The notes under the pieces: model-generated
Seen by the model: only the letters and a program-made list of their open reading frames with translations
Database searches by the model: none
What the model was told of the DNA's origin: nothing
Part shown: piece after piece, positions 1 to 27,232 of the stretch
How the letters are laid out: the number at the start of each line of letters is the position of its first letter
Position numbering within the stretch: the first letter of the stretch is position 1
Translations under genes and position numbers: made by a program
IMG/VR virus record: IMGVR_UViG_3300007513_000170
Coordinates: 1-27,232 of that record
Reading direction: 5' to 3' (one strand)
Length of the DNA stretch: 27,232 nt
Source: a virus

Positions 1-1451
1 TTGATTGTGATATCCCCTGCACTCATGGCATTGGTATTTGTGGTTAGTGTGTAGTTGGTAGTTACTGTTTGACCATTCTCATAGAACACTTCATCTGTAC
101 CACCGCCTGTTGCACCACCGCCTGATGGTGTTGCCCATGATAATGAACCTGCTGTTGCCCCTGCTGTCAGCACCTTTTCATTATTGGTAGTACCTGTAGC
201 AGGAACATGAAGGTTTCCATCGCCTGTTGGATGGGAATAAGTGGTGATTGATGACCATGCAGTACCGTTATAATAAAACAGCGTATTGCTTGTTGTATTG
301 AAATACAGATCACCTTCATCATTACTGGTGGCTGGCTCTGTTGCAACAACACGGTAACGGTCAGCAAATGAGTTAATACCTGTGATGTTATCTGCACAAG
401 TATCCATATTGGTTACGTTAGCAGTTGTGCCAAGGGTGTTCATATCAGCAACGATGTCTGCTGTTGCCAGAGTATTCATATCAGCAACCACATCAGCAGT
501 TGCTAGAGTATTCATGTCTGCAACAATGTCTGCCGTGGCAAGTGTGTTCATGTCAGCCACGACATCAGCGGTAGCTAAGACATTCATATCTGCCACTACA
601 TCGGCTGTACCAAGAGTATTAAGGTCTGAAACTACATCTGCTGTGGCTAACGTATTCATATCTGCTACAACATCAGTGGTTCCTAGAATTGCCATATCAG
701 CAACCGCATCAGCAGTACCTAACCTGCCTATCTCTGTAGCCTTAGCTGCCACTGCACCAATATCTGTAGCGTCACCTGCTACTGCGGTTACATCACTGGA
801 GATACCTGCCACAGTCGTAACATTGCCAGAGACCCCTGCAACCGTAGTCACATTCGAGGATATTCCAGCTACCGTCTGAATGGCATCCGTAGCATCTGTA
901 CCATCCTCAATGTCAGCCAGGGTAGCAATGTCGGCTGTGATTGCTGCCAAGCTAGATACATCTGCAATAGTTGGTCCTGCTTCAGGATCACCAGTAGTTG
1001 CATTAAAGCCTAAGACTGTCCCTGCTCTTGTTGTTTTTGCAGGAAGAGTTAGATCTGTATAAGTATCCCACTGGTCAACCTTCAAAGTTAGATTGTGATT
1101 CTGTTCGTTCTGTTGAGCCATCATCACGTTTTTATCGAGATCATCATTTAGCGTAGCTGCAAGAAGATCTCCGTTAGCCTGGTAATCAGATGTTCTTGAA
1201 ACCGCCATGTCTCGATAGATCGTGACAATATCACCAGATGATAAACCAGTGCCGAATACTATTGTTCCACCTGCGTCTGCGCCTGCTCCAGTAACCGTAT
1301 AATCAGTTGTTAGAGTCTTTAGTGTAGAACCAACATAAATCTTTAGGTCCGCATCCACAAAAACAGGGAACGAATAGGTAAACGTAGTCTGGCTCGCTGT
1401 AGCCGTGTATTGATTTCTAGGAGTAAGATCCCCTACTTGAATATGTGCCAT
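1..1451 (-). CDS. Tail fibre protein, T7 gp17-like N-terminus, 3' end outside window
   Basis: Host-recognition fibre; 483 codons are visible and the frame is still open at the left edge, so the receptor-binding tip is missing. The start ATG is preceded by an AGAGG ribosome site. Residues 1-120 resemble the T7-type tail-fibre N-terminal domain that docks on the tail (TTFTYSFPVFVDADLKIYVG, then SSGDIVTIYRD). Residues 194-243 are five units of about 10 residues built on VAGISSNVTT, and 244-351 are nine 12-residue units built on LATADVVADMNT. A DLYFNTTSNTL...YNGTAW segment follows, common in phage fibres, then a Gly-rich linker. It is the last gene of the structural block, after the ejection proteins, as expected for a fibre. 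The N-terminal assignment is from family knowledge; the repeats are read directly. Confidence 0.88.
   Translation of the reverse strand, partial: MAHIQVGDLTPRNQYTATASQTTFTYSFPVFVDADLKIYVGSTLKTLTTDYTVTGAGADAGGTIVFGTGLSSGDIVTIYRDMAVSRTSDYQANGDLLAATLNDDLDKNVMMAQQNEQNHNLTLKVDQWDTYTDLTLPAKTTRAGTVLGFNATTGDPEAGPTIADVSSLAAITADIATLADIEDGTDATDAIQTVAGISSNVTTVAGVSGNVTTVAGISSDVTAVAGDATDIGAVAAKATEIGRLGTADAVADMAILGTTDVVADMNTLATADVVSDLNTLGTADVVADMNVLATADVVADMNTLATADIVADMNTLATADVVADMNTLATADIVADMNTLGTTANVTNMDTCADNITGINSFADRYRVVATEPATSNDEGDLYFNTTSNTLFYYNGTAWSSITTYSHPTGDGNLHVPATGTTNNEKVLTAGATAGSLSWATPSGGGATGGGTDEVFYENGQTVTTNYTLTTNTNAMSAGDITI
399..722 (-). repeat. Nine tandem 36-base units in the tail fibre gene
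   Basis: Nine consecutive 12-residue units (consensus LATADVVADMNT) in coding frame. The eight units nearest the start codon are close copies and the last (LGTTANVTNMDT) is degenerate. Third-codon positions differ between units, so the peptide is kept more strictly than the DNA. Probably a fibrous trimeric shaft; unit number could vary by recombination. Confidence 0.9.
723..872 (-). repeat. Five 30-base units encoding VAG-type decapeptides in the tail fibre
   Basis: Five 10-residue units starting with VAG or VAA (VAGISSNVTT, VAGVSGNVTT, VAGISSDVTA, then two diverged) directly precede the 12-residue array. The change from 10- to 12-residue period inside one shaft is visible in the translation. 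Such VAGI/NVTT repeats are common in phage fibres. Confidence 0.8.
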
Positions 1452-1492
1452 GCTCTGCCTCTTAGTTTATTCATATTTGTAGCCAAATAAGG

Positions 1493-4105
1493 TTATTGTT
1501 GCAACCCTGTTAGTGCCTCCATTCTGAGCAAGTCTTGATGCTCTTGCTCTGCCTTTAATCCAGGGAACTCCTTGAGCAATTGATTCTTTGCTCCCATCCT
1601 AAACATATTGATAACGGAACGAATCATTACAGACCGTCCTCCATCTGGACCATCGGTTGCGTTCTCATATTCTGGAGAAGGAATTACCTTATGCTCCAGA
1701 TATTTTCTTAATCCATAGCCACTAGAAGGATCTTTGAATTCACCACCAGCAAGGACAACATAACGATCATATTCCTCTGCATTTAACTCGATTGCGAACC
1801 GTCCTGTTCCGATCCGCTTGGTTGGCATCCGAATGTCAATCTCATTCTCTACAATCTGTTGATCTACGATATTAGGCTTCCATGTAGAAGAGTAGATTGG
1901 ACTGACGAAATCCCATCCAAGACCACCCTCAAGAATAACAGGCTCTCCCCAAAGGTTTCTGCGTGGCATTAGATCCTCTGATAACCCTGGCGTTCTTCCC
2001 CTGATCTCATCCATGATGTCATAAGTTGCTCTCATGGTTGGATCAAATTGACGCTCGATCTGAGCCGTTAGAGAAGTCATTGGAGTCCATGTTGCTGACT
2101 GTCTCTGAATGTATCGCTCCATGTAACGATCTGGATCATCCATAGCCGCTAGGAATTCAGACAATCCCCTTAGATAAGTCCTGGAAGTAAGGTTTTTAGC
2201 AAGCGCAAGAGAGGCAGCAGTGGCAATCTGTGTGCGATCCTCATCACTCTCTGCGTACTTCATTGTCTCCACCACATCAGCAGACAATCCTAAGAACATA
2301 CCTAGTGGATCAAGACGGTTAAAGGAGTGGTACTTGTCGCCTACCTTCATGGAGTATGGTTGCCACCCCTGTCTACGCATAGCATCCCTCTGACCCTTGT
2401 TGGAAGGACCACCACCTGTAATCTGCCCCTCAGAAGCCATCATTACACCTACAGACATCACAAGTGACCCCATAGACATTCTCGCTAGGGCAAGATCTCT
2501 ACGTGCGCCACCAGCCTGTATATCGGCTCTGATAGACTTCGAGAACACTCCTAATGGAGTACGCTCTCCAACAAACTTAACAATGTTCACTGGAGTACGA
2601 ACAAAGGGAATAAGGAGCTTCAGTGCAGGATGACTATTAGCCAACCTCTGTACTTGTTGACCTGACTCCCCAAGAGGCTTAGTGAATGTCTGATAACGAC
2701 CTGCCTCTAATGCTCCAAGGTGGATTTCCTCTGGAGGCTTGTTCATAATATCAACAATGCGCTCTGCTAGTTCGTCACCCTCAAGACCTTCTCCAACAGC
2801 CTTGCGATAGGCAAGAGCATTAAGCTCCATCCGATAACCGATAGTCTTGAACAACTCATCCTCTGCCGTAAGGAAACGACCTGGAATACGAAGAGCCTCG
2901 CCAAGAAGATCAATGCCCTGTGCTAGATAGCCATTATCCGCAACAGTCTGAGGATTGACCCCCATTGCCTGACCCCACTTGGTTCCTGCAACACTCTCTG
3001 CTGTGATGTTACGGTAACGCTGTGATTCCAGTTTCATTGCTGGATCTGACGGCTCTCCTGTCTTTAGAGCCTTCCAGAACAAGCGAAGTCCATCTTTAGC
3101 ACCGTTAACAATGCCATACATCTGAGACAATGCCTCACCAATCTGGACACCCTCATGAGAGCGCATGACCTTTGAGATGTTGCCAGCAAGGAACCTCTCT
3201 GGAATTTGCCACACAGCAACCATAGCATTAGAGGTCATATTCACTGAATGAGTAGCAGGAGATGAGAGAAGTCCGTTAATCCAATACTCCAGGAGCATAT
3301 CTCCAGTAGTTGAGTGATATTGATCTCTCGCAATCTTGGATACTTCCTCAAGACTGTCAGCCTGATCGAATAGTTCAGCCATTTTGTAAGCCGCCTCTGG
3401 ACCACCACTTTGCTGTAGTGCTTCTTGGAGTTGTTGTGCTTGCACCCTTCCTCCGGCAGCAGGAATACGGAAGGCATTTAACGCCCTACCTGCCTCTGCT
3501 GTCATACCTGATACTTGTGCCTGTATCGCTGCATGTTGTGCCGCCATCTGACGAAAGGACAACATCTCTGCCGTACTAGCCTCTCCGCTTAAAATGCCCT
3601 TAGAGGCTGTCCTGAGCCGTTCTGCTGACTGAACTAGCATCTGTCTTGCTGAGGTAATCTGAGCGGCATTGAAGGCATCAGAAGGTTTACGACCCAATAG
3701 ATCCTCCAGGGAGAACTGTTCTGCCTCTTTTAGAGTCTCTTCATGGGTAACTGTACCTCTGCGCTCTCCAATGAACTGTGCTTCCTGCTCTCCAATGTCA
3801 TCAATTACTTGCATGACATCATCCGTGGTATCGAGATAATCAAAGTTGATATTACGAGATTCAGGATCATAGGCAGATGGACGACCCATCTCTACTTCAC
3901 GCTCTGGAGTAGTAAGAAGCTCCTCTGCTCTTTCCTCTGGAATTGCGGGGATTTCTCTCTCTGATACAGGAGGCTTCTCTCTTGGCTTAACCACTCTGCG
4001 GAATGGTGCTGCCGATGCAACCTGCAACGGCTCTTCTGGAGCCATAGTCTGTGCGGTTAGATCCTGCACTGTTTGATCTAGGTCAATTTGCTGATTGAGT
4101 GCCAT
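1493..4105 (-). CDS. Large internal virion / ejection protein (870 aa)
   Basis: Putative internal virion protein that leaves the capsid with the DNA. The call rests on position (between tail tubular genes and fibre, beside two more large helical proteins) and on motifs I associate with large phage virion and polyvalent proteins. These are an Ala/Gln-rich helical stretch with AEAGRAL near 204-209, SSPATHSVN near 281-289, and HPALKLLIPFVRTPVNIVK near 492-510. A hydrophobic helix (MSMGSLVMSVGVMMA, about 543-557) follows and could touch membrane. The first 80 residues are Pro/Glu-rich and probably disordered. No lysozyme or transglycosylase motif was found. The ATG directly follows the TAA of the upstream gene, so translation is coupled. 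Family type fairly sure; biochemical role unknown. Confidence 0.7.
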   Translation of the reverse strand: MALNQQIDLDQTVQDLTAQTMAPEEPLQVASAAPFRRVVKPREKPPVSEREIPAIPEERAEELLTTPEREVEMGRPSAYDPESRNINFDYLDTTDDVMQVIDDIGEQEAQFIGERRGTVTHEETLKEAEQFSLEDLLGRKPSDAFNAAQITSARQMLVQSAERLRTASKGILSGEASTAEMLSFRQMAAQHAAIQAQVSGMTAEAGRALNAFRIPAAGGRVQAQQLQEALQQSGGPEAAYKMAELFDQADSLEEVSKIARDQYHSTTGDMLLEYWINGLLSSPATHSVNMTSNAMVAVWQIPERFLAGNISKVMRSHEGVQIGEALSQMYGIVNGAKDGLRLFWKALKTGEPSDPAMKLESQRYRNITAESVAGTKWGQAMGVNPQTVADNGYLAQGIDLLGEALRIPGRFLTAEDELFKTIGYRMELNALAYRKAVGEGLEGDELAERIVDIMNKPPEEIHLGALEAGRYQTFTKPLGESGQQVQRLANSHPALKLLIPFVRTPVNIVKFVGERTPLGVFSKSIRADIQAGGARRDLALARMSMGSLVMSVGVMMASEGQITGGGPSNKGQRDAMRRQGWQPYSMKVGDKYHSFNRLDPLGMFLGLSADVVETMKYAESDEDRTQIATAASLALAKNLTSRTYLRGLSEFLAAMDDPDRYMERYIQRQSATWTPMTSLTAQIERQFDPTMRATYDIMDEIRGRTPGLSEDLMPRRNLWGEPVILEGGLGWDFVSPIYSSTWKPNIVDQQIVENEIDIRMPTKRIGTGRFAIELNAEEYDRYVVLAGGEFKDPSSGYGLRKYLEHKVIPSPEYENATDGPDGGRSVMIRSVINMFRMGAKNQLLKEFPGLKAEQEHQDLLRMEALTGLQQ

Positions 4106-7100
4106 TTAATTTGCCTTGTTCCAGATGTCGGTGAGTTGTTGCTTGGTCAAATCTTTATGTCCACCTGGTCTATATCCCCATTCTTGTAAACTATTTGCAT
4201 CTGTAAATAGATCCTTTGCCTTAACTTTTTTACTTAAAATTATAGGCTTTCCTTTTTCCATACCTTCTAATACCGATTCCCCATGACTTTGAGCATATTC
4301 TTTTGTAATTGAAACCCAATCCCCAGGTAAAATCTCTTGTGGGTCGCCAGGAAGAACTGACCTATAAACAGTTACTTCTGCATCAGGTTTCCCTTTTAAT
4401 GATTGAATTATTTTTACACCTTTTGCATCGCTATCAAATCCTTGACCAAAATATCTCAAGGCATTAGGTGTATACATATCATCGCCAAACATTTCAGTTA
4501 CATCGTCTAAACTTGCCCCATAGTCTGCATCAGGGGGTCTATGTATATTGTTTATCCTTTGAACAAACTCCTCCGCACTATCATACTTCTTAGCTTCTTC
4601 AATAAGTGGGTCTGCTTTGCTCTTACCTTTCTGGATAATATCTCCAGTTTTTCCAATGACATGAACTTCATCTAAAGCAGGAGAGGTTGTTGGCAATCCT
4701 CCTGGGCGAAATGCCGGACCAGACTCAACTTCTAGCTCTTTATCAAGATCAGGACTTCTCTTTCTCCGCTCCTCTTTAGAAAGGCTACTCCTTCTTTGGA
4801 CGGTTCTGGCTTCAATTTCTCCTGCGAGATTTCTATAGACTTTTTCGGCATAGAAAGGATCGTTAATGTTCGCTTCAAGATCATCAATCTGTTTGCCGAG
4901 CTTTTTTGAGAAATTGCCTTCATCCGAGACTTTATCCAATTCACGGACATACGCTCGATAAATTGACTTCCATTGCCTTGGGTCTGCCTCAATTGCAGAC
5001 ACATAATGTTCAATGTTTGGAGTTGATTCGATTTCAAGATTTATTTTGTCGATATAGAATCTCGCAACATTTCGCAACCACTCCGCCCTTTCCTCTTTTG
5101 GTCTGTGACGTTTCGGCTGAACTCCGAAAAGATCATTGATCTTATAATGATACTTATGCCAAAGAGCGTTATTCCGGATGAATCTTGCCTGTCTTGTTGG
5201 TTCGTCATATTCCAAGAACCTCTCAAAGAATCGTCTTTGATCCATCATTGACCAAGCACGGAGTTTCTTTAATTGGTAATTCATTTTTCGTTCTGCCTCA
5301 ATTAGAGGCGCACGCTGTGCTTTCTTAGCCCTAGAAACAACCTCAACCGCTGTCTTTGATGAGCCACCTTGAGCAAGGTTGTCTATGTCCTGGATTCCAT
5401 GCTGTAACTCATGGAGCAATACACTATTAACCCCGTCTGGACTCAGATCTGTACCTAATGCAATGACCTTTCTCGCTGGATCATAGTATCCTCCACGAAA
5501 GCCAGCATCAGCATCAAATATGACACTTACATCTTTGAGGGTTGGATATATCTTGTATAGCTCTGGATAATCCAATACCTCTCCTACCGTACTATACACC
5601 CGTCCAGAATCATTTTTCATCCACACCTTGTTTTCAACAAACTGGTCTACACCAACGCCACCTGTTGCGTATGGTCTGGAGCCTGCTCTATGCTGGAAAT
5701 ACTGCAAAGCATCCTCAAGAGTGGCTTCCTTAACGGGAACAGTAAGTGACGCTCCGTTTGGATCCATCCAAGCATATTGATAAGGATTCCCCTGGGAATC
5801 ATCTATAATGTGAATCTGATCTGGATATACGGTAAGCGGTCTGTGTTTTGGAGTTATCTTGTGCTGCACTTGAGAATCGTCCATCTCAAAACGCCAAACC
5901 CCTTCATCTCCACGAATTAGTCCTGTTTGTTCCCAAATCTCATCACGGGATGCGCCCCCCTCTTCCAAGGATTTTGCATCTTCCAGAACATTTGCAGATT
6001 TTCTAACCTCTTTCTTGAAGTCTCTCCTTGCGAGATGAGCAATAAGACTTTCTTTTGCATCCTGTTCTGATCTACCAAAAGCAGTTAACCCGTATTCTTC
6101 ATCATTAAACTTGGCGGCAATCAACCCTCCCTCTCTTTCAGAGAAAGTGACTTTGCCCTCTATTCTTCTGGATATATCCTCAATGCGCTCTGGAGCATCA
6201 TGAGGAACAGCCTCATGCTCTGCTCTTACGGTCATACTGCGATCCTCAGCAGAACCAAATAGCTTAGACTCCATTGGAGCATCTTTAACGACACCACCTG
6301 TCGCCATTTCAGTACCTTTATCTAGGAAATCTCTGATTGCTGGACCCCAATCCGCTCTCTTGGCTGCCCTAAACCCTGCAACAACAGCAGGAAGTACGAC
6401 ACCAAGACCTGCACCCTCTAGGATGTTCTTGGCTCTACCCTCCAGTTTCGCAAAGGTATCAGCATCTTCTCCAACCTTACTATCCAGATATTGAGTGAGA
6501 GAGTTATCAACATCTAATTCACGGAGCAGTGTGGATAAGTTGCCGTATTCTGGATCAAACAGGACATCAGCAATGCTGCCTGCCTTGACCTGTTTAAGCA
6601 TGGACGCACCCTTACTCATGCCTCCGGCAGCACCAAAGACTGAGAAGAACTGTGAGAAGCCCCTAATTACTTCTTGAGCCTGTGTGCCTTCATCCATAAT
6701 GGACGGAACACGCAATGGTTCTGCGCCCTCTGGAAGGCTCTCAGAGAAGTCTATGCCCTCTGGACCCCATGTTATGTAAGGTGCGCCTAGAGCCTCATTT
6801 AACTCTTCTCCAAGACTTAGAACGCCATTGGGTGCATCTACTAGAACGCCCTGGGCAACTGCTTCTGGAACCGGACTCTCTACAAAAGGACGGGCAATGT
6901 CACCAACAATATCCTCTATCGTTCCACGAAGATCTGCATCCCTGTCTCTCTGAGGGTTTAGAATATCTAACACTCTATCAACCATGCCACGTTCAGGAAC
7001 TTCCTGTGCTGGTTGCTCTCCCTCTGGAGGAGGAGGTGGCATTAGGTACTCCTTGCTCCCTGGAGCAATTAGATCTTGTGGAACCTCCACCCAATCCATA

Positions 7101-7483
7101 GATGGCTCTGGCTGTGGAGTATGTTTCTGAATGATCTGTCCAGCAGGACCATAGTTGAACTGACGAACCTCATAACGTCTATTGTAATCCTCTGTGAAGT
7201 CATCAGATCCCTCTGCATCTTCTCCAACAACGGCTGCCCCAACGATTGCAGTCTTACCTGCCTGCCTGCCTATCTTCTTGTTGATTAAGCGATTCTGTTC
7301 ACTGGCACTAGGACTTGGACCACGATCTTCCATCACGCCCCACTCCCTCAACTCTCTATCGGTCATCCTGTTAGGATCTCTAGGGAGATAGCGTTCTCCA
7401 GTACCGCCATCCTCTTTAGGCAAGCCATACTTGTAACCCGTTAGATCACTGCCGAAATCTGGTTTTCCAAAACGTCCAGCCAT
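4106..7483 (-). CDS. Polyvalent virion protein: metallopeptidase-like plus ADP-ribosyltransferase-like domains (1125 aa)
   Basis: Probable ejected virion protein with effector domains. Residues 1-380 are low-complexity, Pro/Glu-rich and helical (GFSQFFSVFGAAGGM near 275-289). Residues about 610-900 contain a zincin-type HELQHGIQ (691-698), followed by YRNLAGEIEAR (883-892), whose Glu is a candidate third zinc ligand. Residues about 1005-1105 look like an R-S-E ADP-ribosyltransferase: VTVYRSV (Arg1041), PGDWVSITKEYAQSHG (Ser1058) and LQEWGYRPG (Glu1101). The pairing fits the polyvalent-protein concept for phage virion proteins. The ATG overlaps the upstream stop by one base (TAATG). DNA for the last 190 residues or so is much more AT-rich than the rest. 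Domains are inferred from motifs; activity is untested. Confidence 0.75.
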   Translation of the reverse strand: MAGRFGKPDFGSDLTGYKYGLPKEDGGTGERYLPRDPNRMTDRELREWGVMEDRGPSPSASEQNRLINKKIGRQAGKTAIVGAAVVGEDAEGSDDFTEDYNRRYEVRQFNYGPAGQIIQKHTPQPEPSMDWVEVPQDLIAPGSKEYLMPPPPPEGEQPAQEVPERGMVDRVLDILNPQRDRDADLRGTIEDIVGDIARPFVESPVPEAVAQGVLVDAPNGVLSLGEELNEALGAPYITWGPEGIDFSESLPEGAEPLRVPSIMDEGTQAQEVIRGFSQFFSVFGAAGGMSKGASMLKQVKAGSIADVLFDPEYGNLSTLLRELDVDNSLTQYLDSKVGEDADTFAKLEGRAKNILEGAGLGVVLPAVVAGFRAAKRADWGPAIRDFLDKGTEMATGGVVKDAPMESKLFGSAEDRSMTVRAEHEAVPHDAPERIEDISRRIEGKVTFSEREGGLIAAKFNDEEYGLTAFGRSEQDAKESLIAHLARRDFKKEVRKSANVLEDAKSLEEGGASRDEIWEQTGLIRGDEGVWRFEMDDSQVQHKITPKHRPLTVYPDQIHIIDDSQGNPYQYAWMDPNGASLTVPVKEATLEDALQYFQHRAGSRPYATGGVGVDQFVENKVWMKNDSGRVYSTVGEVLDYPELYKIYPTLKDVSVIFDADAGFRGGYYDPARKVIALGTDLSPDGVNSVLLHELQHGIQDIDNLAQGGSSKTAVEVVSRAKKAQRAPLIEAERKMNYQLKKLRAWSMMDQRRFFERFLEYDEPTRQARFIRNNALWHKYHYKINDLFGVQPKRHRPKEERAEWLRNVARFYIDKINLEIESTPNIEHYVSAIEADPRQWKSIYRAYVRELDKVSDEGNFSKKLGKQIDDLEANINDPFYAEKVYRNLAGEIEARTVQRRSSLSKEERRKRSPDLDKELEVESGPAFRPGGLPTTSPALDEVHVIGKTGDIIQKGKSKADPLIEEAKKYDSAEEFVQRINNIHRPPDADYGASLDDVTEMFGDDMYTPNALRYFGQGFDSDAKGVKIIQSLKGKPDAEVTVYRSVLPGDPQEILPGDWVSITKEYAQSHGESVLEGMEKGKPIILSKKVKAKDLFTDANSLQEWGYRPGGHKDLTKQQLTDIWNKAN

Positions 7484-9078
7484 TATCTTGCTTTCCTTGC
7501 TTTCCAGGACTCACGATACGCCTCTAATCGCTTAGATCTAGCGTTAAAGGTATCCATATCGTTACTTGCGTTTGCATTTTCCAGAAGCCATTGCTCTGTT
7601 GCTTCCCAATCAGGATTCTCATCAGTGCCTAACAACCAAGCTGGTTTCGATGCTCTGACCGCTTGCTTCTTGGCGTACTTACCTTTAATCTCATCAATGA
7701 TCTCTAGTGGTTTCTCACCATCGAGTACACGCCTGTATAGCTCTCTGTTAGCCTGAGAGATACGTGTCTGCTCTTCTGTATCAAAGGCAGCCATTGGTCC
7801 TGTAGTCTGAAACTCTCTCTTGATTTCATCAATGGCAATCTTCCAATCAGGAGATCTTGTGACATCTTGCAATGATCCAGTACGGATCTCAGACAACATT
7901 GCCCTCATGGTATCTGTGGTTAGCAGACCATCCTTACGAGCCTCTACAATTGCCTGACGGGTAATACTGTCATCAACAGATGGGTCAAACATGAATTCCC
8001 AAAGATTAGCCTCTGTATCTGGATCATCAGTAAATGCCTCTCCCTTCTTGAGAGCCTTGAGAAGATCTACATAGCCTTTCTCGCTAATCATCTTCTCAGA
8101 ACGCCATTGATTCAGTTGATAGCGGAACTGTTCTGGAGTGAACTGCTGATTGAATAATGCCTCTAGCATTGTTGTTTCGTTTACTTCCTGGTCTGCTTTA
8201 AGTTGGTTAGTCTCATCCTTCTCTAAGCGAGTCTGATGTTTATCCCAATCATTATAGAGATCTTCCATTCTCTTTAGGGCATCACTCCTGGCATCTTCGG
8301 AAATACCTAATTCTTTGGCACTAGCGAAGTCCTGCATGAATTCCCAACCACGACCTTCCTCTAATTCCTTGTTGAAGCCAGCAACATAAGTGACGACATC
8401 TATTTCATCGTAATAATCTTGAAGCCTCTCCTGAGCCTTAGTTGCAGAGAGCAAATTGGATTGAACCGCAATACCCATTGCCTCTGCGTATTCCTGCTGT
8501 TTAAGTGCTACGAAGTCTGTGCGACCCTGACGGATAGCGTCATAAGTCTCGATCTCTAAGGCTCCAAGAGCGGTATTAGTATTTGCTAACGCTTCATCCA
8601 GTACCTTCTCTTTGTGATTCTTTAGGATGGTTGCGCTATGGATGACTCCATATTCACGATACTTGCGCTCTGCAATCACCCGTATCTCTGGAGACTGAAT
8701 GCCATTCAGAGTACCTTTCAGTGCTGCATCAAACTCGTTCTGGAATCCCTCTGGATCATACTGATACTTAGCCGCAATCTCTCCAACTGCGCCCTTAGCT
8801 TCAAGACCTACGCTTGCGGCATAGCTTGTTACGGCAGCACGGTTATATGCAAGATCCGCAATGGTATATCCCCCTTTAAGGGTTGGTGCGCCTTTTGCGC
8901 CCTCTAGGGTTCCAAGTGTCTTGAACTTCTCTTCTGTCTCTATGTCTGCGAGCTGACTCATCTGCTGAGAGAATCGTCCAAGAGTATTGGATAAAGTCTG
9001 CCACGCTTGAGCTTGGGAGGTATCTACACGCCCTGTCTGCCTTCCTTGTCGGAATTGATATTGTGGTAGTTCTGGCAT
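7483..9078 (-). CDS. Internal virion protein, helical, T7 gp15-like position (531 aa)
   Basis: Predicted ejection-apparatus protein. It lies directly after the gp14-like gene, where T7 has gene 15, and overlaps both neighbours by about one base (TGATG and TAATG). The sequence is nearly all helix-forming and charged, with long Glu/Lys/Gln runs (e.g. 255-300) and no signal peptide or catalytic motif that I recognise. The N-terminus (MPELPQYQFRQGRQTGRVDT) is polar, followed by an amphipathic segment ending TEEKFKTLGTLEG; the last 20 residues are strongly basic (SWKARKAR). T7 gp15 is longer (about 750 aa), so similarity is in position and character only. Confidence 0.65.
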   Translation of the reverse strand: MPELPQYQFRQGRQTGRVDTSQAQAWQTLSNTLGRFSQQMSQLADIETEEKFKTLGTLEGAKGAPTLKGGYTIADLAYNRAAVTSYAASVGLEAKGAVGEIAAKYQYDPEGFQNEFDAALKGTLNGIQSPEIRVIAERKYREYGVIHSATILKNHKEKVLDEALANTNTALGALEIETYDAIRQGRTDFVALKQQEYAEAMGIAVQSNLLSATKAQERLQDYYDEIDVVTYVAGFNKELEEGRGWEFMQDFASAKELGISEDARSDALKRMEDLYNDWDKHQTRLEKDETNQLKADQEVNETTMLEALFNQQFTPEQFRYQLNQWRSEKMISEKGYVDLLKALKKGEAFTDDPDTEANLWEFMFDPSVDDSITRQAIVEARKDGLLTTDTMRAMLSEIRTGSLQDVTRSPDWKIAIDEIKREFQTTGPMAAFDTEEQTRISQANRELYRRVLDGEKPLEIIDEIKGKYAKKQAVRASKPAWLLGTDENPDWEATEQWLLENANASNDMDTFNARSKRLEAYRESWKARKAR

Positions 9079-9668
9079 CAGACTAGCCCACCTCTACGTG
9101 TCTGACTCACTCCGTAATCAAGTCCTGCCCCAACTGCCCCCATAAACCCTTGAGCCATTGCAGACTTGCCAGCAAGGTTCAAGCGTGCTAATTCAGTTCT
9201 AGTATTATAAAGATCTGCTCCACGCTCCAACTGATAATTCCGCATAGACTCCATGCCGATAGTTGCAGGTGATCCCTCGAACGGAGAAATGCCTCTAGTT
9301 GAGAATGTTAGCCTCTGTGCTGCTAGGGTATGCCTGAGTGTTTTTAATCTTTGGAGTTCACGATCCTTGGCTGCCTGTTCCGCTTGTTCCGCTTGGATAG
9401 CGTACTGTTGTTTCTGCGCTCTTCCTGCTTGCATTGCAGATAGACCTTGACCTAGTGCGCTCATGCCCTGCCACATTCCAGAACTTAATCCAAGAAAGCC
9501 TCCTGCCGCTGGCATCATTCCTGCCGATGTAAGAGCAGATACCGAAGATACCCCAACTACAGGAGCAGATAATACTGTTCCAGCACCAAACAATGTTCCT
9601 CCTGCCGCCGCCCCTGCCGCCGCCGTTCCCGCTGCCGTTGCCCCTGCTGCTGGTAATAAAAATGACAT
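9078..9668 (-). CDS. Internal virion protein, T7 gp14-like (196 aa)
   Basis: Small virion protein expected to be expelled first and inserted in the host envelope. I chose the ATG at 9668 rather than a TTG nine codons upstream because AGGATAAGG lies just before it and the TTG lies inside the upstream gene. Residues 1-75 are Ala/Gly-rich and hydrophobic (LLPAAGATAAGTAAAGAAAGG), able to insert in membrane; 80-125 form a charged coiled-coil; then RGISPFEGSPATIGMESM and a Gly/Ala-rich C-terminus. This hydrophobic-plus-coiled-coil design, length and position match gp14-type proteins (T7 gp14 is 196 aa). Confidence 0.75.
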   Translation of the reverse strand: MSFLLPAAGATAAGTAAAGAAAGGTLFGAGTVLSAPVVGVSSVSALTSAGMMPAAGGFLGLSSGMWQGMSALGQGLSAMQAGRAQKQQYAIQAEQAEQAAKDRELQRLKTLRHTLAAQRLTFSTRGISPFEGSPATIGMESMRNYQLERGADLYNTRTELARLNLAGKSAMAQGFMGAVGAGLDYGVSQTRRGGLV

Positions 9669-9672
9669 AACC

Positions 9673-11619
9673 TTATCCTGTTGCCTGAACCTCAAGAGTG
9701 ACTCCCAATAGAGTCATTGGAAGAGGATCTTGTTGTGTGATTGTTACTTGTGCTGTTCTTGAATATCCTAATAGGGGGGTTTCCTTAATCCCTGAGAACT
9801 CCACTGGAGCAGCACCCAAAACACCTGTGCCTAATGAACGATCTGCTAACTCCTTTCCGTCAATATAAACACCTGTGGAATTGTGAAGAACTGCTGTAGC
9901 TCTAACTATTCTTCTCCTCCTGGTGCGAATAGGACCGGAACCATAGTTGAGATTAACTGGCATCGTCTTGATTGTGGGATTGAAGTTTAATCCTACCTCA
10001 ATACTGGATGCGGTACGAGAGAGCGTAATGGAGCCACCAGAAGGCGTAGCGTTTGCCATAACAGCACCATCAGCCTTTACTCTACACTCCTCTCCGTTAA
10101 GATGAGAGAGTCCTGATACGGTAGCACTGGCTGGACTATTCGTTACGATCTTACCTGCATCAGTGTAGTAATCATGATCTAGTGCCTCCACATGATAAAC
10201 AGTCGAACCGTTGATGGTTCTTTGAATATAGAAGTAAGGAATGTCCTCAACTACAGCCACATCCTTGAAACTTCCAGTGGTTGAATACTTTGCCCAGGCT
10301 GTTACCTCTTCTGCTCGGTTGGTATTCAGTACGGCAGCAGAGCCATCTCCATTCACTACATAGAGATAATTGCCTTCATTGGTAGTGTCTCCAGATTGAC
10401 CAGACATCGAAACAGGACTGCTAATTAGATGTGGAGCAAGAAGATTAACCTCTGTGGATACATAACTATCCTCCGTATAGGTAAAGAGGAACTCCCTTAA
10501 TTGCTTCCCATTGCCCTGGATGAACATGGTAGCACCGTCTATATTAAGAGGTCTTACGTTGTCCATTGATCCAAATCTGGTCTGACGTGAGACTCCGATA
10601 CTTGAAGGCTTTAATGGAGAACCGGAAGCATAGAATTCGCCCCCCGTTGTGAAGATCTGTAAGTGCCTGCCAGACACAAGATGCTTTACAGCATTAACCT
10701 GATCGGTATCCATTGTGACATCAATGCCGTCTGAATCATCTCCAATACCACGATCAAAATTCCAGAAATCTCCCAAGACAGAACCCCACAGTGTTTGTGG
10801 TCTGCTAGTTGAGTTCGACAGCCATAGTCGTGACTCATGGAAGGTGACTGCTCCAGGATAACCATGCTCGGATGTCCATACAGGCTCCTCTAATGAGGCA
10901 TCAGATCCAGAAATTGATGAATTGCTAGAGAACTCTTGAAGGATCTTTCCTGTAAATACGGTTGATGAGGTATAGCCTGTGATCCTGACAATGCCACCAT
11001 TGCCTTCAAACATTCCTCCGTTATGCTCGCTAGTTACAGGAGAAGCACCAGAACAAGTGATCGTTACAGTATCACCAACTACAGGAGAAGAAGGACTTAT
11101 TGAAAAGCTACCAGAATCATAATCTCGATTAAAATCGTAAGTTGGCTCGTACGGAAAAGATATAGTGGCAAGAGTCCATGTGGAATGAGAGCCGCCCCTA
11201 GTTATTGTTCTTGGCGCAACAGCATTATGCACGACAATTAACGTATCAGCACTCTGCGTCCAATCCATCTCTTGAATCTGTGCTGTAGTCCAAGGAGTAA
11301 CTAGATAATTATTGCCTGTACCGTTGATATTGGTCTGCAAAACTCCGTCTTTGTACACATACATTTTTGCATTTACAAAGATTAAAAGGTAGGTCTGAGT
11401 TGTTGAGAACTCGAATGTAACCATTCGCACTGTCGATTCAGTATGAGTGGATACATAACGCAATCCTGGTCTACGCTTAATCCCCCCCTGGGGAAGGCAT
11501 ATCACGTTGGTTAGAGTCTCAGCACCCTTATAATAACCATCATAATCATGACGGGCAGTTAGACGCGGATCTAACTCACCAGCCGTAAATGATGTTTGCG
11601 CTGATATAGTGCGTGGCAT
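9673..11619 (-). CDS. Tail tubular protein B / nozzle protein (gp12-like, 648 aa)
   Basis: Forms the distal nozzle of the short tail tube. The N-terminus is diagnostic for this family in T7-like and marine podoviruses: TSFTAGELDPRLTARHDYDGYYKGAETLTNV and CLPQGGIKRRPGLRYV (residues 9-57), followed by a beta-rich body with EEPVW, GYPGAVTFHESRLW and YVSTEVNLLAPHL. T7 gp12 is 794 aa, so this is a shorter version. The start ATG overlaps the TGA of tail tubular protein A (TGATG), and a gp14-like gene follows four bases after its stop, the normal order. Confidence 0.92.
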   Translation of the reverse strand: MPRTISAQTSFTAGELDPRLTARHDYDGYYKGAETLTNVICLPQGGIKRRPGLRYVSTHTESTVRMVTFEFSTTQTYLLIFVNAKMYVYKDGVLQTNINGTGNNYLVTPWTTAQIQEMDWTQSADTLIVVHNAVAPRTITRGGSHSTWTLATISFPYEPTYDFNRDYDSGSFSISPSSPVVGDTVTITCSGASPVTSEHNGGMFEGNGGIVRITGYTSSTVFTGKILQEFSSNSSISGSDASLEEPVWTSEHGYPGAVTFHESRLWLSNSTSRPQTLWGSVLGDFWNFDRGIGDDSDGIDVTMDTDQVNAVKHLVSGRHLQIFTTGGEFYASGSPLKPSSIGVSRQTRFGSMDNVRPLNIDGATMFIQGNGKQLREFLFTYTEDSYVSTEVNLLAPHLISSPVSMSGQSGDTTNEGNYLYVVNGDGSAAVLNTNRAEEVTAWAKYSTTGSFKDVAVVEDIPYFYIQRTINGSTVYHVEALDHDYYTDAGKIVTNSPASATVSGLSHLNGEECRVKADGAVMANATPSGGSITLSRTASSIEVGLNFNPTIKTMPVNLNYGSGPIRTRRRRIVRATAVLHNSTGVYIDGKELADRSLGTGVLGAAPVEFSGIKETPLLGYSRTAQVTITQQDPLPMTLLGVTLEVQATG

Positions 11620-12188
11620 CAGGCACGAATCTCAGTCAATGGTGAATGTTGGAACTCCACTGGAGGCGTAGCCTGTGAGTCAATAGTTTTGCTCTTGGTT
11701 AGCTGATCCTTGGTTAATGTCTGGAAATACTCCGCCTTTGTTGCTGAATCCGTTACAGGAATAGCAAACATGGAAGCAAACGTATATTCCATTAACTTAA
11801 CAAAATAAGCCGGAAGTTCTGATTCATCAGGCTTGAATAGATAATCCAGCACTAATGTTGATTGATTAGTGTAGACCTTATCCTGATAAATCTCATAATC
11901 TGTGTTGCCTGTGTCTACATGCTGAACCAATAAGAAGTTAGCAGGTAACTGAAAAGCATAACTCCATGTATCCACCGGAGTTGATGTCAGCCTAGAAAGA
12001 CTAGCCTTCGCTGATGCGAATCTCCAGGGATGTTTGGTTAGCAGATCTTCGTATGTCTGCTCGTATAGGTTAGAGGCAATCAATGCCCCTGTTGTATCTT
12101 CTGTGAAACTTGAGATCGGACTCTCACCAATAAGCAGAAGCGCATTGGAGGTAATGTCGACCTTTGAATAGGTGCTTACTGTAGCCAT
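11619..12188 (-). CDS. Tail tubular protein A / adaptor (gp11-like, 189 aa)
   Basis: Ring protein that joins the portal to the nozzle. Recognised from VDITSNALLLIGESPISSFTED, YEQTYEDLLTKHPWRFASAKASLSR (residues about 42-66) and LPANFLLVQHV, the usual landmarks of the family; length is typical (T7 gp11 is 196 aa). Its ATG lies 16 bases after the U-tract of the capsid-region terminator, with GGGA about seven bases upstream of the start as ribosome site. Translational coupling to the nozzle gene downstream. No oddities seen. Confidence 0.9.
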   Translation of the reverse strand: MATVSTYSKVDITSNALLLIGESPISSFTEDTTGALIASNLYEQTYEDLLTKHPWRFASAKASLSRLTSTPVDTWSYAFQLPANFLLVQHVDTGNTDYEIYQDKVYTNQSTLVLDYLFKPDESELPAYFVKLMEYTFASMFAIPVTDSATKAEYFQTLTKDQLTKSKTIDSQATPPVEFQHSPLTEIRA

Positions 12189-12203
12189 CTACAATCCCTA
12201 TAG

Positions 12204-12228
12204 TAAAACCCCCTCCGAAGAGGGGGGG
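12204..12228 (-). terminator. Rho-independent terminator with UUCG loop after the capsid genes
   Basis: On the minus strand a 7-bp GC stem (CCCCCTC / GAGGGGG) closes a TTCG tetraloop and is followed by TTTTA. It lies between the small virion gene and tail tubular protein A, the position held by the main terminator after T7 gene 10. The U-tract is short, so partial read-through into the tail genes is expected. Confidence 0.88.
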
Positions 12229-12234
12229 TACACT

Positions 12235-12504
12235 TTAGTCTGCGTCAGCTACGGAGATTGCTGTACCGTCAGATACATCAACCACGCTACTGGCATTAGA
12301 CAAAACAACTACCAGTGAAGCAGTAGGAGTTGCAGTGTCATAACAATAGATCATATCGCCTACATTCAACTCAAGAGTAGCACTATTAAAGTAGCCACTT
12401 GTGTTGACTGTTGCGATTGCATCAGCAGACTTATAAGTCCAGATCTTTGGAGCGTCAGCAGCACCAGAAGAGGACAGGTTCAGATTTGCTCTTGCGAAAG
12501 CCAT
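12235..12504 (-). CDS. Small protein between capsid and tail genes (89 aa), possible capsid decoration
   Basis: I do not know its function. It is Ala/Ser/Thr/Val-rich with alternating hydrophobic residues, suggesting a compact beta protein, and holds the core KIWTYKSADAIATVNTSGYF, seen in small proteins beside capsid genes of marine phages. It shares the capsid transcript: 11 bases after the capsid stop, with AAGGAGA as ribosome site and a terminator directly behind it, so it should be made in large amounts. That favours a structural role such as head decoration. The evidence is positional; no enzymatic motif is seen. Confidence 0.65.
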   Translation of the reverse strand: MAFARANLNLSSSGAADAPKIWTYKSADAIATVNTSGYFNSATLELNVGDMIYCYDTATPTASLVVVLSNASSVVDVSDGTAISVADAD

Positions 12505-12515
12505 AACTATTCTCC

Positions 12516-13337
12516 TTATGCAGATTCGTCAATTTGGACTTTAACGATACCGTCAGAGTCGATGGTTGCAGCACCAGACTTCATCTTACCTGTAGACAAC
12601 CAGGAAGTTTTAGACGGTACATAGTTCACCTCGGTAGAGATGTCGATACCAATAGCAAGACCAACTGAGGACTTATGGAAAGCGAAACAATCACGGATGT
12701 TGCCAGCCTTGGCAAGACCACCCTCAGTACGACTCTCCATCATTACCCAATTGAACCCCATAAAGGTGTCGATCTGACCAGACATCAGAACACGAAGAGC
12801 ATTATAATCTGCGCTAGTAATGCCAGAGGTGTTCATCATCTTCTCGATAGCCTGAGCAGAACATACCATTACACGATCACCAGAAGGTACACCAGCGTCA
12901 TTCAGAACACGGGAGGTCTGGGTGATCTTGGCAAGAGTCATGTTAGTACCGCCATTAGCGATGGTAGTACCAGCAGTCAGATTATCAAGAACCAACTGAT
13001 CCATTCTGCGACCCATTGCGCCAGCAATTGTCTGAGCAAGTTCTACACGCTCATCAAAGTTGACCTCGGCAGCATCGAAGATGTCAGTATATTCAGGAGC
13101 AAGCCAGTTCTCAAGAGAACAGGTGATCTTGCTGTGAGAGATGTCCATTGGAGTGACATCAGACTGACTAGCCTTCTGGTTAGCGAGTCCTTTGCCCATC
13201 TTACGGAAGTAGTGTGTGTCGCCAACCACACCTGTACGAGTTCGTACGGTAGGACGAAGTTTTCCAGCAGTCTGGAAAGCGTGCTTAACTTCTGCATCAA
13301 ATTGTGCAGCCGCCGCACTTGAAAGATTGATACTCAT
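12516..13337 (-). CDS. Major capsid protein (273 aa)
   Basis: Head shell subunit. Assigned from its place directly after the scaffold gene, its own promoter and strong ribosome site (AGGAGA, about 8 bases before ATG), and family-like segments: FRKMGKGLANQKASQSDVTPMD (about 45-66), SLENWLAPEYTDIFDAAEV, GRRMDQLVLDNL and FMGFNWVMMESRT. These are what I expect of the short HK97-fold coat proteins of podoviruses. There is no sign of a protease or delta domain in the gene; scaffolding comes from the separate upstream protein. Only the fold assignment is inferential. Confidence 0.88.
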   Translation of the reverse strand: MSINLSSAAAAQFDAEVKHAFQTAGKLRPTVRTRTGVVGDTHYFRKMGKGLANQKASQSDVTPMDISHSKITCSLENWLAPEYTDIFDAAEVNFDERVELAQTIAGAMGRRMDQLVLDNLTAGTTIANGGTNMTLAKITQTSRVLNDAGVPSGDRVMVCSAQAIEKMMNTSGITSADYNALRVLMSGQIDTFMGFNWVMMESRTEGGLAKAGNIRDCFAFHKSSVGLAIGIDISTEVNYVPSKTSWLSTGKMKSGAATIDSDGIVKVQIDESA

Positions 13338-13377
13338 TTTTGAGTCTCCTATTACAAGTTAAAATTACTCTCTTGCA

Positions 13378-13407
13378 ATTCGGGTTCCCGTAAAGCACGG
13401 ACCGAAT
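13378..13407 (-). other. Stem-loop in the 5' untranslated region of the capsid message
   Basis: ATTCGG (13378-13383) pairs with CCGAAT (13402-13407), and an inner CCGT/ACGG stem closes an AAAGC loop (plus strand), with a small bulge between. On the transcript from the promoter at 13504-13531 this hairpin sits about 40 bases ahead of the capsid ATG. No U-tract follows, so it is not a terminator; an RNA-stabilising or RNase-processing role is possible. Confidence 0.5.
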
Positions 13408-13503
13408 CTAGGATCTTTAACCTGATCCCTGTTGGTCCTCACTTTACAGGCTCCATTAGGAGGTATCCGCAATATGAGGTTGGTATTGCTACCATTTATG
13501 TCA

Positions 13504-13531
13504 TGTATAGCGAAAAATAAAATTGAGTCAA
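13504..13531 (-). promoter_or_regulatory. Sigma70-like promoter for the capsid gene
   Basis: On the minus strand TTGACT (13531-13526), a 16-base AT-rich spacer and TATACA (13509-13504). Transcription would begin near 13497 and leave a leader of about 160 bases before the capsid ATG. It directly follows the scaffold stop codon, in the only sizeable gap of the structural block. Confidence 0.75.
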
Positions 13532-13535
13532 CTGT

Positions 13536-14261
13536 TTATTGCATGATCCTGTTTGCTGGAGCATTGCCATAGAACTCTCTGAACTTCTGCTCTACTTCGG
13601 AGCGGTAGGTTGGAGATTCGTAATAGCGTGGATCTGCCATTAGTTCCTGTAGTTTCTGCTCTGTCATTACAGACACGGTAGATGTCTGATCTGGAGCAGT
13701 TACTTGGGTTTCTCTGGACATCGAACGCATTTTCTCCAATAGAGAGAATCCGTCTGCTGTAGTGGCTAGACCCTGCAATGTATTAAACTCGTTCTCATCC
13801 AGGTTAGCTTTGCCCCACTTAACCATATCAGTGATGCGCTGTGTTGCATCAGGACCGATGTTTTGCAACTCTTGTTCCCTTGATGCCTGATCTGCTTGCA
13901 ATGTTCCATTAACATATAGCTGGAACAGTTTGGTGTACCCTTCCTGGCTTAATCCTAATTCCTGTGCAGTCTCGTTAAAGGAATCCATCATGGGGTCGCC
14001 ATCAGGAACAACATATCCCTCAAGACCTTCTGGCATTTCCACCTGATAACCGTCCTCTGGAGAACCAGTAAAGGAGCCTAGCTTAGACTCCAATCCTGCA
14101 TACGCCTTTGCTTGATCTGCTACTGTCTTATATTTTTCAGATTTGAACCAATCGGGAGCATCACCAGTACCAGTTACATCTTCTGCCAAGTGCCATATCT
14201 CACCTTGCTCTGCCGTAACCTCTTCTGATTCTGCTGTATCCAATAGTGTTTCTTCTGTCAT
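13536..14261 (-). CDS. Scaffolding / capsid assembly protein (241 aa)
   Basis: Internal assembly chaperone of the procapsid. It is acidic and helical, opens with a Glu-rich disordered arm, then has APDWFKSEKYKTVADQAKAYAGLESKLGSFTG (about 35-66) and EDGYQVEMPEGLEGY, the pattern typical of podovirus scaffold proteins. The C-terminus (about 195-235) is a charged helix (EQKLQELMADPRYYESPTYRSEVEQKFREFYG) of the type that binds coat protein. It lies between portal and capsid genes; its ATG overlaps the stop of the upstream small gene. Confidence 0.88.
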   Translation of the reverse strand: MTEETLLDTAESEEVTAEQGEIWHLAEDVTGTGDAPDWFKSEKYKTVADQAKAYAGLESKLGSFTGSPEDGYQVEMPEGLEGYVVPDGDPMMDSFNETAQELGLSQEGYTKLFQLYVNGTLQADQASREQELQNIGPDATQRITDMVKWGKANLDENEFNTLQGLATTADGFSLLEKMRSMSRETQVTAPDQTSTVSVMTEQKLQELMADPRYYESPTYRSEVEQKFREFYGNAPANRIMQ

Positions 14262-14497
14262 TCATACGCTCCCATTTCTGCTCTTTTGATTGCAGCACGG
14301 AACTGACGCACAAGATCGTTCTGACCCTCTCTCCAATATCCATGCCCCTCTTTTGATCCTGTTGGACATACTGGCTTCATTAGAAACCTATCCTCCAGGT
14401 ACAACATCAACCGCTTACCCTCTTCCGTACCAAACACTGTACGAATCAGGTAGTCGATCTCCTTTGCTCTTTCCTTAGCTTCTGCTAGATCTGTCAT
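14258..14497 (-). CDS. Bbp19-like small phage protein (79 aa)
   Basis: Small head-region protein of unknown function. The segment VFGTEEGKRLMLYLEDRF followed by a conserved Gly-rich bend and EGQNDLVRQFRAAIKRA resembles the Bbp19 family, encoded between portal and scaffold genes in many podoviruses. It overlaps both neighbours by four bases (ATGA type), so it is translated with the portal and scaffold. The family call is from memory of the pattern and should be checked by profile search. Confidence 0.7.
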   Translation of the reverse strand: MTDLAEAKERAKEIDYLIRTVFGTEEGKRLMLYLEDRFLMKPVCPTGSKEGHGYWREGQNDLVRQFRAAIKRAEMGAYE

Positions 14498-16029
14498 GCT
14501 ACAGCCTGTAGACCTCCCTCTTGAACAGCCTGAGCCGCCAACTGTGCTTGCATAGCCTGTTGCTTCATCTCTTCTCGCTGTGCTGGAGTTCTTAGAAGAT
14601 CCAGATCAATACCCATCTTCTTGCCGATCCACTCTGGAATAGCCTCAAGATCAACACCAAGAGCAGTTGCCTCTGGTCCTGCAAGTGAAGCCATCTGAAT
14701 GAACTGACCAAGATTAGATATATCCTCCATGTCCTGCGCTCTAGCAAGAGGAGAAATAACACGAACCTCAATAGCCTTACCATCTACCTGTACATCAGGA
14801 ACAATGCCGTTGCGCTTGAGTATGTCGATGGTTCTGCGTACAAGTTTCGTAATGAACTCAGTCTGCAAACGTCCAAAGGATGAGCCAATATCACTCATCA
14901 ACTCCTGCTGACGGATTGCAATCTCTGTTGCTGACTTGGTTGGTCCTGCTACTGGTCCTAGTTGATCGTAAAAGAGAGCTTTGCGGATAGATTCTTTCAG
15001 ATCTTCCATTACGAACTGAGACACATTGAAGTCTCCAGCAGAAGGTAGCGGACTCAATGAACCCTCTGCTGCCACTGGAATAACAACTCCAGGTGCAATC
15101 TTTACCGTCCAAGGATTAAGAACTCCATCATCTACGCCAACATAGACACCTGCAATAGATTTCTCTGCGTTCTTGAGAACATACTTGGCAACCAGATTCA
15201 GAGTCTTGATGTCCGGTAGAGCAGACATGATAGGACCACGTCCATAACGCTCACCTGCTACTTTAGACCATCTGAATACAATCCACGGAGAGACATCAAA
15301 GTAATCTTCCCAAACAACGTGCTTAGTTGCTGCCTCAATGACAACGAACTCATACGTCTGCTTATCTGGATTAAAGATTGTTCCCTCGATCAACTCGACT
15401 AGAGTATCAGGCTTCTCCTCTATCTGACGTTTAACCTGGTCAGAAGGCTTGCCGTTTGCCCAAGTGCGCTCAATGTTCCTTGCAGGCATTGAGTGTTCAC
15501 GGAATACAGTCTCAATCGTACCATGAGGACCTTCCTCAACAATCAGCTCAGATAGTGGAACTGCTGTAAATTTAAGCAGATTACCGTCTACTCCTTCCTC
15601 AAGTAGAAGCGCACCAGTACCAACCGCCAGATCAAGAAATGCCTCATTCGCCTCTGTTGCTAGATTAGACTGATTGATGTGAGAGAACATAATCTCTGAC
15701 ATCTCTTCTAGTTGCTGATTGATTTCCCCTGTCTGATCTTTGGGAATAACAGATCCAGCCTCTAGCTTTGCCCATTGCTTGAAGGGAGGAACGAGGGTTG
15801 ACTGCAACCTTGATGCAAACCGCTGTGTTGCCACTAATGCGGTTGAATCATAGATCGTAGCATTCTTCTTGGCTCCAGGCTGATGCAGGGATACCGTCTC
15901 TCGTTGCGGTAGAGCCTGCTCATAGCACTCTCGCCAATGAGATACCCAATACTCCCTGTGAACCTTGGAAGCCTCAAACCTCTTAACCACCCCTTCTACG
16001 GCTTGATTGTTTTTCCTGTAACTAGGCAT
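14494..16029 (-). CDS. Head-tail connector (portal) protein (511 aa)
   Basis: Twelve-subunit ring at the capsid vertex through which DNA passes. Recognised as the head-to-tail connecting family of T7-like phages: WRECYEQALPQRETV near 27-41, then IYDSTALVATQRFASRLQSTLVPPFKQWAKLEAG (about 58-91), AVGTGALLLEEG, FDVSPWIVFRWSKVAGERYGRGPIM and GPTKSATEIAIRQQEL. Length matches T7 gp8 (536 aa). The C-terminus is Gln/Ala-rich. The ribosome site is a near-perfect AGGAGG. It follows terminase and two small genes, as normal. Confidence 0.94.
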   Translation of the reverse strand: MPSYRKNNQAVEGVVKRFEASKVHREYWVSHWRECYEQALPQRETVSLHQPGAKKNATIYDSTALVATQRFASRLQSTLVPPFKQWAKLEAGSVIPKDQTGEINQQLEEMSEIMFSHINQSNLATEANEAFLDLAVGTGALLLEEGVDGNLLKFTAVPLSELIVEEGPHGTIETVFREHSMPARNIERTWANGKPSDQVKRQIEEKPDTLVELIEGTIFNPDKQTYEFVVIEAATKHVVWEDYFDVSPWIVFRWSKVAGERYGRGPIMSALPDIKTLNLVAKYVLKNAEKSIAGVYVGVDDGVLNPWTVKIAPGVVIPVAAEGSLSPLPSAGDFNVSQFVMEDLKESIRKALFYDQLGPVAGPTKSATEIAIRQQELMSDIGSSFGRLQTEFITKLVRRTIDILKRNGIVPDVQVDGKAIEVRVISPLARAQDMEDISNLGQFIQMASLAGPEATALGVDLEAIPEWIGKKMGIDLDLLRTPAQREEMKQQAMQAQLAAQAVQEGGLQAVA

Positions 16030-16038
16030 AACAACCTC

Positions 16039-16245
16039 CTATCCTAGAGTATCAGAGATTCCCTTCTCATCATTTGAGATCAAGAGAGAGCGTCCACGTC
16101 TACGTCTTGCGCCAGCAGACTGTCTCTTCTTCTTGGCTGCCTTCTCTGCACGCAGTTGACGATCACGATCTGCCTCTGCTTCTTTCTCTGCTTCTGACTT
16201 TTCAGGAACGCCACCACCGCCACCACCACCGAATAAAAAACCCAT
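16039..16245 (-). CDS. Small Gly-rich and Arg-rich protein before the portal gene (68 aa)
   Basis: Function unknown. It opens MGFLFGGGGGGGVPEKSE, continues with a Glu/Lys/Ala charged helix, and ends with a basic patch (GARRRRGRSLLISNDEKG). Short proteins of this Gly-run plus RRRRGR design are regularly found between terminase and portal genes in podoviruses. A clear ribosome site (AAGGAGAAG) precedes the ATG and the stop lies nine bases from the portal start, so it is likely real and co-translated. Nucleic-acid or head contact through the Arg patch is a guess. Confidence 0.7.
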   Translation of the reverse strand: MGFLFGGGGGGGVPEKSEAEKEAEADRDRQLRAEKAAKKKRQSAGARRRRGRSLLISNDEKGISDTLG

Positions 16246-16246
16246 T

Positions 16247-16624
16247 TTACTTCTCCTTACAAAGATACTTCTTTAGTTGATAAGGCGTGATTACATACCA
16301 CGCCCTTAGTCCTAAGAGATGTTTGATTACCGTTATACAGGTAAGCACCCCTCTCCACAAAAACCTATTCTCCCTCGAAGATCTGACATACAAGACCTCA
16401 TGCCCTAACTCTTCCATCTTCTTGGGTACATCTTCATCTGGACCATAAGGCATCACCTGTACCTCTAACCAGCAAGACATTGGATCTACTAATATCCAAT
16501 TAAACCCATCAAACCTAAATGCGAAACAATGCCTATACCCTTTCCTCGTAACCAGATCCCACCACGTTCTAGCCTCTCCATCCACGAACGCAATGTACCA
16601 ATCAATCTCATGCCGCTCTACCAT
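16247..16624 (-). CDS. Conserved phage protein next to terminase (125 aa), unknown function
   Basis: I do not know what it does. It is rich in Trp, Tyr and Cys and has two recognisable ends: an N-terminal Trp-rich block (ARTWWDLVTRKGYRHCFAFRF) and a C-terminal CITVIKHLLGLRAWYVITPYQLKKYL (about 96-121). The second is a pattern I have seen in small proteins beside podovirus and siphovirus packaging genes. The ATG overlaps the terminase end by 17 bases. No membrane segment is certain, although ITVIKHLLGL is hydrophobic. Confidence 0.65.
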   Translation of the reverse strand: MVERHEIDWYIAFVDGEARTWWDLVTRKGYRHCFAFRFDGFNWILVDPMSCWLEVQVMPYGPDEDVPKKMEELGHEVLYVRSSRENRFLWRGVLTCITVIKHLLGLRAWYVITPYQLKKYLCKEK

Positions 16625-17885
16625 TTAACCAGGATAGATCCGCTTGCACTGGCTTACTGTTCCTTTCCCTTCTGTCTCTCCATGCCACAGCGAAGTATCG
16701 GAAAGCATCGGAAGCGTGAGAGGACCAGTCATGTAGTGGCTTGTCACGATAGATCTTTTTCTTATCGTCATATTCAGCACGATAGTTCTGTAGTGCATTT
16801 ATCCCTTCTGAGCATCGCTTCTCATCAAACCAGCATCTTGGCAGTATTCGTCTTGCTGCCTCGATACCATCCATTATCTTGATATTCGGAGTTATCCTGA
16901 ACCGAATACCCATTGCTCTTGCTGTTTCTAGCCGAGACTTTCCATTTGTCAACTCCCTAACCTTAATATCATGTGGCGCAAAATGATCTCCAAAAGCAAT
17001 ATTGTGCTTATCACGGAAATCATGAAGGTAGTTAATATAATGCTGGAGACTCTCATTGTTGTTCTCATAGTATGCTACGACTCTTAGTTCTAGTCCTGCT
17101 GGTTGCACCATCCAGATACTTGTAGCATCACTTACTCCTAAGTCCCAAAAGGTATGCACGGGAAGAGCAGGATCTACAGGAACATCTGTAATTCTCTTGT
17201 CTGCTCTAGCCTGTTCTATATATTTGGAATAGTAAGCACCTTGAACGGCAGCACTCCATGAACACTCGTACTCCTGCGCAAACTGCTCTGGAGACAAAGT
17301 GCGCTTCTGGATTGTTAATTCTTCCTCGTCCAGCACGTTAGTCTCGCTGGCTTTGAACATTGCCGCGTACCAATCATCATTCTCTTGCGCCATTTGGTAG
17401 AGATCATAGAAGGCATTGCGCCCCATTGGGGTTCCAATAACTACTACCCAGCCCTTACGATCTGCAAGAGCAGGAGCCAATACTTCCCATATTCTAGGAG
17501 GCATCTGAGCGTATTCGTCTAGGATACAGCCATCAAAGTAGTTGCCACGAAGAGTATCCAGTGAACGATCCACGCCATAGAGGGTGATCCTTGCTCCGTT
17601 AGGGAGATCACATCTTAGTTCTGCTTCGTTGTACTTGACTCCAGGAATAGGAAGCGTGAACTCTTTGACGTAATCCCAAGCAATATCCTTAGCCTGTCTG
17701 AGAAGTGGAGCAAAGTAAGCGTATCTAGGAGCCTTCTTCTTGTTCAGTAATGCTCTTCTGACTAGCTCGTTAATAGCAAGAACTGTCTTACCGAATCGTC
17801 TATGACATACCATCACGTTCCAACGCTTTAACTCTCGATGGATTTCCATCTGTAGAGGGCGTGGATCATAAGGGATGACTATCAT
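16608..17885 (-). CDS. Terminase large subunit (425 aa)
   Basis: DNA packaging motor with ATPase and nuclease domains. Walker A is HRRFGKT (28-34), Walker B is GCILDEYAQM (119-128; Asp123, Glu124), and the coupling motif is VVVIGTPMG (147-155). The RNase H-like nuclease follows: FWDLGVSDATSIW (Asp248) and SSHASDAFRYF (Asp393). Length is normal for a compact phage terminase. The ATG overlaps the stop of the small-subunit candidate (ATGA). All key residues are present, so it should be active. Confidence 0.95.
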   Translation of the reverse strand: MIVIPYDPRPLQMEIHRELKRWNVMVCHRRFGKTVLAINELVRRALLNKKKAPRYAYFAPLLRQAKDIAWDYVKEFTLPIPGVKYNEAELRCDLPNGARITLYGVDRSLDTLRGNYFDGCILDEYAQMPPRIWEVLAPALADRKGWVVVIGTPMGRNAFYDLYQMAQENDDWYAAMFKASETNVLDEEELTIQKRTLSPEQFAQEYECSWSAAVQGAYYSKYIEQARADKRITDVPVDPALPVHTFWDLGVSDATSIWMVQPAGLELRVVAYYENNNESLQHYINYLHDFRDKHNIAFGDHFAPHDIKVRELTNGKSRLETARAMGIRFRITPNIKIMDGIEAARRILPRCWFDEKRCSEGINALQNYRAEYDDKKKIYRDKPLHDWSSHASDAFRYFAVAWRDRRERNSKPVQADLSWLNGRAA

Positions 17886-18178
17886 TCTTCGGTTACTGCT
17901 AACTCACCAGCCCAAGTGACCTCGATTGGACCACCTGCATCTCCCGTCATCTCAACCGCCTTACGTTTTGGAGCAACGTACTGAGCAAGTTCTTTATACA
18001 TCTGACCAGCAAGAGTGCGATCACCTTCGTCTAATGCCTCCTGTGCTATTTGAGCCATACCCTCAAGAGGGTTGCAGCCCATCTTGTCTAGCATTGCTTG
18101 GACATCTTGTGACTTCTTGTTAGGCGTACCCTTCTGCCTACCGCCCCTGCGCTCACCTGGTTTTGATCCTCTAGGCAT
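17882..18178 (-). CDS. Probable terminase small subunit (98 aa)
   Basis: Candidate DNA-recognition subunit of the packaging enzyme. It opens with the basic segment GSKPGERRGGRQKGTPNKK, common at the N-terminus of small-terminase-like phage proteins. A helical region with Cys/Leu follows (AMLDKMGCNPLEGMAQIAQEALDEGDRTLAGQMYKELAQYVAPKRKAVE), typical of that group. It directly precedes and is coupled to the large subunit. I placed the start on the ATG at 18178 (AAGGG five bases upstream) rather than the adjacent GTG at 18181. No full HTH is obvious, so the role rests mainly on context. Confidence 0.72.
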   Translation of the reverse strand: MPRGSKPGERRGGRQKGTPNKKSQDVQAMLDKMGCNPLEGMAQIAQEALDEGDRTLAGQMYKELAQYVAPKRKAVEMTGDAGGPIEVTWAGELAVTEE

Positions 18179-18329
18179 CACTACCCTTCACTACCTTAGC
18201 AACTCGCTTCTTACGAGTCTGTTTCTTTTTGATGGGCAACCAAGGTACAGGCATGATACCTGCCATACGCTCTGTTCTTTCAATGCGATTGCGTATCTCT
18301 TTAACTACTTCCTCAATGTTTTCAATCAT
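18171..18329 (-). CDS. Small basic protein upstream of terminase (52 aa)
   Basis: Short gene supported by tight coupling. Its ATG overlaps the TGA of the upstream HTH gene (ATGA) and its TAG overlaps the start of the terminase small subunit by eight bases. The product begins with an acidic-basic helix (MIENIEEVVKEIRNRIERTE) and ends in a strongly basic tail (KKKQTRKKRVAKVVKG). I recognise no family. The Lys/Arg tail suggests nucleic-acid contact. It fills what would otherwise be a gap in a gapless operon. Confidence 0.6.
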   Translation of the reverse strand: MIENIEEVVKEIRNRIERTERMAGIMPVPWLPIKKKQTRKKRVAKVVKGSDA

Positions 18330-18529
18330 TTAAGACCCCAACAACATCTTTTCTTGTTGCGTTTAGCTGATTCTGAGTTAGTCATGATTCTGTTCGTTAG
18401 TGCCTCGACTAATGATATTCCTCGGCTTAGTCTGGAATATACAGTGGAGGGATGAATGCCTAACTGATTCGCTATGTCAGTTACGTTCTTGTACTCGTAC
18501 CTCTCCCCTGCTATCTCTATCTCTTCCAT
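18326..18529 (-). CDS. Small HTH DNA-binding protein (67 aa), paralogue of the gene at 26726
   Basis: Predicted DNA-binding regulator. Residues 16-44 (VTDIANQLGIHPSTVYSRL, then SRGISLVEAL) form a helix-turn-helix of the type found in many small phage proteins. The C-terminus carries MTNSESAKRNKKRCCWGLK. The same order (RG-SL-EALT, then M--SE-AK, then WG--K) appears in the rightward gene at 26726-26926, so the two are likely paralogues. It is coupled to the 52-aa gene and so may act on late packaging genes; the target site is not known. Confidence 0.7.
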   Translation of the reverse strand: MEEIEIAGERYEYKNVTDIANQLGIHPSTVYSRLSRGISLVEALTNRIMTNSESAKRNKKRCCWGLK

Positions 18530-18555
18530 GTAACATTCCCCAAGATATAGCCATT

Positions 18556-18909
18556 TTATAACTGCTTGATTTTAATGTCAACAAAGCCAGGCTTTACAAT
18601 TATTCCTCGCTTGATTGTTAGGTGGTCGATCTGTCTATCATCATCCCATACACCAGCATGAGTGAGGGCATCAAGAGTCGCCTTGGTGTAGTTGTCCAGA
18701 TCTCTCTTTCTTTTGTCTGGAGGATATAGGGTTATCTCTACCTTGAGCTTGCAGTAATAGGTTTTGTAGTCGTAATCAAACATCTTGTCCTCTACTGCTG
18801 CCCTGTACTCCCTGCCTTTCTTGGAGATGATCTGTGTACAGATATTGCCACGCTTGAAGGCTCTCCAGTAGCCATTCACTGAGGGAGGAAAGGGTAATCT
18901 AATGTCCAT
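18556..18909 (-). CDS. rusA: RusA-family Holliday junction resolvase (117 aa)
   Basis: Cuts four-way junctions that arise in phage recombination and would block packaging. RusA hallmarks: FPPSVNGYWR near the N-terminus, YPPDKRKRDLDNYTKATLDAL, then AGVWDDDRQIDHL. The catalytic positions known in E. coli RusA (Asp70, Asp72, Lys76, Asp91) occur here at the same residue numbers. Length (E. coli 120 aa) matches. A ribosome site (GGAGAAG) precedes the ATG. It sits between the methyltransferase and the packaging genes, a sensible place for a debranching enzyme. Confidence 0.93.
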   Translation of the reverse strand: MDIRLPFPPSVNGYWRAFKRGNICTQIISKKGREYRAAVEDKMFDYDYKTYYCKLKVEITLYPPDKRKRDLDNYTKATLDALTHAGVWDDDRQIDHLTIKRGIIVKPGFVDIKIKQL

Positions 18910-18948
18910 GAATCTTCTCCGAGAATTGGATTAGTAAGTGTTTTGGAA

Positions 18949-20274
18949 TCAAGATTGAAGTTCAATCCTCTCTCCTATCCATTTCATTACTGGAACTGCC
19001 ATGCTGTTGCCTAACGCTTTGTATCGTGGCGAATTAGGACAGCTCTCTTCTGGCTTTCCTCGAAACGGAATCCTTGTGTAGTTATCTGGAAAGCCTTGTA
19101 ATCTTTCACACTCAATTGGAGTTAGCCTTCTTACTTGCATTTTTTGTGCAATACCTATCCCACCTTGATTTTTTGACGGGCATGGAGTTGTCGTATCCAA
19201 ACACCTTGCAGTCTCAACTTCTCTACACCCTGAATAGGGGTTAGATGATTTCATTGAATTTGAAGAGAGAGCGTCAAAACTAAACGCTACAACATGTTTA
19301 TCTCCTGCCGTTAGTGTTGGAGCAGGATCACCTGCCTTACCAATGCCTAAGCCATTACCAGAACCCTTGCCTGTTATGCCTTTGTGTCTGGTTGCCTTGT
19401 CTTGAATAGGATAAACAACGCTTGGAGGAACAATGCCTCCACCCCCGTTTGCTCTTAATGCTCCGCATACTTCTTCACCGATCTTTGGAGTTACATCAGC
19501 AATTACGCTATAGCAAATATCAGTAACATCCTTGTAATCTCTTGCCTTGATTGCAGATACAGTTCCATCTTCTATGTAATCTCCGAATCCCCGCATCCTT
19601 GCAGCAACGCCCCCTTCAACATTGGAGGCAAGATCTTCTCCCTCCTTTCTGCTCGGTTCAGAATTCCTCTGCAAGCCTTCTCGCTCAAGAAGTATCGGGG
19701 ATCTATCTCCCCACTCTCCAAAATCTGCGAGAGCAAAGATCCTTCTGCGTCTTTGTGGAACTCCGAACCACTGTGCGTCCAGCACACGCCATTCGAGGAA
19801 CCCGTCCTCTCCGATAGCAACTCCGGTATTCTTCCATCCTCCGGTCGGAACGCCCAATTTGCACCCTGCCATTTCTCCAACCACGACAGCAAAATCTCTT
19901 CCTTCGTTTGATGAGAAGGCTCCTGGTACGTTCTCCCATAATGCGAATCTGCATCCGCAGTGTTCTCTTGCCCATCGAATAATCCGCATTGCATCGTTAA
20001 AAAGTCCTGATCGTTCACCATCTAACCCCTTTCTCTTTCCTGCTACTGATAAATCCTGACATGGAGACCCAAAGACAACTAGATCAATTTGACCTAGATT
20101 CTTCACATCTTTCTCTGTGATCTTTGTTACATCCCCCAGATTGGGAATGTCTGGATAATGATGTTGAAGTACCGCTGATGGAAACTGATCGAACTCGCAA
20201 TAAGCCACCGCCTCCCAATCCTTCCACGCCACTGAACATGCCTCGATTCCTGAGAACAAAGATAGATACCTCAC
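18949..20274 (-). CDS. DNA (cytosine-5) methyltransferase, orphan (441 aa)
   Basis: Transfers methyl from S-adenosylmethionine to cytosine C5. Motif I LSLFSGIEACSVAW (4-17), motif IV with catalytic Cys72 in GSPCQDLSVAGKRKGL, motif VI ALWENVPGAFS (Glu114), motif VIII QWFGVPQRRRRIF (168-180), motif IX LTPIECERLQGFPDNYT and motif X KALGNSMAVPV. The target-recognition region (about 185-380) is long and holds repeated phage-type blocks (SAIKARDYKD, CGALRANGGGG, PTLTAGDKHVVAF, ETARCLDTTTPC), as in multispecific phage enzymes. Start is a GTG overlapping the upstream TGA. No restriction partner is nearby, so an anti-restriction role is likely. Confidence 0.93.
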   Translation of the reverse strand: MRYLSLFSGIEACSVAWKDWEAVAYCEFDQFPSAVLQHHYPDIPNLGDVTKITEKDVKNLGQIDLVVFGSPCQDLSVAGKRKGLDGERSGLFNDAMRIIRWAREHCGCRFALWENVPGAFSSNEGRDFAVVVGEMAGCKLGVPTGGWKNTGVAIGEDGFLEWRVLDAQWFGVPQRRRRIFALADFGEWGDRSPILLEREGLQRNSEPSRKEGEDLASNVEGGVAARMRGFGDYIEDGTVSAIKARDYKDVTDICYSVIADVTPKIGEEVCGALRANGGGGIVPPSVVYPIQDKATRHKGITGKGSGNGLGIGKAGDPAPTLTAGDKHVVAFSFDALSSNSMKSSNPYSGCREVETARCLDTTTPCPSKNQGGIGIAQKMQVRRLTPIECERLQGFPDNYTRIPFRGKPEESCPNSPRYKALGNSMAVPVMKWIGERIELQS

Positions 20275-20540
20275 TCCTCCAACCTCTCATTTACCCAATC
20301 AAGCATTGCCTCTTGAGTGGAGTATCTAAGTTCCCATGTTTTCTTGCCGATGGTATGGATACCTTCTGGACCTGTATGGTGATCACAGCAGAGAGGGATT
20401 GTGAATTCATCCCCTGCCTTCTGCCCTATCCCCCTGTACTTGTGACCTGTGAGGTGATGTATCTGTGCTGGCTTCCTGCATATACAACACCCCATGTCTG
20501 CGAGAGCATTGAATCTCTCTTTTCTTTCTTTGTAATTCAT
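20271..20540 (-). CDS. Ref-like HNH nuclease (89 aa)
   Basis: Probable zinc-containing HNH nuclease related to the RecA-dependent nuclease Ref of phage P1. Visible: MGCCICRKPAQIHHLTG (16-32; zinc Cys18/Cys21 and IHH active-site strand), GDEFTIPLCCDHHTGPEGIH (43-62; Cys51, His54/His55), then GKKTWELRYSTQEAMLDWV. I started at the ATG at 20540 because GAGG lies six bases upstream; a GTG four codons earlier is possible. Coupled to the methyltransferase (GTGA overlap). P1 Ref is longer; this is the nuclease core only. Likely acts in DNA repair or recombination. Confidence 0.8.
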   Translation of the reverse strand: MNYKERKERFNALADMGCCICRKPAQIHHLTGHKYRGIGQKAGDEFTIPLCCDHHTGPEGIHTIGKKTWELRYSTQEAMLDWVNERLEE

Positions 20541-20606
20541 TCTCACCCTCACTGGTGTACTCTTCTCTTCTCTTCTCTGGTATACGATTCTGTAACGCTG
20601 ACTCCG

Positions 20607-20909
20607 TTACATTTGCGTTACGCCCAAAAAGTGTTCCACTCCTTTGCTGTAATACCATTTGCCTTTTCCTATTTTTCGCCACTTCCTGGATTTTGGTGAA
20701 TAAATATATTTCCCTTCCACGCATAATCCTTGCTGGCAATCCTCAACCACTATCCCCCTTTTCTCAAACAACGATCTATCTTCCACGACTCTTTTATCCC
20801 TCTGATAAACCTCAATTCGCCTAACACATGATTGATCCTTGTAATACTCTTTGCATCCTTCATCACACTGACCATGCTCGACCTCGTAATAACATCGGAA
20901 CTCACGCAA
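20607..20909 (-). CDS. Cysteine-rich small protein (100 aa), TTG start
   Basis: Unknown function. The TTG start lies nine bases after a clear GGAGG located in the end of the DUF1367 gene, whose stop it overlaps by eight bases. Cysteines at 6, 15, 19 and 28 (C-x8-C-x3-C-x8-C) and a later C-x4-C pair (about 57-62) suggest a zinc site. The C-terminal half is basic and aromatic (KYIYSPKSRKWRKIGKGKWYYSKG), compatible with nucleic-acid binding. A competing 110-codon frame overlapping it lacks domain-like character and a ribosome site. Confidence 0.6.
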   Translation of the reverse strand: MREFRCYYEVEHGQCDEGCKEYYKDQSCVRRIEVYQRDKRVVEDRSLFEKRGIVVEDCQQGLCVEGKYIYSPKSRKWRKIGKGKWYYSKGVEHFLGVTQM

Positions 20910-21369
20910 AACTCATTACCTCCAAAATAGTTCTATCAAGCTCCTCATGCGTATAGGTTGTGAGTATCTTCTGGATAATTACATCAATGGTATTTGAATA
21001 CAACTCCTCAAAGTCCTCCTCCTTCATTTTGCTGAACGAGACGGACTTGGCTTCTACCCTTACAGATCCATCGACACGATATGTCGCATCGTAAAAGCCC
21101 GACAAGATTGCTAGATCTTTACGAAATCTGTTAAAGGATTTCTTGGGAGTTACCCCTTTCCATTTGGGATCTTGTAAGTTCAGTGGTTCCCAATGCGAGA
21201 AAGCAAAGTTTAACAATGCAAAATACTTCCTGTGAAACCTCGCATTACGCTTATTCTTGAAGTCTGCGTGTATGGTCTTGCCTGTCTTGAGCTTTGAGAT
21301 GAAGTCTCTGGACTGCTCATTATCGGGAACCAGTACGCCTTCCGTTACTTTCGTTAGTGATATTTCCAT
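20902..21369 (-). CDS. DUF1367-family phage protein (155 aa)
   Basis: Conserved phage protein of unknown function, often encoded beside RusA and other recombination genes. The family signature is KNKRNARFHRKYFALLNFAFSHWEP (about 38-62), with KSFNRFRKDLAILSGFYDATYRVDGSVRVEAKSVSFSKM in the middle. The start ATG has GGAG seven bases upstream. Neighbours (DnaB-like ATPase before, Ref and RusA after) point to a role in replication or recombination. Length is typical for the family. Confidence 0.85.
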   Translation of the reverse strand: MEISLTKVTEGVLVPDNEQSRDFISKLKTGKTIHADFKNKRNARFHRKYFALLNFAFSHWEPLNLQDPKWKGVTPKKSFNRFRKDLAILSGFYDATYRVDGSVRVEAKSVSFSKMKEEDFEELYSNTIDVIIQKILTTYTHEELDRTILEVMSFA

Positions 21370-21481
21370 CTATCATCTCCAATCTAACATTCTTGATGAA
21401 CCCCTTTGGAGCATCCAAAAGGAACTTGGTTAATACAGGATCATTAGCCTTGATCCATTTCCATACTTCTTGCTTAGTCAT
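21320..21481 (-). CDS. Possible small coupled gene after the helicase (53 aa)
   Basis: An ATG overlapping the helicase stop (ATGA) opens a 53-codon frame, MTKQEVWKWIKANDPVLTKF, continuing LLDAPKGFIKNVRLEM. It fills the 108-base gap before the DUF1367 gene but overlaps that gene's first 50 bases, which is long for this genome. No family recognised. The composition is normal and the helical start is plausible, so I list it with moderate confidence; it may instead be translational spacing. Confidence 0.45.
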   Translation of the reverse strand: MTKQEVWKWIKANDPVLTKFLLDAPKGFIKNVRLEMIDGNITNESNGRRTGSR

Positions 21482-22347
21482 TTGATCCTCATTGTTTTGT
21501 TGGGTGAATCAGTCCACTGCATTGATCTCTCATCCCACCAGAATCCGAATGTTCCCTCCCATTCTCCATGCCTTTGTTTGGCTATCTCCAGAAAACAGGA
21601 TGGATCTTTAGGATCACGCAACTCTTCTGGCTTCTTCCGAGAAACCAAGATCACGTTATCCGCAAGATCTGTTATCTCGCCAGCACCCTTCACATCGTAC
21701 TTTGTAATCCTTGAGGCGTTACGATCTGGCTTCCTGACGTGATGCACCAGATGAACATGAACCTTATGCTCCTTTGCTGCCCAACCAATAGCATCAACAA
21801 AGTTCTTTTGTCCGTTAAAGTCATCAGTTCCCTTAACGCATTTCATTAAGGAATCAATGAAGAAGTGGGTAACGCCATGCTCTTCTGCTCCCCAATGAAT
21901 CATTGCAAGGATCGACTCTGGATCACTCGTTCCCACTTGATCGTAAAGCCAGATACCATCCTCAATGAACTTGCCATAATCCCTAAAGGCTTTATCCGTT
22001 GGGGAATCTGTACCGATATACTGCCTACCCATTCGGGCAACAGTTGATTCTGCTGGCATCTCCAAGGAGGCAATCAATACTCTGCGCTGACTTGCTAGCC
22101 ATAAAGCCTGCATACCAGTGACCATTGATTTTCCAGATCCGTTAGTACCTGCCCAGATTGTGACCTCACCTGGACGAAACCGGAACTTCTCTTGAGTCTT
22201 TGTCCAAGGCATAGAATCTCCAAAGGTTTTTGTGCCGTGGCGTAACCTCTCTAAAGCATCCGTTAGGTAATCGGTAGCAGGACAGACCCATTGAGACTCC
22301 TGCCTTGCCCTAAAGGTTCTGAATTCCTCAGACTGAATGATTCTCAT
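21478..22347 (-). CDS. DnaB-like replicative helicase / RecA-fold ATPase (289 aa)
   Basis: Predicted replicative helicase motor, or loader ATPase, with only the RecA-like core. Walker A GTNGSGKS (67-74), SLEMP (94-98, the DnaB-type SLEM motif), Walker B HFFIDSLMK (Asp165), VHLVHHVRKP (about 198-207), GEITDLADNVILVSRK and the C-terminal AKQRHGEWEGTFGFWWD. No N-terminal primase or DnaB helical domain, so it is shorter than T7 gp4 or DnaB. I chose the second ATG (22347): it overlaps the upstream stop as ATGA with GAGGAG eight bases away; an ATG two codons earlier sits too near that site. Confidence 0.85.
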   Translation of the reverse strand: MRIIQSEEFRTFRARQESQWVCPATDYLTDALERLRHGTKTFGDSMPWTKTQEKFRFRPGEVTIWAGTNGSGKSMVTGMQALWLASQRRVLIASLEMPAESTVARMGRQYIGTDSPTDKAFRDYGKFIEDGIWLYDQVGTSDPESILAMIHWGAEEHGVTHFFIDSLMKCVKGTDDFNGQKNFVDAIGWAAKEHKVHVHLVHHVRKPDRNASRITKYDVKGAGEITDLADNVILVSRKKPEELRDPKDPSCFLEIAKQRHGEWEGTFGFWWDERSMQWTDSPNKTMRIK

Positions 22348-22883
22348 ATCCATTTCTCCTCTTGTTGCTTCTTCTTAGTCTCCCATGTTCTCACACAAGC
22401 CTTCCAGTTTTTGATCTTCGCCTTACCCCTCATCCAACCATTAGCTTCGTAATGATCCATGAACTTCTGAGCATCAACATCATTACTTCTTTCACGACAA
22501 TAATCCTCAATTTCCTTAACGGTTGGGGGAGTGAAACGACCCTTCTTCTCTCCTCTTCTCTCCTCTCCTCTAGGTACGGACTTTTCATTTCTCTGTACGG
22601 TATCGTACGAATCCGTACGAATGATAAATCCTGCCTTTACCAAGGTCTCCATCTTCAACTTTTTTGCCCCAATCTTACGAGCAATAAAGGCATCTGATCC
22701 CTCTATTCTTCCCTTATTTTTGGACGCAAATAGCCACAACTTTATGAGATAGAGTTGGTTCTGTTCTGTTAGTTCTTCGAAATGATAATCATCTATCAAG
22801 CAATTATGGAGCTTGATCCAATGAACAGGACGATCATCTTTGTACTGCTGAAACTTATCCCAATTCTTGATTTGATACTTCAT
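22344..22883 (-). CDS. Winged-helix replication initiator (phage O / DnaD-like, 179 aa)
   Basis: Predicted initiator that binds the origin and recruits helicase. Residues 1-95 (YQIKNWDKFQQYKDDRP, WIKLHNCLIDDYHFEELTEQ, YLIKLWLFASKNKGRIE, IARKIGAKKLKMETLVKAGFI) are the N-terminal domain typical of phage replisome organisers. A charged linker (about 96-118) follows, then a DnaD-type C-terminal region (PPTVKEIEDYCRERSNDVDA, FMDHYEANGWMRG, IKNWKACVRTWE). The linker DNA holds phased GTAC repeats and a polypurine run on the coding strand, as in lambda O. It overlaps the primase fragment by 29 bases and the helicase by ATGA. Confidence 0.8.
   Translation of the reverse strand: MKYQIKNWDKFQQYKDDRPVHWIKLHNCLIDDYHFEELTEQNQLYLIKLWLFASKNKGRIEGSDAFIARKIGAKKLKMETLVKAGFIIRTDSYDTVQRNEKSVPRGEERRGEKKGRFTPPTVKEIEDYCRERSNDVDAQKFMDHYEANGWMRGKAKIKNWKACVRTWETKKKQQEEKWI
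22540..22622. other. Candidate replication origin inside the initiator gene
   Basis: Four GTAC-centred units (cores at 22574, 22595, 22605 and 22615) are spaced 21, 10 and 10 bases apart, that is, in helical phase. Read on the minus strand the first three are tandem 10-mers: ATTCGTACGG, ATTCGTACGA, TACCGTACAG. Beside them 22540-22571 is an unbroken 32-base pyrimidine tract. The cluster lies in the linker part of the initiator gene, the place of the iterons in lambda O. Inference from pattern and position only. Confidence 0.5.
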
Positions 22884-23295
22884 CAGCTCCCCTTTCTTGT
22901 ATCCTAACGAACGCCTCCGCTTCCCTTCTAAGATCCTCCCTAGAGAGTTTCTTTCCCTTCTTGCGATCTGATTCTGCGATCTTAATGACTAGCTTTTCAT
23001 GAGATACCTCCTCTTCTCTCCTCTTTCTTCTGGCTATCTCTGCTCTTGCGAAAGCGAATGGATGAAAGTTCTCCTTGTCGATCTCTGGCATGAGATCCTT
23101 TAACTCCAAACCCACAGAGTGAACGATGTCTAGTGCTGTACATCCTGCGAAACAATGTAAAAGAATCCTCCCATCATCCTCTAATCTAATGGCTAAGGAT
23201 GGATCTGAGTCATCGTGTGACGGACAACAAGCCATCCACTTGTTACCCCCTGACTTCTTAACCTTTTGTAACGAACTCAGTATGTTCTCGATCAC
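22855..23295 (-). CDS. Primase-type zinc-finger protein without catalytic domain (146 aa)
   Basis: Resembles the zinc-binding N-terminal domain of DnaG and T7 gp4: KVKKSGGNKWMACCPSHDDSDPSLAIR (11-37) and GRILLHCFAGCTALDIV (42-58), with Cys24, His27, Cys48 and Cys52 as zinc ligands. The rest (about 80-146) is a charged helix rich in Arg/Lys/Glu; no TOPRIM signature is present. I start at the GTG at 23295, where GAGGAG lies seven bases upstream. The longer frame reaching to 23439 would lie almost wholly inside the RHH gene and codes for atypical sequence. Coupled to the initiator gene. Confidence 0.78.
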   Translation of the reverse strand: MIENILSSLQKVKKSGGNKWMACCPSHDDSDPSLAIRLEDDGRILLHCFAGCTALDIVHSVGLELKDLMPEIDKENFHPFAFARAEIARRKRREEEVSHEKLVIKIAESDRKKGKKLSREDLRREAEAFVRIQERGADEVSNQELG

Positions 23296-23452
23296 AATCA
23301 CACTCCTCCTTGTGCTGCTTAACTGCTTGTTCCAGGATATAAATAACCTGACTGGACCTACTTCTACGCTCCTGTTTGGCGATTGCTTCCAGAGCCTTCC
23401 ACAAATCATCGGCAATGCGGAAGTGCTTAACCGTCCCATTCTCTTCTGACAT
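23258..23452 (-). CDS. Ribbon-helix-helix transcription regulator (64 aa)
   Basis: Arc/MetJ-type dimeric DNA-binding protein. VKHFRIADDLWKALEAIAKQERRSRSSQVIYILEQAVKQHKE (8-49) gives the beta strand, helix, turn (RRSRSSQ) and second helix. The C-terminal tail is acidic with Cys-Asp-Cys. AAGGAG lies six bases before the ATG. It is the first leftward gene, about 30 bases from the promoter with an inverted repeat, so autorepression and control of the divergent rightward promoter are likely. It overlaps the primase fragment by 38 bases in another frame. Confidence 0.85.
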   Translation of the reverse strand: MSEENGTVKHFRIADDLWKALEAIAKQERRSRSSQVIYILEQAVKQHKEECDCDREHTEFVTKG

Positions 23453-23477
23453 CTTGCTCTCCTTTTTCTAAAGAGAC

Positions 23478-23502
23478 TCTATCATAATGCCTATTATATA
23501 GA
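23478..23502. promoter_or_regulatory. Inverted repeat over the leftward -10 region, candidate operator
   Basis: TCTAT-C-ATAAT, a GCCT centre, then ATTATATAGA: two 10-base arms that pair completely except for one extra C. It spans the leftward promoter spacer and its -10 box. An RHH dimer pair on this site would block the leftward promoter. The symmetry is visible; the binding protein is inferred. Confidence 0.55.
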
Positions 23503-23509
23503 GGTGCAA
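23481..23509 (-). promoter_or_regulatory. Leftward promoter for the RHH and replication genes
   Basis: On the minus strand TTGCAC (23509-23504), a 17-base spacer and TATGAT (23486-23481), with the RHH start codon about 30 bases beyond. A perfect TATAAT (23498-23493) also exists in the same stretch but has no good -35. The weak -35 fits a regulated promoter. Confidence 0.6.
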
Positions 23510-23528
23510 CAGATTTAATCTTTTTTTG

Positions 23529-23556
23529 TTGACATTTAATATTCAGCGTGTATTAT
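23529..23556 (+). promoter_or_regulatory. Strong sigma70 promoter for the rightward block
   Basis: Consensus TTGACA (23529-23534), a 16-base spacer and TATTAT (23551-23556), preceded by a T-run that could act as an UP-like element. Transcription should begin near 23563, giving a leader of about 45 bases ahead of the gene at 23608, which has an AAAAGGAG ribosome site. Likely an early promoter read by host RNA polymerase. Confidence 0.85.
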
Positions 23557-23607
23557 GAACTTGCAGTTACACAAAAGTATGGACAAATTTTGAAAAGGAG
23601 AAATGAT

Positions 23608-24048
23608 ATGTACAAAGTAAAAGCAGTTAAGACTTTCACGGGTATGGAAGGTCACGGTTTCAATGCCAATCTTTATAGGGGAACCAAGAAGGTGGGATCG
23701 GTTCACGACTACGCCACCGGAGGTTGCCTTGATTACGATTTCACTAACAAGTTCGAGGAGAAAAGGTTTTGGGATTTCCAAATGACTCTCGGGCATGGCG
23801 AGTATAGTGAAGATACTTATGTCAATCTGTTGGTAGATAATTATCTCAAAACTAAAGACGCAAAGAAGTTACTGAGAAAGGCATCATTCTTTGTGCCTTC
23901 CGAGAAGGCTATCTATTCCTTTAATGGGAAGTACGAGGGCAACGAACTCTCAATCAAGGCGCACTTGGAGAAGAACCATCCTGACGACCATGTGATCCTT
24001 AACGGAATCCATATTACTCAAGTTATAGACTATATGGAGGCTCACTAA
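23608..24048 (+). CDS. First gene of the rightward block, unknown (146 aa)
   Basis: Function unknown. The ATG at 23608 has AAAAGGAG at the right distance; a longer frame starting at 23548 would begin inside the promoter and is rejected. The product has a beta-rich N-terminal half (MYKVKAVKTFTGMEGHGFNA, LYRGTKKVGSVHDYATGGCLDYDF) and a helical half (YVNLLVDNYLKTKDAKKLLRKASFFV), ending with ILNGIHITQVIDYMEAH. Proteins opening with YKVK-VKTF-GMEG-GFNA-LYR recur in phage early regions. As the first gene after a strong promoter it should be one of the first products in the cell. Confidence 0.75.
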   Translation: MYKVKAVKTFTGMEGHGFNANLYRGTKKVGSVHDYATGGCLDYDFTNKFEEKRFWDFQMTLGHGEYSEDTYVNLLVDNYLKTKDAKKLLRKASFFVPSEKAIYSFNGKYEGNELSIKAHLEKNHPDDHVILNGIHITQVIDYMEAH

Positions 24049-24251
24049 TGATCTCCACTACACGGATAGAACTAATCGCTCGCCTAGCCGATACCTACAC
24101 CTACCAAGAGACAAGAAACGTCCTATTAGACTTCCTCTATGATGAATGGATGGGTATGTCTGACGATGACCTTGAGGATGAGGTGAAGATTACCGAGTCA
24201 ATCCTGACGGGCAAGACTGAGAGTCACAACTTTGTGAAGGGAGATGAATGA
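24048..24251 (+). CDS. Small acidic protein (67 aa), unknown
   Basis: Its ATG overlaps the stop of the preceding gene (TAATG). It is helical in the first half (TTRIELIARLADTYTYQETR, NVLLDFLYDEWMGMSDDDLE) and has an acidic segment MSDDDLEDEVK. No family, metal site or membrane segment recognised. Placement in the early block makes a host-interacting role possible, but nothing in the sequence shows it. Confidence 0.6.
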   Translation: MISTTRIELIARLADTYTYQETRNVLLDFLYDEWMGMSDDDLEDEVKITESILTGKTESHNFVKGDE

Positions 24252-24370
24252 TGAAGTTACCTATTGATCTGTACGCTAAGACCTCGACTCGTTTTGAGGA
24301 GAGGGTTGAGGGAGTGGTGGTAGCTGTATATTTCATACTATTCTTTTTAGTATTGGGAGGTTGGGCATGA
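24248..24370 (+). CDS. Single-span membrane micro-protein (40 aa)
   Basis: Two successive ATGs overlap the preceding stop (AATGATG), and the frame ends at a TGA that overlaps the next ATG, so coupling is tight at both ends. The first 21 residues are polar (MMKLPIDLYAKTSTRFEERV); the rest is one hydrophobic helix (GVVVAVYFILFFLVLGGWA) ending at the C-terminus. Predicted inner-membrane protein with the N-terminus in the cytoplasm. Too short to assign; superinfection immunity or antiholin-like roles are possible. An AT-rich 6-bp hairpin (24335-24353) lies just before the next ribosome site. Confidence 0.6.
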   Translation: MMKLPIDLYAKTSTRFEERVEGVVVAVYFILFFLVLGGWA

Positions 24371-24690
24371 GCAAGATGGGCGAATATATACGAGAAAAAA
24401 TGGAGATCGAAATGGTCGATTCTGTAGATGAACTGGAGGATGTTAAGAATGGAATGGGGGATGGTTTTGGGGGGAATGATAGTAATGGGAGTTATGGCTG
24501 TATTGATACTGATTCAGATAGCCAGAAGATGTTGCAAGAGGGAGATCCCTCATTGTGGATCACGTTAGAAGATCATGGAGATCTGGTTGAGATCAGAGAG
24601 GGTTCGTTCTCTATGATCCTGACCTCGAAACAGGTAGAACATCTGCACTTTATGTTAGAGGTTTTGCTGAGGGAGAAAGGCAATGATTAG
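24367..24690 (+). CDS. Acidic protein with Gly/Asp/Ser linker (107 aa), unknown
   Basis: The ATG at 24367 has GGGAGG six bases upstream and overlaps the preceding stop (ATGA); an upstream TTG is less likely. The N-terminal helix (MGEYIREKMEIEMVDSVDEL) is followed by a low-complexity Gly/Asn/Asp/Ser linker (about 30-50). A compact C-terminal domain (PSLWITLEDHGDLVEIREGS, FSMILTSKQVEHLHFMLEVL) follows, whose beta-beta-helix look resembles small modulators. The protein is strongly acidic overall. No family recognised. Confidence 0.6.
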   Translation: MSKMGEYIREKMEIEMVDSVDELEDVKNGMGDGFGGNDSNGSYGCIDTDSDSQKMLQEGDPSLWITLEDHGDLVEIREGSFSMILTSKQVEHLHFMLEVLLREKGND

Positions 24691-25150
24691 GTTGGATCTG
24701 GAGCGTCCTTTCCCTATCAATAAGGTTCATTGGAGAGTGGGAGCCAGAACCAAGGACAAGAGCAGGGGCATAGCCTTAGCCTACATAGACGCTAGGGATG
24801 TTATGAAGCGTCTTGATGATGTTTGTGGTGTCGATGGATGGCAGAACAGATATACCCATGTAACGCCACAAGGAGTCGTCTGTGAGGTTGGGATCAGCCT
24901 TAATGGGGAATGGGTATGGAAGGCTAACGGAGCAGGAGAGACACAAGTAGAGGGTGAGAAGGGTGCTATGTCCGATGCCTTCAAAAGAGCAGGTGTTCAG
25001 TGGGGAATAGGAAGATACCTATATGCACTCCCTAATGTATGGGTAGAACTAGAGAGAGGCACGAAGATTATTGAGCCTCCAACGCTACCAACTTGGGCAA
25101 CGCCAGAAGGGTTCGACAAGATAATGGAGAACAAACATGATCCAGATTAA
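24683..25150 (+). CDS. Rad52-family single-strand annealing protein (155 aa)
   Basis: Recombinase that anneals complementary single strands in phage replication and repair. It matches the Rad52/Rad22 phage group: FPINKVHWRVGAR (10-22), ALAYIDARDVMKRLDDVCGVDGWQN (31-55), NGEWVWKANGAGET, and the strongly conserved EKGAMSDAFKRAGVQWGIGRYLY (about 91-113). Length fits phage members (about 150-200 aa), which lack the eukaryotic C-terminal half. The ATG overlaps the upstream gene; the exonuclease two genes on and the SSB-like protein complete a recombination set. Confidence 0.88.
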   Translation: MIRLDLERPFPINKVHWRVGARTKDKSRGIALAYIDARDVMKRLDDVCGVDGWQNRYTHVTPQGVVCEVGISLNGEWVWKANGAGETQVEGEKGAMSDAFKRAGVQWGIGRYLYALPNVWVELERGTKIIEPPTLPTWATPEGFDKIMENKHDPD

Positions 25151-25478
25151 CGAGAACTGGAGATTAGGTGCGGATCAATACCAATGGATACTGTATGAGA
25201 GACAGATAGATGCTGAAAAGTACGCCAGACTTCCTCTTGAGATCAAGGCAAGGCGCAGAGAGTTTAAGGCACGTTACTACCACCCTCACCTAGAGGACGC
25301 TATGGCGCACCTCTCACGGCTCTCTGTGTTGCCCTCTGACTTTGAATCATTTGGAGACCTAGAGCAAAGGTTCAAGAAGAAATGGGAAGATCTAGTAGAT
25401 GTAATGAACTTAAACCGCAAAGGATTTAAGAAATTAGCGTTTAAGAGATACGAAAAGTCAGAGGGGAGAAAGCAATGA
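25137..25478 (+). CDS. Conserved-type phage protein (113 aa), unknown function
   Basis: Opens INENWRLGADQYQWILYERQ, a pattern I recall from small phage early proteins in which a short beta sheet (NWR-G-D-YQWILY-R) is followed by YYHPHLEDAMAHLSRL. Residues 60-113 are a basic helix (FGDLEQRFKKKWEDLVDVMN, then KGFKKLAFKRYEKSEGRKQ). It overlaps the annealing gene by 14 bases and is coupled to the exonuclease by ATGA. No catalytic residues seen. It could bind single-stranded DNA or RNA, but this rests on charge and neighbours only. Confidence 0.65.
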   Translation: MIQINENWRLGADQYQWILYERQIDAEKYARLPLEIKARRREFKARYYHPHLEDAMAHLSRLSVLPSDFESFGDLEQRFKKKWEDLVDVMNLNRKGFKKLAFKRYEKSEGRKQ

Positions 25479-26119
25479 TAACAATAGATATTGAAACGAA
25501 ACCATCGACAGATGATGTCGTTATTCAAAGGATAAGGGATAGTATTAAGCCACCTGCTCAGTACAAGAAACCAGAGTCTATTGAGAAATGGATAAAGGAG
25601 AACGGAGAAGCGAAAGCTCAGGAGTTGATTGATAGAACTGCTCTTGATTCTTCTTCTGGCACTATCTTCTGTATTGGATTAGCGATAGATGAGGACAATC
25701 CGATCATTCTTAAAGGGGGGGAGAAAACAATACTGAGAGACTTCTTCCAGATATTGAGAGATCAAGCAGATCCAGCGATGGTTGGAGCCTTGGTTGCCCC
25801 TACCGTTGCAGGACATAATGTCAAAGGATTTGATCTACCGTTCATTTGGCATCGAGCCATTATTCACCAGATCCAACCGCCACCATTCTTTAATCTGTAC
25901 CTCAGAAGATACTCTGATGCAGTCTATGACACTATGACAGAGTGGGATTGGAAGCACTTTATTAGCCTAGATAACCTTGCGTACTCTCTCCTTGGAGAGG
26001 GCAAGAGTGGATCAGGAGCAGATGTAAAGGATATGGTAGCAGAAGATATTTATAATTACTGCAAGCAAGATGTGGTATTAACCCGTCAAGTCTATAAGAT
26101 GATGACGTTTCAACACTGA
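25475..26119 (+). CDS. PolB-type DEDDy 3'-5' exonuclease (214 aa)
   Basis: Stand-alone exonuclease of the DnaQ superfamily, closest in look to the group related to the proofreading domain of family B polymerases. Exo I: ITIDIETKP (Asp5, Glu7). Exo II: VAGHNVKGFDLPFIWHR (Asn115, Asp120). Exo III: YNYCKQDVVLT (Tyr195, Asp199), so DEDDy rather than DEDDh. All four acids and the Tyr are present. Last gene before a strong terminator. Likely roles: end processing for the annealing protein, or proofreading in trans for a polymerase encoded outside the window. Confidence 0.85.
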   Translation: MITIDIETKPSTDDVVIQRIRDSIKPPAQYKKPESIEKWIKENGEAKAQELIDRTALDSSSGTIFCIGLAIDEDNPIILKGGEKTILRDFFQILRDQADPAMVGALVAPTVAGHNVKGFDLPFIWHRAIIHQIQPPPFFNLYLRRYSDAVYDTMTEWDWKHFISLDNLAYSLLGEGKSGSGADVKDMVAEDIYNYCKQDVVLTRQVYKMMTFQH

Positions 26120-26165
26120 TTGGTCAACCGTGTCGGAGACTCCTTCGTAACTGCAAGACCCGTTT

Positions 26166-26190
26166 GCCTCCACGATACGGAGGCTTTTTT
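26166..26190 (+). terminator. Rho-independent terminator after the exonuclease gene
   Basis: GCCTCC and GGAGGC pair around the loop ACGATAC, followed by six T. It ends directly against the AGGAGA ribosome site of the SSB-like gene, so that gene depends on read-through or antitermination; I see no promoter between. This gives stepwise expression of the rightward block. Confidence 0.9.
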
Positions 26191-26201
26191 AGGAGAATTA
26201 G

Positions 26202-26456
26202 ATGGACTATAAAGAAGAAGATACTTTTATACTGTACAAAAATGATTACAAGAAGTCAGATAACCAACCAGACTATAAAGGCAATCTAACGTGGGGAGAT
26301 GGCACAAAAAAGGATATAGCAGTCTGGATTAGAGTCTCTAAAAAGGGTGGCACTAAATTCATGTCTGGCAAGATCTCTGAACCCTGGAAGAAAGAAGATA
26401 ACTCAGTGCCACAAACTGATGCTTTAGAAGATCTGGATGAGGATATACCTTTTTAG
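26202..26456 (+). CDS. Small SSB-like protein with acidic DEDIPF tip (84 aa)
   Basis: Predicted single-stranded DNA-associated protein. The core FILYKNDYKKSDNQPDYKGN, AVWIRVSKKGGTKFMSGKIS, EPWKK reads as a small beta protein found in phages and plasmids. The end EDLDEDIPF is the type of acidic Asp-Ile-Pro-Phe tip that bacterial SSB uses to dock partner enzymes. At 84 aa it is about half the length of bacterial SSB and a full OB fold cannot be proven by eye. It follows the annealing protein and exonuclease, which supports a DNA-processing role. Confidence 0.7.
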   Translation: MDYKEEDTFILYKNDYKKSDNQPDYKGNLTWGDGTKKDIAVWIRVSKKGGTKFMSGKISEPWKKEDNSVPQTDALEDLDEDIPF

Positions 26457-26460
26457 GATT

Positions 26461-26496
26461 AAAAAACCCTGCATAGGCTTCGAGTCCTGTGCAGGG
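26461..26496 (-). terminator. Strong leftward terminator, possibly two-way hairpin
   Basis: An 11-bp stem (26467-26477 with 26486-26496, one G-T pair) closes an 8-base loop. On the minus strand it is followed by TTTTTT; on the plus strand no T-run follows. It therefore best stops leftward transcripts entering from the right edge (holin-like gene) before they run antisense through the early genes; for rightward RNA it would protect the 3' end of the SSB-like message. Confidence 0.75.
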
Positions 26497-26544
26497 AGTA
26501 GGAGGATTCTCTATAAGAGAACAATCATTATACATGGAGAGGAT

Positions 26545-26742
26545 ATGACACGCTACCACCAGCCAAAGGAGCTACTCAATGTGGCTCTCTGTATGGCACG
26601 AAAGATTATGAGATTGAAAAAGGATATGGGAGACTGTCTGGATGATAGATTGATTCAGGAGGAAGTAGACGATCTGGCTGCCCATGCCCAGCAAGTGTTA
26701 TTGGAAGTAGAACAGAGGGATTCTGATGTACACCGACCATGA
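26545..26742 (+). CDS. Small helical protein (65 aa), unknown
   Basis: The ATG at 26545 has GGAGAGG just upstream; a longer frame from 26437 would run through the terminator hairpin and is rejected. The product is mostly helix (PKELLNVALCMARKIMRLKK, DDRLIQEEVDDLAAHAQQVL), basic then acidic, with no recognised family. A 5-bp inverted repeat (TTCTC/GAGAA at 26507-26521) and TATACA at 26530 precede it, but no convincing -35. It overlaps the following HTH-like gene by 17 bases. Confidence 0.55.
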   Translation: MTRYHQPKELLNVALCMARKIMRLKKDMGDCLDDRLIQEEVDDLAAHAQQVLLEVEQRDSDVHRP

Positions 26743-26926
26743 AGGAAATGAGTTTGAAACCAAAGGAGCAATGTGTCGCCACTGGAAAATCACACACTGT
26801 AGATTTAATAACAACTTGAAGCGGGGTATGAGTTTGGAAGAAGCACTCACCACTCCACCAATGTCACGATCTGAGGCGGCTAAATTTGCACGTAGTAAAT
26901 CAAACTGGGGGAGATTTAAGATATGA
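26726..26926 (+). CDS. Small DNA-binding-like protein (66 aa), paralogue of the gene at 18326
   Basis: Shares with the leftward 67-aa HTH protein the block L-RG-SL-EALT (here NLKRGMSLEEALTTPP), then MSRSEAAKFARSKSNWG against MTNSESAKRNKKRCCWG. The N-terminal third (DHEGNEFETKGAMCRHWKIT) is different and the HTH is less clear, with Cys/His residues (C17, H19, H24). GAGGG lies six bases before the ATG. Likely a small regulator; its position near the end of the rightward block, opposite its paralogue near the packaging genes, is notable. Confidence 0.65.
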   Translation: MYTDHEGNEFETKGAMCRHWKITHCRFNNNLKRGMSLEEALTTPPMSRSEAAKFARSKSNWGRFKI

Positions 26927-26994
26927 GGATTGAAGAAAGAGCATTAAGAAGCCTGAGACATACTAAGCTGACTGAAGAGTTTATCTCCTCATAG
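26923..26994 (+). CDS. Possible coupled micro-ORF (23 aa)
   Basis: An ATG overlapping the stop of the preceding gene (ATGA) opens 23 codons (MRIEERALRSLRHTKLTEEF, ending ISS). Coupling and normal composition are the only support; it runs 14 bases into the 3' end of the convergent membrane gene. It may simply be trailing sequence. Confidence 0.25.
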   Translation: MRIEERALRSLRHTKLTEEFISS

Positions 26995-27232
26995 CGGCTG
27001 ACCCGAAATAAAACCCTACGATATTCATAATCGCCACGGGCAACCATTTAGGAGTTACATATCCCGTGAGTTCTTTGTACTCAGTTACCGTTTTAGTGAA
27101 GTCAAAGAAAAGAAACTTAAATCCTTTCTGTACTTCAATAGGTACTTGTGTCACCTGATCTGTTAGCGGGGCAAGTAAGACAATAGCTGCTCCCAAAATA
27201 AGACACAGAACCACAATAAACCTACGAACCCA
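26981..27232 (-). CDS. Holin-like membrane protein, 5' end outside window
   Basis: The frame is open to the right edge (83 residues visible, beginning WVRRF), so the start codon lies beyond the window; a GTG at 27214 inside it is unlikely to be the start. Two hydrophobic segments are visible: FIVVLCLILGAAIVLLAPL near the edge and WLPVAIMNIVGFYFGSAAMRR at the C-terminus, joined by a polar stretch with Lys/Asp/Phe. The C-terminal GFYFGS-A ending resembles small phage holins of the three-segment group. It is convergent with the rightward block and is followed by a leftward terminator 480 bases on. Confidence 0.5.
   Translation of the reverse strand, partial: WVRRFIVVLCLILGAAIVLLAPLTDQVTQVPIEVQKGFKFLFFDFTKTVTEYKELTGYVTPKWLPVAIMNIVGFYFGSAAMRR

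Follow-up and report, generated by a model that had tools for sequence, protein, structure and literature searches.

The window analysed here, a linear virus record of 27,232 bases from IMG/VR, carries on its minus strand a single open reading frame (4106..7483; ATG start, TAA stop) that encodes P0001, an 1125-aa protein of predicted polyvalent type. A sequence-only reading of the same DNA had placed one protein of this length here, and our analysis bore this out and added the strand, the frame running from 7483 down to 4106. The TAA stop adjoins the ATG of the next gene. Downstream of P0001 lies IVP870 (870 aa), a gp16-like internal virion protein and relative of internal virion protein D (1493..4105, minus; PHROG 6651, E 1.2e-55), and upstream a 531-aa protein (7483..9078, minus), assigned to the gp15 (internal virion protein C) position by gene order and by 26% identity to the same-position ORF in contig L034, followed by a gp14-like internal virion protein (9078..9695, minus; PHROG 418, E 1.2e-6). 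Other minus-strand genes in the window encode a terminase, portal, scaffold, capsid, two tail tubular proteins, and a tail-fibre-like protein. The resulting order, tailB-gp14-gp15-P0001-gp16-like-fibre, sets P0001 among late virion genes.

Relatives of IVP870 were found in 74 phage records, including Pelagibacter, Roseobacter, cyanophage, and Desulfovibrio podoviruses. ProddE, an isolated phage of Desulfovibrio (Autographiviridae), arranges the corresponding genes as tail tubular B, spanin, IVP B, IVP C, IVP D, and fibre, with one 1268-aa IVP D gene where P0001 and IVP870 stand in the window. The PHROG 6651 match in ProddE IVP D begins at residue 646; P0001 therefore stands at the position of the N-terminal part of IVP D, the relative of T7 gp16. 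No Pfam transglycosylase matched either P0001 or ProddE IVP D, and P0001 carries putative effector modules instead. The ADP-ribosyltransferase (ART)-like domain described below occurs in the gene at the P0001 position in two further contigs (L034 and L047), and in two others (L036 and L045) a single ORF holds this domain together with the gp16-like internal virion protein as an in-frame fusion. The place among ejection proteins proposed by the sequence-only reading is thus supported by gene order and strengthened by these fusions. Together, position and fusions are good though indirect evidence that P0001 would be packaged alongside the internal virion proteins and leave the particle with the DNA.

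Residues 1-405 of P0001 (6269..7483, minus) are probably a constant part of the ejection apparatus. Residues ~169-379 match the same-position proteins in L034 and L045, and a search for further relatives of the N-terminal region added nothing beyond the same three contigs. Among the nearest contigs, the architecture of L003 is the same as that of P0001. L002 differs by 5 residues in 1125 and reads through the terminal LTDIWNKAN into further linker, while the DNA of L004 is 99.3% identical over residues 1-405 and then falls to 28% (unrelated), continuing into an ART-PolyVal-like (H-Y-D) module. A constant N-terminus with variable downstream modules, as seen in MuF-type toxins, was accordingly found in the close relatives L004 and L002, at one-sided junctions near contig ends (about 90-411 nt past the junction), so that assembly chimeras are possible in these two cases. 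That related phages differ in the modules they carry at residue 405 and over residues 960-1125, the two module boundaries, is an observation additional to the sequence-only reading.

Two putative enzyme modules in P0001

Residues 497-945 of P0001 comprise an LPD23 domain and a putative zincin. LPD23 (residues 497-540; 5864..5995, minus) was identified by Pfam PF18838 (E 7.6e-12) at 45.3 bits against a gathering cut-off of 27, and was matched by 36 of 44 relatives. The putative zincin metallopeptidase (residues ~615-915; 4739..5641, minus) was delimited by motifs, relatives, and an AF2 model. It contains HELQHGIQ (691-698), whose HELQH zinc-binding motif (691-695; 5399..5413, minus) has its H, E, and H invariant in the 44 relatives, and GEIEAR (888-893; 4805..4822, minus), whose G, E, A, and R are likewise invariant. 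Both motifs are present as the sequence-only reading gave them, and HExQH together with GExEAR was invariant across the 44 aligned module members, suggesting that the E of GExEAR, a candidate third zinc ligand, may bind the metal. The HExxH/GExEAR region recurs together with LPD23 as a single module, with 256 confirmed loci in viral contigs. DUF6782, a putative metallopeptidase family, matched 19 of the 44 relatives, and its match to P0001 itself was partial and below the family cut-off (E 8.5e-5). The core of the AF2 model was confident; however, a Foldseek search with this model returned mainly coiled-coil proteins and no zincins, because long helices dominate the model. We therefore base the zincin call on the motif pair, the family matches, and the published precedent of zincin-like peptidases in polyvalent proteins (PMC5512222). 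Thus, of the metallopeptidase-like domain proposed earlier, the signature and the partial DUF6782 match stood, whereas the structure search did not recover the fold. LPD23 with the zincin-like peptidase probably processes P0001 or a host target.

The C-terminal ~130 aa contain an R-S-E-type ART-like domain (residues 979-1109; 4157..4549, minus), defined by PHROG 2579, conservation, and an AF2 model. PHROG 2579, labelled 'ParB C-terminal domain', matched these residues (E 3e-26). No family for the domain was found in Pfam or NCBIfam by profile search, and a profile search against PDB sequences returned nothing. The triad described from the sequence alone, namely R1041 (4361-4363) in YRSV (1040-1043), S1058 (4310-4312) in WVSIT (1056-1060), and E1101 (4181-4183) in QEWGY (1100-1104), all on the minus strand, is present and conserved in relatives. 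Among 96 distinct relatives, counted over filled columns only, R1041 was conserved in 81/81, E1101 in 73/73, and S or T at position 1058 in 76/79, with H981 (68/68) and A1064 (77/77) as further conserved positions, and R, [ST], and E were all present in 56 of the 58 distinct rows spanning the three positions. The AF2 model (pLDDT 90, pTM 0.81) revealed a first long strand bearing R, a short second strand ending in S, a helix, more strands, and a late strand beginning at E. The R-S-E ADP-ribosyltransferase fold has the same order of R strand, S strand, and late E strand.

In a Foldseek search of the PDB, about 11 of 49 matches to this model were ARTs, occupying ranks 1, 2, 4, 7, 8, 10, and 11 among others and including CDTa, Vis, ExoS, Tse6, and ART2.2 near the top; the search was otherwise noisy and none of the ART matches was significant (E >= 0.4, probability <= 0.13, TM 0.2-0.28). 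In a profile comparison that included 150 decoy phage families, T4 ModB and ModA ranked 1 and 2 of 151. When a divergent member was used as the seed, the Mod score was 28 against 19.9 for the best decoy (rank 1), aligned at the catalytic arginine strand with a probability of 24%; hhalign probabilities for the Mod family overall were 2.5-24%, which is below significance. Since no comparison reaches significance, we grade the ART fold as likely, short of proven, and the R-S-E assignment as plausible. The earlier ART-like proposal consequently holds with respect to the conserved triad, the order of secondary structure, and the ART-rich fold matches, and falls short in statistical significance. 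With the fold likely and catalysis putative, the ART-like tip would act at an early stage of infection by modifying some molecule of the host.

Two other identities for this domain were rejected. A ParB assignment, as the PHROG label implies, found no ParB family among the Pfam matches of 37 members. Assignment to ART-PolyVal (PF18760) failed on the triad, which is R-S/T-E instead of H-Y-[DEQ], and on the lack of any Pfam or profile match (rank 24 of 151). We found ~70 loci with the ART-like domain in viral contigs, in proteins ranging from 129 to about 3000 aa. Among named phages, it stands as a short gene of its own in Vibrio phage VH7D and in Mycobacterium phages Pumpkin, Phabba, and Colt, and elsewhere forms part of larger proteins. 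The bacterial species genomes yielded one relative only, in a Sulfurimonas MAG contig, and the divergent family member C26 had no match in cultured phages or plasmids. According to a published survey, the ARTs of polyvalent proteins are H-Y-D enzymes, with R-S-E Alt-family ARTs absent from genuine polyvalent proteins (PMC5512222), and in a later survey the R-S-E families common among viruses are Alt/VIP2 and Mod (PMC9503650); given these assignments, the family in P0001 would be an addition.

Bracketed cassettes and their replacement

A comparison of tags across phage ORFs showed that the ART-like domain is a bracketed cassette, which the sequence-only reading had not described. In P0001, the start bracket LIEEAKKYDSAEEFV occupies residues 960-974 (4562..4606, minus) and the end bracket LTKQQLTDIWNKAN residues 1112-1125 (4109..4150, minus). 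The corresponding tags, start EEAKKYKSAEEFV and end KSQLTDIWNKA, recur in ~47 phage ORFs with unrelated enzyme modules between them, and a scan of viral contigs for the core TDIWN[KQ]A yielded 103 stretches, mostly in large ORFs and in the context [K/T]SQLTDIWNKA. Both tags were defined by regular expressions. Because ORFs entered the sample through their end tag, counts of end tags alone are uninformative and the pairing is what informs. In this sample, 47 ORFs carried both tags, 4 the start tag only, and 24 the end tag only. Of 68 tag pairs, 47 had the end tag 60-280 residues beyond the start tag and 9 had a new start tag within 60 residues after an end tag, giving the expected spacing in 56/68. 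The bracketed modules include the P0001-type ART-like family, ART-PolyVal, and GNAT, and, by reading of their sequences, ParB-like, phosphoribosyltransferase-like, and nucleotidyltransferase-like domains. An H-Y-D ART thus fills the equivalent place in other cassettes. In L079 the ART-like domain is interrupted by an insert; an intein was considered, but the insert carries bracket pieces and a phosphoribosyltransferase-like module instead. Searches of named phages and plasmids gave no convincing match to the bracket pair, and no occurrence of the end-bracket string was found in the literature.

Codon choice within the brackets was more uniform than the codon usage of their own ORFs predicts, with a z of 8.9 for the start tag and of 6.3 for the end tag, the latter partly due to the degenerate DNA pattern used for finding it; the catalytic motifs of the same bracket proteins gave z values of -0.6 to 3.6. 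For lysine, AAG predominated in the start tag and AAA immediately ahead of the end-tag core. This pattern points to conservation of the brackets as DNA, beyond the protein they encode, and recent shared ancestry of the tags would explain the codon uniformity equally well.

Direct swaps were identified in two pairs of contigs. L229 and L261 are 100% identical over 978 nt, then wholly different over 380 and 707 nt, and from the end bracket on are 97.4% identical over 3889 nt. L240, with L214, matches L246 at 99.6% over the 237 nt up to the start bracket (ARKFTSAEEF), after which the pair carries a ParB-like and an ART-like module between the brackets, with 91-97% identity from the end bracket on, including ~3.1 kb at 91%. 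In both pairs the breakpoints lie in the brackets or adjoin them. These comparisons of contig DNA show that a cassette is replaced between brackets in near-identical phages. The GC content of the ART-like cassette (36.5%, versus 49% in the N-terminal region of P0001) would fit recent acquisition. Homologous or short-homology recombination at the brackets is the likely agent of exchange. The window encodes a Rad52/Rad22-type single-strand annealing protein (24683..25150, plus; Pfam PF04098, E 3.5e-20), a candidate recombinase, and the phage's own annealase is a plausible agent that perhaps drives the swaps.

It is quite improbable that the swaps arose by chimeric assembly across short sequences that the contigs share. 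Every swapped sequence is a metagenome contig, and L002 and L004 end shortly after their junctions, as a chimera would allow; nevertheless, in L229/L261 and in L240/L246 the DNA flanking the swap agrees on either side, the contigs come from different samples, L214 repeats the arrangement of L240, and each swap would require two independent false joins with the reading frame preserved. A reading in which the C-terminal domain is some other small alpha/beta domain, for example one that serves the ejection machinery by binding DNA or peptidoglycan, without ART identity, is unlikely, though the strongest of the competing accounts. It draws on the lack of significant ART matches by sequence or fold and on the name of PHROG 2579, and is opposed by the invariant R, E, and H with a near-invariant S/T, which suggest an active site, by the lack of any ParB among the 37 members in Pfam, and by a fold search rich in R-S-E ARTs together with the H-Y-D ART in equivalent cassettes.

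Two further explanations accept the modules and reject their role against the host, and we consider both improbable. The structural neighbours of T7 gp16 type, and the free gain and loss of modules, would suit a structural ejection protein that merely carries its zincin and ART-like modules along in degenerate form, while the N-terminal region and the gp16-like neighbour do the work in the virion; however, conservation in both modules is highest at the putative catalytic residues, which speaks for selection on activity. Alternatively, the modules may serve virion maturation, the zincin cutting polyvalent proteins in the head, possibly at the brackets. Zincin processing has been proposed by Iyer and colleagues (PMC5512222) and the brackets sit exactly between modules, but this zincin is present in only 2 of 72 end-bracket ORFs, so that the bracket cannot be read simply as the site it cleaves; the end bracket as a cleavage site of the fused zincin was rejected on the same count.

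P0001 as a probable effector, compared with known systems

We consider it probable, at roughly two chances in three, that this T7-like podovirus encodes in P0001 a modular (polyvalent) and polymorphic effector, ejected and furnished with exchangeable cassettes. The polyvalent-type architecture suggested by the sequence-only reading is supported by LPD23 above the Pfam cut-off, the zincin signature, and the partial DUF6782 match, and P0001 combines several unrelated predicted enzymatic domains in its LPD23-zincin and ART-like modules. In this it resembles the polyvalent proteins of Iyer et al. 2017, which unite unrelated enzymatic domains, a zincin-like peptidase with an ART, and a large-polyvalent-protein-associated (LPD) domain in a late virion gene (PMC5512222). 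It differs in the R-S/T-E signature of its ART-like domain, where those proteins carry H-Y-D ARTs, and in its brackets, of which no description was found in that paper ('linker' occurs 0 times). ART-PolyVal (PF18760) fills equivalent cassettes and in L004 follows a P0001-type N-terminal region, yet it has an H-Y-D active site and no profile similarity to the P0001 domain.

T4 Alt is present in the virion and injected. The ART-like family shares the R-S-E triad with Alt, ModA, and ModB, and the Mod profiles are its best profile matches, whereas its sequence similarity to these enzymes is not significant, its domain is much shorter, and it occurs, unlike them, both alone (129-160 aa) and within large proteins. 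A constant virion-associated N-terminus and variable C-terminal effectors are shared between P0001 and the MuF polymorphic toxins that temperate phages encode (Jamet et al. 2017, PMC5576092); P0001, in contrast, is a T7-like ejection protein without MuF, and its modules lie between recurrent brackets that appear conserved as DNA and may be internal. At even odds, these phages possess an effector-exchange system in which cassettes of ~80-240 aa, set between DNA-conserved brackets (start ~EEAKKYKSAEEFV, end ~KTKSQLTDIWNKA) within ejected polyvalent proteins, are swapped by recombination at the brackets, P0001 carrying a previously undescribed R-S-E-type ART family. The enzyme cassettes of the proposed system comprise ARTs of two clades, GNAT, ParB-like, phosphoribosyltransferase-like, and nucleotidyltransferase-like types.

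If this is true, podovirus ejection proteins would be a delivery device for interchangeable enzymes as well as a conduit for DNA, and related phages would differ in their injected arsenals through cassette swaps. The brackets would provide a sequence handle by which many cassettes, including unknown enzymes, could be found by simple search, and an uncatalogued ART-like family would be gained that also stands alone in cultured Vibrio and Mycobacterium phages, where it would be directly testable. The reshuffling of early host-takeover functions at the strain level would likewise become testable.

Module replacement at the bracket sequences

Two pairs of related phage sequences, oriented with the end bracket on the plus strand, revealed one enzyme module cleanly exchanged for another (L229:979-1358 versus L261:9657-10363, and L240:4450-4724 versus L246:238-905), with flanking phage sequence that was 91-100% identical. 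The breakpoints of both replacements were located at the brackets, the two short conserved sequences flanking such modules.

Other arrangements of the ART-like domain

In the related viral sequence L079, the ORF at 3903-6443 exhibited a copy of the ADP-ribosyltransferase (ART)-like domain interrupted between YRAVP and GDWVT by a ~330-aa insert, which held bracket pieces along with a phosphoribosyltransferase-like module; a ~50-aa insert occupied the same point in several further loci (e.g., L060, L069-L074). In L014, L016, L020, and L022, the R-S-E-type ART-like domain was joined within single polypeptides to an ART-PolyVal domain of the H-Y-D type. In some cultured phages of Vibrio and Mycobacterium, the ART-like domain constituted a short separate gene (L007:2986-3423, L008:2920-3414, L010:2983-3372, and L011:2878-3501), whose annotation was either hypothetical or "ParB C-terminal domain"; the VH7D version was flanked by regA and DNA polymerase.

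Tail-fibre-like and methylase genes of the window

The tail-fibre-like protein (window 3-1451, minus strand) displayed a run of imperfect 'TADVVADMNTLA' repeats with a weak match to Pfam LED_rpt. Close to the terminase genes, the window encoded a C-5 cytosine DNA methylase (18949-20274, minus strand; PF00145, E 2e-41), which possibly plays an anti-restriction role.

Follow-up and report, generated by a model that had tools for sequence, protein, structure and literature searches.

A putative replication origin of phased GTAC iterons and an AGAG tract inside the initiator gene of an uncultured phage and in its relatives

In this study, we analyzed a 27,232-bp IMG/VR virus record (in the following, the window) and its relatives. 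An iteron array and an adjoining purine tract of the window are very probably the replication origin of the phage, located inside the gene of the initiator inferred to bind it; binding, footprint, unwinding or replication data do not exist. By comparison with related sequences, four GTAC iterons, helically phased at 10 and 21 bp, and the adjoining AGAG tract were shown to be a unit selected as DNA. An origin candidate inside the initiator gene had been proposed in the initial annotation of this DNA, and this proposal is now well supported by comparison, without bench data.

Results

The initiator gene and its neighbors

The 179-aa initiator is encoded on the minus strand, preceded by the gene of a DnaG-type zinc-ribbon protein and followed by that of a DnaB-C/RecA-like helicase, with the following features:

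22855..23439 (-): preceding gene, DnaG-type zinc-ribbon primase-like protein (Pfam Zn_ribbon_DnaG 1.6e-6)
22344..22883 (-): initiator gene, 179 aa; ORF for an N-terminal winged-helix-like domain, a disordered linker and a helical C-terminal domain
22608..22883 (-): coding sequence of the winged-helix-like N-terminal domain, aa 1-92 (AlphaFold; iteron binding inferred)
22350..22523 (-): coding sequence of the C-terminal helical domain, aa 121-178 (AlphaFold helices 122-131, 138-147 and 160-178; phrog_15768)
21478..22353 (-): next gene, RecA-like/DnaB-C-like helicase (Pfam DnaB_C 1.9e-9; phrog_239 4e-52)

The AlphaFold model of the initiator (pLDDT 85) has an N-terminal domain composed of a strand, helices at residues 20-31, 33-37, 40-56, 64-71 and 78-84, and a strand at 87-90. 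It is followed by a linker predicted to be disordered, with pLDDT below 50 at residues 97-111, and by the helical C-terminal domain. Array and tract coincide with this linker, in agreement with their initially assigned position between the winged-helix and C-terminal parts. According to the model, a disordered linker would fit a stretch that is free to encode DNA signals.

The N-terminal part of the initiator (window residues 2-114) matches phrog_26426 'replication protein' (2.3e-9), and this N-terminal homology was also found for other members (L008 1e-183, L012 3e-32, L009 1e-15). The C-terminal part matches phrog_15768 of unknown function (7e-21). Pfam and NCBIfam searches of the 179-aa initiator remained without a match, a PDB fold search with full-length and domain-only models yielded nothing with E below 1, and the sequence profile of the initiator gave only chance matches against the PDB. 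The initial description of the C-terminus as DnaD-like was not confirmed, as the C-terminus of the window initiator had no Pfam match, including DnaD/DnaB_2. The C-terminal domain also had no match to a known loader-binding family; it is presumed to be the partner of the helicase or its loader, a function that is inferred. A scan for relatives with the neighboring helicase found none. The same phage also carries a C5-cytosine DNA methylase gene (18949-20274, minus strand; Pfam DNA_methylase 2e-41).

The GTAC array and the pyrimidine run in the window

The annotated four GTAC units with spacings of 21, 10 and 10 beside an unbroken 32-base pyrimidine run were confirmed. The GTAC starts are at 22574, 22595, 22605 and 22615 (plus-strand coordinates) and the run is at 22540-22571:

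22610..22619 (-): iteron 1, CGTACGGATT; GTAC at 22615-22618; nt 265 of the gene, also in L001, L014 and L015
22600..22609 (-): iteron 2, CGTACGATAC; GTAC at 22605-22608; nt 275, also in L001, L014 and L015
22590..22599 (-): iteron 3, CGTACAGAGA; GTAC at 22595-22598; nt 285, also in L001 and L014
22569..22578 (-): iteron 4, CGTACCTAGA; GTAC at 22574-22577; 21 bp past iteron 3, abutting the tract
22540..22571 (-), coding strand: AGAG-repeat purine tract; a 32-nt pyrimidine run on the plus strand, AGAG units at 5-nt steps

Read along the gene, CGTACGGATT CGTACGATAC CGTACAGAGA are followed by 11 bp and CGTACCTAGAGGAGAGG. The junction of iteron 4 and tract, GTACCTAGAG, is common to the window, L001, L014, L222, L223, L225 and L226. 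In L001, a 57%-identical relative, GTAC is found at gene nt 265, 275 and 285, followed by an AGAG tract.

Among 300 dinucleotide shuffles of the window, a single one had four GTAC within 45 nt and none had a 32-nt run, the longest purine or pyrimidine run of the window. No other 10/11/20-22-bp repeat locus in the whole window scores as high as the GTAC array (score 9; runner-up 4). When the protein was kept, at least four GTAC were present in 0.33% of synonymous recodings (661/200,000; the gene's own codon usage) and in 0.055% with the linker excluded from codon usage, and a coding-strand purine run of at least 32 nt was present in 8.9% (encoded residues RGEERRGEKKG). Thus, the length of the 32-nt run is not exceptional given the encoded protein. 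On its own, without relatives, the window provides origin evidence that is suggestive only, and the significance of the GTAC set is modest. A further pyrimidine run, 25 nt long, is located at 23007-23031 (plus strand) within the preceding primase-like gene.

Phased iterons and AGAG repeats in the family

Repeats and tract could merely reflect the protein, i.e. a charged, disordered linker of R, E, K and G with biased codons. This would be in line with the probability of the run given the protein (P=0.089) and with family linkers rich in E, R, K and T; close relatives of the window, however, keep GTAC at nt 265 and 275. A broader comparison was possible because profile scans with the N-terminal domain detected at least 500 relatives in IMG/VR and 39 loci in bacterial genomes, which are prophages or prophage-like (Bradyrhizobium, Massilia, Planctomycetes and others). 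Relatives of this domain are also present in phages of Vibrio, Xanthomonas, Iodobacter, Limnohabitans and Cylindrospermopsis. Dereplication at 80% identity resulted in 138 relatives, of which 127 were usable.

For these 127 genes, the recurrence of exact 5-mers with at least two pyrimidines within codons 75-118 was compared with synonymous recoding. At a lag of 11, 502 recurrences were seen vs. 36 expected (z 51), followed by lags of 22 (242 vs. 31), 33 (127 vs. 42) and 44 (22 vs. 7), and an excess was also found at lags of 10 (44 vs. 10) and 21 (55 vs. 21), while most remaining lags were close to the synonymous expectation. Judged from these lags, the 10/11-bp recurrence is the helical period of DNA.

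Three iteron words were found, namely GTAC in 10-bp steps, as in the window, and GATATC and GCTAGC in 11-bp steps. The step between successive sites is 10 bp in 23 of 27 cases for GTAC, 11 bp in 74 of 79 for GATATC and mostly 11 bp for GCTAGC; most sites of the GATATC class are located 16, 27 and 38 nt ahead of the tract. The codon phase of the iterons varies; GATATC, for instance, is read as D-I, x-I-S and R/G-Y-Q. Classes were assigned by a strict phased rule, which left 27 of 143 rows without an assigned array, some of them visibly degenerate. This rule replaced simple word counts, which had classed L194 and L096 as GTAC. Inspection by eye showed L194 to be GATATC-like and L096 to be a distant relative with two GTAC 11 bp apart; L096 is the tenth GTAC row under the phased rule. 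Both were excluded from the support for convergent origins described below.

In the family tract, 7.0 AGAG per 48 nt were seen vs. 1.2 expected given the protein, and AGAG exceeded 95% of the recodings in 117 of 120 genes. The bias is restricted to one strand (887 AGAG vs. 3 CTCT), and the AGAG steps are 5 nt in the GTAC class and mainly 6 nt in the GATATC class. In this comparison, the conserved feature of the tract is its AGAG repeats. The criterion of phased iterons plus an AGAG tract in the linker, a feature defined in the present analysis, was met by phrog_26426 family members. Neither the phased words nor the AGAG repeats are produced by synonymous recoding, and the reading frame shifts from copy to copy under the 10/11-bp period, both of which speak against the protein as their cause. 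The refutation test given with the initial annotation, i.e. repeats not conserved beyond the amino-acid constraint, was thereby run, and phased arrays and AGAG repeats were far above the synonymous expectation.

The family tract has 52% AT and usually one pyrimidine per 6 nt. An AT-rich unwinding element beside the iterons was not found, as the family tract has no AT peak. This composition does not support the unusual or easily melted structure initially suggested for the run. A triplex (H-DNA) was rejected, since the longest perfect mirror repeat has only 13 nt and most relatives interrupt the purine run every 6 nt.

Additional arrays were observed outside the linker. In many GCTAGC-class members, the part of the gene encoding the N-terminal domain contains another phased array of the same word (gene nt 117-158), e.g. 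in L008 (977-1014), L098, L100 and L105. In L222 and L223 of the GTAC class, extra GTAC are present at gene nt 98, 108 and 118 (98-121), upstream of the linker array.

Array and tract beyond the initiator reading frame

Searches of IMG/VR with DNA only, three words pooled, placed 157 of 170 listed loci inside an initiator gene. Three GTAC at 10 bp plus tract as query gave 10 loci, 7 of them inside the initiator ORF; among the matches listed, this was the case for 71 of 80 loci with three GATATC at 11 bp and for 79 of 80 with two GCTAGC plus tract. A further locus of the GTAC search, L231, is at a contig end and its array is identical to that of L226.

In split members, the initiator ORF stops after the N-terminal domain (89-107 aa). 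Beyond the stop codon, phased sites of the GCTAGC type follow, in most cases also a AGAAGAGAAGA-like tract. In L025/L115 and L023/L112, the post-stop array is located in DNA that lacks a long open frame; a tract was not recognized after the stop codon in L023/L112. In other split members, array or tract are part of an open frame that forms the N-terminal part of the following gene product; in L121, this is a DEAD/ResIII-type helicase. As array and tract are kept past the stop codon of the initiator, selection acts on the DNA, and it becomes cleanly visible within coding sequence because the split genes free the kept array and tract from the initiator frame. From these sequences, the explanation by protein constraint is refuted for the family, and we consider it extremely unlikely overall.

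Stand-alone N-terminal domains of about 100 aa were seen in L021, L023, L025, L026, L028 and L029 and further in L110, L111, L116, L119, L120 and L121. In several split initiators, the TAG stop codon is part of a GCTAG iteron.

Two initiator residues track the iteron word

A new observation is that two residues of the initiator's N-terminal domain track the iteron word, with no exception in the rows with an assigned array. In the window, these are encoded at:

22842..22847 (-): Gln13-Tyr14 codons (column statistics; pair matching the iteron word, QY = GTAC)

Residues 13-14 are HF in all GATATC rows (45/45), HY in all GCTAGC rows (61/61), and QY (9/10) or GY (1/10) in GTAC rows. Residue 14 is therefore F in 45/45 GATATC rows and Y in the rest, and residue 13 is Q or G in GTAC rows and H in the rest. 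No other alignment column of the assigned-array rows comes near in separating the words. The sets from the DNA-only searches were gathered regardless of protein, with some rows read by eye after the script's motif search had failed; they gave HF in 69/69, HY in 77/77, and QY in 6 and GY in 1 of 7 readable rows.

On a tree computed without residues 11-16, GTAC requires 4 changes, and well supported branches enforce at least 3 of them. L079, L080 and L006 lie within the GATATC clade, yet have GCTAGC and HY. Clade structure explains part of the F/Y contrast, and because of this, the repeated origin of Q13 together with GTAC is the stronger evidence. In the AlphaFold model, residues 13-14 are in a less certain segment (mean pLDDT of block 11-20, 63-67), and their contact with DNA is an inference without binding data. 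This pair of residues is a correlate of initiator specificity, amenable to testing by exchange of positions 13-14.

Discussion

Comparison with known origins

The arrangement resembles the lambda ori, where iterons (39034-39118) are located in the middle of gene O after the N-terminal domain, followed by a purine-rich tract on the coding strand (run 39138-39155). Two lambda-type criteria are met: an iteron array within the initiator gene between its domains, and a strand-asymmetric purine tract on the coding strand adjoining the iterons. In lambda and its Stx-phage relatives, iterons and an AT-rich tract are found in the middle of gene O, and in Stx phages extra iterons add 13 aa (PMC7466680). 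In contrast, lambda iterons have 18 bp and are 20-24 bp apart, whereas the present family has 4-6-bp cores at 10/11 bp, and the lambda tract has 80% AT instead of AGAG repeats with ~52% AT. Pfam did not detect Phage_rep_O (PF04492) in the window, L001, L008, L009 or L012 (lambda O, 6e-36), and homology of the N-terminal domain to lambda O was not detectable by hhalign (probability 0.4%). Judged by its arrangement, the putative origin would work like that of lambda; membership of the lambda O family is not shown.

Closer counterparts are gp04 of Iodobacter phage PhiPLPE and orf004 of Xanthomonas phage PBR31 (phrog_26426), which have a homologous N-terminal domain and phased iterons plus an AGAG tract at the same place as in the window. 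The word is GCTAGC with residues HY in PhiPLPE and GATATC with HF in PBR31, compared with GTAC in the window, and the C-terminal domains of both proteins differ from that of the window. In their records, the genes are annotated as coding for a replication protein or a DnaD-like helicase loader, and an origin is not annotated. An earlier description of this iteron/AGAG origin family was not found in the PMC open-access papers searched; subscription journals and preprints were outside the scope.

In bacterial oriC, double-stranded DnaA boxes are located beside the DnaA-trio, a short motif repeated on one strand (PMC10797057). This resembles iterons plus AGAG tract, although the initiator type is unrelated and the repeated motif different. 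That the AGAG tract might be bound as a single strand, as with the DnaA-trio, is only a hypothesis by analogy.

Origin, operator or accessory site

Phased sites beside the gene of a DNA-binding protein would also be compatible with an operator for autoregulation of the initiator, or with a partition or transcription-antitermination site, and replication data that could exclude this are lacking. We regard such a function as unlikely, since the array is located in the middle of the gene, ~260 nt past the start codon, the adjoining strand-specific AGAG tract would have no role in an operator, and the gene neighbors encode a primase-like protein and a helicase. Moreover, lambdoid phages have iterons and tract at the same place as a proven origin (PMC7466680).

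The array could also bind the initiator in an accessory role (enhancer, copy control or initiator titration), with replication starting elsewhere, e.g. near 23,450-23,600. The 27-kb fragment has its cumulative GC-skew minimum at 23,491, ~0.9 kb off the array; this position and the second phased array within the domain code of many GCTAGC-class members would be in line with such a role. However, the skew check proposed in the initial annotation was uninformative, because the minimum is located at the switch between divergent gene blocks, where transcription alone would predict it. In ctEw122, too, the GC-skew minimum is far from the array. As array and tract are a conserved unit, an accessory role appears very unlikely.

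Proposed mechanism

For an origin at array and tract, we propose that initiator monomers or dimers would occupy the phased sites along one helical face via their N-terminal domain, with the 13-14 segment at or near the base contacts. The bound initiators may form a one-sided nucleoprotein array that opens or captures the adjoining tract, probably holding one strand via the AGAG repeats, and the C-terminal domain might then hand over the phage's own helicase, the product of the next gene. All of these steps are inferred. If the AGAG tract opens without AT-richness, the strand-opening mechanism would depart from the lambda model.

The signature of phased GTAC, GATATC or GCTAGC plus AGAG tract would allow the putative origins of hundreds of uncultured phages to be located with single-base precision. 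A more far-reaching reading is a widespread class of self-carried origins, in which the residue pair in the N-terminal arm of the initiator sets the word (HF for GATATC, HY for GCTAGC, QY/GY for GTAC), the word goes with 11- or 10-bp spacing, and the non-AT-rich AGAG tract is a strand-specific, DnaA-trio-like entry site for single-strand binding; we offer this tentatively, with somewhat less than even confidence. As a single DNA segment provides both protein and site, the two would be inherited and exchanged together; this joint inheritance could preserve the match between initiator and site when the specificity changes.

In L090, L056, L114, L069 and L072, an HNH endonuclease domain is inserted into the linker, after the N-terminal domain and ahead of the iteron/AGAG tract; it may be a homing-type insertion that targets the origin.
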